Shown here: piece after piece, positions 1 through 64,000 of the stretch | How the letters are laid out: every line of letters starts with the position of its first letter | How positions within the stretch are numbered: position 1 is the stretch's first letter | Origin: Ideonella livida | GTDB taxonomy: Bacteria > Pseudomonadota > Gammaproteobacteria > Burkholderiales > Burkholderiaceae_C | Direction of reading: 5' to 3' | Length of the DNA: 64,000 nucleotides | Assembly: GCF_010499455.1 (NCBI RefSeq) | Contig: NZ_JAAGOH010000002.1 | Span: 62,001 to 126,000 of the forward strand | Notes under the pieces: model-generated | The model's database searches: none | Told to the model about the DNA's origin: nothing | What the model saw: the letters and a program-made list of their open reading frames with translations, nothing else | Made by a program: the position numbers and the translations under genes

Positions 1-2
1 CG

Positions 3-476
3 CGGCATCAGGTGGCCCGAGGTGCTGCTGGGCGAGCCGAAGCTCAGGTCGCGGCCCTTCAGGTCGGCCAGGCCCTGAACGGCCGGGTCGGTGGTGATGA
101 AGACCGAGCGGAAGCGCTCGTCCTCCTCGCGCTGCACCAGCGGCATGACCTTGCCGCCCGAGCGGATGCTGGCCTGCACGAAGGTGAAACCCCCGAACCA
201 GGCCAGGTCCACCTTGCGGCTCACCAGGGTCTCCACCGCCGCGGCGTAGTCGGTCACCGGGGTGAACTCCACCTTCATGGCCAGCTTGGTCTCCAGGTAC
301 TTGACCAGGGGTGCCGCCTTGCGGGCCAGCTCGGCCGGCGCCTCATCCGGAATGGCGGTGACGCGCAGCACCTGCTGCGCCAGGGCACCGGTGGCCGGCA
401 CGGCCAGCGTCAGGGCCAGCAGGGACTGCAGCACGGTGCGGCGCAGGGCGACCGGGGCATGGAAGCGAGGGTTCAT
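3..476 (-). CDS. Phosphonate/selenate-type ABC transporter substrate-binding protein (3' end beyond window)
   Basis: Periplasmic binding protein of the PhnD-like family. Only the first 158 residues are inside the window; the C-terminal part lies to the left. A signal peptide covers about residues 1-33 (RRTVLQSLLALTLAVPATGALA, cleavage before QQ). It is followed by the family pattern IPDEAPAELARK, VEFTPVTDYAAAVE and DLAWFGGFTFVQA. The gene is divergent from selD, 202 bp away. A PhnD-like branch annotated as putative selenate ABC receptor is known to sit beside selenium genes, so selenium oxyanion import is the best guess. Phosphonate or phosphite binding cannot be excluded from the N-terminal half alone. 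The ATG at 476 directly begins the charged n-region of the signal peptide. Confidence 0.8.
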   Translation of the reverse strand, partial: MNPRFHAPVALRRTVLQSLLALTLAVPATGALAQQVLRVTAIPDEAPAELARKAAPLVKYLETKLAMKVEFTPVTDYAAAVETLVSRKVDLAWFGGFTFVQASIRSGGKVMPLVQREEDERFRSVFITTDPAVQGLADLKGRDLSFGSPSSTSGHLMP

Positions 477-678
477 GGCAGACGGGGCGCGGGCGCGCCG
501 GCGCAAAGGGTGGCAGGGGTAGAGCCGCCGGGACAGATCGCCCGGGCGGCGCAAAGGGCCGACATCGTACCCGCGCCGGCAGGCGCTTGCGGCTATGCTC
601 GCCCGCCATGGCCCCGCCGGGCCACCCCTGTGCGCGCCCCCCAGCGCGGCGCCCTGACACCGCTCCCGGAGACCCCGC

Positions 679-1752
679 ATGACCCCCGCCCCCGCCGCCC
701 CGGCCGCCGAACCCCGCCTGACCAGCCTCTCCCACGGCGGCGGCTGCGGCTGCAAGATCGCCCCCGGCGTGCTGTCCGACATCCTCAAGGGCACCACCGC
801 CCTGCCCGTGCCGCGTGAACTGCTGGTGGGCATCGAGACCTCGGACGATGCCGCCGTCTACCAGCTCAACGACGAGCAGGCGCTGATCGCCACCACCGAC
901 TTCTTCATGCCCATCGTCGACGACCCCTTCGACTTTGGCCGCATCGCCGCCACCAACGCCATCAGCGACGTCTACGCCATGGGCGGTCGCCCCCTGCTGG
1001 CCCTGGCGCTGGTGGGCATGCCCATCAACGTGCTGTCCACCGCCACCATCGGCCGCATCCTGGAAGGCGGCGCCTCGGTCTGCAAGGCCGCGGGCATCCC
1101 CATTGCCGGCGGCCACACCATCGATTCCGTCGAGGCCATCTACGGCTTGGTCGCGCTGGGCCTGGTGCCCCCCCGCCACGTCAAACGCAATGCCGACGCG
1201 CAAGTCGGCGACCTGCTGGTGCTGGGCAAGCCGCTGGGCGTGGGCGTGCTCTCGGCCGCCCTTAAGAAGGGCCGCCTGGACGAGGCGGGCTATGCCCGCA
1301 TGATCGACACCACCACCCGACTCAACACGCCTGGCCCCGACCTGGCCGCCCTGGACGGCGTGCACGCCATGACCGATGTCACCGGCTTTGGCCTGGCCGG
1401 CCATGCGCTGGAGGTGGCCCGCGGCTCGGGCTGCCAGGTGCAGCTGGACTGGGCCGCCGTACCCTGCCTGCCCGGCGTGCGCGACCTGGCCGCCCAGGGC
1501 CTGGTGACCGGCGCTTCGGGCCGCAACTGGGCCGGTTACGGCGCCGAGGTGGCCCTGCCCGCCGGCTTTGACCCTGCCGACCAAGCCTTGCTGACCGACC
1601 CGCAGACCAGTGGCGGCCTGCTGGTGTCCTGCACGCCGCAGGCGCTGGAGGCGGTGCTGGCCACCTTTGCGCGGCACGGCTTTGGCCAGGCCGCTGTGGT
1701 GGGCCGGGTGGCCCCCGCCACCGCGGGCGGCCCCCGCCTGCAGGTGGCCTGA
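679..1752 (+). CDS. selD: Selenide, water dikinase (selenophosphate synthetase)
   Basis: Makes selenophosphate from selenide and ATP, the selenium donor for selenocysteine and for 2-selenouridine in tRNA. The 357-residue length is normal for SelD. The N-terminal active-site loop SHGGGCGCK carries Cys23 and Lys26, equivalent to Cys17 and Lys20 of E. coli, so this is the cysteine form and not a selenocysteine form. Later motifs ATTDFFMPIVDDPFDFGRIAA, NAISDVYAMGG and GGHTIDS are the ATP/metal-binding aspartate regions of the AIR-synthase-like fold. A GGAGA Shine-Dalgarno lies eight bases before the ATG. The divergent transporter gene suggests a selenium uptake and activation locus. SelA, SelB or the tRNA selenouridine synthase are not in the window. 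Confidence 0.96.
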   Translation: MTPAPAAPAAEPRLTSLSHGGGCGCKIAPGVLSDILKGTTALPVPRELLVGIETSDDAAVYQLNDEQALIATTDFFMPIVDDPFDFGRIAATNAISDVYAMGGRPLLALALVGMPINVLSTATIGRILEGGASVCKAAGIPIAGGHTIDSVEAIYGLVALGLVPPRHVKRNADAQVGDLLVLGKPLGVGVLSAALKKGRLDEAGYARMIDTTTRLNTPGPDLAALDGVHAMTDVTGFGLAGHALEVARGSGCQVQLDWAAVPCLPGVRDLAAQGLVTGASGRNWAGYGAEVALPAGFDPADQALLTDPQTSGGLLVSCTPQALEAVLATFARHGFGQAAVVGRVAPATAGGPRLQVA

Positions 1753-1759
1753 GCCGCCA

Positions 1760-1776
1760 GGGCCGGGCCCCGGCCC
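1760..1776 (+). other. GC-rich hairpin just after selD
   Basis: A perfect 7-bp stem GGGCCGG / CCGGCCC with a three-base loop begins eight bases after the selD stop. There is no T-tract, so it is not a textbook intrinsic terminator. It may protect the 3' end of the mRNA. The remainder of the 141-bp gap up to the next gene shows nothing else recognisable. Confidence 0.4.
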
Positions 1777-1893
1777 ACCCCGGGCAAACCCCAGGCCCCT
1801 CCATACCCGGCTACTACCCGCCCCACCCGCCCGCTGCCAACAATCGTCGCCATCCCCTCAGTGCCTTCCCCCGAGCCCAAGGAGACGACGACG

Positions 1894-2469
1894 ATGGCCA
1901 AGATCCTGATGCTGTGCGGCGACTACGCCGAAGACTACGAGACCATGGTGCCCTTTCAGGCCCTGCAGGCCGTGGGCCACACGGTGCACGCCGTGGCGCC
2001 GGACAAGGCGGCGGGCGACTACGTCATGACCGCCATCCATGACTTTGAAGGCGAGCAGACCTACTCCGAAAAGCCCGGCCACCGCTTCACCCTCAACTTC
2101 GCCTTTGCCCAGGTGCGGCCCGAGGCCTATGACGCCCTGCTGATTCCCGGCGGCCGCGCCCCCGAGTACCTGCGCATGAACGCCACCGTGGTGGACTGGA
2201 CGCGCCACTTCCTGCAGGCCCACAAGCCCGTGGCCGCCGTCTGCCACGGCGCCCAACTGCTGGCCGCCACCGGCCTGCTCAAGGGCCGCAAGGTCTCGGC
2301 CTACCCCGCCTGCCAGGTGGAGGTGGAGCTGGCTGGCGCCGAATACATGGGCATCCCCGTCGACCAGGCCGTGACCGACGGCAAGCTGGTCACCGCCCCC
2401 GCCTGGCCGGCCCACCCCGCTTGGATCCGCCAGTTCCTGGCCGTGCTGGGCACGCAGATCACGCTGTAA
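1894..2469 (+). CDS. DJ-1/PfpI family protein
   Basis: A 191-residue protein of the DJ-1/PfpI superfamily (class I glutamine amidotransferase-like fold). Residues 1-10 form the first strand ([10 protein letters not shown]). The nucleophile elbow AVCHGAQ places the reactive cysteine at Cys117, followed by His118 as in PfpI-type members. [13 protein letters not shown] is the family's oxyanion-hole region. Members include cysteine proteases, glyoxalase/deglycase-like enzymes and stress chaperones; which applies here cannot be told. The ATG at 1894 is chosen because AAGGAG lies ten bases before it; an in-frame GTG at 1861 lacks such a site. The next gene follows after 23 bp in the same direction. 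Confidence 0.88.
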
Positions 2470-2492
2470 TTCCTGCACCGGAGGCCCTGCCC

Positions 2493-2897
2493 ATGTGCCG
2501 CATCTTCATCAGCACCGACCCCGCCCAGTACGACAGCCGCACCCGCTCCGTGCGCCTGCACGGCGTGGTCACCAGTATCCGGCTGGAGAACCTGTACTGG
2601 GAGGTGCTGGAAGAAATCGCCCGCCGCGATGGCCTGGGTGTGGTGCAGCTGATTGAGCGCCTGTACGACGAGCTGGTGACTGAGCGCGGCGCCGTGGGCA
2701 ACTTCAGCAGCTTCCTGCGGGTCTGCGCCCTGCGCTATGAAAGCCTGATGGCCCGCGGCGGCATCCCGCTGGACACCGCCGTGCCCATCCGCAGCCTGCC
2801 GGCCGACGAGGTGCTGAGCCACCTGCCGGTGCGGGGCGCAACCGCCCAACCCAGCGCCCACCCCCCTGTGGACGCGCGGCGCCACTCGGCGCATTGA
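2493..2897 (+). CDS. Ribbon-helix-helix domain protein
   Basis: A 134-residue protein whose middle part (about residues 13-75) reads RTRSVRLHGVVTSIRLENLYW followed by EVLEEIARRDGLGVVQLIERL. This fits the RHH_4-type ribbon-helix-helix domain found in small proteobacterial DNA-binding or arylsulfotransferase-associated proteins. The C-terminal 40 residues are proline/alanine-rich and probably disordered. GGAGG lies eight bases before the ATG. It probably shares a transcript with the DJ-1/PfpI gene 23 bp upstream. Its DNA target is unknown and no partner toxin gene is adjacent, so a toxin-antitoxin role has no support. It converges on tctA. Confidence 0.75.
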   Translation: MCRIFISTDPAQYDSRTRSVRLHGVVTSIRLENLYWEVLEEIARRDGLGVVQLIERLYDELVTERGAVGNFSSFLRVCALRYESLMARGGIPLDTAVPIRSLPADEVLSHLPVRGATAQPSAHPPVDARRHSAH

Positions 2898-2949
2898 CAA
2901 CGTCTAACTGCTAGGCGGGGGCCGTCTGAGGCCTGCCCCCCGGTGCGGG

Positions 2950-4452
2950 TCAGACCGCCTGGGCCTTGCGCTTGCCCCACCAGCGCAGCACCGGTGGCAC
3001 CAGCAACATGACCAGGGCCAGGGCCCACAACGTCTTGGAGATGGGGCTCTCCAGCAGGATGCCGACTTCGCCGTTGGTGATGGACAGGGCGCGGCGCAGG
3101 TTCTGCTCCATCATGTCGCCCAGCACAAAGCCCAGGATCAGCGGGGCCATGGGCATGCCGGCCTTGCGCAGGGCAAAGCCCACCACGCCAAAGATACTCA
3201 TCAGCACCAGGTCAAAGGTGGTGGCATGCACCGCATACACCCCCACCGCGCTCACCGCCAGGATGCCGGGCACCAGGGCCCAGTTGGGGGTGTAGAGCAT
3301 GCGGGCGAAGACACCCACCAGCGGGATGTTGATGGCCAGCAGCATCACGTTGCCGATGAACAGCGAGGCGATCAGGCCCCACACCAGCTCCGGGCTCTGG
3401 GTGAACAGCGCCGGGCCGGGGGTGATGTTGTAGAGCGCCAGGGCGCCCACCATCACCGCGGTGGTGCCGGAGCCGGGCACACCCAGGGTGAGCATGGGCA
3501 CGAAGGAGCCAGCGGCCGCGGCATTGTTGGCGGCCTCGGGGGCGGCCACGCCGCGGATGTCGCCTTCACCAAAGCGGCCGCTGGGGCCGGCCAGGCGCTT
3601 TTCCATGGCGTAGGTCATGGCACTGGCAATGGTGGCGCCGGCACCAGGCAACACGCCGACGATGAAGCCCACCACGCTGGAGCGCACGGTGCACCACCAG
3701 GTGTGCGCGGCCTCGCGCAGGTTGAACATGGAGCGGCCGGTCTCACGGATCAGGGTCTGGGCGCTGTGGTGCTGCTCCAGCATCAGCAGGATCTCGCTGA
3801 CCGAGAACAGGCCGATGACCACCACGATGAACTGGATGCCGTCAGACAGGTGCACGTCGCCACCGGTGAAGCGGTAGACGCCGGAGTTGCTGTCCAGGCC
3901 CACGGTGGACAGGCTCAGGCCCAGCGCGGCGGCGATGACCGCCTTGAGCGGGGCGTCGCCCATCAGGCCGGTGATGCAGGCGAAGGCAAAGCACATCAGG
4001 GCGAAGTACTCCGCCGGGCCGAAGGCCAGCGCCCACTGGGCCAACAGCGGGGCGAACAGCACGATGCCCACCGTGGCGATGATGGAGCCAATGAAGCTGC
4101 TCCAGGCCGAGATGGACAGGGCCACACCGCCCAGGCCCTGGCGGGCCATGGGGTAGCCGTCCATGGCGGTCATGATGGCCGCGGCATCACCGGGCACGTT
4201 CAGCAGGATCGAAGAGATGCGCCCCCCGAACTCGCAGCCCAGGTACACGGCGGCCAGCAGGATGAGCGAGGACTCCGGCGGCAGCTTGAGCGCATAGGCC
4301 AGCGGCATGAGGATGGCCACGCCGTTGATGGGGCCCAGCCCGGGCAGCATGCCCACGATGGTGCCGATCAGGCCGCCAATGGCGGCCATGGCCAGGTTGG
4401 CGGGCGTGAGGGCCACGCCAAAGCCCAGCAGCAGGTGTTGCAGGGTTTCCAT
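2950..4452 (-). CDS. tctA: Tripartite tricarboxylate transporter large permease TctA
   Basis: Large integral-membrane subunit of the tripartite tricarboxylate transporter, which imports citrate or related carboxylates with protons or sodium. The 500-residue protein has about twelve hydrophobic segments. It carries the duplicated signature of the family: [15 protein letters not shown] near the N terminus and [16 protein letters not shown] in the second half, plus [21 protein letters not shown]. The ATG at 4452 ([17 protein letters not shown]) is the canonical TctA N terminus and lies one base after the tctB stop, implying translational coupling. It is the last gene of the minus-strand tctC-tctB-tctA series. 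Confidence 0.95.
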
Positions 4453-4453
4453 G

Positions 4454-4903
4454 TCAACGGCCTCCGAAGATGAAGGACAGCCAGCCGGTGGGCAGCACCA
4501 CGTCCAGCAGGGTGTCGAACAGCAGGTACTGACCCAGGCCCAGGGCCAGCCCGGCGATGAGGCCCTGGCGCCAGTTGCCACCAAAGGCGCGGCCCAGCGG
4601 CACGGTCATGACCAGGGTGGCCAGCACGAAGCCCAGGAATTCAAACAGCAGGGCGTAAGCGAAGATGGCGGCGATCACCGGGCCCAGCACGCGCCAAGGG
4701 GCGGTGGCCAGGCCGCTGACGTGCGGGCCCGGACGCAGCGCCATCCAGGCGCCGGCACCGGCCAGCACGGCCGCCAGCAGCAGCGGAAAGGCCCGCGGCC
4801 CGACGGGCTCGTAGGAGATGGGGGCGGCATAGCCCCAGGCGGCCCAGGCCATGGCGGCGCCCAGCGCCACGCAGGCCAGACCCAGCAGGCGGTCACTTGA
4901 CAT
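4454..4903 (-). CDS. tctB: Tripartite tricarboxylate transporter small permease TctB
   Basis: Small membrane subunit of the transporter, 149 residues with four predicted membrane helices: about residues 7-25, 38-57 (RAFPLLLAAVLAGAGAWMA), 72-95 and 115-140. The family is weakly conserved in sequence and is recognised here by size, topology and position between tctC and tctA. Start ATG at 4903 gives MSSDRLLGLACVALG, typical of TctB. Its stop is one base before the tctA start. There are 179 bp between the tctC stop and this start. Confidence 0.9.
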   Translation of the reverse strand: MSSDRLLGLACVALGAAMAWAAWGYAAPISYEPVGPRAFPLLLAAVLAGAGAWMALRPGPHVSGLATAPWRVLGPVIAAIFAYALLFEFLGFVLATLVMTVPLGRAFGGNWRQGLIAGLALGLGQYLLFDTLLDVVLPTGWLSFIFGGR

Positions 4904-5082
4904 GAAATGCACTCCCGGGCGGCGCTGGCGGCGCCGGCCCGAAGCAGAAGAAGGGGGAGGGACACGGACAGGGCGGGCCGGCGGCCGGCCCTGTCCGCAG
5001 CGCGGTGCGCGGGGCACCGCCTAGGGGCGCATCAGGGGTGCACCCAGCACGCCGCCCAGACACGCAGCCGGGGCGTGCGGCC

Positions 5083-6066
5083 TCAGGGCGCGACGTTCAG
5101 GCCGAAGTCCGCGGCGATCTTGCGGTAGTCGGCCACGCGCTGCTTGACGTAGGTGGTCAGCTCGGCGCCGGTCATGGCAAAGGGATAGAGGCCACGCTCG
5201 TCGCGCGCCTTGGCAAAGGCCGGGGTGGCCATCATCTTGTTGAAGGTGTCCACCCAGAGCTTGTAGTCGGCATCGCTGACCTTGGGGCCGACGTAGAAGC
5301 CGCGGATGATGGGCCACTGGATGTCGTAGCCCTGCTCCTTGGCGGTGGGCACCTTGGCCAGCGGGCCGTCCAGGCGCTTGTCGGCCATGACGGCCAGCAC
5401 GCGGATCTTGGCGCCCGCCTTGATCTTCTCTTCGGCCTCGGCGGCGTCACCAGAGTAGACGTGCACATGGCCGCCCTGCAGGGCGGTCAGGGCCTCGCCG
5501 CCGCCTTCAAAGGCCACAAATCGCATGGACTTGGGGTTGAGGCCGGCGGCACGTGCGGTCAGCGCGGCCTTGAGCCAGTCCTGGCTGCCGATGGTGCCGC
5601 CCGCGCCAAACACCACCTTGGTGGGGTCGGCCTTGACGGCGGCCACCAGGTCGGCCAACGTCTTGAAGGGCGAGCTGTCGGCCACGATGACAGCGCCGTA
5701 GTCGGTGCCCACCGCCGCCAGCCAGCGCACGTCGTTCTCGTTGTAGCGGCCGAACTTGCCCTGGGCCAAGTTCAGCAGCGAGCCGCCGGAGAAGGCCACG
5801 ATGGTGCCCGCCTCACCCGGGCGCTGGGCGACGATGGCGTTGTAGGCCACCGCGCCAATGCCGCCGGGCATGTAACTCACCCGCATCGGGTCGCCCAGGG
5901 CCTTGGCCTCCATCAGCGAGCTTTGGGCCAGCTTGCAGGTCAGGTCAAAGCCGCCGCCGGGCTTGGCCGGGGCGATGCACTCGGTCTTGTCCAGCGGGCT
6001 GGCATGGGCGGCCAGGGCGGCCAGGCCCAGCAGGGCGGTGGCGCAGAAGCGCAGGCGGGTGCTCAT
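5083..6066 (-). CDS. tctC: Tripartite tricarboxylate transporter periplasmic receptor TctC
   Basis: Periplasmic solute receptor of the transporter, 327 residues. Signal peptide about residues 1-22 (ending AALAAHA before SPLDKTE). The mature start CIAPAKPGGGFDLTCKLAQ resembles citrate-type TctC receptors more than the general Bug receptors, whose equivalent reads PPGSGPDVVAR. Cysteines in CIAPAKPGGGFDLTC could form a disulfide. Carboxylate specificity cannot be fixed from sequence. The leader GGAGACACACG before the ATG is identical to that before the upstream porin gene. Upstream lies the porin, downstream tctB and tctA, all in one direction. Confidence 0.93.
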   Translation of the reverse strand: MSTRLRFCATALLGLAALAAHASPLDKTECIAPAKPGGGFDLTCKLAQSSLMEAKALGDPMRVSYMPGGIGAVAYNAIVAQRPGEAGTIVAFSGGSLLNLAQGKFGRYNENDVRWLAAVGTDYGAVIVADSSPFKTLADLVAAVKADPTKVVFGAGGTIGSQDWLKAALTARAAGLNPKSMRFVAFEGGGEALTALQGGHVHVYSGDAAEAEEKIKAGAKIRVLAVMADKRLDGPLAKVPTAKEQGYDIQWPIIRGFYVGPKVSDADYKLWVDTFNKMMATPAFAKARDERGLYPFAMTGAELTTYVKQRVADYRKIAADFGLNVAP

Positions 6067-6140
6067 CGTGTGTCTCCTTGTGGTGGTGCAAGAGGCCGGC
6101 ATTCAGCCGGCCCCGTGGCCCTTGGTTTCAGCAGCGGGGA

Positions 6141-7073
6141 TCAGAACTCGTACTTCAGGCCCAGGTCAAAGCCGGTCTTGTGGGCGGCGGCCTTGCTGTC
6201 GTTGCCCACGTCGGTGTAGACGGTGAGCTGCTTGGACCAGGCGTGGTGGTAGCCCAGACCCAGCTTGGCGACAGTGGTCACGCCTTCCTTCTTTTGGTTG
6301 CCGTAGGCGGCCTTGATCTCACCCTTGCCCATCGGCACGGCCAGGCCCAGCACGTAGCCCTTGACGCTCAGGTCGTCCTTGGTGGTGCCGGTGGAGTAGC
6401 CGGCGGAGACCTTGGCCACGCCAAAGTTGTAGACCGCGCCCACGGTGCTCAGCTCGTCTTTGGCGTCGGCAGGATCTTCCACACCGGCGGCCAGCAGCAG
6501 CGGGCCGGACTTCCACTGCACGGCGGCGGAGAACGGACGGCTGGCGTCGGCGGCGGTGCTGGCCTTGGCCGCATCGGCGGTGGACAGGGCCACCGACAGG
6601 CCACCGAAGGTGCCGTCATAGCGCACGGAGCCGTCCACGCGCACCTTGGCGATGCCCAGGCGCAGGCCCGCGTCGCGCACAGCGGCCACGGTGTCGCCGC
6701 CGAACGGGTCGATCACGTTCTGCACCAGCGAGAAGGCGGGGATGTACTGGCGGCCCATGCCCAGCTTGCCAAAGGCGCCTTGCACGCCGACCTGGGCCAC
6801 GCCCTTCCACATCACGCCGTCGGTGGCGCCGGTGTCCGGGAAGAAGCGGTGCTCAAAGCCAAAGAAGGCCTGGTAGCCGTCGCCCAGGTCATGCGTGCCC
6901 TTGAAGCCGACGCGGCTGTCGCTGCCGGTGGCCGTCTGGAACTTGTCTTCGCCGATGGCGCGGCGCTGGCCCACGTCCACCTTGCCGTAGATGGTCAGGG
7001 CGGGGGTGGACTGGGCGGCGGCGGTCAGGGGCAGGGCCAGCAGGGCAGCGGTGGCCAGCAGGGTCTTGTGCAT
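6141..7073 (-). CDS. Outer-membrane porin (gram-negative general porin family)
   Basis: A 310-residue outer-membrane beta-barrel. The signal peptide is residues 1-21 (LLATAALLALPLTAAAQ). The mature N terminus starts TPALTIYGKVDVGQ, the usual first strand of betaproteobacterial porins, and the chain ends in KYEF with the terminal Phe needed for Bam recognition. The internal pattern DSRVGFKGTHDLGDGYQAFFGFEH is typical. It is a little short for the family (about 340-390), so one or two loops are likely short. Placed 74 bp upstream of tctC and 169 bp downstream of tctE, it probably serves as the outer-membrane entry for the substrate of this transporter. Confidence 0.92.
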   Translation of the reverse strand: MHKTLLATAALLALPLTAAAQSTPALTIYGKVDVGQRRAIGEDKFQTATGSDSRVGFKGTHDLGDGYQAFFGFEHRFFPDTGATDGVMWKGVAQVGVQGAFGKLGMGRQYIPAFSLVQNVIDPFGGDTVAAVRDAGLRLGIAKVRVDGSVRYDGTFGGLSVALSTADAAKASTAADASRPFSAAVQWKSGPLLLAAGVEDPADAKDELSTVGAVYNFGVAKVSAGYSTGTTKDDLSVKGYVLGLAVPMGKGEIKAAYGNQKKEGVTTVAKLGLGYHHAWSKQLTVYTDVGNDSKAAAHKTGFDLGLKYEF

Positions 7074-7199
7074 CGTGTGTCTCCAGCAAGGTGGTGGGTA
7101 AGTCCCGCCAGGCCTGGGCCCGGGGGCGGCGATGCGGCGACGGCACGCGGAGCGGACACGGCAGACCGGCATCGGTGTACACACGATAGAAAAAGGCGA

Positions 7200-7225
7200 C
7201 TTTCAGCCTGCTTTCATGTCTTTCA
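7200..7225 (-). promoter_or_regulatory. Three phased direct repeats upstream of porin-tctCBA (candidate TctD site)
   Basis: On the minus strand the hexamer TGAAAG occurs three times (plus-strand CTTTCA at 7200, 7211 and 7220), at spacings of 11 and 9 bp, that is, about one helical turn apart. This phased arrangement is what OmpR/PhoB-type regulators such as TctD bind. The site lies about 130 bp upstream of the porin ATG in the gap after tctE. The arms AGCCTG / CAGGCT also surround the middle repeat and could form a hairpin. The role is inferred. Confidence 0.45.
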
Positions 7226-7242
7226 GGCTTTTCTCAGGGTTC

Positions 7243-8712
7243 TCACGGAGGCGCGGGGGCGAATGGTGCCTCGGCCGCGGGCAGCTCCAGCCGGGCGCAG
7301 AAGCCAGGGCCGGGGTCCCGGTTGGCCAGCACCAGACGACCGTGGTGGCGCTCGACCACGCTACGGGCGATGGCCAGGCCCAGGCCGCTGCCGGGCAGCC
7401 GGGCGTTGCTGGCACGGAAAAAGCGCTCGCCGGCGCGGGCCAGCTCCTCGGGGGGCACACCCGGCCCCTGGTCCACCACCTCGGCCCAGGCCAGGGCCGA
7501 CACCGGGTCGTGGTGCACCCGCACCGTCAGGGCCGAGCCGGGGGGGGCGTGCCGCATGGCGTTGTGCAGCAGGTTGGACAGGGCTTCCAGCAGCAGGTCG
7601 GGATCGGCCTGCACGGGCACCGGTGCGCCCGGCACTTCCAGGCCCAGGTCCAGGCCGCGCAGGTTGGCCTCGCGCCAGCCGCGGCGGGCCAGGTCGCCGG
7701 CCAGGGCGGCCAGGTCCAGCACGCGTGGCCGCAGCTCGGCAGCATCGCTGCGGGCCAGAGCAAGCATCTGGTTGGTGTGGCGGATGGTCTCGTCAAGCTG
7801 CTCGCGCAGGGCCTGCAGCACTTCCCGCTGGGCGGCGGGGTCGTCCTGGCGCTGGGCATAGGCCAGCTGGGTGGCCAGCACCGTCAGCGGGGTGCGCAGC
7901 TGGTGCGAAGCGTCGTCGACAAAGCGCCGTTGTGCATCGGACAGGGCCAGGTTGCGGGCCATGTGCTGGTTGATGGCCTGCACCAGGGGCTGCACATCCT
8001 GCGGCAGGCCACGGGTGGGAATGGGGGTAAGGTCCGAGGGCATCCGCTCGGCCACCTCCTGGCTCAGCCGGATCAGGGGCTGCAGGGCCCAGCGCAGCGC
8101 CAGCACCAACAGGCTCAGGGCCACAGCCGAGAGCAGCACGTCGCGCACCAGGGCCTGCACGACCAGATGCCGGATGAAGCGCTCACGCGTGGTGAGGGAC
8201 TCGGCCACCTGGATGACCAGGCGCTGTCCGGCGCCGGCGCCGGTGAAGGCACGGTCCAGCGGCCGGGCGTAGCTGCCCACACGCACCGGGGTGCCAAAGT
8301 AGCGGCTGTTGGTGAACTGGGGCACGCCGGTGCGCAGCGGCTCGGCAGGCGGTGCCAGCTCGGCGTCCCCGATGACCACCAGGCCGTCCTCGGTGGCGAT
8401 GCGGTAGAAGACCTGGCCGCCATCGGCCGTGAGCTGGAACACCTCCAGCAAGGTGTAAGGCAGCTCCACCCCCAGGCCGCCGCTGGCGGTGGAGACGTTG
8501 GCGTCTATGGCCTTGATCACCCCCAGCAACGAGCGGTCGTAGGCGGCATCGGCGGCATCGGTGGCGGTGCGCCAAGACAGCAGGATGCCGCCGGCCACCA
8601 CCGCCACCAGGCCCGCCGCCAGCACCAGGCCCAGGGTGCTGGCGATGCTGGCCTGGTGGTAGCGCTCCAGGCTCAGGCGGCCCGCCCGGCGCAGGGCGGC
8701 CCCCGGGCTCAC
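7243..8712 (-). CDS. tctE: Sensor histidine kinase TctE
   Basis: Membrane sensor kinase of a two-component system, 489 residues. TM1 is about residues 23-46. A periplasmic sensor region of about 130 residues follows, then TM2 about 180-205 and HAMP-like linker. The DHp motif DDASHQLRTPL places the phosphorylated histidine at His270. The ATPase domain has the N box EALSNLLHNAMRHAP, DQGPGVP, and GSGLGLAIARSV. Its start is a GTG overlapping the tctD stop (GTGA), so the pair is translated together. Position beside tctCBA and homology in layout support the TctE name. It would sense the extracellular carboxylate. Confidence 0.93.
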   Translation of the reverse strand: MSPGAALRRAGRLSLERYHQASIASTLGLVLAAGLVAVVAGGILLSWRTATDAADAAYDRSLLGVIKAIDANVSTASGGLGVELPYTLLEVFQLTADGGQVFYRIATEDGLVVIGDAELAPPAEPLRTGVPQFTNSRYFGTPVRVGSYARPLDRAFTGAGAGQRLVIQVAESLTTRERFIRHLVVQALVRDVLLSAVALSLLVLALRWALQPLIRLSQEVAERMPSDLTPIPTRGLPQDVQPLVQAINQHMARNLALSDAQRRFVDDASHQLRTPLTVLATQLAYAQRQDDPAAQREVLQALREQLDETIRHTNQMLALARSDAAELRPRVLDLAALAGDLARRGWREANLRGLDLGLEVPGAPVPVQADPDLLLEALSNLLHNAMRHAPPGSALTVRVHHDPVSALAWAEVVDQGPGVPPEELARAGERFFRASNARLPGSGLGLAIARSVVERHHGRLVLANRDPGPGFCARLELPAAEAPFAPAPP

Positions 8713-9377
8713 GGCGTGTGCTCCAGTACGTAGCCCAGGCCGCGAAGCGTGCGGATCTGCACCGGGCTGTCGCCCAGTCGCTTGCGCAGGCGGTGCACCA
8801 GCACCTCGATGGCATCGGGCTGCACGTCCTGCTCGTCGGAAAACACCCGCTCCAGGATCTCCAGCTTGCTCAGCGGCTCCCCGGGGCGCTGGATCAGGGC
8901 CCGCAGGACGGCATGCTCGCGCGGCGTGAGGGTCAGGGGTTCGTGGCGCAGGGTGAACAGCCGGGTGCCGCTGTCGTAGTGCAGCGGCCCGCAGTCGAAG
9001 GCCGGCCGGTCGCCCCCGCGCGAGCGGCGCACCAGGGCGATGAGCCGGGCCTCCAGCTCCTGCAGCTCGAAGGGCTTGGCCAGGAAGTCGTCGGCACCCT
9101 CCATCAGGCTGCCCACCCGCTCCATCAGGGAGTCGCGGGCGGTCAGCACCAGCACCGGCAGGCGCTGGCCGGCGTCGCGCAGGTCGGCCAGCACCTCGCG
9201 ACCGTCCAGCCCCGGCAAGCCCAGGTCGAGGATGAGGGCGTCGTACTGGGTGGCCTTGAGGCTGCGGCGCACCAGACGGCCGTCGTTGACCCAGTCCACC
9301 TGGGCCCCGTTCTGGGCCAGGGCCTTGACCAGCCAGGTGGCCAGGGCGGTTTCGTCTTCAGCAAGGAGCAGGCGCAT
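8709..9377 (-). CDS. tctD: Response regulator TctD (OmpR family)
   Basis: DNA-binding response regulator, 222 residues. The receiver domain (1-115) has the acidic pair AEDE at residues 6-9, the phospho-acceptor Asp51 in LILDLGLPGLDG, Thr in LVLTARDS and Lys in FLAKPF. The C-terminal winged helix (about 125-220) has LTPREHAVLRALIQRPGEP and the recognition-helix region DAIEVLVHRLRKRLG. It is the partner of TctE, which it overlaps by four bases. The likely target is the porin-tctCBA transcription unit, where phased direct repeats are seen at 7200-7225. The start MRLLLAEDE is the standard one. Confidence 0.95.
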   Translation of the reverse strand: MRLLLAEDETALATWLVKALAQNGAQVDWVNDGRLVRRSLKATQYDALILDLGLPGLDGREVLADLRDAGQRLPVLVLTARDSLMERVGSLMEGADDFLAKPFELQELEARLIALVRRSRGGDRPAFDCGPLHYDSGTRLFTLRHEPLTLTPREHAVLRALIQRPGEPLSKLEILERVFSDEQDVQPDAIEVLVHRLRKRLGDSPVQIRTLRGLGYVLEHTP

Positions 9378-9478
9378 GTCGGCAATCCGGTGGGCCGCCC
9401 GCCAGGGGCGACCCCGGCATTGTCCGTGGCGGACGGCCTGGACATCGGCGCGACAAGACACCGCCGCATGAGGAAATT

Positions 9479-9501
9479 CCCGCCACCCTGCCTGTGGCGG
9501 G
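9479..9501. other. Perfect 8-bp hairpin between tctD and the peroxiredoxin gene
   Basis: CCCGCCAC and GTGGCGGG surround a seven-base loop in the 228-bp divergent gap. No T-tract follows on either strand. It could lie in the 5' leader of either gene or be chance in GC-rich DNA. The remainder of the gap shows no clear promoter. Confidence 0.3.
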
Positions 9502-9605
9502 GACATGGGGCCGCGGCGATGATGCGGGACGTATGGGGTCCGGCGCCTGGCTTGCGGGTCGCCACGCCCTTCCACCTTTGCCCTTCGCCCTGTCTGGAGC
9601 CCCGC

Positions 9606-10199
9606 ATGCGTCCTGCCGCCGCCCTGCCCTGTCCTTCCCCCGCCCGCCGTCGCGCCCTGGCCGGCCTGGGAGCCGGTCTGGTGGCCACCTGCGGGCTGTG
9701 GAGCCCTGGGGCCCGCGCGGCGCTGGCCCCGGGGGCCAAGGCCCCCGACTTCACACTGGAGGCGGCGCTGGGCGGCCAGCCCTTCCGCTTCAGCCTGGCG
9801 GAGGCGCTCAAGGGCGGCCCGGTGGTGGTGTACTTCTATCCCAAGGCCTTCACCAGCGGCTGCACGGTGGAGGCCCACCTGTTCGCCGAGGCCACGCCGC
9901 AGTTCAAAGCCCTGGGGGCGACGGTGATCGGCGTGTCCAACGACGACATCGCCACCCTCAAGCGTTTCAGCACCGAGGCCTGCCGCAACCAGTTCGCGGT
10001 GGCGGCGGACGCGGGCGGCAAGGTCATCCGGCAGTACGACGCCGGCTTCACGCTGGCCCCCGGCATGGCCGACCGCATCTCCTACGTGGTGAGCCCCCAG
10101 GGCCAGGTGCTGCTGGCTTATAGCAGCCTGGATCCGGACGGCCATGTCAAGGCCACGATGGAGGCGGTGAAGGCCTGGCGGGCCAGGAACCCGCGCTGA
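9606..10199 (+). CDS. Exported peroxiredoxin (AhpC/TSA, BCP-like)
   Basis: A 197-residue thiol peroxidase with an export signal. Residues 1-39 contain PARRRALAGLGAGLVA and end GARA|AL, compatible with a Tat or Sec signal. The thioredoxin-like domain begins APGAKAPDFTLEA. FTSGCTVEAHLF holds the peroxidatic Cys86. The resolving cysteine that BCP proteins carry five residues later is absent, but a cysteine is present further on in STEACRNQF. It would reduce peroxides in the periplasm with an unknown electron donor. GGAG lies before the ATG. It converges on the Bug receptor gene. Confidence 0.9.
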   Translation: MRPAAALPCPSPARRRALAGLGAGLVATCGLWSPGARAALAPGAKAPDFTLEAALGGQPFRFSLAEALKGGPVVVYFYPKAFTSGCTVEAHLFAEATPQFKALGATVIGVSNDDIATLKRFSTEACRNQFAVAADAGGKVIRQYDAGFTLAPGMADRISYVVSPQGQVLLAYSSLDPDGHVKATMEAVKAWRARNPR

Positions 10200-10222
10200 G
10201 CCACCGGGCCCCGGGCGGGGAC

Positions 10223-11233
10223 TCAGTCCCCCTTGAAGCCGGTGGCCTTGACCACCGCCGCCCAGCGCACCGCCTCGCGCTGCAGCATGGCCTGGGCGTC
10301 CGCCCGGGTGCTGGGGGTGACGGTGAAGCCCGCCTCCTGCAGCTTCTGGCCCACCTCCGGATGCCGCAGGGCGGCGTGGGTGGCGCGCTGCAACGTGTCC
10401 AGGAGTGCGGGCGGTGTGGCCACGGGGGCCAGCAGGGCGAACCAGGCGGCGAAATCGGCCTTGGGGTAGCCCGCCTCGGTGAAGGTGGGCACCTCGGGCA
10501 GCAGGGCCGAGCGCTGGGGCGCGGTGGTGGCCAGCGCGCGCATCTTGCCGCCCTTGACCTGGGCCATGGCCAGGGCCGTGGAGACAAAGGCGGCCTTCAC
10601 GTCACCGGCGATGATGGCGGTGACCGCATCGCCGGTGCTGCGGTAATGGATGCTCTCCACCCCGAAGCCGGCCAGCTCGCCGAAGACCTCGGCGCCAAAG
10701 TGGCCGGGCGTGCCCGCCCCGAAAGTGCCAAAGTTGACCTTGTCCTTCTCGGCCTTGGCGGCCTTGACGAAATCGGCCACCTGGCGGTGCGGCGAACTGA
10801 CGGGCACCACCAGCACAAAGTCCGAGCGCACCACCTCGCTGATGGGTGTGAACTCCTTGAGCGGCTGGTAAGGCAGCTTGGCAAAGGCCGCCGGCGCGAT
10901 GCTGATGGAGCCGACCTCCCCCAGCAGCACGGTGGCGCCGTCGGGCGCGCTCTTGGCCACGGCCTGGGCAGCGATCTGTCCGCCGGCCCCCGCACGGTTG
11001 TCCACCGCCAGCGGCAGCTTGAGCTCCTCGCCCAGGCGCTGGCCCAAGGTGCGGGCCACCACGTCCGGGCCGCTGCCGGGCGGAAAGCCCACCACCAGCT
11101 TGACCGGGCCGGCCAGTGTCTGGGCGACGGCCAACGGCGCAGTGCCCGCCAGCAGGGCCCCCAGCGGCAGACTGGACGCGGCGGCCAACGCACGGCGGCG
11201 GGACATCAGGAAGGACGGCGGGCGAGCAGGCAT
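10223..11233 (-). CDS. Bug/TctC-family tripartite-type receptor (orphan)
   Basis: Periplasmic binding protein of the Bug (Bordetella uptake gene) family, 336 residues. It has a signal peptide with MSRRRALAAASSLPLGALLAG. The mature start PVKLVVGFPPGSGPDVVARTLGQRL is the Bug signature; NRAGAGGQIAAQAVAKSAPDG and the domain-2 motifs follow. No TctA/TctB-type permease is adjacent, which is common in Burkholderiales, where many Bug receptors are stand-alone. The start at 11233 has GGAGAC ahead of it; an internal ATG at 11206 is also possible. A LuxR-type regulator lies upstream in the same direction (88 bp). The ligand is unknown, probably a carboxylate or aromatic acid. Confidence 0.92.
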   Translation of the reverse strand: MPARPPSFLMSRRRALAAASSLPLGALLAGTAPLAVAQTLAGPVKLVVGFPPGSGPDVVARTLGQRLGEELKLPLAVDNRAGAGGQIAAQAVAKSAPDGATVLLGEVGSISIAPAAFAKLPYQPLKEFTPISEVVRSDFVLVVPVSSPHRQVADFVKAAKAEKDKVNFGTFGAGTPGHFGAEVFGELAGFGVESIHYRSTGDAVTAIIAGDVKAAFVSTALAMAQVKGGKMRALATTAPQRSALLPEVPTFTEAGYPKADFAAWFALLAPVATPPALLDTLQRATHAALRHPEVGQKLQEAGFTVTPSTRADAQAMLQREAVRWAAVVKATGFKGD

Positions 11234-11321
11234 GTCAGGTCTCCGGCGATCTTGGGAATGTCCACAGTCTGCCGCCCGCCCCCGGGGGGCCTTGTCATCC
11301 GAGAGTCTGACAGCCCAGGCC

Positions 11322-12149
11322 TCAGTGCCCGGCGCCCTGCACCAGGGCAAACAGCTCGCTGCGGAAATGCAGCCCCAGGCGGTCAAAGGCCCGCGCCCGG
11401 TAGGTTTTGACCGTGGCCACCGACAGGCTCATGTCGGCGGCAATGCCGTCATAGCTCCAGCCTTTGAGCAGGCGCTCGCACACCTCCAGCTCGCGCTCGG
11501 TGAGCGCCGGACAGCGACGCTGCAGGGCCTGGCGGTGGGTGGGTGCCACGGCCGCAGCGGCGTCACCTGGCGGCGGCGCCAGCCGCGCCTGCAAGGCCAG
11601 GTGGCGGCGCACGCCCGCCATCACCAGCGGGGCCAGGCGCACCAGCCGCTCCTGCTCCAGGGGATCAAAGGCGCCCTGGGTCCCGTGGCGGTAGAGGTTG
11701 ACCGCCAACAGGCTGCCGTCCTGCTCCAGGGCGGCCACGCTCAGGCGCTCCACCACGTCATGCCGTGTGTAGATGGCCTCGCGGTGCTCCGCGCTGGGCG
11801 CCTCCTGCGCGGCCATGCGCAGCACCAGGGGCGCGGGCGGGCCGGGCTGGCGACGCACGAGGTCAAAGCTGGCATCGCGCCGGTACAGGCCGCCCAGGTA
11901 GGCGGCAAAGCAATCGCGGGTGGTGTCGGGCACCCCCAGCGCCGCCGAGCAGTGCAGCACGGGGGTGCGGCCAGGCCGCAGCCGGTACACCGACCACGAG
12001 CCGGCCCGCACCGCCTTGTTCAGGCTGTGCAGCGCCCCCTGGGCGAAATCGTGCTCACCCAACTGCTCGATCAGGCCCGCCAGGCAGGCCTGCTCGGCAG
12101 CCGCCCAGGCAGTGGAAACGGCAGGGGTGGCGGTGGACCAAACGTGCAT
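11322..12149 (-). CDS. LuxR-type helix-turn-helix regulator
   Basis: A 275-residue transcription factor. The C-terminal part (about 205-270) is a LuxR/GerE HTH: CPALTERELEVCERLLKGWSYDGIAADMSLSVATVKTYRARAFDRLG, given here from residue 210 in segments CPALTERELEVCERLLKGW and SLSVATVKTYRARAFDRLG. The N-terminal 200 residues have no receiver aspartate pattern and I do not recognise a named domain; GAF-like ligand sensing is possible. It lies 88 bp upstream of the orphan Bug receptor and is divergent from the DUF3237 gene, so either may be its target. The ATG at 12149 is the first with a normal spacing; longer in-frame starts exist upstream. Confidence 0.82.
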   Translation of the reverse strand: MHVWSTATPAVSTAWAAAEQACLAGLIEQLGEHDFAQGALHSLNKAVRAGSWSVYRLRPGRTPVLHCSAALGVPDTTRDCFAAYLGGLYRRDASFDLVRRQPGPPAPLVLRMAAQEAPSAEHREAIYTRHDVVERLSVAALEQDGSLLAVNLYRHGTQGAFDPLEQERLVRLAPLVMAGVRRHLALQARLAPPPGDAAAAVAPTHRQALQRRCPALTERELEVCERLLKGWSYDGIAADMSLSVATVKTYRARAFDRLGLHFRSELFALVQGAGH

Positions 12150-12351
12150 GGCGGAGGGCTCGAGGCGACAGGGTGGGCAGGCGGGCGCGTGAAGCAGGCG
12201 GACTTGGGCGGACCTGTCCTCCTCTGGGATGACAGGCGCCGCCGGGACAGGCACTAGGCTCACAGACATGGCGTCTTGGCCCGATCCGGCGCCGATCCTA
12301 GGCGTGCCACCCCGCCGCCGGCATCCTGACTCACCCTGAATCCCGCCCGCC

Positions 12352-12855
12352 ATGACAGAACCGCGCGACGCCCTCGCCTCCTACCCTGCGGACTTTCCGG
12401 CCCCACCCGGCTTGCAGCCCATGGCACGCATCCGCTGTGAGGTGGCCGCCCTGGTGACGCTGGGCCCCGGCCACCATGGCGAGCGCCGCTATGTGCCCTT
12501 GGGCCACGGCACGGTCGAGGGCCCCGAACTGCAGGGCACGCTGATGCCCGGCGGGGTGGACTGGCAGGTCCTGCGGGCCGACGCGGTGCTGGAGATTGCC
12601 GCCCATTACGTCATCCGCACGCCGGACGGCGCCCTGGTGGAGGTGCGCAGCGAGGGCTACCGCCACGGCCCGGCAGCGGTGATGGCCCGCCTGGCCGCCG
12701 GCGAGTCGGTCCCCCCGCAGGACTATTTCTTCCGCACCCTCATGCGCTTCCAGACCGGGGCGCCGGCCTGGGCCCACCTCAACCGGGTGATGGCCCTGGC
12801 GGTGGGTCGGCGCGAAGCGCGTGAAGTGCTACTGGACGTCTACCGCATCACCTGA
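12352..12855 (+). CDS. DUF3237 domain protein
   Basis: A 167-residue cytoplasmic protein with no signal or membrane segment. The segment from about residue 24 to 160 matches the DUF3237 beta-barrel pattern: MARIRCEVAALVTLG, HGTVEGPELQGTLMPGG DW, LRADAVLEIAAHYVIRTPDG and a late YFFRTLMRFQTG. The biochemical function of the family is not established; members often sit beside aromatic-acid degradation or uptake genes. It is divergent from the LuxR-type regulator with a 202-bp gap in which no clear promoter element is seen. Confidence 0.8.
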   Translation: MTEPRDALASYPADFPAPPGLQPMARIRCEVAALVTLGPGHHGERRYVPLGHGTVEGPELQGTLMPGGVDWQVLRADAVLEIAAHYVIRTPDGALVEVRSEGYRHGPAAVMARLAAGESVPPQDYFFRTLMRFQTGAPAWAHLNRVMALAVGRREAREVLLDVYRIT

Positions 12856-12893
12856 GGTACGGCCACCGGGCCGCCGGCCAGGCCCCGCGAAAC

Positions 12894-12907
12894 TTGATTT
12901 TCGTCAA
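12894..12907. promoter_or_regulatory. FNR/ANR-like box upstream of a small exported protein
   Basis: TTGAT-TTTC-GTCAA matches the FNR-family consensus TTGAT-N4-ATCAA in nine of ten positions, and the dyad extends one base on each side (C...G). It lies about 124 bp upstream of the ATG at 13031. The window also encodes an FNR-type regulator (27440-28237) with the matching recognition-helix residues. Function is inferred. Confidence 0.5.
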
Positions 12908-13030
12908 GAAAACAACACCCTCGGGAAGATTACCCAGTTCAGGGGCACTTTCCCCTGCAACTTGTCAGATTGCCGACATGAGGGTGCCGGCATGATTCCG
13001 CTCAGTGTTAACCCTGAGTTGGAGGGCGCG

Positions 13031-13321
13031 ATGACGATGCGTCAAATCCTGAGCGGCTGCGGCCTGGTGGTCGGCCTGTGGCTGTGCACCTGGACCGGGG
13101 CTGCGGCCCAGGCCGTGGCGGCGCCGCGGGCCGAGGCCTGCAACGCCGAGATGGGCAAGTTTGTGCAGGCACTGGACTTTGTGCGCGATGCGCAGGGCCC
13201 GCAGGCCGCCACGCAGCTGCGCGAGAAATTGCTGCCGGCCAAGCTGGAGGCCGAGCTGATGGGCCAGGACGGCACCTGCGCCGTGGTCAAGTACCTGCGC
13301 GGCAAACGCCTGCTGGGCTGA
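13031..13321 (+). CDS. Small exported protein of unknown function
   Basis: A 96-residue protein I do not recognise. Residues 1-26 form a clear signal peptide (MRQILSGCGLVVGLWLCTWTGAAAQA). The mature part of about 70 residues has two cysteines, in EACNAEMG and DGTCAVVKYLRG, which could make a disulfide in the periplasm. The remainder is probably helical. GGAGGG lies five bases before the ATG at 13031; a second ATG follows two codons later, and an upstream ATG at 12992 lacks a ribosome site. An FNR-like box upstream hints at oxygen- or NO-dependent expression. Confidence 0.65.
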   Translation: MTMRQILSGCGLVVGLWLCTWTGAAAQAVAAPRAEACNAEMGKFVQALDFVRDAQGPQAATQLREKLLPAKLEAELMGQDGTCAVVKYLRGKRLLG

Positions 13322-13352
13322 ACTGCCGCGGCACGCGCTGGCGCCAGCCATG

Positions 13353-13386
13353 AAAAAAGGCCGCCGGGTCCGGGACCACGGCGGCC
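13353..13386 (-). terminator. Intrinsic terminator of the BMP transporter operon
   Basis: Read on the minus strand, GGCCGCCG and CGGCGGCC form a perfect 8-bp stem with a 12-base loop, followed directly by TTTTTT. It lies 52 bp after the stop of the BMP-family receptor gene. In the other direction it also ends the small-protein transcript region, but without a T-tract. Confidence 0.85.
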
Positions 13387-13438
13387 GTTCCAGAGCACCC
13401 CGGCAGGGGCGCCACCCGCGCTCAGCGGGAGGGGACGA

Positions 13439-14605
13439 TCACTTGTCGCCCGGCACGCGGCCTTCCACGCCCTTGACGTAGAACTTGATGCCGCTCAGGA
13501 AAGCGTCGTCGGCCGCGGCGCCCTCAGCCAGCACCACCTTGCCGCCGTTGTCGGCGATCGGGCCCTTCCAGATCACGAAGCTGCCGTCCTTCAGGCCGGC
13601 CTTGATCTGGGCGATCTTCTCCTTGATCTCGGCGGGCACGTCCTCGGCGATGGAGACGATGTCGATGGCGCCTTCCTTGACACCCCACCAGGTCTGGCCG
13701 GTGGACCAGGTGCCGGCCAACTGGTCCTTGACGGCCTTGCTGTAGTACGGCGCCCAGTTGATGACGGCCGAGCCCAGGTGGGCCTTGGGGCCGTAGGCGG
13801 TCATGTCCGAATCCCAGCCGAAGGCGCGCTTGCCCTTCTCCTGCGCGGTCTTGAGCACGGCCGGCGAGTCGGTGTTCTGCATCAGCACGTCGGCGCCGCC
13901 GTTGATCAGGGTGGTGGCGGCCTCGGTCTCCTTGGGCGGGTTGAACCATTCGTTGACCCAGACCACCTTGGTCTTGATCTTCGGGTTCACGCTCTGGGCG
14001 CCCAGGGTGAAGCTGTTGATGTTGCGGATCACCTCGGGGATGGGAATGGAAGCCACCACGCCCAAGGTGTTGCTCTTGGTCATGGCGCCGGCAATCACGC
14101 CGGCCATGTAGGCGCCCTCGTAGGTGCGGCTGTCATAGGTCCGCATGTTGGGCGCGGTCTTGAAGCCGGTGGCGTGCTCGAAGCGCACGTCGGCGCTCTC
14201 GGCGGCGACCTTGAGCATCGGCTCCATGTAGCCGAAGGTGGTGCCGAAGATCATCTTGTTGCCCTGACCGATCAGGTCACGGAACACGCGCTCGGCGTCG
14301 GCGGCCTCGGGCACCTTCTCCACGAAGGTGGTCACGATCTTGTCGCCGAACTCGGCCTCCAGCGCCTTGCGGGCGTTATCGTGGGCGAAGGTCCAGCCGC
14401 CGTCGCCCACCGGGCCGACATAGGCGAAGGCGATCTTGAGCGGCTCGGGTTTGGCGGCAGCCGCAGAGGCCGGTGCCGACGCCGCCGGCGCAGCGGCCTC
14501 TTCCTTCTTGCCGCAGCCCACCAGGGCGGCGGTGGCCACCAGGGTCGCGGAGCCTGCGAGGGTGAGCAGGCGGCGTTTCTGGACGTTCAGGGTCGAGTCA
14601 GTCAT
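13439..14605 (-). CDS. BMP-family ABC transporter substrate-binding lipoprotein (purine/nucleoside type)
   Basis: Periplasmic lipoprotein receptor of the basic membrane protein (BMP/PnrA/Med) family, 388 residues. The signal peptide ends in the lipobox ALVGC with lipidated Cys31. An alanine/proline linker follows, then KIAFAYVGPVGDGGWTFAHDNARKA, the BMP entry motif. GTTFGYMEPM, YEGAYMAGVIAG, LMQNTDSPAVLKTA and GWDSDM line the ligand pocket. Family members bind nucleosides or purine bases. The gene is the last of a minus-strand set ATPase-permease-permease-receptor and lies near guaD and xdhABC, so a purine ligand is likely. GGAGAC precedes the ATG. Confidence 0.93.
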   Translation of the reverse strand: MTDSTLNVQKRRLLTLAGSATLVATAALVGCGKKEEAAAPAASAPASAAAAKPEPLKIAFAYVGPVGDGGWTFAHDNARKALEAEFGDKIVTTFVEKVPEAADAERVFRDLIGQGNKMIFGTTFGYMEPMLKVAAESADVRFEHATGFKTAPNMRTYDSRTYEGAYMAGVIAGAMTKSNTLGVVASIPIPEVIRNINSFTLGAQSVNPKIKTKVVWVNEWFNPPKETEAATTLINGGADVLMQNTDSPAVLKTAQEKGKRAFGWDSDMTAYGPKAHLGSAVINWAPYYSKAVKDQLAGTWSTGQTWWGVKEGAIDIVSIAEDVPAEIKEKIAQIKAGLKDGSFVIWKGPIADNGGKVVLAEGAAADDAFLSGIKFYVKGVEGRVPGDK

Positions 14606-14683
14606 GAAGTCTCCGTGTCAGAGAGCAGGGGGAAGGTAACCGCGGATATCAGGCGCCCGGGGCGGCGTCCCATCCGCCGTTGG

Positions 14684-15604
14684 TCAGTGCCCCGGGAAGA
14701 AAGGCTTGCCCAGCGAGGCCGGCATGTTCACGCGGATCCAGGTCGGGTTACGTGAGATCAGCACCAGCACCACGATGGTGGCCAGGTAGGGCAGCATGGT
14801 CAGCCACTGGCTGGGAATCTGCACCCCCTCGCCCTGCAGGTGGAACTGCAGCATGGTCACGCCGCCGAACAGGTAGGCCCCCAGCAGGATGCGGGCCGGA
14901 CGCCAGGTGGCGAAGGTGGTCAGCGCCAGGGCGATCCAGCCGCGGCCGGCCACCATGCCCTCCACCCACAGCGGGGTGTAGATCACCGACAGGTAGGCCC
15001 CCGCCAGGCCGCACAGCGCGCCCCCGGCCACCACCGCCGCCAGCCGAATGCGGCGAACCGGATAGCCCAGGGCATGCGCGGATTCAGGCGACTCGCCCAC
15101 CGCGCGCAGCACCAGGCCGGCCCGGGTGCGGTAGAGGAACCAGGCCAGGCCCAGCGCCAGCGCCACCGCCAGGTAGACCATGGGATGGTGCTTGAACAGG
15201 GCCGGCCCCACCAGCGGCAGGTCCGCCAGAAAGGGGATCTCGAACTTGAACCGGTCACCCAGCCGCTCCTGCGTGAAGCGGATGCCCACAAAGGCCGAGA
15301 AGCCCGAGCCGAACAGGCTGAGCGCCAGGCCGGTGGCGTACTGGTTGGTGTTGAGCCAGATGACCAGCACGCCGAACACGGCGGCCAGCGCGGCGCCCGC
15401 CCCCATGCCGGCGGCAAAGCCCAGCAGGTCGCTGCCGGTGCCCACGGCCGTGGCGAAGCCGGCGATGGCCGCCACCAGCATCAGCCCTTCAGCCCCCAGG
15501 TTGATGATGCCGGCGCGCTCGTTGATGAGCAGGCCCAGGCCGGCGATGGCCAGCACCGTGCCGGCGCTGAAGGTGGAGCCCAGCAGCAGGGCAAATTCAT
15601 TCAT
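14684..15604 (-). CDS. Nucleoside/purine ABC transporter permease (second subunit)
   Basis: Inner-membrane permease of the BPD_transp_2 (branched-chain/ribose/BMP) type, 306 residues with eight to ten hydrophobic segments. It contains the family motif INERAGIINLGAEGLMLVAA near residues 27-46 and the coupling-helix region LRAVGESPESAHALGYPVRRIRLAAV around 170-195. It resembles NupQ/YufQ-type subunits. Its ATG overlaps the stop of the first permease (ATGA), and the receptor gene starts 78 bp after its stop. Confidence 0.92.
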   Translation of the reverse strand: MNEFALLLGSTFSAGTVLAIAGLGLLINERAGIINLGAEGLMLVAAIAGFATAVGTGSDLLGFAAGMGAGAALAAVFGVLVIWLNTNQYATGLALSLFGSGFSAFVGIRFTQERLGDRFKFEIPFLADLPLVGPALFKHHPMVYLAVALALGLAWFLYRTRAGLVLRAVGESPESAHALGYPVRRIRLAAVVAGGALCGLAGAYLSVIYTPLWVEGMVAGRGWIALALTTFATWRPARILLGAYLFGGVTMLQFHLQGEGVQIPSQWLTMLPYLATIVVLVLISRNPTWIRVNMPASLGKPFFPGH

Positions 15605-16680
15605 CGCGAACCTCCGGCGCGGCCGGGATGGCCGATGCGGATGCGGTAGTGGATCAGGGTGTCACAGGCCAGCAGGGCAAAAAGCAGCAGGCCCTGGAAG
15701 ACGCCGGTGAGGGCCTTGGGCAGGCCCAGGCGGCTCTGGGCCAGTTCGCCCCCGATGTAGAACATGCTCATCAGGATGGCCGAGAACACGATGCCCACCG
15801 GATGCAGCCGGCCCACATAGGCCACGATGATCGCAGCAAAACCATAGCCCGCGGGCACATAGGGCGTGAGCTGGCCCAGGGGGCCGGCGGCCTCCAGGGC
15901 CCCGGCCAGCCCGGCCAGGCCACCGGAGACCAGCAGGGCCGTCCACAATGCGGCGCGAGAGGAGAAGCCGGCATAGCGGGCCGCCGCGGGAGCCAGGCCG
16001 CCCACCTGCAACGCAAAGCCGCGGTAGGTGCGGAACAGGAAGGCCCACAGCGCCCCCACGGCCGCCAGGGCCACCACCACGCCCAGGTTGGCGCGCAGCC
16101 CCTCCACCAGGCGCGGCACCTTGGTGGCCGCGGCAAAGGTGATGGTCTGCGGGAAGTTGTAGCCGTTGGGGTCCTTCCAGGGGCCGTAGACCAGGTAGCC
16201 CAGCACCTGGTCGGCCACGTAGACCAGCATCAGGCTGACCAGGATCTCGCTGGCGTTGAAGCGGTCACGCAGCAGGGCCACCACGCCGGCCCAGAGCATG
16301 CCGCCCAGCATGCCGGCCGCCAGGATGGGCAGCAGCACCCAGCGGGAGCTGTCGGGGCCGGCCTGCATGGCCACGCCGCCGGCAAAGATGGCGCCCAGGA
16401 CAAACTGGCCCTCGGCGCCGATGTTCCAGACGTTGGAGCGGAAGCACACCGCCAGGCCCAGGGCGATGAGCACCAGGGGCACAGCCTTCACGCTGAGCTC
16501 CGACCAGGCATAGGCGCTCTTGACGGGCTCCCACAAAAACACCTGCAGGCCTTTGACCGGATCCTTGCCCAACAGCGCGAACAGTGCCACGCCAATGAGC
16601 ACGGTCAGCGCCAGGGCGATCAGCGGCGAGGTGTAGGACAGCAGCCGCGAGGGCTGGGGGCGCACTTCAAGCCGCAGCAT
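15601..16680 (-). CDS. Nucleoside/purine ABC transporter permease (first subunit)
   Basis: Inner-membrane permease, 359 residues, of the NupP/YufP type. The motif FRSNVWNIGAEGQFVLGAIF (about 92-111) is the hallmark of this branch, with RFNASEILVSLMLVYVADQVLGY and the C-terminal region GYGFAAIIVAYVGRLHPVGIV. About nine membrane helices are visible. The ATG at 16680 overlaps the end of the ATPase gene by 14 bases; a longer in-frame start is not needed because MLRLEVRPQPSRLL gives a normal cytoplasmic N terminus. Confidence 0.92.
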   Translation of the reverse strand: MLRLEVRPQPSRLLSYTSPLIALALTVLIGVALFALLGKDPVKGLQVFLWEPVKSAYAWSELSVKAVPLVLIALGLAVCFRSNVWNIGAEGQFVLGAIFAGGVAMQAGPDSSRWVLLPILAAGMLGGMLWAGVVALLRDRFNASEILVSLMLVYVADQVLGYLVYGPWKDPNGYNFPQTITFAAATKVPRLVEGLRANLGVVVALAAVGALWAFLFRTYRGFALQVGGLAPAAARYAGFSSRAALWTALLVSGGLAGLAGALEAAGPLGQLTPYVPAGYGFAAIIVAYVGRLHPVGIVFSAILMSMFYIGGELAQSRLGLPKALTGVFQGLLLFALLACDTLIHYRIRIGHPGRAGGSR

Positions 16681-18232
16681 GGCGCACCTCCGCGGCCTGG
16701 GGGGCGGCCGCCTGGCCACCGGCTGAGGGCCAAAGGCCTGACATCCATTCTCCGATCATCTCTCGCGTGGCCTGGGCGACCGGCACCGACGGGGACATGC
16801 GGCCCTGGGCCATCACCACCAGCCGGTCCGACAGTTCAAACAGCTCGTCGAGCTCCTCGCTGACCACCAGCACCGCGCAGCCCTGGTTGCGCAGGGCCAG
16901 CAGGGCACTGCGGATCTGGGCCGCGGCCCCCACGTCCACGCCCCAGGTGGGCTGGGCGATGATGAGCAGGCGGGGTTGGGCGTCGATCTCGCGGCCGACG
17001 ATGAACTTCTGGAGGTTGCCGCCCGAGAGGCTGCGGGCGGCGGCGTCCGGGCCGCCGGCCTTGACGTTGAAGCGCTGGATCAGGCTGCGCGCCAGCTCAC
17101 GCATGGCGGCGGTGCGCAACCAGCCGCCGCGGCCCACCGGCTCACGCCGGGTGAGCAGGGTGTTGGCCGCCAGCGAAAGGGTGGGCACCGCGCCGCGGCC
17201 CAGACGCTCCTCGGGCACGAAGTGCAGGCCGTCCTGGCGGCGCCGGCGCGGGCTGCTGCGGGCAATGTCACGGCCGAACAGCCGGATGCTGCCCGCCGGG
17301 GCCCGCGGGTCCTCGCCCGAGAGCGCGGCCATCAGGGCCTGCTGCCCGTTGCCGGACACCCCGGCCACCCCCAGGATCTCGCCGGCGCGCACTTGCAGGC
17401 CGACCTCGCGCAGCGTCACGCCAAAGGGGTCCTGCTGCGGCAGGTCCAGGCCCTGCACCTGCAGCACCACCTCGCCAGCCCGGTCGTCTCGGGCGGTCAG
17501 GGCCGGCGGCTCGGCCCCGATCATCAGGCGCGAGAGGCTGGCGTTGCTCTCCCGCCGGGGATCGACCTCGCCAGTGACCTGGCCGCCGCGCAACACGGTG
17601 CAGTGGTGGCACAGCGCGCGGATCTCGTCGAGCTTGTGGCTGATGTAGAGGATGCTGCAGCCTTCGTCGCTGAGCTGGCGCAGGGTGACGAAGAGCTTGT
17701 CCACCGCCTGGGGGGTGAGCACCGAGGTGGGCTCGTCCAGGATCAGCAACTGCGGCTTGGTGAGCAGGGCGCGCACGATCTCCACCCGCTGGCGCTCGCC
17801 CACGCTCAGGGTGTGCACCGGACGGGCCGGGTCCACCGGCAGGCCGTAGCCTTCGGCCACCTCGGTGATGCGGCGGGTCACGTCGGCCAGGCTCATGGAC
17901 TTGTCCAGGCCCAGCCACACGTTCTCGGCGGCGGTCAGGGTGTCGAACAGCGAGAAGTGCTGGTAGACCATGCTGATGCCCAGCTGGCGGGCCTGGGCCG
18001 GGCTGCCCACCTTGACGGGCTGGCCGTTCCAGCGCACGGTGCCGGCGTCCGGGGCGGTGGCGCCGTAGATGATCTTCATCAGCGTGGACTTGCCCGCGCC
18101 GTTCTCGCCCAGCACAGCGTGGATCTGGCCGGGGGCCACCTGCAGGCTGACGTTGTCGTTGGCCCGCACCGCGGGGTACTGCTTGGTGATGCCCTGTAGT
18201 TCTAGACGGAGCATGGGGGAGGTATGGGTCAT
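16667..18232 (-). CDS. Nucleoside/purine ABC transporter ATP-binding protein (two ABC domains)
   Basis: Double ATPase of 521 residues. Domain 1 (about 8-245) has a full Walker A GENGAGKST, signature LSVGERQRVEI, Walker B LLILDEPTSVLTP and H-loop ISHKL. Domain 2 (about 262-500) is degenerate, as usual in this family: GVSGNGQQ replaces Walker A, LSGGNLQKFIVGREI is the signature, and LLIIAQPTWGVD replaces the DEP of Walker B. It powers the two permeases downstream, with which it overlaps. The 154-bp gap to guaD upstream probably holds the promoter. Confidence 0.94.
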   Translation of the reverse strand: MTHTSPMLRLELQGITKQYPAVRANDNVSLQVAPGQIHAVLGENGAGKSTLMKIIYGATAPDAGTVRWNGQPVKVGSPAQARQLGISMVYQHFSLFDTLTAAENVWLGLDKSMSLADVTRRITEVAEGYGLPVDPARPVHTLSVGERQRVEIVRALLTKPQLLILDEPTSVLTPQAVDKLFVTLRQLSDEGCSILYISHKLDEIRALCHHCTVLRGGQVTGEVDPRRESNASLSRLMIGAEPPALTARDDRAGEVVLQVQGLDLPQQDPFGVTLREVGLQVRAGEILGVAGVSGNGQQALMAALSGEDPRAPAGSIRLFGRDIARSSPRRRRQDGLHFVPEERLGRGAVPTLSLAANTLLTRREPVGRGGWLRTAAMRELARSLIQRFNVKAGGPDAAARSLSGGNLQKFIVGREIDAQPRLLIIAQPTWGVDVGAAAQIRSALLALRNQGCAVLVVSEELDELFELSDRLVVMAQGRMSPSVPVAQATREMIGEWMSGLWPSAGGQAAAPQAAEVRHAAA

Positions 18233-18284
18233 GCGCGGAGTGGGTCCGGGGCGTGAAAGGCAGACGGACGCCGCCGGACGGCAA

Positions 18285-18300
18285 TTGTCGCCGCTGACAA
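18285..18300. promoter_or_regulatory. Dyad TTGTC-N6-GACAA upstream of the purine ABC operon
   Basis: A perfect 5-bp inverted repeat, TTGTC and GACAA separated by GCCGCT, lies 53 bp before the ATPase start in the guaD-ATPase gap. Its size suits a dimeric repressor or LysR-type regulator. No specific family is implied by the sequence. Confidence 0.35.
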
Positions 18301-18386
18301 CGCCGCCGCACCAGATTGGTGAGTCGCCGGGCGGACTGCGGCGGTCTCAGGGGCAACTTCCGTTCCAGCGGTGTGGCGGCGGCACC

Positions 18387-19742
18387 TCACACCCGCCTCC
18401 CGGCCACCCAGGTGGCCAGCCGGTTGTGCTCACCGCTCAGGGTCAGCCAGGCGAAGACCCGGGCGTGCAGGCTCTGCACCGGCAGACCGGGCACCTGGCC
18501 GCGGGCGACGGCGTCGCGGTGCTCGGCCACCGGGCCGTCGGCCCAGCGCCAGGCCACCACATCCGCCAGGCGGCCGGGCTCCAGCAGGCCGACCTCCTGG
18601 TCCAGGCCCAGCGCCTGTGCTGCCCCTTGCGTGGCCGCATGCAGGGCCGCCCAGGCCGACAGGCGCACGCCGCGCAGGGCCTGCACCTTGTAGGCGTCCA
18701 GCAGCGTGCGCTGCATCGACAGGCTGGTGCCCCCACCCACGTCGCTGGCCAGGCTCACCGGCACGCCCTGGCGCTGGGCCGCCGCCCAGTCAAACAGGCC
18801 GCTGCCCAGGAACAGGTTGGAGCTGGGGCAGAAGGCGATCTGCGCGCCGGTGTCGCGCAGCAGCGCACGGTCCGCATCGTCCAGCCAGATGCCGTGGGCC
18901 AGCACTGCGCGCTCACAGAGCAGACCGGCACGGCGGTAGACGTCCAGGTAGCTGCGCGCCTGCGGAAAGAGCTCGGCCACCCAACGCACCTCGTCGGTGT
19001 TCTCGGCCACATGGGTCTGCATGTACAGGCCGGGGTGGTCCCGCATCAGCGCCCCGGCCATGGCCAGCTGGGCCGGCGTGCTGGTGGGGGCAAATCGTAC
19101 CGTCACCGCATAGGCGTTACGCCCCTGGCCGTGCCAGCGGGCAATGAGCCGCTCGCAATCGGCCCGGGCACCGTCCACATCGTCACGCAGGCCCTCGGGG
19201 GCATGCCGGTCCATCAGCACCTTGCCGGCAATGAGCCGCATGCCCTGACGCTGTGCCGCGGCAAACAGCGCCTCGGCCGCCACCGCATGCACCGTGGGAA
19301 ACACCACCGCTGCGGTGGTGCCGTGCGCCAGCAGGGCCTGCACAAAGAGGTCCGCGCCAGCCCGGGCCACCGCCGGATCGGCAAACCGCCGCTCCGCCGG
19401 GAAGGTGTAGGTCTCGAGCCAATCCAGCAAGCTGGTGCCGTGGCTGGCGATCACGTCCAGCTGCGGGCAGTGCACATGGGTGTCGATGAAACCTGGCAGC
19501 AGCAACTGGCCGCGGTGGTCGTGGGGCGCCCAGTCAGCCCCCGGCGCCTGATCGGGCGGCAGCACCGCGGCGATTCGGCCGTCCTCGACCAGCAGCCAAT
19601 GGTCGGGGCGCCAGCGCGCCGCCTGCGCCGAGGTGTCCTCCAGCGCCGGAGCCAGGGGAAAGTCCAGCAGATCCGCCTGCAGCGCCAGCCGCACAGGGCC
19701 GCGCGGCTGGGCCGCGCTCAGGGGGGAGAGGGATTCAGGCAT
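18387..19742 (-). CDS. guaD: Guanine deaminase
   Basis: Zinc hydrolase converting guanine to xanthine and ammonia, 451 residues, the normal length. The amidohydrolase motifs are in order: GFIDTHVHCPQLD (metal ligands His-x-His, about 88-90), the segment VRFAPTSTPAQLA, QTHVAENTDEVRW, LAHGIWLDDAD and SLASDVGGGTSLSM with the catalytic Asp. FCPSSNLFLGSGLFDW is typical of GuaD. It supplies xanthine to the XdhAB enzyme encoded just beyond the LysR gene, and the purine transporter is downstream. The ATG at 19742 follows the LysR stop by 18 bp, so the two may be co-transcribed. Confidence 0.95.
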   Translation of the reverse strand: MPESLSPLSAAQPRGPVRLALQADLLDFPLAPALEDTSAQAARWRPDHWLLVEDGRIAAVLPPDQAPGADWAPHDHRGQLLLPGFIDTHVHCPQLDVIASHGTSLLDWLETYTFPAERRFADPAVARAGADLFVQALLAHGTTAAVVFPTVHAVAAEALFAAAQRQGMRLIAGKVLMDRHAPEGLRDDVDGARADCERLIARWHGQGRNAYAVTVRFAPTSTPAQLAMAGALMRDHPGLYMQTHVAENTDEVRWVAELFPQARSYLDVYRRAGLLCERAVLAHGIWLDDADRALLRDTGAQIAFCPSSNLFLGSGLFDWAAAQRQGVPVSLASDVGGGTSLSMQRTLLDAYKVQALRGVRLSAWAALHAATQGAAQALGLDQEVGLLEPGRLADVVAWRWADGPVAEHRDAVARGQVPGLPVQSLHARVFAWLTLSGEHNRLATWVAGRRV

Positions 19743-19760
19743 GGTGGAAGTGTCGGTCAG

Positions 19761-20744
19761 TCAATCGGTCGCCTGCACGGCCAGCTCGGCCGGCGCCGGG
19801 CCATCCACCAGCTCACGCGCCACCGCGCGCACCTGCTCGCGCACCCAGCGCAGCGCCGCCGAGGCATGGGTGCGGTCATGCCAGAGCTGGTAATAGGCCA
19901 TGGGCGGAAAGGCCAGCGGACAGGGCACCACCCGCACCGGCAGCCGCCCCACATGGCGCAGGCAGAACAGGCGGCCGGTGGTGAGCACCAGGCCGCTGCC
20001 AGGCAGCATCTGGGGCACCAGCCCGAAATGCGCGCTGCGCACCGCGACATGCCGGCGCAAGCCCTGCTGGGCCAGGTAGTCGTCGATCACGCCGCGCGCA
20101 CCGGGATGCAGCGGTGTGGGAGCCACATGGTCCGCGGCCAGGTAGCGATCGGCTGTCCAGGCCGCCGGCTGCCGCACGGCAGCATGGTCCTCCCCCACCA
20201 GGCAGACCACCTCGTCGGTCAGCAGCCGGCCCAGGTGCAGCTCCCCGGGAGGCTGCAGCCAATTGCCCACCACCAGGTCGAACTCGCCACTGGCCAGCCG
20301 CGCCCGGTAGTCAGAGTCGGCCGACAGCGGATGCAGCACCAACGACAGGCCGGGCGCCAGACGCCGCAGACGGCGCACCAGGCTGGGGGCGAACAGGGGA
20401 TCCAGGTAGTCGCTGGTGGCCAGATGCACCGTCAAGGTCGCGTTGGCGAGGTCAAAGCTCCGGCCCGCCCGGGCCGGGCCGAAGAGAACGTCGGCCTCGC
20501 GCAGCAAGCGCTCGGCCGGCCCCAACAGGGCCAGCGCGCCCGCCGTGGGCACCAGGCCGGTGCCCGCACGCACCAGCAGGGGATCGCCGGTCAGGCCCCG
20601 CAGCCGGCGCAGCTGCGCACTGACCTGCGGCTGGGTGCTGCCCAGACGCAGGGCAGCACGGGAAACGCTGCGTTCAGAAATCACGGTGAACAGGACCCTC
20701 ACAAGCTGGAGGTCGATGTTGGCGGCAGGCAGGGTCGGCGTCAT
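19761..20744 (-). CDS. LysR-family regulator, probable controller of purine catabolism
   Basis: A 327-residue LysR-type regulator. The N-terminal winged helix (about 8-68) reads DLQLVRVLFTVISERSVSRAA then LRLGSTQPQVSAQLRRLRGL. The effector domain starts near residue 95 with LTVHLATSDYLDPLFAPSLV. It is divergent from xdhABC, with 92 bp between starts, and lies 18 bp upstream of guaD, the standard position for a regulator of both. The ligand might be xanthine, urate or a related purine, but this is inference. The ATG at 20744 is chosen over longer in-frame starts because it gives a standard length. Confidence 0.88.
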   Translation of the reverse strand: MTPTLPAANIDLQLVRVLFTVISERSVSRAALRLGSTQPQVSAQLRRLRGLTGDPLLVRAGTGLVPTAGALALLGPAERLLREADVLFGPARAGRSFDLANATLTVHLATSDYLDPLFAPSLVRRLRRLAPGLSLVLHPLSADSDYRARLASGEFDLVVGNWLQPPGELHLGRLLTDEVVCLVGEDHAAVRQPAAWTADRYLAADHVAPTPLHPGARGVIDDYLAQQGLRRHVAVRSAHFGLVPQMLPGSGLVLTTGRLFCLRHVGRLPVRVVPCPLAFPPMAYYQLWHDRTHASAALRWVREQVRAVARELVDGPAPAELAVQATD

Positions 20745-20755
20745 ATGCCCATCGT

Positions 20756-20768
20756 TATGCAATCCATA
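20756..20768. promoter_or_regulatory. Candidate LysR box between the LysR gene and xdhA
   Basis: TATG-CAATC-CATA has dyad symmetry and fits the LysR consensus T-N11-A exactly. It lies 12 bp upstream of the LysR ATG and 69 bp before xdhA, where a LysR-type protein controlling both directions is expected to bind. Confidence 0.45.
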
Positions 20769-20836
20769 CGCCAGGTCGTCATCCGGATCGGCCCGGAGGC
20801 GGCACGCTTGGCGTCCTGTCCTGGAGCCTGAGACCC

Positions 20837-22437
<1,601 letters not shown>

Positions 22438-22441
<4 letters not shown>

Positions 22442-24831
22442 GCACGCCCACCGCGCCCCGCAACACACCGCAGACCCCACCGGCCCCCCCTGAGGCCACC
22501 CCAGTGGTGGGCCAGCCGCTGCCCCATGAATCCGCCACACTGCATGTGACCGGCCGCGCGGCCTATTGCGATGACCTCCCCGAGCCCGTCGGCACCCTGC
22601 ATGCCGCGCTCGGCCTGTCGCCCGTGGCCCATGGCCGCCTGCACGGCCTGGACCGCGAGCGCCTGCTGGCCCAACCTGGCGTGGTGGCGGTCTTCACCGC
22701 CGCCGACCTGCCGGGCGAGAACAACGTGGGCCCCATCCTGCACGACGATCCCATCCTGGCCGACGGCACCCTGCGCTACCTGGGCCAGCCGGTGTTTGCG
22801 GTGGTGGCGCACAGCCGCGAAGCCGCCCGCCGCGCTGCCGCACTGGCCAGCCAGGTGCTGCACATCGAACCCCTGCCCGCACAGCTGGACCTGCGCGCCG
22901 CCCATGCCGCGCAAGACTGGGTGGTGCCGCCCATGCACCTGACCCGCGCCACCCACCCGGGCGGCGTGGACCAGGCCCTGGCCGAAGCGCCGCATCAGCT
23001 CACCGGTCACTTCAGCCTGGGCGGACAGGAGCAGTTCTACCTGGAAGGCCAGATCAGCTTCGCGCTGCCGCAGGACGACGGCGGCCTGCTGCTGCACTGC
23101 TCCACCCAGCACCCCAGTGAGATGCAGGCCCTGGTGGGCCATGCGCTGGGCCTGCCGCTGCATGCGGTGCAGGTGAGCTGCCGGCGCATGGGCGGCGGTT
23201 TTGGGGGCAAGGAGTCGCAGTCCGCCCTGTTCGCCTGCGTGGCCGCCCTGGCCGCGCAGCGCTTGAACCGGCCGGTCAAGCTGCGGCCCGACCGGGATGA
23301 CGACTTCCTGATCACCGGTCGGCGCCACGGCTTCGAGTTCGACTGGACCGCGGGCTTTGACGACCAAGGTCGGCTGCTGGCGCTGGAGATCACCCTGCTG
23401 GGGCAGGCCGGGCATTCGGCAGACCTGTCACCGCCCGTCATGACCCGTGCGCTGTGCCATGTGGACAACGCCTATTGGTTGCCCAATGTGGCGCTGCACG
23501 GCTACCTGCCGCGCACCCACACCCAGAGCAACACGGCGTTTCGCGGCTTCGGTGGCCCGCAGGGCGCCCTGGTGACCGAGGTGATCCTGGACACCGTGGC
23601 CCGCCACCTGGGCCTGGATCCGCTGGCGGTGCGCCAGGCCAACTACTACGGCGTGGGTGAGCGCCACCTCACGCCTTATGGCCAGCCAGTGGTGGACAAC
23701 GTGCTGGAGCCGCTCACCAACGAGCTGTTGACCAGCAGCGCCTATGCCCGGCGCCGGGCCGAAATCGCCGCCTTCAACGTCGGCTCCCCCTGGGTCAAGC
23801 GGGGCCTGGCCTTCAGCCCGGTCAAGTTCGGCATCTCCTTCAACGTGAACCACTACAACCAGGCCGGCGCGCTGGTGCACTGCTACCTGGACGGCTCGGT
23901 GCTGGTGAACCATGGCGGCACCGAGATGGGCCAGGGCCTGAACACCAAGGTGGCCCAGGTGGTGGCCCACACGCTGGGCCTGCGGCTGGACCAGGTGCGC
24001 TGCAGTGCCACCGATACCAGCAAGGTGGCCAACACCAGCGCCACGGCCGCCTCCACCGGCGCGGATCTCAATGGCAAGGCCGCCCAGGTCGCCGCGCTCG
24101 CCCTGCGCGAGCGCCTGTGCGCCGTGGCTGCCCAAGGCTGGGGCGTGCCGGCGTCCGAGGTGCAATTGCACAGCGGCCACGCCTGGGCACCAGACGGCCG
24201 CCACCTGGCCTGGGCCCTCCTGGTGCAGCAGGCTTACCTGGCGCGGGTACAACTGTGGGCGGACGGCTTCTACGCCACCCCCGGCCTGCACTGGGACCGC
24301 CAGACCCTCACCGGCCGCCCGTTCTACTACTTTGCCTACGGGGCGGCGGTGAGCGAGGTGGAGCTGGACACCCTGACCGGGGAGTGGACCCTGCGCCGTG
24401 CCGACCTGCTGCATGACGTGGGCGCCTCCCTCAACCCGGCACTGGACATCGGCCAGGTCGAAGGTGCCTTTGTCCAGGGCATGGGCTGGCTGACCAGCGA
24501 GGAGCTGGTGTGGCACCCGGTGAGCGGCAAGCTGCTCACCCACGCGCCGTCCACCTACAAGATCCCCACCGCGGGCGATGTGCCAGACGCCTTGCACACC
24601 CGGCTGTTCCAGAACCGCAATGCCGAGGACACGGTGCACCGCAGCAAGGCGGTGGGCGAGCCGCCGCTGCTGCTAGGCTTCTCGGTGTTCCTGGCCCTGC
24701 GTGACGCGGTGGCCGCGGCCGGCCCCGCCGGCTGCCAGCCGCCACTGCGCGCCCCTGCCACCCCCGAGAGCCTGCTCAACGCCCTGGATGCCGTCCGAAG
24801 CCCTGCCCCCCCTGCCGCCCCTGGCGTCTGA
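22438..24831 (+). CDS. xdhB: Xanthine dehydrogenase large subunit (molybdopterin-binding)
   Basis: Catalytic subunit, 797 residues. It oxidises hypoxanthine and xanthine to urate at a molybdenum cofactor. Visible motifs are GGQEQFYLEGQ, the Moco-binding GGGFGGKESQS, TAFRGFGGPQG with the substrate arginine region, VNHGGTEMGQGLNTKV, and KAVGEPPLLLG with the catalytic glutamate. The first 30 residues are a proline/threonine-rich extension. The gene overlaps xdhA by four bases and xdhC by 44 bases, so all three are one transcript. Confidence 0.96.
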
Positions 24832-25705
24832 CGACGCCCCGCTGCCCGCCGAACCCGCCCGGCCGGTGCTGCCCGGACTTCCCGGCCCCACCGAAGCCGA
24901 CGCTGCCCTGGCCGCGCACTGGCTGGCCGGCGGTGCGCCGGCGCTGGTGGTCGAGGTCATACAGGCCCGGGGCTCCGTGCCGCGCCCCGACGGCACCCGC
25001 ATGCTGGTGAGTGCGGGCGCCGTGGCCGGCACCGTGGGTGGCGGCCACCTCGAATGGCAGGCCATCCTCAAAGCGCGCGAACTGCTGGCCGCCGCCCCCC
25101 CGGGTCGCCCCCCCGCGGCGCTGGACTGGCCCCTGGCCCTGGGCCCCAGCCTGGGCCAATGCTGCGGGGGCGCGCTCACCCTGCGCCTGCGTCCGCTGGA
25201 GGCCGCCCGGGTGGCGGACTGGCCGGCGCCGGCGCGCCGCTTCCGGCTGCACCTCTTCGGGGCCGGCCATGTCGGCCGGGCCCTGGCCCGGGTGTTGGCC
25301 GAACTGCCCTGCGAGGTCTGGTGGGTCGATGAGCGGGAGGCGGAATTTCCCCCCGGCCCGCTGCCCAGCCACCTGCACCCGGTGTGTGTGGAGTCGGTGG
25401 AAGCCGAGGTGGACCAGGCCCGCCCGGGCGATGCCTTTCTGGTGCTCACCCACAGCCACGAGTTGGACCTGCGCCTGACGCAGGCGATCCTGAAGCGCGG
25501 CGACTTCGGCTGGTTCGGCCTGATCGGATCGGCCACCAAGCGGGCCCGATTCGAGCGCCGACTGCGTGAGCGGGGCATCCCCGAGGCCACGCTGGCGCGC
25601 CTGTGCTGCCCCATCGGCCTGCCCGGCATGACCGGCAAGGAGCCCGGGGTCATCGCGGTGGCCGTGGCCGCCCAGCTGCTGCAGACCTTCCCCGCCCCCC
25701 GCTGA
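24788..25705 (+). CDS. xdhC: Xanthine dehydrogenase accessory protein XdhC
   Basis: Molybdenum-cofactor insertion and sulfuration factor for XdhB, 305 residues. It has the XdhC N-terminal region VVEVIQARGSVPRPDGTRMLV with AGTVGGGHLEWQAI, the cysteine pair LGQCCGGALTLRL, and a C-terminal Rossmann domain beginning FRLHLFGAGHVGRALARVL (about 155-173). The final part FGLIGSATKRARFERRL and CPIGLPGMTGKEPGVIAVAVAAQLL is typical. The ATG at 24788 lies inside the end of xdhB and is chosen because the conserved domain starts about 45 residues later; longer in-frame starts would add unrelated residues. Confidence 0.93.
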   Translation: MPSEALPPLPPLASDDAPLPAEPARPVLPGLPGPTEADAALAAHWLAGGAPALVVEVIQARGSVPRPDGTRMLVSAGAVAGTVGGGHLEWQAILKARELLAAAPPGRPPAALDWPLALGPSLGQCCGGALTLRLRPLEAARVADWPAPARRFRLHLFGAGHVGRALARVLAELPCEVWWVDEREAEFPPGPLPSHLHPVCVESVEAEVDQARPGDAFLVLTHSHELDLRLTQAILKRGDFGWFGLIGSATKRARFERRLRERGIPEATLARLCCPIGLPGMTGKEPGVIAVAVAAQLLQTFPAPR

Positions 25706-25845
25706 ACGTCGGCATCAGGGCCGGCGCGCCAATTCAGACACATATTCTTTTAGGGGCTGTCCCGGCGCCCGCGCCGCGTGGTGGGACAATCCCGGTGGTC
25801 GTCGCGCATCCCGCGTGGGCGCGCGCGTCTGCTGGAGGAAACCCT

Positions 25846-26634
25846 GTGTTCATCGATGGAATCACCGCCCTGGCCGGCCTGTTCGTGGGCGTGGTCGTGG
25901 GCGTCACCGGCGTGGGCGGCGGCGCCCTGATGACGCCCATCCTGGTGCTGCTGTTCGGCGTGTCGCCCCAGACCGCGGTAGGCACCGACCTGCTGTATGC
26001 CTCCATCACCAAGATCTTCGGCACCGCCGTGCACCACAACCACGGCACGGTGGACTGGCAGGTGGTCCGTCGCCTGGCCTGGGGCAGCCTGCCCGCCGCC
26101 GCGCTCACCCTGGCCTGGATGAGCCTGTCGGGCACCCACCGGGTCAAGGACGGTTTCATCATCGACGCAGTCGGCGTGATGCTGATCCTCACCGCCTTCG
26201 GCATCCTGTTCAAGAACCAGATGCAAGGCCTGGGCCGCCACATCCGGGTTTCCAACAGCGACGCCTTCAAGCATGTGCAGCCGGTGCTCACCGTGGTGGC
26301 GGGCGCCGTGCTGGGTGTGCTGGTCACGCTCACCTCCATTGGCGCGGGCGCCCTGGGCACGGTGATGCTGGTGTACCTCTACCCCCTGCGCCTGAACTCA
26401 TCCAAGCTGGTGGGCACCGACCTGGCACATGCCATCCCTCTGGCCCTGGTGGCGGGCCTGGGTCACCTCACCATGGGGAATGTGGACTACCGCCTGCTGG
26501 TCAACCTGCTGATCGGCTCGGTGCCGGGCGTGCTGCTGGGTGCGCTCGTCAGCACCCGCGCACCGCTTCACCTGATCCGCATCGCCATCTCACTGGTGCT
26601 GTTGGCCGTGGCCGTCAAAATGCTCATGAGCTGA
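25846..26634 (+). CDS. TauE/SafE-family membrane permease
   Basis: A 262-residue integral-membrane protein with about eight helices and the duplicated glycine motifs of the sulfite exporter TauE/SafE family: GVVVGVTGVGGGALMTPIL (about 14-32) and TLTSIGAGALGTVMLVYLYP in the second half. Also seen are QTAVGTDLLYASITK and SSKLVGTDLAHAIPLAL, the paired TD motifs. The family exports sulfite, sulfoacetate or related organic anions; the substrate is unknown here. The start is GTG with GGAGG eight bases ahead; no ATG fits. It follows xdhC by 140 bp and is probably a separate unit. Confidence 0.9.
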   Translation: MFIDGITALAGLFVGVVVGVTGVGGGALMTPILVLLFGVSPQTAVGTDLLYASITKIFGTAVHHNHGTVDWQVVRRLAWGSLPAAALTLAWMSLSGTHRVKDGFIIDAVGVMLILTAFGILFKNQMQGLGRHIRVSNSDAFKHVQPVLTVVAGAVLGVLVTLTSIGAGALGTVMLVYLYPLRLNSSKLVGTDLAHAIPLALVAGLGHLTMGNVDYRLLVNLLIGSVPGVLLGALVSTRAPLHLIRIAISLVLLAVAVKMLMS

Positions 26635-26695
26635 GCCGGCGCCGGGTTCCGCGGCCCGGGCCACGCCCCACACGTCGTCTGACGCAAGGAGTCCC

Positions 26696-27391
26696 ATGTC
26701 CCTGAGCCTGCCCCCCTCGCCCGCCGCCTTGCGCTTTTTCTGGCTGTTGAGCCTGACCAGCGCCGCCGCCACCGCCCCCGCCGCCGACTTCACCATCTCA
26801 GTGCAGAAGGCAGACGGCAGTCCGGCCGCGGACACCGTGGTGGCCCTGGAGCCCGCCCGGGCCGTGCCCCCCCAGCCGCCGACCGAACCGGTGGTGATCA
26901 CCCAGCGCGACCTGCGCTTCGTGCCCTATGTGACCGTGGTGCCGCCCGGCACGGTGCTGCGCTTCTCCAACCAGGACCGCTACGACCACCACGTGCGCTC
27001 CATGCCCGGCGGCCCCTTGGGCAATGTGCCACCGGCACAGCAGTTCGAGCTGCGGCTCAAGGCCTTCGCCGACGGCCGCAGCGACAGCGCCGACGTGAAG
27101 GTGGATACCCCTGGCGCCATCACCTTGGGCTGCCACATCCACGGCTCCATGCGCGGCCATGTGATGGTGGGCACCAGCCCCTGGACCGCCGTGACCGATG
27201 AACATGGTCAGGTGCGTCTGCGCGGTGTGCCCGACGGTGCGGTGCAACTGCGGCTCTGGCACCCCGATCAGCTGGTGGAGCAGCCGGTGCAGACCCTGCA
27301 GTCCGGCGCGGCCGCCCAGCTGGTGCAGGCCACGCTGAACTTCAATCCCCGCAAGCGCAGGGCACCCGCCCCTCCGCCCCCGGCGCGCTGA
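26696..27391 (+). CDS. Exported cupredoxin-like protein
   Basis: A 231-residue periplasmic protein. The signal peptide is about residues 1-29 (FFWLLSLTSAAATAPA). A cupredoxin-type copper site is visible: YDHHVRS supplies the first histidine, and LGCHIHGSMRGHVMV supplies the Cys, second His and Met ligands in the order expected for a type-1 site. The C-terminal 80 residues form a carboxypeptidase-regulatory-like beta domain (DEHGQVRLRGVPDGAVQLRLWHP), ending in a proline-rich tail. Proteins of this layout are often labelled methylamine utilization protein, without firm evidence. An electron-transfer or copper-related role is likely. AAGGAG lies before the ATG. Confidence 0.82.
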   Translation: MSLSLPPSPAALRFFWLLSLTSAAATAPAADFTISVQKADGSPAADTVVALEPARAVPPQPPTEPVVITQRDLRFVPYVTVVPPGTVLRFSNQDRYDHHVRSMPGGPLGNVPPAQQFELRLKAFADGRSDSADVKVDTPGAITLGCHIHGSMRGHVMVGTSPWTAVTDEHGQVRLRGVPDGAVQLRLWHPDQLVEQPVQTLQSGAAAQLVQATLNFNPRKRRAPAPPPPAR

Positions 27392-27439
27392 AGGCGCGAC
27401 GGCGCCGTCCGGAGCCAGCCCCCCCGGGTGGGCGCCGGC

Positions 27440-28237
27440 TCAGGCCTGGGCCAAGCGGGTCAGGGCCGTGGCGTCCAGCACATGGACGGTGTAGCCCTCC
27501 ACGCGGATCATGCCCTGGCCGCTGAAGCTGCGCATCAGCCGCGACAGGGTCTCCGGGGTGATGGCCAGCTGGGAGGCGATGTCCCGCTTGCGCATGGGCA
27601 GCTGCACCACGCTGGCCTGCCCGCAGCGGCCCAGCAGCCAGGCCGCCAGCCGGCCTGGTGCGTCGCGGTGCATCAGGTCATGGGTGTTGAGCGCCATGGC
27701 CCGGCTCTCGCCCGCCAGGGTGAGCAGCAACTGGCGCGACACCAGGGACTGCTCGTCCAGCAGCGCCATCAGAGGCTCGCACGGCAGCTCGATCACCGTG
27801 CTCGGGGTCATGGCGCGCGCGTCTGCGGTGTAGCAGGTGCCCAGCAGGCCGTTGCACAGGTCCAGCCAACCCGGTCCGTGCACATGGCGTTCGGTCCGGA
27901 AACCCCCTTCTTCCTGGCGGTGGCCCACGGCGACGTCGCCCTCGAGCACCAGCACCGGCCCCCGCGCCAGCTCCCCCTGGCAGAAGACCAGGGCCCCGGC
28001 AGGCAGGCGCCGGCCGCGAGCCACCTCGTTGAGCGCGGCGGCATCCTGGGCCGCCAGGTTGGCCCCCCCCAGCGCCGCCGCCCAGCCGCCGACATCGGGC
28101 AGCAGGTGGCGGGGCCCGGCGGGCAGATCGGCCAGCCCGTTCCCGGCCAAGGCGCGGGAACTGGCCCGCAGTCGGGTCAGCGGCGCGCGGTCCGGGGGCA
28201 GGACGGTATCGGACGGGCAGGCGGTCATCGGGTCCAT
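27440..28237 (-). CDS. Crp/Fnr-family transcriptional regulator
   Basis: A 265-residue regulator with a cyclic-nucleotide-binding-like beta barrel (about 65-165) and a C-terminal winged helix (about 180-255). The recognition helix MRKRDIASQLAITPETLSRL contains the E-x-x-S-R pattern that makes FNR-type proteins bind TTGAT half sites. The N-terminal cysteine cluster of FNR itself is absent (only one cysteine in the first 50 residues), so it is not an Fe-S oxygen sensor of the classic kind; a DNR/NNR-like heme or redox sensor is possible. ATG 28237 is preferred; 28309 is an alternative. It converges on the cupredoxin gene. Confidence 0.86.
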   Translation of the reverse strand: MDPMTACPSDTVLPPDRAPLTRLRASSRALAGNGLADLPAGPRHLLPDVGGWAAALGGANLAAQDAAALNEVARGRRLPAGALVFCQGELARGPVLVLEGDVAVGHRQEEGGFRTERHVHGPGWLDLCNGLLGTCYTADARAMTPSTVIELPCEPLMALLDEQSLVSRQLLLTLAGESRAMALNTHDLMHRDAPGRLAAWLLGRCGQASVVQLPMRKRDIASQLAITPETLSRLMRSFSGQGMIRVEGYTVHVLDATALTRLAQA

Positions 28238-28336
28238 GGGGATAGGCGTCTGAAGGCCCCAGGCAGCCCAGCAAGGCTGAGCCGTTCCCACCGGTCGCAC
28301 CGGCAGCAAGCCCGGTCTGTACCGCTGTTGCTACGT

Positions 28337-28380
28337 GGGGCCAGGCTGTCACACTGCGTCGAAATGTGACCCACGGCCCC
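28337..28380. promoter_or_regulatory. Nested inverted repeats upstream of the Crp/Fnr gene
   Basis: Outer arms GGGGCC / GGCCCC (28337-28342, 28375-28380) enclose inner arms GTCACA / TGTGAC (28348-28353, 28365-28370), with bulges of five and four bases and an 11-base loop. The structure sits 100 bp before the Crp/Fnr start in the 280-bp gap to rlmD. No T-tract follows on either strand, so it is not a simple terminator. It may be an operator or an RNA element. Nothing else recognisable is in the gap. Confidence 0.45.
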
Positions 28381-28517
28381 GCGGCGGGCGTTGCGCCAAG
28401 TCAAGCCTGCGCCCGCACCGATCCGCCGTCCCCAAGGAGATGGATCTGGCTCAAGCGGCGCACCCCTGCCCGGAGGTGCACCGCCCGGCCTGCGGCCCGG
28501 CCTACCCCGCCCTGTCC

Positions 28518-29960
28518 TCAGGCGGCTTCGTCCGCGGCCCCCACAACCCCGGGGGCGCCGACGGCGTCGGTCCATCCGGCCAGCGCCTGGGCATCGGGCA
28601 GCACGGCCTCTTCGTCCAGGTCAAAGACCGCCATGCTCTCCACATGCGCGGTATGCGGGAACATGTTGACCACCCCGGCCTGGCTGCAGCGGTAACCCGC
28701 CACATGCACCAGCAGGCCGGCATCGCGCGCCAGCGTGGCCGGGTTGCAGCTCACGTAGACGATGCGCTGCGGGGGCTGCCAGTCGGTGCGGCGCTGGACG
28801 CGCAGCCCTGCCAGGGCCTTGACCAGCGCAAAGGCGCCCTCACGGGGAGGGTCCACCAGCCAGCGGTTGGCCGGACCGTAGGCGACGATGTCCTCAGGCG
28901 CCAGCTCGAAGAGGTTGCGTGCGGCAAAACGCGTTTTGGCCGACAGGCCGTTGGCCTGCGCGTTCTCGCGCGAGCGCTGCACCAGCGCCTCGCTGCCTTC
29001 GATGCCCAGCACGCTGGCGGCCTGGCGGGCCAGGGGCAGCGTGAAGTTACCCAGGCCACAGAACCAGTCGATCACCTGGTCGCTGGGCTGCACCTGCAGC
29101 AGGCGAAGCGCCCGGCCCACCAGCACCTCATTGATCTGGTGGTTGACCTGGGTGAAATCGGTGGGCTTGAAAGGCATGCGCAAATCAAACTCGCGCAGGC
29201 GGTACTCCAGCGTCGGCCCCCCGGCATCCAGCAGGTGGACCGTGTCGGGTCCCTTGGGTTGCAGCCACCACTGCACGTCATGCCGGGCGGCGAAATCGCG
29301 CAGGCGCTGCACATCGTCGGCGCACAGCGGCTCCAGGTGTCTCAGCACCAGCGCGGTGACCCCCTCGCCGACCGCCAACTCAATCTGCGGCAGACGGTCA
29401 CGGGCTTGCATGTCACCGATCAGCGCCCGCAGCGGCATCAACATGGCGCTGACCTTGGGCGGCAGCACCGGACAGGTCTGGATGTCGGCCACGTAGCGTG
29501 ACTTGCGCTCGTGAAAGCCCACCAGCACCGTGCCCTTGCGGGCCACGTGCCGCACCGACAGGCGTGCGCGGTAGCGGTAGCCCCAGGTCGGCCCCTCGAT
29601 GGGCCGCATCATGCGTTCCGGGCGCACCTTGGACAGGTGCTGCAGATTGGTCTCCAGCACCCGCTGCTTGACGGCGACCTGCGCCGCAGCGTCCAGATGC
29701 TGCATCTTGCAACCCCCGCAGGCGCCCTGGTGCAGCCCGAAATGCGGACAGCCCGGTCGCACCCGCTGCGAGCTTTCGCGCCGGATCTCACGCACCACCG
29801 CCTGTTCCCAGCTGTTCTTGCTGCGTCCGACGGTGACCTGGGCTTCTTCGCCGGGCAGAGCGCCCTCGATGAAGACGACCTTGCCTTCGTTGTTGCGGGC
29901 CACGCCCTGTGCATCCAGGTCGAGGGACTCGACCTTCAGCCATTCATCCGCTTGTGTCAT
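28518..29960 (-). CDS. rlmD: 23S rRNA (uracil-1939-C5)-methyltransferase RlmD
   Basis: Uses S-adenosylmethionine to methylate U1939 of 23S rRNA, 480 residues. An N-terminal TRAM-like OB fold covers about 5-58 ([26 protein letters not shown]). An Fe-S cluster motif follows ([17 protein letters not shown] plus QTCPVL). The methyltransferase domain contains [17 protein letters not shown] (SAM binding), [12 protein letters not shown] and the catalytic cysteine in [13 protein letters not shown]. It is the last gene of the surE-pcm-nlpD series, 52 bp after nlpD, in the place where rpoS is expected upstream in many relatives. Confidence 0.95.
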
Positions 29961-30012
29961 GGCGCGGCATTATCGGCGGCCCGGCCATGCCCGCCGCCAC
30001 CCGCGATGCGCC

Positions 30013-30945
30013 TCAACGCGCCGGCAGGTACTTCGCCGGGTCCACCGGCTTGCCCTGGCGGCGCACCTCAAAGTGGAGCTTGACCCGGTCGGTATCGGAG
30101 CTGCCCATCTCGGCGATCTTCTGACCGCGCTTGACCGTCTGGTCCTCCTTGACCAGGAAGGTCTGGTTATGGGCGTAGGCGGTGAGGAAATTACCGCCGT
30201 GCTTGACGATGATGAGGTTGCCGTAACCGCGCACCCCCGAGCCCACGTACACCACCTGCCCATCGGCCGCGGCCACCACCGGATCGCCGGCCTTGCCGGC
30301 AATGGCGATGCCCTTGCTGAGCTTCTCGTCAAACGCGGTGAGCACACTGCCGCCAGCCGGCCAGGACCAGCGCAGGCCACCTTCGTCGGCTTCGCGCGGC
30401 ACCTCGCGGGCGGGCTCGGCGGCGGGCGGCTTGCCGGTGGCCGCCGGAGCTGCCGCTGCGGCCGTGGCGGCCCCTGGGGCTGCCCCCGGCTTTCCCGCCT
30501 CCAGGGGACGGGCCTCGATGGGGCGGGTCTCGATGCGCGTAGGCCGCACCGGGCTGACCTGCGGCTCGCCCGAAGGCGGCACCACACGCAGCACCTGACC
30601 GACCTCAATCAGGTTGGGATTCTCCAGGTTGTTCCAGCGGGCAATGTCCCGCCAGCCCTGGCCGGTCTCCAGACCGATCCGGGTGAGGGTGTCCCCCGGC
30701 TTGACCATGTACTCGCCGGGCTTGAGCACCACCGGCGCCGCCTCCACGTCGGCAGCCGAGGCGGGCAGCGCAGGACGGCCCGCCGCCGCGGGGCCGGTGG
30801 CCGGACGGGTGGCGCGCGGGGAGACAGCTTGGCGCTGCTCCACCGGCGCATCGGGTCCGGTGGAAGAGCAGGCCGTCACGGCCAAAAAGGTCAAGCAGCA
30901 GGTGGCGGCGCGCCACAGGCGCGGGTTGCTCGCAGTCGATGTCAG
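30013..30945 (-). CDS. nlpD: NlpD-like LysM/M23 lipoprotein, probable amidase activator
   Basis: Murein-associated lipoprotein of the NlpD family, 310 residues from the proposed start. The leader NPRLWRAATCCLTFLAVTAC ends in a lipobox with lipidated Cys. LysM (about 77-122) reads GEYMVKPGDTLTRIG. A proline/alanine linker precedes the LytM/M23 domain (about 190-310), which is degenerate like E. coli NlpD: KGIAIAG replaces the zinc-binding His-x3-Asp, while YAHN and LHFEVRRQGKPVDPAKYLP remain. So it probably activates an amidase rather than cutting murein. No ATG fits; CTG at 30945 has GGAGG five bases ahead, whereas TTG at 30894 would truncate the signal's charged region. Confidence 0.85.
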   Translation of the reverse strand: MTSTASNPRLWRAATCCLTFLAVTACSSTGPDAPVEQRQAVSPRATRPATGPAAAGRPALPASAADVEAAPVVLKPGEYMVKPGDTLTRIGLETGQGWRDIARWNNLENPNLIEVGQVLRVVPPSGEPQVSPVRPTRIETRPIEARPLEAGKPGAAPGAATAAAAAPAATGKPPAAEPAREVPREADEGGLRWSWPAGGSVLTAFDEKLSKGIAIAGKAGDPVVAAADGQVVYVGSGVRGYGNLIIVKHGGNFLTAYAHNQTFLVKEDQTVKRGQKIAEMGSSDTDRVKLHFEVRRQGKPVDPAKYLPAR

Positions 30946-30967
30946 GGCAGCCTCCGGCAGCGGGGAT

Positions 30968-31804
30968 TCAGGCGACGCCGGATTTTAGTGGGACGAACTG
31001 CACCGCCTCGCCCACGGTGCGGCGCCAGCCGTCCTTGAGCCGGTCCACGACGATCAGCACCTGGCCCAGGCCGTTGGGCGCGCGGGCCGGCGCCACGATC
31101 CGCCCCCCCACGGCAAGCTGCTCCATCCAGGCAAGGGGGATGTCCTCCCCGCCTGCGGCGGCGATGATGCTGTCGAAGGGGCCGGCCTCCGCATGCCCCA
31201 GCATGCCGTCGCCCGCCACCAACGTGCACGGCACCGGCAGTTGGAAGTGGCTGAGGTGCCGGCAGGCCAGCTCGTGCAAGGCCAGGAGCCGCTCCACCGA
31301 CACCACCGAGGTGGCCAGGGCGCACAGCACCGCGGTCTGGTAGCCGCAGCCCGTCCCCACCTCCAGCACACGCCCCAGGTGGCCCTGGGCGCGGGCGGTG
31401 TCTCCCAACATCAGCCACTCCAGCATGCGGGCCACGACGGAAGGCTTGGAGATGGTCTGACCCAGCCCGATGGGCAGGCTGGTGTCCTCATAGGCCTGGG
31501 CCGCCAGCGCGGAATCGACGAAGACATGGCGCGGCACATGGCTCATGGCCTGCAGCACCGGCGCGCAGGAGATCCCGTCGGCACGCAAACGCACGATCAT
31601 GCGCTGACGCACCGCCGCGGTGTCCAGCCCCAGGCCGGTGGGCGCCGTGCGGCGCTGCGCGTCGCGGGCAGCCTCGGCCAGCGGCCTTTGGGGCCGCAGG
31701 GGCTGCGGCCGGCGTTCGGCAGCGGCAGCCGCCGGCTGCAGACCGGCCGGAAAACGCGGTCGCTGACGGGGGGGGTCGCCGCTCACGGCGCGCTCCTGCC
31801 CCAT
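30968..31804 (-). CDS. pcm: Protein-L-isoaspartate O-methyltransferase
   Basis: Repairs isoaspartyl residues in aged proteins using S-adenosylmethionine, 278 residues. The core (about 66-278) matches the usual 208-residue enzyme: RMIVRLRADGI, HVPRHVFVDSALAAQAYEDT, LPIGLGQTISKPSVVARM, and the SAM motif RVLEVGTGCGYQTAVL. The first 65 residues are an extra arginine/proline/alanine-rich stretch, not part of the known fold and probably disordered; a downstream start without it is possible but no better ribosome site is evident. It follows surE by 13 bp and precedes nlpD by 22 bp. Confidence 0.92.
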   Translation of the reverse strand: MGQERAVSGDPPRQRPRFPAGLQPAAAAAERRPQPLRPQRPLAEAARDAQRRTAPTGLGLDTAAVRQRMIVRLRADGISCAPVLQAMSHVPRHVFVDSALAAQAYEDTSLPIGLGQTISKPSVVARMLEWLMLGDTARAQGHLGRVLEVGTGCGYQTAVLCALATSVVSVERLLALHELACRHLSHFQLPVPCTLVAGDGMLGHAEAGPFDSIIAAAGGEDIPLAWMEQLAVGGRIVAPARAPNGLGQVLIVVDRLKDGWRRTVGEAVQFVPLKSGVA

Positions 31805-31817
31805 GGGCGGGCGAACT

Positions 31818-32594
31818 TCAGACCGCCCCCATCAGACGACGGCGCCAACCGGGCAGCCCGGCATGATCGGTCAGGTCCACCTGCAGCGGGGTGATCGAGA
31901 TGCGCCCTTGGGCGATGGCGTTGAAGTCGGTGCCCTCGCCGGCATCCAGGGCCTCGCCGGCCGCCCCGATCCAGTAGAGCGGGTCACCGCGCGGGCTTTC
32001 CTGGCGGATGACCGGAGCGCTGGGATGGCGCCGGCCCAGGCGGGTGACCTGCCAGGGCAGGCTGGCGGCATCGGGCCGGTTGGGGATGTTGACGTTGAGC
32101 AGCCAGGGCCGGTCGCCGGGCGCCCGCATCTGCAGCGCCGGCAGCAGCGAACGCACCACGGCCAGGGCCACCTCGGCTGCGGCCTCCAGGTGGGTCCAAC
32201 CCTTGTCGACCTGCGAGAAGGCGATGGCGGGGATGCCGAACTGATGACCCTCCATGGCCGCGGCGACGGTGCCCGAATACAGGGTGTCGTCGCCCATGTT
32301 GGCCCCCTGGTTGATGCCGGAGACAACCAGATCAGGCCGCTGCGCCAACAGACCGGTGAGCGCCACGTGGACACTGTCGGTGGGCGTGCCGTTGACGTAC
32401 CGGAACCCGGTCTGCTCACCACCGGCGGCCTCCAGCACCGACAGCGGACGGTGCAGGCTCAGGGAGTTGGAGGTGCCGCTGGCGTTCTGCTCCGGCGCGA
32501 CCACCTCGACCTCGCCCAAGTTCCGCATGACCCGGGCCAGGGCGGCCAGTCCGGGGGCCAGGTAACCATCGTCGTTGGCGATCAGGATGCGCAT
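31818..32594 (-). CDS. surE: 5'/3'-nucleotidase SurE
   Basis: Stationary-phase survival nucleotidase, 258 residues, removing phosphate from nucleoside monophosphates. The metal site is at the N terminus, [16 protein letters not shown], with the Asp pair at residues 8-9. The motifs [16 protein letters not shown] and [16 protein letters not shown] with [10 protein letters not shown] complete the SurE signature. It is the first gene of surE-pcm-nlpD-rlmD and is divergent from the quinone oxidoreductase gene, with 108 bp between. Confidence 0.96.
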
Positions 32595-32702
32595 CGGCCG
32601 ATCATAGCGGCCCACTGGCCGCGGGGTCACCTGCGCGACGGCCCGGCCCGGGCCCCCCCCGTAGCATCCACCGCGCACCCGCACCATCACAGGAGACAAG
32701 GC

Positions 32703-33692
32703 ATGCAAGCATGGCTGTGCGAACGACTTGACGGGCCTGAGGCCCTGCGCTGGGCGGAGCTGCCCGACCCCGAGCCCGGCCCGGGCGAGGTCCGGGTTCG
32801 GGTGGCCGCCGCCAGCCTGAACTTCCCTGATCTGTTGATCACTCAGGGCAAGTACCAAGCCCGACCCGCCTTGCCCTTTGTGCCCGGGGCGGAATTTGCC
32901 GGGGTGGTGGATGCCGTGGGCGCGCAGGTGCGTGGCTGGCAACCTGGCCAACGGGTGATTGCCATAGGTGGCACCGGCGGTTTGGGCACCCAGGCGGTGG
33001 TGCCGGCCGAACGGCTGCTGCCCCTGCCCGCTGGTTTCCCGATGCACGAGGCGGCCGCCTTCGTGTTCACCTATGGCACCTCCCACCATGCCCTGATCGA
33101 CCGGGGTGCCCTCAAGGCTGGAGAGACGGTGCTGATCCTCGGTGCCGCCAGCGGCGTGGGCACCGCCGCCCTCCAGATCGCCCGGCAGGCCGGAGCCCGG
33201 GTCATCGCCGTGGCCTCCACGCCGCACAAACGCCAGGCCTGCCTGGACCTGGGCGCGCAGGCCGCCATTGCCGCCGACCCGCAGGAGCTGCGGGCACAGG
33301 TCACGACATTGACCGAAGGGCGCGGGGTCGATGTGGTGTACGACGCGGTGGGCGGCGCACTGGCCGAGCCGGCCCTGCGCAGCCTGGCCTGGCGCGGTCG
33401 CTACCTGGTGGTGGGCTTCGCCTCGGGCCAGATCCCGGCCCTGCCCTTCAACCTGGCCTTGCTCAAGGGAGCCAGCATCGTCGGCGTGTTTTGGGGCGAC
33501 TTCATGCGCCGGGAGCCGCAAGCCGCCACCCAAGCCCTGGCCGCCCTGTTCGAGGGGCATGCCCAAGGGGCGCTGAGGCCTCATCTGGACCAGGTGCTGC
33601 CCCTGGCGCGGCTGCCCGAGGCCTTCACCCGCATGGCCAGCCGCCAGGTGGTCGGCAAGCTGGTGCTGGAGATCGATCCCGCCCTGTGCTGA
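32703..33692 (+). CDS. NADPH:quinone oxidoreductase family protein (zinc-free MDR)
   Basis: A 329-residue medium-chain dehydrogenase/reductase. The GroES-like N domain includes [24 protein letters not shown] and [15 protein letters not shown]; the Rossmann domain has [32 protein letters not shown] (split here around residues 140-170). The zinc-binding cysteines and histidines of alcohol dehydrogenases are missing, which places it with quinone oxidoreductases. Likely NADPH-dependent reduction of quinones or enoyl/enal compounds. AGGAGA lies before the ATG. Confidence 0.92.
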
Positions 33693-33728
33693 GCCTGGCG
33701 TGCAGCTGGGCGCGCAACCCCGTCCTTT

Positions 33729-33769
33729 GGGGGGGAAGCCCCCTGCCCGGGGGGCCTGAGCCAGGGGGG
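33729..33769 (+). other. G-run-rich stretch upstream of the NarL-type regulator
   Basis: Three runs of six or seven guanines occur at 33729-33735, 33749-33754 and 33764-33769, with interspersed C-runs (GGGGG-AAG-CCCCC can form a hairpin). The stretch lies in the 173-bp gap before the response-regulator gene. It could form a stem or a quadruplex in the leader RNA, or simply be low-complexity GC sequence. No promoter is evident otherwise. Confidence 0.3.
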
Positions 33770-33865
33770 TGCGCTGCTAGAGTAGCGGCCAACGTCCGCC
33801 GGCCTTCGGGGCCGGCGGCCCCCACCGCCCGACCCAACCGCCCCGCCCCCTAGGGAGAACCCAAC

Positions 33866-34609
33866 ATGACCGTCAAGGTGCTGATCCTTGAAGACAACCC
33901 GGTGGCCCGGGGCTTCCTGTCCCGCGTGCTCAAGGAAGCCTTCAGCGACCCCATCTCCATCACCGAGGCCGGTGACCTGGAGACCGCCCGCGCCCAGATC
34001 GCCCTGACCGGGCCCGGCGGCCTGCATGGCACCGATCCCTTCAAGCTGATGCTCCTGGACCTGGAGCTACCCGATGGCAACGGCATGGAGCTGCTGGCCG
34101 AACTGGGACAGTACCCCGCCACCAAGGTCGTCACCACCCTCTATTCGGACGACGACCATCTCTTCCCCGCCCTGCAGTGCGGTGCCGACGGCTACCTGCT
34201 CAAAGAAGACCGCTTCGAAGTGCTGGTCGAGGAACTGCGCAAGATCGTGCTGGGCCAGCCCCCGCTCTCGCCCGCCATCGCGCGCCGTCTGCTGACGCAT
34301 TTCCGCCACGGCGGCTCGGGCGACGGCGCCGCGCCGCTGGCCCCCTCGCTCACGGCCGCCCCCGCCCCGGCCACCAGCACCAAGGCCCCGGTGCAGATCG
34401 AGCAGAAGGTGGAACTGCCCCACCTGACCCCGCGCGAGATCGAGGTGCTGACCTACCTAAGCAAGGGATTCACCATCAAGGAGATCGCCAACCTGATGGG
34501 CATCAAGTGGTTCACGGTGAACGACCACATCAAGTCGATCTACCGCAAGCTCAACGTCTCCAGCCGCGCCGAGGCGGCCGTGCTGGCCAGCAAGCAAGGT
34601 TTGGTCTGA
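33866..34609 (+). CDS. NarL/LuxR-type response regulator
   Basis: A 247-residue DNA-binding response regulator. The receiver (1-125) has the acidic pocket at residues 9-10 (LEDN) and phospho-acceptor Asp65 in LMLLDLELPDG, with LLKEDRF near its end. A 40-residue alanine/proline linker (about 150-180) is longer than usual. The LuxR/GerE HTH (about 185-247) is LTPREIEVLTYLSKGFTIKEI and VNDHIKSIYRKLNVSSRAEA. The kinase encoded 50 bp downstream is its likely partner. AGGGAG lies before the ATG. Confidence 0.93.
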   Translation: MTVKVLILEDNPVARGFLSRVLKEAFSDPISITEAGDLETARAQIALTGPGGLHGTDPFKLMLLDLELPDGNGMELLAELGQYPATKVVTTLYSDDDHLFPALQCGADGYLLKEDRFEVLVEELRKIVLGQPPLSPAIARRLLTHFRHGGSGDGAAPLAPSLTAAPAPATSTKAPVQIEQKVELPHLTPREIEVLTYLSKGFTIKEIANLMGIKWFTVNDHIKSIYRKLNVSSRAEAAVLASKQGLV

Positions 34610-34626
34610 ACCTGTCCTGATCTCCC

Positions 34627-34643
34627 GGCCCGCCGGGCGGGCC
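34627..34643. other. GC-rich palindrome between response regulator and kinase genes
   Basis: GGCCCGCC and GGCGGGCC form a perfect 8-bp dyad around a single G, in the 50-bp gap before the kinase GTG start. In RNA it could form a stem-loop and lower kinase translation relative to the regulator. There is no T-tract. Confidence 0.35.
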
Positions 34644-34659
34644 GCTGCCGGAAGCGCGC

Positions 34660-36933
34660 GTGAATCCCTCTCCCCTGGACTCCACCTTCACGCACGGCAG
34701 CCTGCTGTCCTCCGTGCTGGGGGACACCACCACCAACACGGGCATCAAGCCCCCCCTGCCCGAGCCGGAGCTGACCAACCTGGCGGTGGGCCCGCGCATC
34801 ACCTGGCGCCGCCGGGTCCTGCTGCTGCTGGCCATCCTGGGCTGTGTGGGGGTGTTCCTGCTGGCACGGCTGCTGGCCGGTCAGCCCGAGGTCCCCGCCG
34901 AATGGCGACATACGCCTGAAGGGCGCCTGGAGCTGGCCAGCTCGCCGCTGCCGGAGCTCAAGCCTTTCCTGGGCCAGCCCCTGCAGGGCCTGCGCACGGC
35001 CGACGGCCGCTTGCTGAGGTTCTCGGTCCTGACCACCGCGCACTCCGCACGCTGGTTTGCCGATACCCACCACCAGGCATCGCTGCAGCAGGTACGTATC
35101 GCGGCGGCCCAGGCGGTGGAGGCCGGGCCGGTACGGCTGGTGTTCACCGACGGGGCGGAAGTCAGCGTACGCCCACAGCCCCGCGGCTACGGCGGGCTGG
35201 GCGCCATGTTCTGGCTCATGAGCACCTTCGCGCTGGTGCTCTACCTGGTGGGCTGGATCGTGCCCCTGGTGCAACCGCAGGGCCGCAACCTGCTCTACGC
35301 CACCATGGCGCAGGCCCAGGTGGCCCAGCTCGCGCTGGCGGCCGTGTCGTCGCTGCCCTCCCTCACCCAACCGTCACTGCTGGTGGCCCACGAGGCCGGC
35401 CTGCGCAGCGCACTCGACTTGTTGACAGGCGCAGCCATCGTGCATGCCTGCCTGCTGCATCCAGCACGGCTGCCCGGGGGGGGCGTGCTCGCCCTGCTGG
35501 CCTGGCTGACCCCGGGGATCCTGGGTGCGCTGTGGTGGCAAGGGGCGCTGGACGCGCCGTGGCTGTGGTCCCAGGGCCTGATGGTGGCCGACGGACTGGC
35601 CTGCATCGGTGTGCTCACCTGGGCCAACCGGCAGTCTCCGCAACCCTTTGCCCTGGTGATGCGGCGCTTCGCGATGATCACCGTGGGCACCCTGGCCCTG
35701 CTGACGCTGGCGGTCTGGCTCATGCCCCTGCTGCCCGACGAGGTCCAGCCCGTGGCCGCCGTCGGGCCGGTGATCTGGGGGGTGTTCTTCGCCTCGGTCA
35801 TCCTGCTGGTGCCCTTTGTGGCCCGTTCGCAGAGCGTGATGCGCGAGTTCGCCATGCTGGCGGGTGTGAGCACCATGGCCACCTCGGTGGACCTGCTGTT
35901 CGTCGCCGTCTTCTCTTTCAGCCAATTCGCCTCGCTCACGCTCTCGCTGTTTCTGGCCCTGGGCGCGTATGCAGCGGTGCGGCACTGGCTGATGAACCAG
36001 ATCATCGGTGCGCGCACACTGACCACCGAGCGCATGTTCGAGCACCTCTACCGCATCGCCCGCGAAGTGGAGGCGCGGCCGGAGCGGGCCGCCGACCGCA
36101 TGATCGACCTGCTGCGCCACGTCTTCGAGCCCTTGGAGACCGAACGGCTGGACGGGCGGATGAAGTACAGCCGCGTCACCGGCAACGGCGCGATGCTGCT
36201 GGTGCCCCTGCCCAACCTGACCGAAGCGCCAACGGTCAGTGGCGTGGTGGGTCTGCGTTTTGCCGAACGTGGCAAGCGCCTGTTCACCCTGGAGGATGCG
36301 CGCCTGGCAGACCGCATCGTGCAGCAGCTGATGCGGGCCGTGGCCCACGACCGTGCAGTCGAGCGCGGTCGCAGCGAAGAGCGAGCGCGTATCGCCCAGG
36401 ACCTGCACGACGACATCGGCGCGCGCCTGCTGACCCTGATGTACCAGGCCCCCACCAAGGAGATGGAGGACTATGTCCGCCACACCCTGCAGGACCTCAA
36501 GACCCTGACCCGCGGTCTGGCCAGCAAGGCCCATCCGCTGGCACTGGCCCTCGCAGAGTGGAAGACCGACATCGACCATCGGCTGGAGGCTGCAGGCCTG
36601 AGCTTGGCCTGGAACGCCAACATCGACCAGGACCTGCCGCTGACCGTGGTGCAGTGGTCCTCCCTCACCCGCATCCTGCGCGAGCTGGTGAGCAATGTGA
36701 TCGCCCACTCCAAGGCCAAACACATCGAGATCGACTGCACCCTCCAGGAAGGGCAGTTCGTGGTGATCGTCAAGGACGACGGCGAGGGCCGGGAGCCGGC
36801 GCGCTGGTCCCATGGGCTGGGCCTGGGGGGCATCCGCAAGCGCGTCAAGCTCATGGGCGGTTCTGTCCAGTGGCGGGAACGAGAGGGCCGGGGCATCGTC
36901 TGCTCTGTCATCATCCCTCGCCTGAGCACCTGA
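34660..36933 (+). CDS. Multi-pass membrane sensor histidine kinase (HisKA_3 type)
   Basis: A 757-residue sensor kinase. After a 50-residue cytoplasmic lead, TM1 (about 53-73) is followed by a 110-residue extracytoplasmic domain, then about seven further membrane helices between residues 185 and 450 (first FWLMSTFALVLYLVGWIVPL), a 7TM-like arrangement. The DHp motif ERARIAQDLHDDIGARLLTL puts the phosphorylated histidine at His583, typical of NarX/DesK-type kinases. The ATPase part has RELVSNVIAHSKAKH, KDDGEGR and HGLGLGGIRKRVKLMGG. The start is GTG. It pairs with the regulator 50 bp upstream. The signal is unknown. Confidence 0.9.
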   Translation: MNPSPLDSTFTHGSLLSSVLGDTTTNTGIKPPLPEPELTNLAVGPRITWRRRVLLLLAILGCVGVFLLARLLAGQPEVPAEWRHTPEGRLELASSPLPELKPFLGQPLQGLRTADGRLLRFSVLTTAHSARWFADTHHQASLQQVRIAAAQAVEAGPVRLVFTDGAEVSVRPQPRGYGGLGAMFWLMSTFALVLYLVGWIVPLVQPQGRNLLYATMAQAQVAQLALAAVSSLPSLTQPSLLVAHEAGLRSALDLLTGAAIVHACLLHPARLPGGGVLALLAWLTPGILGALWWQGALDAPWLWSQGLMVADGLACIGVLTWANRQSPQPFALVMRRFAMITVGTLALLTLAVWLMPLLPDEVQPVAAVGPVIWGVFFASVILLVPFVARSQSVMREFAMLAGVSTMATSVDLLFVAVFSFSQFASLTLSLFLALGAYAAVRHWLMNQIIGARTLTTERMFEHLYRIAREVEARPERAADRMIDLLRHVFEPLETERLDGRMKYSRVTGNGAMLLVPLPNLTEAPTVSGVVGLRFAERGKRLFTLEDARLADRIVQQLMRAVAHDRAVERGRSEERARIAQDLHDDIGARLLTLMYQAPTKEMEDYVRHTLQDLKTLTRGLASKAHPLALALAEWKTDIDHRLEAAGLSLAWNANIDQDLPLTVVQWSSLTRILRELVSNVIAHSKAKHIEIDCTLQEGQFVVIVKDDGEGREPARWSHGLGLGGIRKRVKLMGGSVQWREREGRGIVCSVIIPRLST

Positions 36934-36980
36934 ACCGCCACAGGCCCCACGCTGCCATGGGGCCGGCACCCACCGCCGCC

Positions 36981-37442
36981 ATGAGCTACGTCCACATCCA
37001 CACCGTGAGTGTCCACTTCGGGGACTGCGACCCCGCGGGCATCGTCTTCTTCCCCAACTTCGCCCGCTGGATGGACCAGTCCTCGCTGGCCTTCTTCCGG
37101 GCCTGTGGCGTGCCCCCCTGGCGCGAACTCGAACGCAGCCGCGGCATCGTGGGCACTCCGCTGCTGGAGACCCAGACGCGCTTCATCCAGCCGGCCACCT
37201 ACGGTGATGTGCTGGAGGTGCACACGCGCATCGCCGAATGGCGCCACAAGGTGTTCGTCCACGAACACCGCATCCTGCGCGATGGCGAACTGCTGTGCGA
37301 GGGCCGTGAGGTCCGCGCCTTCGTGGTGCGGTTAGATGAGGCGAGCGGCCATCGGCTCAAGTCCATTCCCGTGCCGGCGGACATCCGCACCTTGTGCGAC
37401 GGCCCCCGGGCGGCCGAGGACGCCGGCCGTGCCGGCGCCTGA
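36981..37442 (+). CDS. Acyl-CoA thioesterase, 4-hydroxybenzoyl-CoA thioesterase-like
   Basis: A 153-residue hot-dog-fold thioesterase. The motif VHFGDCDPAGIVFFPNFARWMD near residues 11-32 holds the catalytic aspartate of the 4-hydroxybenzoyl-CoA thioesterase group (D-x-D-P-A-G-I-V-F-F/Y). QTRFIQPATYGDVLEVHTRI follows. The substrate could be an aromatic or fatty acyl-CoA. The ATG at 36981 gives the conserved N terminus; an in-frame ATG at 36957 would add eight residues. It lies 47 bp after the kinase gene and converges on the ArsC-like gene. Confidence 0.88.
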   Translation: MSYVHIHTVSVHFGDCDPAGIVFFPNFARWMDQSSLAFFRACGVPPWRELERSRGIVGTPLLETQTRFIQPATYGDVLEVHTRIAEWRHKVFVHEHRILRDGELLCEGREVRAFVVRLDEASGHRLKSIPVPADIRTLCDGPRAAEDAGRAGA

Positions 37443-37445
37443 ACT

Positions 37446-37805
37446 TCAGCGGGCGACGCGCTCCTGAGCCCAGCGCGCGGCGTCAAAGCCGACCGTCAGC
37501 GTGCCATCGGCCCAGCGCACCACCGGCCGCTTGATCAGTGACGGGTGGTCGGACATCAACGCGGCCGCACCGGCAGCCTCCTGGGCTTGGGCCTGGGCGG
37601 CTGCGTCCAGCTTGCGCCACGTGGTGCCTTGCCGGTTGAGCAAACGCTCCCAAGGCAGCCCCTGGGCCTCCCAAGCCGCCAGCAGCGGGGCCACCTCGAC
37701 CTTTTTAAGGTCGATGAATTCATGGGCCAGGCCTTGGGCCTGCAACCAGGCCCGGGCCTTCTTGACCGTGTCGCAGTTGGGAATGCCGTAGCAAAGGATC
37801 GTCAT
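37446..37805 (-). CDS. ArsC/Spx-family protein (YffB-like)
   Basis: A 119-residue thioredoxin-fold protein of the ArsC family. YGIPNCDTVKKARAWLQ has a single active-site cysteine (Cys11) in the position used by glutathione-dependent arsenate reductases, and LKKVEVAPLLAAW and SLIKRPVV match the YffB/Spx subgroup. The third arginine set needed for arsenate is only partly present (KRPVV), so arsenate reduction is not assured; many such proteins are of unknown role. Start ATG at 37805. Divergent from the NDH-2-like gene. Confidence 0.88.
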   Translation of the reverse strand: MTILCYGIPNCDTVKKARAWLQAQGLAHEFIDLKKVEVAPLLAAWEAQGLPWERLLNRQGTTWRKLDAAAQAQAQEAAGAAALMSDHPSLIKRPVVRWADGTLTVGFDAARWAQERVAR

Positions 37806-37929
37806 GCCGGCATGTTGCCCGGCGATGGGCGCGGCCACAAGCCGTCACATCGCCCCGCTCCAGCCCGGCGCGCGACTTGCAACCCCGCCGCGTTGACGCC
37901 CTGAGGCACTCCAAAAACGGACACCTGTC

Positions 37930-39210
37930 ATGCATTTCGACATCGTCATCGTCGGCGGAGGCGCCGGCGGGCTGGAACTGGCCGCCATGCTGGGACGTCG
38001 CCTGGGGCGGCGTCAGGGCCGCGAACGGGTGCTGCTCATTGACCGCAGCGCCTTCCACATCTGGAAGCCAACCCTGCACGAAGTGGCCGCCGGCACCCTG
38101 GATGCCCACCAGGAAGGGCTTTCCTACACCATCCTGGCACGCCGTAACCATTTCAGCTTCACCCTGGGCGAACTGGACGGCCTGGAGGCCGGGACGCGAC
38201 GGCTCACCCTCAAGGCCCTGCAGGACGAGCAAGGACAGACGCTGATCCCGGCGCGACAGGTCAGCTTCCGCTGGGCGGTGCTGGCCATCGGCAGCGGCTC
38301 CAACTTCTTCGGCACCCCCGGCGCCGAACATGCCTTCGTGCTGGAGCAGGCCCACGACGCCGAACGCTTCCGCCAGCGCCTGCTGGCCGCGTTCACCCGC
38401 GCCGCCTTCTCCCCGGAGAAGCGGCTTGGTGTGGCCATCGTGGGCGCCGGAGCGACAGGGGTGGAACTCTCGGCGGAACTGATCGAGGCCCACCAGGAGC
38501 TTCAGGACGGTCTGGGCAGTGAGCAGCGCTTTCGACTGGACATCAGTGTGGTGGAGGCCGGTCCGCGCATCCTGGGCGGCCTGCCTGAGAAGATCTCCCG
38601 GCAGGCCACCGTGGCCCTGCAGCGCAAACAGGTCCGGGTGATGACGGGCACCAAGGTGCAAGCCATCGAGGCCGACGGCCTGCAGACCAGCCAGGGCCGG
38701 GTGCCGGCCGACCTGATCGTCTGGGCCGCCGGCATCAAGGCGGCCGACAGCAACCTGCGCTACGGCCTGAGCACCAACCGGGCCCACCAATTCATCGTCA
38801 ACGACCGGCTTGAAACCAGCGCCCCCGGGCTCTATGCCCTGGGCGACTGCGCCGCCTGCGTCTGGGAGGGCGACAAGCTGGTGCCCGCCCGGGCCCAGGC
38901 CGCGCACCAGCAGGCCTGCTACCTGTTGCAGGTCTTCCTGGCCCTGCTGGCCGAGCGGGTGCATGCCCCGGCCTTCCGCTACCGCGACTTTGGCTCGCTC
39001 GTCTCCCTGGGCGACAACAAGGGTGTGGGCAACCTGATGGGCGGGCTGTCGGGCCGCAATTTCTTCGTCGAGGGACTGCTGGCCAAGTGGATGTACATGT
39101 CGCTGCACCTCAACCACCACCGCGCCATCGTCGGCGGGGTCAACACGGTGGTGCTGGCGCTGGCGCGCCTGCTGCAGCGGCGGGTCTCGGGCCGGCTCAA
39201 GCTGCACTGA
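37930..39210 (+). CDS. NAD(P)/FAD-dependent oxidoreductase, NDH-2-like
   Basis: A 426-residue flavoprotein of the type II NADH dehydrogenase family, feeding electrons from NADH to quinone without proton pumping. The FAD motif IVIVGGGAGGLELAAMLG is at residues 4-21; the NADH motif VAIVGAGATGVELSAELIE is around 170-188; the second FAD contact GLYALGDCAACVW is near 305. HIWKPTLHEVAAG is the substrate-side motif of this family. The C terminus (NFFVEGLLAKWMYMSLHLNHH) is hydrophobic and amphipathic, fitting peripheral membrane attachment. Confidence 0.93.
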   Translation: MHFDIVIVGGGAGGLELAAMLGRRLGRRQGRERVLLIDRSAFHIWKPTLHEVAAGTLDAHQEGLSYTILARRNHFSFTLGELDGLEAGTRRLTLKALQDEQGQTLIPARQVSFRWAVLAIGSGSNFFGTPGAEHAFVLEQAHDAERFRQRLLAAFTRAAFSPEKRLGVAIVGAGATGVELSAELIEAHQELQDGLGSEQRFRLDISVVEAGPRILGGLPEKISRQATVALQRKQVRVMTGTKVQAIEADGLQTSQGRVPADLIVWAAGIKAADSNLRYGLSTNRAHQFIVNDRLETSAPGLYALGDCAACVWEGDKLVPARAQAAHQQACYLLQVFLALLAERVHAPAFRYRDFGSLVSLGDNKGVGNLMGGLSGRNFFVEGLLAKWMYMSLHLNHHRAIVGGVNTVVLALARLLQRRVSGRLKLH

Positions 39211-39271
39211 GGCGGGCGTCGGCAGTGGGCCGCCGGTGCGACCGGGCGGCACCAGGGCCTACAGTGCAGGG

Positions 39272-40183
39272 ATGTCCCCTTCTGCGCTGAACGCCTTTCT
39301 GCCCCTGCTGGCCCTCTTGGCCTCTGTCACCCTTCTCGGCCTGGGCACCTCCTGGGCCAAGCTGGCCCTCTTCCCGCTGGCCGGCGCCTTGGGCACCACC
39401 ACGCTGCGGGTGGGCTTCTCCGCCCTGCTCATGCTGCTGTGGTGGCGGCCCTGGCGCTGGCCGCTGCACCGCCGCGACCGCCTGCACCTGCTGGGCTATG
39501 GCGCGGCCCTGGGTGGCATGAACCTCTTCTTTTACCTGTCGCTGCAACGCATCCCCTTCGGCGTGGCGGTGGCCATCGAATTCGCCGGACCGCTGACGGT
39601 GGCGCTGTGGCAGTCGCGCCGCCCGCTGGACCTGGCTTGGGTGGCACTGGCGGTGACCGGCCTGGCGCTGCTGCTGCCCCTGGGCCTGGACACCCAAGCC
39701 CTGGACCTGACGGGGGTTCTCCACGCCTTGATCGCCGCAATCTTCTGGGCGCTCTACATCTTGCTGGGCAAGCGCGTGGCACATCTGCATGCCGGCCACT
39801 CGGTGTCGCTGGGCCTGAGCGTGGCCGCCCTGGTGGCCCTGCCGACCGGATGGGAGGCCGCCGCCTCGGCCTTGGTCCAGCCCGGCACCTGGGCCGTGGC
39901 CCTGGGTGTGGCCGCGCTGTCCAGCGCGGCGCCCATCTCCCTGGAGATGGTGGCACTCAAGCGGCTGCCGGCCCAGGCCTTCGGCATCATGATCAGCATG
40001 GAGCCAGCGGTGGCGGCCCTGCTGGCCATGGCCTTGTTGCAGGAGCACCTGAGCCTGCTCCAGTGGGCGGCCATCGCGTTGATCATGTCTGCCAGCGCCG
40101 GCGCAGCGCTGTCGGCCCAGACCGACCGCCGCCGACCACCGGCGCCGACGTGCGACGGCGGCGAGCAACCGGCCAAGGCTTGA
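39272..40183 (+). CDS. EamA-family exporter (RhtA-like)
   Basis: A 303-residue drug/metabolite transporter with ten membrane helices in two EamA repeats. LGLGTSWAKLALFPLAGALG near the start and FGVAVAIEFAGPLTVALW resemble RhtA, the threonine/homoserine exporter, and SLEMVALKRLPAQAFGIMIS with EPAVAALLA supports this. Amino-acid efflux is likely, but the substrate is not certain. The tail after residue 285 is charged and proline-rich. Its gene is followed by a hairpin CCCGC-AAG-GCGGG and the shared terminator at 40273-40310. Confidence 0.85.
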   Translation: MSPSALNAFLPLLALLASVTLLGLGTSWAKLALFPLAGALGTTTLRVGFSALLMLLWWRPWRWPLHRRDRLHLLGYGAALGGMNLFFYLSLQRIPFGVAVAIEFAGPLTVALWQSRRPLDLAWVALAVTGLALLLPLGLDTQALDLTGVLHALIAAIFWALYILLGKRVAHLHAGHSVSLGLSVAALVALPTGWEAAASALVQPGTWAVALGVAALSSAAPISLEMVALKRLPAQAFGIMISMEPAVAALLAMALLQEHLSLLQWAAIALIMSASAGAALSAQTDRRRPPAPTCDGGEQPAKA

Positions 40184-40272
40184 AGCCCGGGCTGCGTCTG
40201 TCCGCGGGCCTCGCGCCCCACGGCCCGCAAGGCGGGCGGGCCATGCACCGCAAGACAAAAGGCCGGCCGGAA

Positions 40273-40310
40273 AACAAAAAGGACCGGGCTTTCGCCAGGT
40301 CCTTTTGTTT
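40273..40310. terminator. Bidirectional intrinsic terminator between the exporter gene and the tRNA-Lys array
   Basis: AAAAGGACC (40277-40285) and GGTCCTTTT (40298-40306) form the outer stem. An inner GGC/GCC pair with a short loop (GAAA on the minus strand) extends it. T-runs lie on both sides, so it can end transcription of the tRNA genes from the right and of the exporter gene from the left. Confidence 0.8.
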
Positions 40311-40322
40311 CATCAGCAATTT

Positions 40323-40398
40323 TGGTGGGCCCTGTAGGATTCGAACCTACGACCAACGGATTAAGAGTCCGCTGCTCTACCAACTGAGCTAAGAGCCC
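40323..40398 (-). tRNA. tRNA-Lys (anticodon CTT), third copy
   Basis: 76 nt including the encoded CCA. The minus strand starts GGGCTCTTAGCTCAGTTGG, has the anticodon loop CTCTTAA (anticodon CTT, reads AAG) and the T-loop GGTTCGAATCC, and ends GGGCCCACCA. The acceptor stem GGGCTCT / AGGGCCC pairs with one G-T. Identical to the two copies upstream. Confidence 0.97.
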
Positions 40399-40452
40399 GT
40401 CTGCACTTGTCGCCCCAACAAACTGGCGCGCAAGGCAAAAGGAGATGATTTT

Positions 40453-40528
40453 TGGTGGGCCCTGTAGGATTCGAACCTACGACCAACGGATTAAGAGTCC
40501 GCTGCTCTACCAACTGAGCTAAGAGCCC
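40453..40528 (-). tRNA. tRNA-Lys (anticodon CTT), second copy
   Basis: 76 nt with encoded CCA, identical in sequence to the neighbouring copies at 40323 and 40587. The anticodon is CTT. Separated from the next copy by 54 bp of unrelated spacer, so the copies probably arose by tandem duplication followed by spacer divergence. Confidence 0.97.
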
Positions 40529-40586
40529 GTCCGCGCCCTGCACGCCAGACAAGCTGGCATACCGGGCGAAAGACGATATGAATGGT

Positions 40587-40662
40587 TGGTGGGCCCTGTA
40601 GGATTCGAACCTACGACCAACGGATTAAGAGTCCGCTGCTCTACCAACTGAGCTAAGAGCCC
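40587..40662 (-). tRNA. tRNA-Lys (anticodon CTT), first copy
   Basis: 76 nt with encoded CCA and anticodon CTT, identical to the other two CTT copies. It lies 83 bp downstream of the TTT gene and probably shares its transcript, since no terminator is seen between them. Confidence 0.97.
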
Positions 40663-40745
40663 CACAATTTTCCCGACAACCCACTCAACGCGTGAGTGGC
40701 TCCAGTGGCGCTGGCACCAAGCTTTTGACCTGAGCGCCAGAGAAC

Positions 40746-40821
40746 TGGTGGGTTGTGCAGGATTCGAACCTGCGACCAACGGATTAAAAGTCCGCTGCTC
40801 TACCGACTGAGCTAACAACCC
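40746..40821 (-). tRNA. tRNA-Lys (anticodon TTT)
   Basis: 76 nt with encoded CCA, beginning GGGTTGTTAGCTCAGTCGG and ending CACAACCCACCA. The anticodon loop CTTTTAA gives TTT, reading AAA and AAG. It is the promoter-proximal gene of the four and differs from the CTT copies mainly in the acceptor stem, D-loop and T-stem. Confidence 0.97.
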
Positions 40822-40838
40822 GCGCCGGAAAGCCGTGC

Positions 40839-40866
40839 ATCATAGCACGGGCAATTCCTTTTGCAA
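40839..40866 (-). promoter_or_regulatory. Sigma-70 promoter of the tRNA-Lys array
   Basis: On the minus strand TTGCAA (40861-40866) and TATGAT (40839-40844) are spaced by 16 bp, close to the -35/-10 consensus. The tRNA 5' end is 18 bp after the -10, giving a short leader. GC-rich bases (GCACGG) follow the -10, as in stringently controlled stable-RNA promoters. CCGTGC / GCACGG flank the -10 as an inverted repeat. Confidence 0.7.
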
Positions 40867-40889
40867 GCGTTTTTCCACCCGCGCTGTTT

Positions 40890-41726
40890 TCAGCCCGCTT
40901 GGACGGCCATCGGCAGGCCCAGCTCGACCGCTTGTGCGGCCGCCAGCAGGCCCATGCTGGCCGTCACCATGACCGAAGAGCCGTAGCCGTGGCAGTTCAG
41001 GGTGCCGTCCACGCTGCAGCTGCCATCCTGCGGCGGCAAGACCGGCTCGCGGGAAAAGACGCAGCGCACCTGCAGCTTGCCCTGGCGCGGCGCACCGTGC
41101 TGCTGGCGCAGGCGCTGTCGCAAGGCCGCCAACAGCGGATCGTGGGTGGCGTCCGCAAGATCGGCCACCTCCAGGCGCTCCGGCTGGCGCTTGCCACCAG
41201 CCGCCCCGCAGCAGACCAGGCCCACGCCAGCCTGGCGAGCCCAAGCCGCCAGTGCCAGCTTGGCCTTGACCTGGTCACAGGCGTCGATCAGCACGTCCAC
41301 CGGTTCGGGCAGCAGCGCCGGCCAGTTCTCGGGCGAGACGAAGTCGTCCACCACCGTCACCCGGGCGCCGGGGTGGATGTCAGCAATGCGCTCGCGCAGG
41401 GCCTCGGCCTTGGCCTGACCCACAGTACGCCCCAGGGCCTGCACCTGCCGGTTGATGTTCGACTCGGCGACATGGTCCATGTCGATCAGCACCAGCGTGT
41501 GCACGCCGTTGCGGGCCAGCGCCTCCACCGCCCAGGAGCCCACGCCCCCCAGGCCCACCACGGCCACCCGCAGCTGCCGCAAGCGGGCATAGGCCGTGGC
41601 GCCCATCAGACGGCGCAGCCCGCCAAAGCGGCGCTCCTCGTCAGCCGGCCAGGCCGGCTCGCCCGCCTGCGGCGCAGGGCTGGCGGACAGCGCCCCGGTG
41701 CACGGGTTTGCGATGCCGTCGTCCAC
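40890..41726 (-). CDS. tcdA: tRNA cyclic N6-threonylcarbamoyladenosine synthase TcdA
   Basis: E1/ThiF-like enzyme of 278 residues that dehydrates t6A at position 37 of ANN-decoding tRNAs to the cyclic form using ATP. RRFGGLRRLMGATAYARLRQ precedes the nucleotide site VAVVGLGGVGSWAVEALARNG (about 54-74). DMDHVAESNINRQVQALG and VLIDACDQVKAKLALA follow; VCCGAAGGKRQPERL holds a cysteine pair. The start is a GTG directly after the cpoB stop, so the two are coupled. tRNA-Lys is one of its substrates and is encoded just downstream. Confidence 0.93.
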   Translation of the reverse strand: MDDGIANPCTGALSASPAPQAGEPAWPADEERRFGGLRRLMGATAYARLRQLRVAVVGLGGVGSWAVEALARNGVHTLVLIDMDHVAESNINRQVQALGRTVGQAKAEALRERIADIHPGARVTVVDDFVSPENWPALLPEPVDVLIDACDQVKAKLALAAWARQAGVGLVCCGAAGGKRQPERLEVADLADATHDPLLAALRQRLRQQHGAPRQGKLQVRCVFSREPVLPPQDGSCSVDGTLNCHGYGSSVMVTASMGLLAAAQAVELGLPMAVQAG

Positions 41727-42530
41727 TTACTTCAGCGCCGACAGGCGTTCTTTGGCCGCGCCCGCCGCCTCGGACTTGGGGAACTGCTTGATGAGGTCCT
41801 CGAACACGCGGCGCGCGGTCTTGGTGTCCTTCATCTCCACGTAGCAGTTGCCAGTGGCCAGCCAGGCCTCCGGCGCCCGTGCGTGGTCAGGTGCCGCGGT
41901 CAGGAAGGCGCGGAAGGTGGCCACGGCCTCCTTGTAGTCGCGCCGCGCGTACTGGGCGTTGGCCAGCCAGTAGCGGGCCGAATCACCGTAGCCACTGCTG
42001 GGATAGCGCTTGAGGAAAGCCGACAGGGCGAAGCCCGCCTTGTCGAAATCCCCAGCGCGCAGCAGCTCCATGGCCTCCTCGTAGGCCCGCTTCTCGTCGG
42101 GCTCGGCCAGGAAGTCCTTGCCGTCCACGCTGACCTTCTGGGGCTCGAGCTTGCGCACGCGGTCCTCCAGGGTCTGGGACATGTCGCGCTGGCGGCGCTG
42201 CAGCTCGGCGATGTCGCGCTGCAACTGCTCGTCCTGGCCGCGCAGCCGGGCGATCTCGGCGCGCAGCTGCTCGTTCTGGTTGTTCATCTCCAGCAGGCTG
42301 CGCTGCAGGGTCTGCAACTGCTCGGTGAGCTGGCGCACGGCCGCGGCCAGCTGGGCCTTCTGGGACTCGTCGTTCTGCTGGACCTGCTTGCGCAGCTCCA
42401 GGATGTATTTGCGTGCCTCGTCGTCTTCAAACAGGCCGGCATGGCCCATGCTGGCCGACAGGGCCAAGCCCAGCGCCAGGACACCCCTGGCGACGGCGGA
42501 ACGGTTCCACCGGGATCCCACTGCTTGCAT
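41727..42530 (-). CDS. cpoB: Cell division coordinator CpoB (YbgF)
   Basis: Periplasmic Tol-Pal-associated protein, 267 residues, which links outer-membrane constriction to septal murein synthesis. The signal peptide is about residues 1-30 (GVLALGLALSASMGHA). A coiled coil follows (about 35-120, DEARKYILELRKQVQQNDES onward, rich in Gln/Glu/Leu), then TPR repeats (about 140-265, EKRAYEEAMELLRAGDFDKA and YGDSARYWLANAQYARRDYK). ATG 42530 is preferred over the in-frame TTG at 42536 because AAGGA lies nine bases ahead. It follows pal directly. Confidence 0.94.
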   Translation of the reverse strand: MQAVGSRWNRSAVARGVLALGLALSASMGHAGLFEDDEARKYILELRKQVQQNDESQKAQLAAAVRQLTEQLQTLQRSLLEMNNQNEQLRAEIARLRGQDEQLQRDIAELQRRQRDMSQTLEDRVRKLEPQKVSVDGKDFLAEPDEKRAYEEAMELLRAGDFDKAGFALSAFLKRYPSSGYGDSARYWLANAQYARRDYKEAVATFRAFLTAAPDHARAPEAWLATGNCYVEMKDTKTARRVFEDLIKQFPKSEAAGAAKERLSALK

Positions 42531-42532
42531 CT

Positions 42533-43150
42533 TCAACGGTCCTTCAGTTCTGCACGGCGATTGCGTGCCCAGGCGTTCTCGCCCCCCCCCTGCACGGCGG
42601 GCTGCTCCTCACCCAGGCTCACGGCCTCCAGCTGCGCTGCGGGCACACCCAGCAGCTGCAAAAAGCGCTGCACGGATTCGGCACGCTTCTGGCCCAGCGA
42701 GAGGTTGTACTCCCGGCCGCCCCGCTCGTCGGTGTGGCCCTCGATCAACAGACGGCGCTTGGGCTGGGTCAACAGGGTGCGCGCCTTGCGGTCCAAGAGC
42801 GGTCGGTCCTGCTCACGCACCGCAAAGCTGTCGTAGTCGAAATAGACGGTGTTACCCCCCGCCTCGCCCAGCGGGCGTCCGTCCGGGCCCAGGCCCGAGC
42901 CGGCGCCGCTGGCGCCCAGGTTGACGGTGGTCACGCTGGTGGCGGGCACGGCACTGCCGGTGGCCCCGGCAGCACCCGTGCCGGCGCTGGCGCCTTCTGC
43001 CGGAACCACGGCCCGGGTCTCCACCGGCGCCTCCTGGTCCAGGCGTACGCGGCTGCCGCAGCCGGCGGCCAGCAGCAGCGCCGCCACGGTGGTGGCCCAC
43101 AGGCCGGTGCGGCGCAGCAACTGACCGCGGGTTGATGCTGGATGTGACAT
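42533..43150 (-). CDS. pal: Peptidoglycan-associated lipoprotein Pal
   Basis: Outer-membrane lipoprotein binding murein, 205 residues. The signal ends in the lipobox LLLAAGC. A 65-residue Ala/Gly/Thr-rich linker is longer than in E. coli Pal. The OmpA-like domain (about 100-200) starts TVYFDYDSFAVREQDRPLL and contains IEGHTDERGGREYNLSLGQ with the diaminopimelate-contacting Asp and the later Arg in ARNRRAEL. It lies between tolB (17 bp upstream) and cpoB. Confidence 0.96.
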   Translation of the reverse strand: MSHPASTRGQLLRRTGLWATTVAALLLAAGCGSRVRLDQEAPVETRAVVPAEGASAGTGAAGATGSAVPATSVTTVNLGASGAGSGLGPDGRPLGEAGGNTVYFDYDSFAVREQDRPLLDRKARTLLTQPKRRLLIEGHTDERGGREYNLSLGQKRAESVQRFLQLLGVPAAQLEAVSLGEEQPAVQGGGENAWARNRRAELKDR

Positions 43151-43167
43151 GTGCTCGCTCCTGTGTC

Positions 43168-44463
43168 TCAGCGGGAGAACGGTCCCCAGACCGGCTCGCG
43201 GATGTCCTCGCCGGTGGCGGTGACCAGCCGGACGCGGACCTTGCCGTCCACCGTGGAGGTCATGAGCACTTCGCGGCCCTGGTCCCGGGTGGCATAGATG
43301 AGGAATTTGCCGTTGGGCGCAAAGCTGGGCGACTCGTCGTCGCGGGTGTCGCTGACCCGTGTGGACACGCCAGTGGACAGGTCCATGCACATGACGACAA
43401 AGCCGCCGTCGGCCGCACGCTGGACATAGGCCATGAGCCGCCCATCCGGACTGATGGCCGGCGAGATGTTGTAGTTGCCCTCGAAGGTCACGCGCTGCGC
43501 ATCCTGGCTGGCCAGGCTTTGACGGTAGATCTGGGGCGAGCCCCCGCGGTCACTCACAAAGTACAGCGTGCCGCCGTCGGGGGTGAAGACCGCCTCGGTG
43601 TCGATGGAGCCGCTGAAGGTCACCCGCCGCGGTTCACCGCCATCGCGGGAGATGAGGTAGATCTGCGAGATGCCGTCCTTGGACAGGGTGACGGCCAGCT
43701 GCCGGCCATCGGGCGACCAGGCCGGGGCGCTGTTGGAGCCCTTGAACGCGGCCACCTGGCGACGCGCGCCGGTGGTGAGGTTCTGCACCCAGACCACGGC
43801 TTTGCGGGTCTCAAAGGACACATAGGCCAATTCGTGGCCATCCGGGGACCAGGCCGGCGAGATGATGGGGTCGGCGCTCTTGAGCGCCTCCTGTCCGCCT
43901 TCGCCGTCGGCATCGGCCAGGCGCAGCACGTAGCGGCCGCCCCCCTTGGTCACGTAAGCGATACGGGTCGCGTTGACGCCCTTCTCGCCGGTGAGCATCT
44001 CGTGAATGATGTCGGCGATGCGGTGCGCCGCCAGCCGGGCGTCCTTGGCGCCCACCACCAGGCCCTGTCCACCCTTGTCGGTGCCCTGGACCACGTCCCA
44101 GAGCTTGAAGCGGACGTCCAGCCGGCCGTCGGCCAGCCGCGTCACCGAGCCGGCCACGCTGGCGTCCACGCCCCGGCCGCGCAGCTCGGCGTACGGCGGC
44201 ACGCCGTTCTCGTCGAGACGGGGGGCCGGGTCCACCAGCTTGAAGACGCCGCTGCGCATCAGGTCGGCCCGGATGATGGGCGTCAGGGCCTCCGGCAAAC
44301 GGTCCTCGTCACGGAAGACCGACAGGGTCAGCGGCAGCTGGCTGGCGCCGATGCCGGCAATCTCCACCCGGAACTGCGCCTGGGCCGATCCCGCCATCCA
44401 GGCGGCTGGCAGGGCCGAGGTCCAGGCCGCGGCGGCGCCCATCCAATGTCGTCGCTTGATCAT
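43168..44463 (-). CDS. tolB: Tol-Pal system protein TolB
   Basis: Periplasmic partner of Pal and TolA, 431 residues. Signal peptide about 1-29 (ending GSAQA before QFRVEI). The N-terminal domain covers about 30-160, and a six-bladed propeller follows with repeats such as ISPAWSPDGHELAYVSFE, APAWSPDGRQLAVTLSKDG and ISPAISPDGRLMAYVQ. The ATG at 44463 gives a normal signal peptide. tolQ, tolR and tolA, usually just upstream, are not there; a 318-bp gap and then the divergent phoX gene follow. Confidence 0.96.
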   Translation of the reverse strand: MIKRRHWMGAAAAWTSALPAAWMAGSAQAQFRVEIAGIGASQLPLTLSVFRDEDRLPEALTPIIRADLMRSGVFKLVDPAPRLDENGVPPYAELRGRGVDASVAGSVTRLADGRLDVRFKLWDVVQGTDKGGQGLVVGAKDARLAAHRIADIIHEMLTGEKGVNATRIAYVTKGGGRYVLRLADADGEGGQEALKSADPIISPAWSPDGHELAYVSFETRKAVVWVQNLTTGARRQVAAFKGSNSAPAWSPDGRQLAVTLSKDGISQIYLISRDGGEPRRVTFSGSIDTEAVFTPDGGTLYFVSDRGGSPQIYRQSLASQDAQRVTFEGNYNISPAISPDGRLMAYVQRAADGGFVVMCMDLSTGVSTRVSDTRDDESPSFAPNGKFLIYATRDQGREVLMTSTVDGKVRVRLVTATGEDIREPVWGPFSR

Positions 44464-44781
44464 GTGACTCGCGCAAGGTCGTGGCCCGGCGTCGGCGCGC
44501 TCCCCCGTGGAGCGGTCGACCCGGACCTGCAAGCGTGGAATTGTAGGCAGGCGGGCGCCCGCCACGCCGGCGGCGCACCGGGCCACCACATCACCCGGGA
44601 GGACGCCCTTGCCCGGTTCGGCGGGTGCGGGCCGACACACCAACGCCCGGCGTACTGCCCCGGCGCCGTGACGCGGCGATGACACCCCCATCCACCGCCA
44701 GGCGTGAACGATTTCACGCCAACGTCACAGGCCGACCGCAGCATCAGCGGCTGTCTTTCATCCCCTCACGGAGTGCTCCCC
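44464..44781. other. Divergent intergenic region tolB / phoX
   Basis: 318 bp without a supported gene. It must hold the promoters of tolB (minus) and phoX (plus), but no clear -35/-10 pair is seen. The one outstanding element is the dyad at 44701-44720. No remnant of tolA is recognisable in any frame. Confidence 0.6.
44701..44720. promoter_or_regulatory. Perfect 8-bp dyad upstream of phoX
   Basis: GGCGTGAA-CGAT-TTCACGCC, 61 bp before the phoX ATG. It could be an operator or a short hairpin in the leader. It does not match the Pho box. Confidence 0.45.
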
Positions 44782-46989
44782 ATGTCCCAGCTGCCGCCCG
44801 TCCCCCACGCCGTGGATCCCGATGACATCGGCCACAACGACAGCGCCAACCCGCATTTCCAGAGCATCCTGGAGACCCGCCTGTCCCGCCGTGGCGTGCT
44901 GATGAGCGGCCTGGGTGCCGCCTCTGCCGTGGTGGTGGGCAGTGCTGTGGCCACCCCGGCCGAGGCCGCCACCTCCACTGGCTCCGCCGTCACCAGCCTG
45001 GGCTTCCATTCGGTGGACAAGACGCTGGCCGACGTGGTCACGGTGCCCGCCGGCTACACCGCCCGGGTGATCTATGCCCTGGGCGACCCGCTGGACGCCA
45101 ACACGCCTGAGTACCAGAACGACGGCAGCGACACCAGCTTCGAGACCCGGGCCGGCGACCACCACGACGGCATGGACTACTTCGGGCTGTCGGCCGCCGG
45201 CACCCGTGACGACCAGTCCAGCGCCCGCGCCCTGCTGGCGATGAACCACGAGGCGATCACCGACCACTTCCTGCACGTCAACGGCGCCACCGCCCGTCCG
45301 CGGCCGGCCGCCGAGTCGGACAAGGAAATCGCCGCGCATGGCGTGTCCATCGTCGAGGTGCACCGTGGCGCGCTGGGGGCCGGCCGCTTCCGCACCCGCC
45401 AGAGCTCGCGCTTCAACCGCCGCATCACCCCGCACACCCCTGCCCGCCTGAGCGGCCCGGCCGCCGGCAGCGCGCTGACCAAGACCCTTTACAGCCCCAC
45501 CGGCACCCACTGCCGCGGTACCGTCAACAACTGCGGCACCGGCCGGACCCCCTGGGGCACCCTGATGACCGGCGAGGAGAACTGGGCCGGCTACTTCACC
45601 CGTGGTGCCGGTGACGACACCGCGCGTGCCGACAAGTCGGTGGCAGCCCTGGTGCGCTACGGCCGCGCCGCCGGCGGCGCCAGCCGCCACGGCTGGGAGA
45701 CCAGCGGCACCGACGACAAGTACCGCCGCTTCGACATCAGCCGCACCGGCGCCTCGGCCGACGGCAGCGACGACTACCGCAACGAACTCAACACCTTCGG
45801 GTACCTGGTCGAAATCGACCCGTACGATCCCAAGAGCATGCCGGTCAAGCGCACCGCCATGGGCCGCTTCGCCCACGAGAGCGCGGCCTTCAGCCTGCTG
45901 ACCCCGGGCCTGCCGCTGGCCGTCTACATGGGTGACGACTCGCGCAACGAGTACTTCTACAAGTACGTCTCCAACGCCGTGTGGGACGCGGCCGATGCAC
46001 AGGCTGCCAACCGCCTGGCCGCCGGCGCCAAGTACCTGGACAGCGGCCGGCTGTACGTGGCCAAGTTCAACGCCGACGGCACTGGCACCTGGATCGAGCT
46101 GAGCCTGTCCAACCCGCTGATCGCCAACTACGCCGGCTACGCCTTTGCCGACCAGGCCGATGTGGTGGTCAACGCCCGCCTGGCCGCCGACGCCGTGGGC
46201 GCCACCAAGATGGACCGCCCCGAGTGGTCGGCCACCCATCCGGTGACCGGCGAGGTCTACTTCACCCTGACCAACAACAGCAACCGCAAGGTCACGCCCA
46301 CCAGCAGCTCGCACAGCCAGGTGGACGCCGCCAACCCGCGCTCGTACAGCGACAGCTACGCCGGCGGTGCCGCCGGCTCCCCGGGCAACGTCAACGGTCA
46401 CATCCTGCGCCTGCGCGAGGACGCGCTGAACCCCGGCGCGCAGTCCTTTGCCTGGGACGTGTACGTCTTCGGCGCTCAGGCCGACGCCGACCCCAGCCTG
46501 ATCAACCTGTCCAACCTGACGGCCGAGCGCGACTTCTCCAGCCCCGACGGCCTGTGGTTCAGCCAGGCCACCGGCATCTGCTGGATCCAGACCGACGACG
46601 GCGCCTACACCGACACCAGCAACTGCATGATGCTGGCTGCCGTGCCCGGTCGCGTGGGTGACGGCAGCGTGAAGACCCTCAACCACGGCTCGGTGGTGGT
46701 CAACACGCCGGTGGGCAAGGCGCCCACGCACGCCAAGCTGCGCCGCTTCCTGGTGGGCCCCAAGGACTGCGAGATCACCGGCTGCTGCGAGACGCCTGAT
46801 GGCCGCGCGCTGTTCGTCAACATCCAGCACCCGGGCGAGTCGATCAGCGCCAGCGCCATCGGCACCCCCGGCGCCTATGTCAGCCACTGGCCGGGCAACG
46901 CCGGCTACGGCAACGGCGGCGCACTGGCCCGTCCGCGTTCGGCCACCATCGTGATCACCAAGAAGGACGGTGGCCTGATCGGCACCTGA
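44782..46989 (+). CDS. phoX: PhoX-family alkaline phosphatase (Tat-exported)
   Basis: Calcium/iron-type alkaline phosphatase of the PhoX (DUF839) family, 735 residues, releasing phosphate from organic esters outside the cytoplasm. A Tat signal is visible: LSRRGVLMSGLGAASAVV (about 35-52) ending TPAEAA. The mature region has typical PhoX motifs: ALLAMNHEAITDHF, TPWGTLMTGEENWAGYF, HESAAFSLL, YMGDDSRNEYFYKYVS and SPDGLWFSQATGICWIQTDDG, with the conserved acidic metal ligands. GGAG lies eight bases before the ATG at 44782; an in-frame upstream ATG at 44704 would only add unconserved residues. A strong terminator follows. Confidence 0.93.
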   Translation: MSQLPPVPHAVDPDDIGHNDSANPHFQSILETRLSRRGVLMSGLGAASAVVVGSAVATPAEAATSTGSAVTSLGFHSVDKTLADVVTVPAGYTARVIYALGDPLDANTPEYQNDGSDTSFETRAGDHHDGMDYFGLSAAGTRDDQSSARALLAMNHEAITDHFLHVNGATARPRPAAESDKEIAAHGVSIVEVHRGALGAGRFRTRQSSRFNRRITPHTPARLSGPAAGSALTKTLYSPTGTHCRGTVNNCGTGRTPWGTLMTGEENWAGYFTRGAGDDTARADKSVAALVRYGRAAGGASRHGWETSGTDDKYRRFDISRTGASADGSDDYRNELNTFGYLVEIDPYDPKSMPVKRTAMGRFAHESAAFSLLTPGLPLAVYMGDDSRNEYFYKYVSNAVWDAADAQAANRLAAGAKYLDSGRLYVAKFNADGTGTWIELSLSNPLIANYAGYAFADQADVVVNARLAADAVGATKMDRPEWSATHPVTGEVYFTLTNNSNRKVTPTSSSHSQVDAANPRSYSDSYAGGAAGSPGNVNGHILRLREDALNPGAQSFAWDVYVFGAQADADPSLINLSNLTAERDFSSPDGLWFSQATGICWIQTDDGAYTDTSNCMMLAAVPGRVGDGSVKTLNHGSVVVNTPVGKAPTHAKLRRFLVGPKDCEITGCCETPDGRALFVNIQHPGESISASAIGTPGAYVSHWPGNAGYGNGGALARPRSATIVITKKDGGLIGT

Positions 46990-47072
46990 TCCGTGACACC
47001 CGCCGGCGGCCCGTCACCAGGCCGCCAGCGGCACCAGGCCAGGCCGGATGACGCCGCATCCTGCCCTCTTCC

Positions 47073-47096
47073 AGGGACCCTGCCGGGTCCCTTTTT
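47073..47096 (+). terminator. Intrinsic terminator of phoX
   Basis: AGGGACCC-TGCC-GGGTCCCT forms a perfect 8-bp stem with a four-base loop followed by TTTT. It lies 84 bp after the phoX stop. Confidence 0.88.
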
Positions 47097-47370
47097 CATT
47101 GGGGCCCGGCGTCCGGGCACGTCGACCCCGGACCTGGCCCGCGACTTGCCTTGCAGGGTGTCAGGGCGCCGGCGGCGCGGTCTGCACGGCCACCCGCCAC
47201 TGCCCGCGCTGCACCTGCCGGCCGCCACCCTGGCCAGCAAGCCCAGACACCGCCATCCCCGTGGGGAGACCCCCCATCCCGGAGAGCCAGACGATGCGCC
47301 GACGCCCTGATCCCACACCGCAAGCGCCTACGCGCCACGACGCTGTGCCGTCCGGTCTGTTGCAACTTGT

Positions 47371-47384
47371 GACGGATATCCGTC
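47371..47384. promoter_or_regulatory. Perfect 14-bp palindrome GACGGATATCCGTC
   Basis: A self-complementary site with no spacer, 152 bp upstream of the LivK-like gene. It is AT-richer in its centre than its surroundings and suits a dimeric regulator. The regulator is unknown. Confidence 0.4.
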
Positions 47385-47407
47385 TACCCCACGGGCCCTG
47401 AGGCACG

Positions 47408-47425
47408 TGATTGCGTGCGCAATCA
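47408..47425. promoter_or_regulatory. Dyad TGATTGC-GTGC-GCAATCA
   Basis: A perfect 7-bp inverted repeat with a four-base spacer, 110 bp upstream of the LivK-like gene and 23 bp after the previous palindrome. It is operator-like and differs in sequence from its neighbour, so two regulators may act here. Confidence 0.45.
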
Positions 47426-47535
47426 AATCGCACGCCACCCGAAACCATGCTCGCTGCCGATCCGTGACCCGGTGACCCGCCCATCGAAGGCTGGCGCCAG
47501 GGCAAGTCCAACCTTGTCTTCCTGAGCACGCTGCC

Positions 47536-48705
47536 ATGACTGCCTCTTCTTCACCCGTCCCGCACGCCGGCCGGCGCACCTTCCTCATCGGCGTTCCGGC
47601 CCTGGGACTTTTGGGTCTCACCGCCTGCTCCAAGGTACCTGACACCATCCGCATCGGCGTGGCCCAACCGCTGTCGGGACCGCTCAAGGACCTGGGGCAG
47701 GACCTGCTGGATGGCGCGCTGATGGCGGTCGACCAGCTCAACAAGGAAGGCTTCAAGGTCGCCGGCAAGGTGGTGAAGTTCGAGATCGTCGCGGCCGATG
47801 ACAAGGCCGATGCCGGGGCTGGCAAGGCGGCGGCGCAGCAGCTCATCACCGCCGGCGTGTCGGCCGTGATCGGCCACCTCAACTCCGGGGTGAGCATCGC
47901 CACGGCACCGCTGTACGCGGCCCAGCTCATCCCGCAACTGGCCATCTCCACCAAGCCCGAATACACGCAGCTGGGTCATCCCACCACGTTCCGCCTGGTG
48001 GCCAACGATGCCCTGCAGTCCAAGGCCCTGGGCGCCTTCTCGGCCAAGTTGCCGGGGGCCAGCGTGTACGCGGTGGTCGACGACAACACCCCCTACGGCA
48101 AGGGCCTGGCCGAGCTGGCCCTGGCGCAGCTCAAGAGCCGGGAGAAGAACGTGGCGGTGCGCGTCTCGCTGGACGACAAGGGCACCGACTTTGGCGCCCT
48201 GGTCAGCGAGATGAAGGAGCGCAAGGTGGACACCCTGGTGACCACGCTCTCGGACTTCCAGGTGATCGCCCTGACCGAGCAGCTGCTGAGCGCCGGCGTG
48301 GCCAATCTCAACATCGTGGGCGGCGACACCATCAAGACCGAAGGCCTGCTCAAGATCAACCCGGCCATCGGGCGGATCTATGCCACCACGCCCATCGTGG
48401 GCGCCAGTGAGTTCGGCGGCGGCCGCGAGTTCGTGGCCCGCTACCTGGCCAAGCACCGCCATCCGCCGGTGTACGGCGCCCACTACGCCTACGACGCGGT
48501 CTATGCCATTGCCTACGCCGCACGCGAAGCCAAGGGCGTGGAGGGCGCGGCCCTGGTGGAGGCGCTCAAGAAGGGCGATCCGCTGGCGCCGGTGACCGGC
48601 AGCATGCGCTTCAACGACGACGGCGAACAGCGCTATGGCTCGGTCAGCGTCTACCGCCTGCAGGGTGGCAACTGGTCCTTGCTGACCCGCAGCGACGTCT
48701 GGTGA
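47536..48705 (+). CDS. LivK-like ABC transporter substrate-binding lipoprotein (orphan)
   Basis: Periplasmic receptor of the branched-chain amino acid/amide family (peripla_BP_6), 389 residues. The signal peptide has GRRTFLIGVPALGLLGLTAC, with lipobox LTAC. The mature start IRIGVAQPLSGPLKDLGQDLLDGALMAVD is the LivK signature, followed by KFEIVAADDKADAGAG and VIGHLNSGVSIATAPLYA. No LivHMGF-type permease or ATPase is in the neighbourhood, so it must share a transporter encoded elsewhere or act as a sensor. It ends 25 bp from the convergent eutC gene. The substrate is unknown. Confidence 0.9.
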   Translation: MTASSSPVPHAGRRTFLIGVPALGLLGLTACSKVPDTIRIGVAQPLSGPLKDLGQDLLDGALMAVDQLNKEGFKVAGKVVKFEIVAADDKADAGAGKAAAQQLITAGVSAVIGHLNSGVSIATAPLYAAQLIPQLAISTKPEYTQLGHPTTFRLVANDALQSKALGAFSAKLPGASVYAVVDDNTPYGKGLAELALAQLKSREKNVAVRVSLDDKGTDFGALVSEMKERKVDTLVTTLSDFQVIALTEQLLSAGVANLNIVGGDTIKTEGLLKINPAIGRIYATTPIVGASEFGGGREFVARYLAKHRHPPVYGAHYAYDAVYAIAYAAREAKGVEGAALVEALKKGDPLAPVTGSMRFNDDGEQRYGSVSVYRLQGGNWSLLTRSDVW

Positions 48706-48730
48706 AGATGAAGGGGACGCCCGGGCCGGT

Positions 48731-49597
48731 TCAGGCTGGCGGGTGCGGCGCCATGCCGCCCAGCAGCGGCGCCTCGTCGCTGCGGTCCTTGAGCCCCACG
48801 CCGGTGAGCTGCAAGCGCCGCGCCGACACCGCCAGCCACCACAGCTTGCGCGCCGCCTCGGCATGATCCAGCCCCTGCGGGCGGATGTTGGACAGGCAGT
48901 TGCGCTCCGCATCGCTGCGGCCCACGCGCGGCGCGTGGGTGAGGTAGGCGCCCAGGCTGTCGGGCGAGCTCAGGCCTGGCCGCTCGCCAATCAGCACGGC
49001 CACCTGCCCGGCCTGCAGCAACTGGCCCACCTCGTCGCCCAGCGCCACCCGCGCCTGGCGGGCGATCACCAGCGGCCCCAGCCGCCAGCCCGGCGGCTGT
49101 TGGGCCAGCAGCTCACGCACCAGGGGCACAGCCTGGCGCTCCACGGCGGCGGCCGACAGGCCATCGCCCATCACCAGCAGCAGGTCGCAGGGGCCGTGCC
49201 CGGCTGCCGCGGCTTGCAGCGCGGCACGACTGGCCGGGGCCAGGCGGCGGCCCAGATCCGGGCGCAGCAGGTAGCTGGCACGGTCGGGGGCGGCGCTGGC
49301 CACCTCCAGCACCGGCGGGGCACCGGGCAGGCTCGCCAGCGCCGCGGCCAGTGCCGGCACCTCCAGCGGCAGGTGCACGGCGTCACGCGCCTGGGCGTGG
49401 GCCGCGCCAAAGGCCAGCAGGTGGCGGGTGGGCTGGCCCGCCCCGGCACGGCCCAGCCCGATGCGGGCCGGGGTGTGGGCGCGCAGCGCCTGCCAGGGGT
49501 CCGGCGTCACGGCAGCGCCGTCGGCCGGCGCCGCCGCGGGCATGGGGGTGGGCTGCCGGGGCTTCACATCGCGCACGGTGGATACCTCCAAGGTCAT
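48731..49597 (-). CDS. eutC: Ethanolamine ammonia-lyase small subunit
   Basis: Light subunit of the adenosylcobalamin-dependent enzyme that splits ethanolamine to acetaldehyde and ammonia, 288 residues. PWQALRAHTPARIGLGRAG and HLLAFGAAHAQARDAV open the conserved domain (about 33-70). LLLVMGDGLSAAAVERQA and the C-terminal ERPGLSSPDSLGAYLTHAPR with NIRPQGLDHAEAARKL are the EutC signatures for cobalamin binding. The first 30 residues are a variable lead. Its ATG overlaps the eutB stop (ATGA). Confidence 0.95.
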   Translation of the reverse strand: MTLEVSTVRDVKPRQPTPMPAAAPADGAAVTPDPWQALRAHTPARIGLGRAGAGQPTRHLLAFGAAHAQARDAVHLPLEVPALAAALASLPGAPPVLEVASAAPDRASYLLRPDLGRRLAPASRAALQAAAAGHGPCDLLLVMGDGLSAAAVERQAVPLVRELLAQQPPGWRLGPLVIARQARVALGDEVGQLLQAGQVAVLIGERPGLSSPDSLGAYLTHAPRVGRSDAERNCLSNIRPQGLDHAEAARKLWWLAVSARRLQLTGVGLKDRSDEAPLLGGMAPHPPA

Positions 49598-50970
49598 GCC
49601 AGGTGGCTCAGCAGCGGGTGGCCGGCGCCGGCAGGCAGCAGCCGGCCTGCGGCGTCGGTCAGGCCCATGCGCTGCAGCCAGGCCTCAAACTCGGGCGCAC
49701 GCTGCAGGCCCAGCACCTGGCGCAGGTAGAGCGCGTCATGGAACGAGGTGCTCTGGTAGTTGAGCATCACATCGTCCGCCCCCGGCACGCCGATCAGGAA
49801 GGTGACGCCCGCCACCGCCAGCAGGGTCATCAGGTTGTCCATGTCGTCAGAATCGGCCTCGGCATGGTTGGTGTAGCAGACGTCGCAACCGATGGGCAGG
49901 CCCATGAGCTTGCCGCAGAAGTGGTCCTCCAGCCCGGCACGCAGGATCTGCTTGCCGTCAAACAGGTACTCCGGCCCGATGAAGCCCACCACGGTGTTGC
50001 AGATCAGCGGCGAGAAGGCCCGCGCCACCGCATAGGCCCGCACCTCGCAGGTCTGCTGGTCCAGTCCGTGGTGCGCCCCAGCCGAGAGCGCCGAGCCCTG
50101 ACCCGTCTCGAAGTACATGACGTTGTCGCCCAGCGTGCCGCGCTTCAGGCTCAACGCCGCCTCGCGCGCCTCGGCCAGCAGCGCCAGGTTCACCCCAAAG
50201 CTGCGGTTGGTGCCCTCGGTGCCGGCAATCGACTGGAACACCAGGTCCACCGGCGCGCCGCGCTCGATGGCTTGGATGGTGTTGGTCACGTGGGTGAGGA
50301 TGCAGCTCTGGGTGGGGATCTCAAAGCGCTGAATCAGCTCATCGAGCAGGTGCATCAGCCCGGTGAGCGGCCCCAGGCCGTCGCCCGCCGGGTTGATGCC
50401 GATGACCGCGTCGCCACAGCCGTACATCAGCCCGTCCAGCGTGGACAGGGCGATGCCGCGGGCGTCGTCGGTGGGGTGGTTGGGCTGCAGGCGCATGGCC
50501 ATGCAGCCCGGCAGGCCCAGGGTGTTGCGAAAGCGTGTGACCACCCGGCATTTGCGTGCCACGGCGATCAGGTCTTGGTTGCGCATGAGCTTGCTGACCG
50601 CCGCCACCATCTCGGGCGTCAGGCCCGGGCGCAGCGCGGCCAGCGCAGCCTCATCGGCCGCGTCAGACAGCAGCCAGTCGCGGAAGTCGCCCACGGTCAG
50701 GTGGGCCACCGGCGCAAACGCCGCCCGGTCATGCGTGTCGATGATCAGGCGGGTGACCTCATCCTCCTCATAGGGGATGAGGGCCTCGTTCAGGAAGGTG
50801 GCCAGCGGCAGCTCTGCCAGGGCCATGCGCGCGGCCATGCGCTCGGCCGCCGTGCGGGCGGCCACGCCGGCCAGCACATCGCCCGAGCGCAGCGGCGTGG
50901 CGCGGGCCATGAGGGTCTTCAGGTCGTCAAAGCGCCAGACCTGGCCGCCCAGGGTGTGATGAAACTGCAT
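49594..50970 (-). CDS. eutB: Ethanolamine ammonia-lyase large subunit
   Basis: Catalytic TIM-barrel subunit, 458 residues, the family's usual length. Conserved motifs include KLMRNQDLIAVARKCRVVTRFRNT, GDAVIGINPAGDG, FQSIAGTEGTNRSFGVNL, YFETGQGSALSAGAHHGLDQQTCEVRAY (in part) and GLPIGCDVCYTNHAEADSDDMDNL, which line the ethanolamine pocket. ATG 50970 (MQFHHTLGG) is preferred; a TTG at 50988 would add six residues. No microcompartment shell gene is seen, so the acetaldehyde is made in the cytoplasm. The permease gene ends 20 bp upstream. Confidence 0.96.
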   Translation of the reverse strand: MQFHHTLGGQVWRFDDLKTLMARATPLRSGDVLAGVAARTAAERMAARMALAELPLATFLNEALIPYEEDEVTRLIIDTHDRAAFAPVAHLTVGDFRDWLLSDAADEAALAALRPGLTPEMVAAVSKLMRNQDLIAVARKCRVVTRFRNTLGLPGCMAMRLQPNHPTDDARGIALSTLDGLMYGCGDAVIGINPAGDGLGPLTGLMHLLDELIQRFEIPTQSCILTHVTNTIQAIERGAPVDLVFQSIAGTEGTNRSFGVNLALLAEAREAALSLKRGTLGDNVMYFETGQGSALSAGAHHGLDQQTCEVRAYAVARAFSPLICNTVVGFIGPEYLFDGKQILRAGLEDHFCGKLMGLPIGCDVCYTNHAEADSDDMDNLMTLLAVAGVTFLIGVPGADDVMLNYQSTSFHDALYLRQVLGLQRAPEFEAWLQRMGLTDAAGRLLPAGAGHPLLSHLA

Positions 50971-50990
50971 GGCCCGATGCTGCCCCAAGT

Positions 50991-52394
50991 TCAGCCCGCG
51001 CTGGGCTCAGGCACCACCTCGGCGGCTGCGGCGGCCACAGCGGCAGGAGCCGCCAACGCAGCACGCCGGCCGGCCGTCAGGCGGAAATAGCCATAGGCCA
51101 CCCCCATCAGGCCCAGGAACAGGCCGCTGACCAGCGGGTTGAACCACACCATGGTGACCAGGCACACCACCGCCAGCACCAGCGCGATGGCCGGCACCAC
51201 CGGATAGCCCAGGGCCGGGAAGGGACGCAGCAGCGCCGGCTCCTTCTTGCGCAGCACAAACAGGCTGACCATGGACATGATGTACATGACGATGGCCCCC
51301 AGCACCGACATGGTGACGATGTTGGCGGTCAGGGTCTGGCCGCCCAGCTTGATCAGCTCGTCGCTGAAGATGGCCAGGATGCCCACCACGCCACCGGCGA
51401 TCACGCCCAGCCACGGGGTATGGAAAGTGGGATGCACCCGGGACAGGGCCTTGGGCAGGTAGCCGGCACGGGCCAACGCAAAGATCTGCCGCGAGTAGCC
51501 CAGGATGATGCCGTGGAAGCTCGCCACCAGCCCGAACAGGCCGATCCACACCAGCATGTGCAGCCAGCCGCTGTTCTCGCCGACGATCATCTTCATGGCC
51601 TGCGGCAGCGGGTCGTTGATGTTGGACAGCGTGGTCCAGTCGCCCGCGCCACCGGCAAACACCATTACGCCGATGGCCAGCACCAGCAGGGTGAGGATGC
51701 CACCGATGTAGGCGCGCGGAATGGTGCGGTGCGGGTCGTGGGCCTCTTCAGCCGCCATGGCCACGCCCTCGATGGCCAGGAAGAACCAGATGGCAAACGG
51801 AATGGCCGCAAACATGCCCGCCACCGCCACGCCGGAGAACTCATCGCTGCCCGCCCAGCCCTTGGCGGTGAAGTTCTCCCAGGAGAAACCCGGCGCCACC
51901 ACGCCCATGAACACCAGCAGCTCAAAGATGGCCAGCACGGTGACGAACAGCTCAAAGGTGGCCGCCGTCTTCACGCCCACGATGTTGAGCGTCATGAAGA
52001 CCAGGTAGGCGCCCACCGCCATCAGCTTGGGGTCCACGCCCGGAAACTGCACATTCAGGTAGGCGCCAATGGCCAGCGCAATGGCCGGCGGCGCAAACAC
52101 AAACTCCACCAGCGTGGCAAAGCCGGCGATGAACCCCCCCGTGGGGCCCAGGGCCCGCTCGGCATAGGCAAACGGGCCGCCTGCGTGGGGAATGGCCGTG
52201 GTCAGCTCGGTGAAGCTGAAGATGAAGGTGGTGTACATGGCCGCCACCATCAGCGAGGTGATCAGAAAGCCCAGCGTGCCCGCGCTGGCCCAGCCAAAGC
52301 TCCAGCCAAAGTACTCGCCCGAGATCACCAGGCCCACCGCCAGGCCCCACAGATGCCACGCATTGAGCGTGGGCTTCAGACTTGTTCCAGACAT
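50991..52394 (-). CDS. eat: Ethanolamine permease (Eat-type APC transporter)
   Basis: Amino acid-polyamine-organocation family permease, 467 residues with twelve membrane helices. HLWGLAVGLVISGEYFGWSFGW at the start is the hallmark of the ethanolamine permease branch. FTELTTAIPHAGGPFAYAERALGP and AEEAHDPHRTIPRAYIGGIL also fit. The C-terminal 25 residues are alanine-rich and soluble. GGAGGTG lies seven bases before the ATG at 52394. First gene of eat-eutB-eutC, with an AraC regulator divergent 227 bp away. Confidence 0.93.
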   Translation of the reverse strand: MSGTSLKPTLNAWHLWGLAVGLVISGEYFGWSFGWASAGTLGFLITSLMVAAMYTTFIFSFTELTTAIPHAGGPFAYAERALGPTGGFIAGFATLVEFVFAPPAIALAIGAYLNVQFPGVDPKLMAVGAYLVFMTLNIVGVKTAATFELFVTVLAIFELLVFMGVVAPGFSWENFTAKGWAGSDEFSGVAVAGMFAAIPFAIWFFLAIEGVAMAAEEAHDPHRTIPRAYIGGILTLLVLAIGVMVFAGGAGDWTTLSNINDPLPQAMKMIVGENSGWLHMLVWIGLFGLVASFHGIILGYSRQIFALARAGYLPKALSRVHPTFHTPWLGVIAGGVVGILAIFSDELIKLGGQTLTANIVTMSVLGAIVMYIMSMVSLFVLRKKEPALLRPFPALGYPVVPAIALVLAVVCLVTMVWFNPLVSGLFLGLMGVAYGYFRLTAGRRAALAAPAAVAAAAAEVVPEPSAG

Positions 52395-52621
52395 CAGAAA
52401 GCACCTCCTCGTCCACACACACACCCCAGCCGGGGCGACATGAGGCGGCATGGTGCGGCGGGGCGGCCGGCGCTGGCTATCGCATTTCGGCAAGCGGCTC
52501 AATGATCCGCATCAGCCAAGCCTGGACTCGCCCCACAGCGCCGCACCACCCTTGGGCGGCCGCGTTGGCACATGGTTTGCGAACAGCCGGCCCCAGTCCC
52601 GATGTCCCAAGGAGCAACGCC

Positions 52622-53671
52622 ATGGCCCTGGCCGCCCACGCCGCCGCACTGCCCGCCCCGGCCCCCACCCCCGGCTGGCACGCCCTGCGCCGCCGTCAGG
52701 CCCAGGACGTGGACGAGCAGGCCGCGCTGCTGCAGGGCTGGCAGCAGGACTATGCCCAGGTCTCTGCCGGCCCCTTTGAAGGCGAGGTGGAAGAGCTGCG
52801 GCTGGACGATCCGGCAGGCTGGCCGCAGCACACCGTGCTGCACCTGTTTGTGGAGCACACCGGCCAGCGCCTGCTGCAGCGTGGCGCCCTGCCCCCGGGC
52901 CTGCTGGCCCTGGGCATCCCCCTGGAGCTGGGCACAGCGGGCCAGGCCGTCACCTTCTGCGGCGCCACCGACTGGATGGGCCCGCAAGCCGGCGCCCGCT
53001 GGTGCACCTTCTCAGGCGCGGGCGGCTTTGAATTTGCCACGCCCAGCGGCCTGCGCATGACGGGCGTGGAGGTCTCGCTGGATTGGCTGGGGGCCGGGCT
53101 GCAGCCCGAGGAGCAGGCCTGCCTGGCCACGTTGGCGGCCCAGCCCGGGCTGCGCAGCGCACCGCTGGACACCTTGGCGGCCTGGCGTGAATGGTTGGCG
53201 GGTGCCCTCACCCTGCTGCGTCAGGACGCGCACTGCCTGGACAGCGAGGCCACGCGGCAGGCGCTGCGCGCCACCCTGCGCTCCAACCTGCTGGAACTGC
53301 TGACGCTGGACGCCGGCCCGGCGCCCGCCGTGGACGCCCTGCCTCAATGGACCCTGGTGCAACGCGCCCAGGCCCATGTGCGCGCCGACCCGGAAACGCC
53401 CCACACCGTGGCCGACCTGTGCCAGGCGCTGGGCGTGAGCCGGCGCACCTTGCAGGCCGCGTTTCAAAAGGTGCTGGGGCTGGCGCCCGCCTGCTGGCTG
53501 CGCAGCCAGCGCCTGGCCGGTGCCCACCGCGCCCTGCGCAGTGAAGCCACCCGCTCCGTGGCCGAAGCCGCCACGCAATGGGGCTTTTGGCACCTGGGCC
53601 TGTTTGCGCGGGACTACCGGCGCCAGTTCGGGCGCTTGCCCTCACAGGACCTGCGCCGCGCGGCGCACTGA
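52622..53671 (+). CDS. AraC-family regulator, probable EutR-like
   Basis: A 349-residue regulator with a C-terminal AraC HTH pair (about 240-345): AQAHVRADPETPHTVADLCQ, LGVSRRTLQAAFQKVLGLAPACWL, and the second helix pair QWGFWHLGLFARDYRRQFGRLPSQ. The N-terminal 230 residues resemble ligand-binding parts of EutR-type proteins in length but carry no motif I can assign. Divergent from eat-eutBC, it probably activates them in response to ethanolamine and cobalamin, as EutR does; this is inference. AAGGAG lies seven bases before the ATG. No cobalamin riboswitch is evident in the 227-bp gap. Confidence 0.85.
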   Translation: MALAAHAAALPAPAPTPGWHALRRRQAQDVDEQAALLQGWQQDYAQVSAGPFEGEVEELRLDDPAGWPQHTVLHLFVEHTGQRLLQRGALPPGLLALGIPLELGTAGQAVTFCGATDWMGPQAGARWCTFSGAGGFEFATPSGLRMTGVEVSLDWLGAGLQPEEQACLATLAAQPGLRSAPLDTLAAWREWLAGALTLLRQDAHCLDSEATRQALRATLRSNLLELLTLDAGPAPAVDALPQWTLVQRAQAHVRADPETPHTVADLCQALGVSRRTLQAAFQKVLGLAPACWLRSQRLAGAHRALRSEATRSVAEAATQWGFWHLGLFARDYRRQFGRLPSQDLRRAAH

Positions 53672-53691
53672 CCTGCGTCGAAGAACGCGGA

Positions 53692-54051
53692 TCAGGCGCG
53701 GGGCTTGCGGCCACGCTTGGCCGGCGGCGCCGGCGGTGCCGGCGGGGCGGCCGCGAACAGACGGGCGGCACGGCCCTTCAGCTCCAGCAGCTCGGTCGGG
53801 GTGACCGAATACTTGCGGCCCACCACATCCACCTCGACGCGGAACTCCACGTCCTTCTTGCCGTTGGTCAGCAAGCCGCAGGTGAACTCATAGCCCGGAT
53901 CCTCGGCCGGGAAGCCCTTGTAGGGCGGATCGTTGTCTTCAGACAGCTTGACGTCGAAGATCTCGCCGCTGGCCAGGTCCAGGATGCCGGAGGACTCAAT
54001 CACATCCTCGTCCAGCTCGTCCATGATCTTGATGGGCAACTTCAGGTCCAC
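53692..54051 (-). CDS. Acidic protein of unknown function downstream of glgP
   Basis: A 119-residue protein I do not recognise. It has a folded-looking acidic core, VDLKLPIKIMDELDEDVIES then SGEIFDVKLSEDNDPPYKGF and YEFTCGLLTNGKKDVEFRVE, and a basic, proline/alanine-rich tail (PPAPPAKRGRKPRA). No signal peptide or membrane segment. The start is uncertain: GTG 54051 has GAGAG before it; ATG 54024 would be shorter, and a GTG at 54129 would run through the terminator hairpin. It converges on the AraC gene with 20 bp between stops. Confidence 0.6.
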   Translation of the reverse strand: MDLKLPIKIMDELDEDVIESSGILDLASGEIFDVKLSEDNDPPYKGFPAEDPGYEFTCGLLTNGKKDVEFRVEVDVVGRKYSVTPTELLELKGRAARLFAAAPPAPPAPPAKRGRKPRA

Positions 54052-54078
54052 GGCGTTCTCTCGCAGTCTGTTCGGGTG

Positions 54079-54124
54079 AAAAAAGGGGGCGGATTCTACG
54101 GCGAGGAACCCCCTGGCCGCCCCC
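54079..54124 (-). terminator. Intrinsic terminator after glgP
   Basis: On the minus strand GGGGGCGG and CCGCCCCC form a perfect 8-bp stem around a 24-base loop, followed by TTTTTT. It starts 18 bp after the glgP stop and separates the glycogen operon from the small unknown gene. TAGAAT inside the loop resembles a -10 box that could serve that gene. Confidence 0.72.
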
Positions 54125-54141
54125 CTCACCCGGCGGACGGC

Positions 54142-56634
<2,493 letters not shown>

Positions 56635-56759
56635 CGTGGGGCTCGCAGTGTCTGGCGTGGGGATGTGGGTGGATGTCTCAGGGAGGGACCCGGGGTCTGA
56701 CGCCCCGGTGTGGCGAGAGGTGGCCGTGTGTGCGGTGGTGGACAGCGCCGGGGCGCCGC

Positions 56760-58205
56760 TCAGCGTCCCAGCGCGGCGCGGTACACGCCGGCATAGGCCT
56801 GGGCGGCCACGTCCCAATCGTGGCGGCGGGCCATGGCGTGGCGCTGCACGGTCTTCCAGTCGGTTTTGCGGCGGTACAGGGCCAGGGCGCGGCGGATGGC
56901 CACGTCCATGGCGTCCTCATGGAAGTCCTGGAAAACGAAGCCGGTGGCGCTGCCATCGTCCAAATTCTCCAGGCTGGTGTCGGTGACGGTGTCGGCCAGG
57001 CCGCCCACGCGCCGCACCAGCGGCAGCGTGCCGTACTTCAGGCCGTAGAGCTGGGTCAGGCCGCAGGGTTCAAAACGTGAGGGCACCATGATGACGTCGC
57101 CGCCGGCCACCAACTGGTGCGCAAAGGCTTCGTCATAGCCCAGACGCACCGCCACTGCGGCCGGCCAGCAGCTGGCCAGGTCACGGAAGGCAGCTTCCAT
57201 GCCCGCATCGCCCGAGCCCAGCAGCGCAAACTGCGCGCCGCGCTCCACCAGCCGGGGCACCGCGTGCAAGACCAGGTGCAGGCCCTTCTGCTCGGTGAGC
57301 CGGCTGATGACCACGAACAGAGGGGCGTCGGGCTTCTGCTCCAGGCCCAGGGTTTGCTGCAGCGCGGCCTTGTTGCGGGTCTTGCCGATGAGCTTGCGGG
57401 CGTCGTAGGGGTGGGCGATCAGGGGGTCGGCACTCGGGTTCCATACCGCCGGATCCACCCCGTTGAGGATGCCGTGCAGCACGGCACCGCGTGTGCGCAG
57501 CAGACCGTCCAGGCCCATGCCCTGTTCCGGCCCCTGGATCTCACCGGCGTAGCTGGGGCTGACGGTGGTGATGCGGTCGGCGTAGTACAGGCCGGCCTTC
57601 ATGAAGTTGAGCGCGCCGTGGGCCTCCACGCCGTGCACGTCGAAGAAATGCTGCGGCAGGGCCAGGTCACCGAAATGGTGGGGCGCAAAGGCCCCCTGGT
57701 AGGCCAGGTTGTGGATGGTGAAGACACTGGCCGCCGGGGCCTGGGTGGCCTTGAGGCAGGCGGGGGCCAGCCCGGCATGCCAGTCATGGGCATGCACCAG
57801 CTCGGGCCGCCACCAGCTGTCGGCCCCCAGGGCCAGGTCGGCCACGGCCCAGCCCAGGCGGGCAAAGCGCAGGTGGTTGTCCCCGAAGGGCTGCTGGCGT
57901 GCATCGGCGTAGGGGCCACCCTCCCGCTGGTAGAGCGCGGGGGCGTCCACCACATAGGCGTTGACGCCCACGGCGGGCAGGTGGCCATAGAGCAGGCGTG
58001 CGCCGGGTACGCCGGCGCGCGGGGGCAGCTCGCCCACGGCCACCGGGTCGGTCAGGCCGGCCAGGATGGCCGAGAAGCCGGGCAGCAGCACGCGGCAGTC
58101 CACGCCGGCGGCGGCCAGCGCGGGCGGCAGGGCACCGGCCACATCGGCCAGACCGCCGGTCTTGAGCAGGGGAAAGATCTCGGCGCAGACCTGCAGCACG
58201 CGCAT
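56760..58205 (-). CDS. glgA: Glycogen synthase (ADP-glucose)
   Basis: GT5 glycosyltransferase extending alpha-1,4-glucan from ADP-glucose, 481 residues. The N-terminal [22 protein letters not shown] carries the K-x-G-G-L substrate-binding motif (Lys15). [29 protein letters not shown], and the C-terminal [25 protein letters not shown] with the catalytic glutamate complete it. Start ATG at 58205, 35 bp after the glgC stop. Confidence 0.96.
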
Positions 58206-58240
58206 CGTGGGAACTCCTGGCAACGGGGATTGAGGGGGCA

Positions 58241-59509
<1,269 letters not shown>

Positions 59510-59546
59510 CGCAGGTCTCCAGGGTCGTTGGTTTGGGTGTCGCGGA

Positions 59547-61760
59547 TCAAGGAAGCGGTTCTGGGGAAAGGTGACGAGGCGGGAGGGGCAACGGCGCGCC
59601 AGGCGGCGGCTGGCTGGTCCACACCTGCACGCTGCGGCCGGGCAGCGGCAGGTCGCCCGCCTGCCGCGGGTCGCACGGGCCCTGGCCACGGGGCTGGGCG
59701 CTGTCCAGCCGGCACCACCAGTGGCTGCCGCGCCGGGGCGCCGGCAAGGCGGCGCTCAGGTCCAGGGCATCGGGGTTGAGCAGCAGCAGGGCCTCGCCCT
59801 GCCCGGCCGGCGGCAGCAGGTGCACACGCAGGTGGCGCGCGGTGGGGTGGTGCCAGTCGGCAGCGGCCAGCGGGTGGCCATCGGCCGCGGCCCAGGCCAC
59901 GTCGGGCGCGCCATCCGGCTGGGCCGGGTCGGGCTGACCGGTGAGCCAGCAGGCGTCGTGCAGGGCCGGCTCGTCCCGGCGCAGCGCCAGCAGGCGGGTG
60001 GCAAAGGCCAGCAGATCGGGGTCGGCGCCGTCCCAGTCCCACCAGGTGAGGGCGTTGTCCTGGCAGTAAGCGTTGTTGTTGCCGCGCTGGCTGTGTCCCA
60101 GCTCGTCACCGCCCAGCAGCATGGGCGTGCCCCGGCACAGCAGCAGGGTGGCCAGCAGGCCACGCTGCAGGCGGGCACGCAGCGCCAGCACGCCCGCGTC
60201 GGTGGTGGGGCCTTCGGCGCCGGCGTTCCAGCTCAGGTTGTCGTGGTGGCCGTCGCGGTTGTGCTCGCCGTTGGCGTGGTTGTGGCGCTCGTTGAAGCTG
60301 ACCAGGTCGCGCAGGGTGAAGCCGTCGTGCGCGGTCAGGAAGTTGACGCTGGCCAGCGGCGTGCGCGGCAGGCCCAGCGCCTGGGCAAACCGGTCGCTGG
60401 AGCCTGCCAGGCGGGTGGCCAGCTCGCTGCGCTGGCCGCGGGCGTCGCCCGGGCGCAGCCAGGCGGCGCGCAGGGTGTCGCGGCTGCGGTCATTCCACTC
60501 CAGCCAGCCGGGCGGGTAGGCCCCCGGCTGGTAGCCGTCAGGTCCCAGGTCCCAGGGCTCGGCCACCCAGGCGCAGCGGCGCAGCAACGGGTCGGCCTGC
60601 AGGGCGGCGAAGAAGGCGCCGCCGGCATCAAAGCGGCCATCGCTGCCGCGCGCCAGCACGCTGGCCAGGTCAAAGCGGAAGCCGTCGATGCCGTAGTGCG
60701 TGACCCAATGGCGCAGCGCGTCCATCACAAAGCGCAGCACCATGGGCTGGCCCAGGTGCAGCACATTGCCGCAGCCGGCCCAGTTCTGGTAGCCCGCCAG
60801 GTCATCGGGCGGCAGGCGGTACCACTGCCGGTTGCCCAAGCCGCGCCAGCTGAGGGTGGGGCCCCAGGCGTCGGTCTCGGCCGTGTGGTTGAAGACCACG
60901 TCCAGCCACAGCTCAAAGCCGGCCTCGCGCAGCGTGGCCAAGGCCTGGCGCAGCTCCTCGGCGGGGCTCAGACCGCCCTGCCCGCTGGCATAGCGCGGCT
61001 CGGCGGCAAAGAAGGCCAGGGTGTTGTAGCCCCAGTGGTTGCGCAGGCCCAAGCCCTGCAAACGGGCTTCGTCGGCGCGCTGCATCAGCGGCAGCAGCTC
61101 CAGCGTGGTGACGCCCAGGCGGCGCCAGTGCTCGATCATCACGGGATGCGCCAAGCCCGCATAGGTGCCGCGCAGCGCTGCCGGCACCCCGGGGTGGCGC
61201 GCGGTGGCGGCCTGCACATGCACCTCGGCCACCACGCGCTGTGCCGGGGGCACCGGGCAACGCGGCGGCCGGGCCACGGGGGCGGGCACGGTGACGCGGG
61301 CCTTGGGGGCGGCGGGGGCGTTGTCCTGCGGGTGCGGGCGGGAGGGGTCGGCCGGGTCGTGGCCCAGGTGGATGTCCAACCCGGCGCCGTGATCCGCCGC
61401 GCGGTAGGCGCCCACCACTTCGGTGGCGTAAGGGTCCAGCAGCAGGCGCTGCGGGTTGAAGCGCAGCCCCTGGGCCGGCGCCCAGGGGCCCTCGGCCCGG
61501 TAGCCGTAGACCAGCCCGGGGCGGCCGCCCAGCGCCGTGGGCAGCAGGCCGTGCCACACGCCCTGTCCGTCGGGCTGCAGCCGGTGGCGCGCCTGCTCGG
61601 TGCGGCCGGCGTCGTCAAAGGTGCACAGCCACACCACCCGGGCCTCGGGCGCCCACACGGCCACGCCCACGCCGTCCGGGCGCAGCGTGGCGCCCAGCGC
61701 CAGCGGATCGGCCGGTGGGAGCGCGCCACACCGGGCGGTGGGGGCCGGGAAATCAGGCAT
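59547..61760 (-). CDS. glgX: Glycogen debranching enzyme GlgX
   Basis: GH13 isoamylase-type enzyme cutting alpha-1,6 branches, 737 residues. An N-terminal carbohydrate-binding module (about 10-140) has [20 protein letters not shown]. The barrel motifs are [28 protein letters not shown] with the nucleophile Asp, [16 protein letters not shown] with the acid Glu, and [23 protein letters not shown] 45-residue Pro/Ala-rich insertion (about 140-175) is longer than usual. ATG 61760 has AAGGA five bases ahead and overlaps the glgB end by eight bases; ATG 61766 is an alternative. Confidence 0.95.
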
Positions 61761-64000
61761 CGCCATCCTTGACCGAAGGGCTGGGCGGGGTAAACGGGCT
61801 AGCGGCCACCTCCAAGTTGTCTTGAACCACCTCCTCACGCGCCGCCCCGCTGGCTTCGGCCAGCGGCACGGCCGGCGCATCGCACACCAGCATCAGCGTG
61901 GCCAGGGGCGGCAGCGTCAGGCTGACGGACTGCGGCCAGCCGTCGCACGGGATGTCCGCGGTGTGCAGCTCGCCGGAGCCCACGCCGGAGCCGCCGTAGA
62001 TGGCCAGGTCGGTGTTGATGACCTCGCGCCAGCGGCCGGCCTGGGGCAGGCCCAGGCGGTAGCCGTGGCGCACCACCGGGGTGAAGTGGCTGATGACCAC
62101 CACCCGGCTGCCATCGGCGGCGCGGCGCTCGAAGGCCAGCACCGAGTGCGCGGCATCGTCATGGCGGATCCAGCGGAAGCCCTCGGGCGACACATCCTGC
62201 TGGTGCAGCGCCGGGAAGTGGCGCAGCACGTTGTTCAGGTCCCGCACCAGGCGTTGCACGCCGGCATGCGGGGCCTGCTCCAGCAAGTGCCAATCCAGGC
62301 CGCGCTGCTCGCTCCATTCGTTCCACTGGCCGAACTCGCAACCCATGAACAGCAGCTTCTTGCCCGGGTGGCCCCACAGGTAGCCGTAGTAGGCGCGCAG
62401 GTTGGCAAAGCGCTGCCAGTCGTCGCCGGGCATCTTGCGGAGCATCGAGCCCTTGCCGTGCACCACCTCGTCGTGCGAAAGCGGGAGCACGAAGTTCTCG
62501 TTGAAGGCGTACATCAGCGAGAAGCGCAGCTCGTCCTGGTGCCAGGGCCGGTGCACGGCCTCACGCGCCATGTAGCGCAGGGTGTCGTTCATCCAGCCCA
62601 TGTTCCATTTGTAGTGGAAACCCAGGCCACCGCCCTGCAGATCGGGCGAAGGCGGGCGGCTGACACCAGGAAAGGAGGTGCTCTCCTCGGCGATCATGAC
62701 GGCCTCAGGCCGCTCCACGCCAATGGTGTGGTTGAGCCGGCGCAGGAAGTCGATGGCCTCCAGGTTCTCACGCCCGCCGTGGCGGTTGGGCACCCACTGG
62801 CCCGGGCCGCGGCTGTAGTCGCGGTAGAGCATGCTGGCCACCGCGTCCACCCGCAGGCCGTCCATGCCGTAGCGCTCGATCCAGTACAGCGCGTTGCCGA
62901 TCAGGAAGTTGCGCACCTCGGTGCGACCGAAGTTGTAGATCAGCGTGTTCCAGTCGGGGTGGTAGCCCTCGCGCGGGTCCTGGTGCTCGTAGAGCGCGGT
63001 GCCGTCAAACTGCGCCAGGCCGTGCTCGTCACTGGGGAAGTGCGCCGGCACCCAGTCCAGGATCACGCCCAGGCCGGCGGCATGGGCGGCGTCCACAAAG
63101 GCGGCAAAGCCCTCGGGCTCGCCGTAACGCACGGTGGGCGCGTACAGGCCGGTGGGCTGGTAGCCCCAGGAGCCGTCAAACGGGTGCTCCTGCACCGGCA
63201 GCAGCTCCAGGTGGGTGAAGCCCAGGCCGGCGGCATACGGGATGAGCTGCTCGGCCAGCTCGGCCCAGCTGAGCCAGCCGCCATCGACGCGGCGGCGCCA
63301 GGCACCCAGGTGCACCTCGTAGCAGCTGATGGGGGCGTCCAGCGCGTTGGCGCGGCGGCGGTCTTCACGGCTGGCTCGCCCGGCCGGCAGGCGGCGCACC
63401 ACCGAGGCGGTGGCCGGCCTCAGCTCGCCCTGGTTGGCGTAGGGATCGGCCTTCAGGCGCAGGCGGCCGTCGGCGCCCAGCAGCTCGAATTTGTAGCGCG
63501 CGCCCTCGCCAATGTCGGGCACGAAGATCTCCCACACCCCGCTGGCCGGGTGGTGGCGCATGGCGTGGCGCCGGCCGTCCCAGCCGTTGAAATCACCCAC
63601 CACCGAGACCCGCCGGGCCGACGGCGCCCAGACGGCAAAACGCACGCCGCCCACGCCCTGCCCCTGCGGCCCCACCACCAGCGGGTGGGCGCCCAGCGCC
63701 TCGTAGGGGCGCAGGTGCGAGCCTTCGGCCAGCAGCCACAGGTCCGCCTCGCGCAGTTGCGGGCCGTAGGCGTAGGCGTCGTGCAGGGTCTGCCAGCGCG
63801 GCTGGGCCTGTTCGCCCCAGTCGATGTGCAGACGGTAGGCCGGAGGCCCGTCCTCGGCCCGGCCGGGCAGCATGCCGCACCACAGGGCAGTGCCCGGCAC
63901 CGTCTGCAGGGGGGCCAGCACCTCGGCCGCATCGCCAGTGGCCCCTGGTGTGGCGGCCACGGCCTGCACCGCCCAGGCCCCCGGCAGCATCACCCGGACC
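61753..64000 (-). CDS. glgB: 1,4-alpha-glucan branching enzyme (5' end beyond window)
   Basis: Introduces alpha-1,6 branches into glycogen. 749 codons are visible; the start lies beyond the right edge, since the frame stays open and the family's N-terminal [14 protein letters not shown] is already running at the edge. The N-terminal beta-sandwich modules are present, then the CBM48 module ([27 protein letters not shown]). Catalytic motifs are [33 protein letters not shown] (nucleophile Asp), [14 protein letters not shown] (acid Glu) and [17 protein letters not shown]. The last 40 residues are an Ala/Pro-rich extension. First visible gene of glgB-X-C-A-P. Confidence 0.96.

Follow-up and report, generated by a model that had tools for sequence, protein, structure and literature searches.

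Probable loss of rpoS from the nlpD-rlmD slot in Ideonella livida and its genus, one of apparently several losses in a single family

Introduction

What became of rpoS in Ideonella livida? In beta- and gammaproteobacteria, RpoS is generally regarded as the master regulator of survival in stationary phase; many of these bacteria, according to an earlier note on this DNA, carry its gene directly after surE, pcm and nlpD. In the window, which is the whole stretch of 64,000 nucleotides that was analysed, the same note found rlmD in this place, and it proposed that rpoS was either lost or moved. The question is whether the gene still exists elsewhere in the genome, whether it ever stood in this slot, and how far its absence extends among the relatives.

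Results

Gene order at the locus

The genes are transcribed from the minus strand in the order surE, pcm, nlpD, rlmD (Table 1). The distance that the earlier note had given between the nlpD stop and the rlmD ATG is exact, and its statement that rpoS is missing between the two genes holds as well, as no RpoS match is present at the locus in the 16 genus loci.

Table 1. Features of the locus in the window, in the order of transcription.
Feature	Position	Strand	Evidence and remarks
surE, 5'/3'-nucleotidase	31818..32594	-	SurE 351 bits, cut-off 295
pcm ORF, protein-L-isoaspartate O-methyltransferase	30968..31804	-	179 bits, just below cut-off 188; start uncertain
nlpD-like murein hydrolase activator ORF	30013..30894	-	best family NlpD, 198 bits, below equivalog cut-off 311; start uncertain
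Junction without rpoS between nlpD and rlmD	29961..30012	-	52 bp
Candidate -10 element of rlmD, GATAAT	29969..29974	-	8 nt before ATG; putative promoter
rlmD, 23S rRNA (uracil-1939-C5)-methyltransferase	28518..29960, ATG at 29960	-	NCBIfam RlmD 628 bits, cut-off 458

The surE start was placed by eye where the family match begins, within a longer ORF. The nlpD ORF opens at a TTG inside an apparent lipoprotein signal peptide (30895-30916, minus strand), and its likely N-terminal part is located in the neighbouring frame, from a GTG at 30916 (both by eye). This gene may have an odd start, or the assembly may contain an indel. An ORF for a Crp/FNR-type regulator is located downstream of rlmD (27440-28309, minus strand).

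Sigma factors of the source genome and its genus

The source genome is a 5.26-Mb draft of 104 contigs, 99.2% complete. The whole genome was searched for an RpoS-type sigma-70 protein, the check that the earlier note had suggested. Four proteins match the RpoS profile TIGR02394, at 281, 153, 59 and 21 bits; none of them exceeds the curated cut-off of 378.7 bits, and the best is RpoD. The sigma-70 region-2 model PF04542 finds seven proteins, none of which is RpoS. Four of these have NCBIfam identities as RpoD (912 bits), RpoH (397 bits, TIGR02392), FliA (301 bits) and RpoE (255 bits). The remaining three are a FliA-like protein (134 bits, below the cut-off of 201), an ECF factor of TIGR02943 (220 bits) and one further ECF-type protein.

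A different sigma factor could have taken over the role of RpoS in the genus, although this appears improbable. Candidates would be the second FliA-like protein and the two ECF factors, and extra RpoD-like sigma factors are present in two genus genomes (G004 and G006). However, seven PF04542 matches in 5.3 Mb represent no expansion of the sigma-70 proteins, the class that was counted, that would point to a substitute. The extra proteins of G004 and G006 are two large sigma-70 proteins (L203, 1634-4231, in G004; L204, 474-2597, in G006). They were rejected as substitutes, as they match MzaA of the MZA anti-phage system best, with 495 and 410 bits below its cut-off of 800, and the source genome yielded no protein of this kind.

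In the 16 genus genomes, no RpoS exceeds the family cut-off, including two assemblies of 2-3 contigs that are 100% complete (G005 and G006). With the RpoS of Rubrivivax gelatinosus as query, only proteins of at most 42% identity were found in the genus. The same query reads the RpoS of family loci at 60-80% identity (self aside), and that of 30 loci from six other families of the order at 47-53%. The nlpD and rlmD matches are at most 97 bp apart in 15 of the 16 genomes; in the sixteenth (G013, 80% complete, 510 contigs), no neighbouring nlpD was recognised. The absence is weaker evidence in the drafts G011, G012 and G014, because even RpoD was found there only in pieces. A further, partial match stands where a contig of G014 begins (C13) and could be the remaining part of the RpoD that is broken in this draft.

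A move of rpoS elsewhere in the genome or onto a plasmid is highly unlikely: a gene could sit in a gap of a draft of 104 contigs, but the slot itself is closed, all seven PF04542 proteins have other identities, and no copy over the cut-off was found in this genome or in its genus. The choice between lost and moved that the earlier note had left is thereby decided for lost.

The genus may also have lost the gene more than once: the RlmD of one genome assigned to it, G015 (L195), groups with Rubrivivax in the RlmD tree. This placement could reflect a gene transfer or a genus that is drawn too wide. One single loss for all 16 genomes is likely but not certain.

Frequency of the absence in the family and the order

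A threshold of E<=1e-86 was used for the wider search because the RpoD of these bacteria scores around 1e-83. At this threshold, which misses truncated or very divergent RpoS, a match is present in 161 of the 397 sampled family genomes (57 of 126 genera) and lacking in 236. In the order, 161 of 399 sampled genomes match, a count in which a few weak matches may be RpoD, as three non-proteobacterial control genomes also match at this level. Over the RpoS family's own cut-off are 120 family genomes and 156 order genomes. The gene is thus not lacking from this locus throughout the order, which the earlier note had named as an observation against its reading; in the loci read, rpoS is normally located beside nlpD.

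Position of rpoS in related genomes

The RlmD of the window served to scan named genomes, and the genomes of the best 80 loci were each searched for RpoS. This protein occurs in 36 of them and was not found in 44; some of these 44 labels may be gaps, because no completeness is given for the 80 genomes and many of them are MAGs. The RpoS-positive genomes include Azohydromonas, Inhella, Roseateles, Pelomonas, Mitsuaria, Rubrivivax gelatinosus and six of eight Variovorax. Among the RpoS-negative ones are four Ideonella, Leptothrix, Sphaerotilus, Aquabacterium, Hydrogenophaga, Acidovorax and Simplicispira.

Of the 36 RpoS-positive genomes, 33 have rpoS between nlpD and rlmD. Two of the remaining three carry rlmD at a different locus, and in the third the contig begins at rpoS. 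The locus of R. gelatinosus (L152/L028) has the same neighbours as the one described here, in the order surE-pcm-nlpD-...-rlmD. It differs in that a 323-codon rpoS, 20 bp after nlpD and 45 bp before rlmD, takes the place of the 52-bp junction. In the 30 best loci of the family search, nlpD adjoins rpoS in every case and rlmD was seen in 22. The 30 highest-scoring loci of the order search come from six other family codes; nlpD again always adjoins rpoS, and rlmD is found within ~1.5 kb in none. As nlpD and rpoS are paired in the family and in six other family codes, this arrangement is old; within the family, rpoS is usually followed by rlmD. The slot between nlpD and rlmD is thus the ancestral position of rpoS.

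The RpoS-negative genomes differ in what the slot now holds. In 20 of the 44, nlpD is located 4-164 bp before rlmD; in six, another gene lies between them; in the remaining 18, no nlpD was seen before rlmD, and three of these 18 loci extend less than 1.3 kb upstream. In five loci of the Hydrogenophaga clade (L064, L075, L080, L086 and L088, four of them titled Hydrogenophaga), nlpD and rlmD are 0.9-1.0 kb apart, or 2.8 kb in L080, and rpoS is lacking. The gene in this slot encodes a PolB-type 3'-5' exonuclease (PF10108; three of the five loci were scanned and gave 292-300 bits). It is unlikely as a replacement of RpoS, since RpoS-positive loci carry the same gene directly after rpoS (L123, L126, L148, L055/L179 and, in another family, L107). 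In the Hydrogenophaga clade, rpoS alone was therefore probably lost. In one MAG (L015), the slot is occupied by a gene for a periplasmic binding protein.

Four MAGs of the Rubrivivax clade (L031, L037, L053 and L068) retain only 4-13 bp without the GATAAT-type motif described below, unlike the window. In the Ideonella clade, the scar measures 4 bp in Ideonella paludis (L018) and 71-87 bp in L012, L014 and L016. Differing scars had been considered as proof of independent deletions, an argument that is weakened by the short scar of I. paludis: as scars vary inside this one clade, they may also differ after a single loss.

Number and direction of the changes

With RlmD alone (96 rows, quick method), the tree requires 10 changes of RpoS state; with SurE, Pcm and RlmD together (59 rows, 971 columns, careful method), it requires 9, with a bootstrap range of 9-9. 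The starred branches alone force five changes in both trees. The second tree unites the window with four Ideonella in a clade (100/99) that is RpoS-negative throughout, and the nearest named relatives of the window's genus in this tree are Ideonella (Sphaerotilaceae); in the RlmD tree, the placement of the window is not well supported.

From these counts, gains cannot be distinguished from losses. That the RpoS-positive genomes share the slot beside nlpD argues for loss, and the changes of state would accordingly be read as losses. That rpoS was never present in this lineage and was gained by its relatives is compatible with the tree counts and with the 236 family genomes without a match, but is most improbable given that rpoS stands beside nlpD in RpoS-positive loci of the family and of six other family codes, and that repeated gain at a single site is less likely than repeated loss from it. 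Loss is thus the preferred reading, and related lineages seem to have lost rpoS several times independently.

The family of the source organism is mostly free-living. The RpoS-positive named genomes are larger (median of 5.4 Mb, n=36) than the RpoS-negative ones (4.5 Mb, n=44; Mann-Whitney p=3e-6). On supported branches, only five independent pairs are available (median p 0.5), and for this reason no relation between genome size and RpoS is claimed.

A conserved element in front of rlmD

The GATAAT in the junction is the only one in the window on either strand. A first count, of [GT]ATAAT no more than 30 nt from the initially assigned start, gave 37 of 81 loci, the window included. After the sequences had been seen, the pattern was widened to GA[TC]AAT. 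In 66 of the 80 named loci, it is located 5-9 nt ahead of an in-frame start codon of rlmD, against a mean of 0.15 of 80 in mononucleotide-shuffled sequences; GATAAT alone accounts for 35 of 80. The spacer from motif to start is 6-9 nt in these 66 loci. The motif precedes rlmD in 35 of the 36 RpoS-positive and in 31 of the 44 RpoS-negative loci.

Among the 66 loci, a G is found two bases before the motif in 88% and a T three bases before it in 64%, which resembles an extended -10 element. The GATAAT of the window lacks this upstream TG of most others. No conserved -35 element was found upstream of the rlmD motif, no base exceeding a frequency of 0.56 from -40 to -10 relative to it. From its sequence and position, the GATAAT looks like rlmD's own -10 element, and the rlmD mRNA is perhaps leaderless or near-leaderless. 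In the part of a report on Burkholderia cenocepacia considered here (PMC4603805), a TA-rich promoter motif is described directly before the start codon of leaderless genes. The putative -10 element of rlmD, 8 nt from the ATG, is similarly arranged.

The longer string GGATAAT was also followed on both strands of the 80 loci (L012-L091). An ATG mostly occurs 6-8 nt after it (28 cases, probably rlmD in most of them), and a second peak is visible at 23-25 nt (18 cases).

Discussion

We consider it very probable that rpoS was deleted from the nlpD-rlmD slot, most likely in the common ancestor of the genus, that no substitute is seen, and that rlmD keeps a -10-like element of its own. The ancestral order would have been surE-pcm-nlpD-rpoS-rlmD; in some lineages, a gene for a PolB-type exonuclease stood after rpoS and ahead of rlmD. 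The excision, most likely in that ancestor, would have left the 52-bp junction. The -10-like element just before the rlmD start would have survived in these 52 bp and would keep rlmD expressed; we propose that the excision is structurally tolerated because rlmD carries such an element. Stationary-phase and stress genes would now be run by RpoD together with other regulators.

We regard the loss as real throughout the genus as sampled, and as probably one of several in the family. On balance, we also favour the wider reading that RpoS is expendable in this one betaproteobacterial family and was repeatedly discarded, from the same slot and 5 to ~10 times, with rlmD's own promoter helping and no substitute sigma factor. 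If this is true, the family constitutes a natural experiment on the purpose of the general stress response. The several apparently independent losses, next to RpoS-positive sister genera, would provide matched pairs for its costs and benefits.

The window also contains a glycogen operon (glgB, glgX, glgC and glgA), whose regulation, as the earlier note had suspected, might differ from the textbook model. In E. coli, less glycogen is stored in rpoS mutants, and likewise in crp, dksA, hfq and other mutants, according to the part of PMC4154780 considered here. By analogy with E. coli, the loss of rpoS may affect the glycogen and stress genes of this organism, and the regulation of its glycogen genes must at least lack RpoS. 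With RpoS found in none of the 16 genus genomes and in less than half of the sampled family genomes (161/397), regulatory models from E. coli, such as that of glycogen storage, should not be copied to these bacteria without a test of their own.

The literature on rpoS with Comamonadaceae, Acidovorax, Ideonella or gene loss in Burkholderiales was covered through titles and openings of abstracts, mostly outside subscription journals, and none of the entries listed (15 of 70 for Acidovorax) reports these losses. Loss of RpoS in alpha- and epsilonproteobacteria is described in the portion of a review considered here (PMC7527412), which cites Chiang and Schellhorn (2010); in these two classes, as in the present case, whole lineages are without the proteobacterial general stress sigma factor. 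In contrast to those classes, the absences described here are scattered within one family, next to RpoS-positive sister genera, and the empty slot is still readable. Lineage-specific loss of rpoS is thus a known type of event; what merits further attention is its repetition at a single slot in one family.
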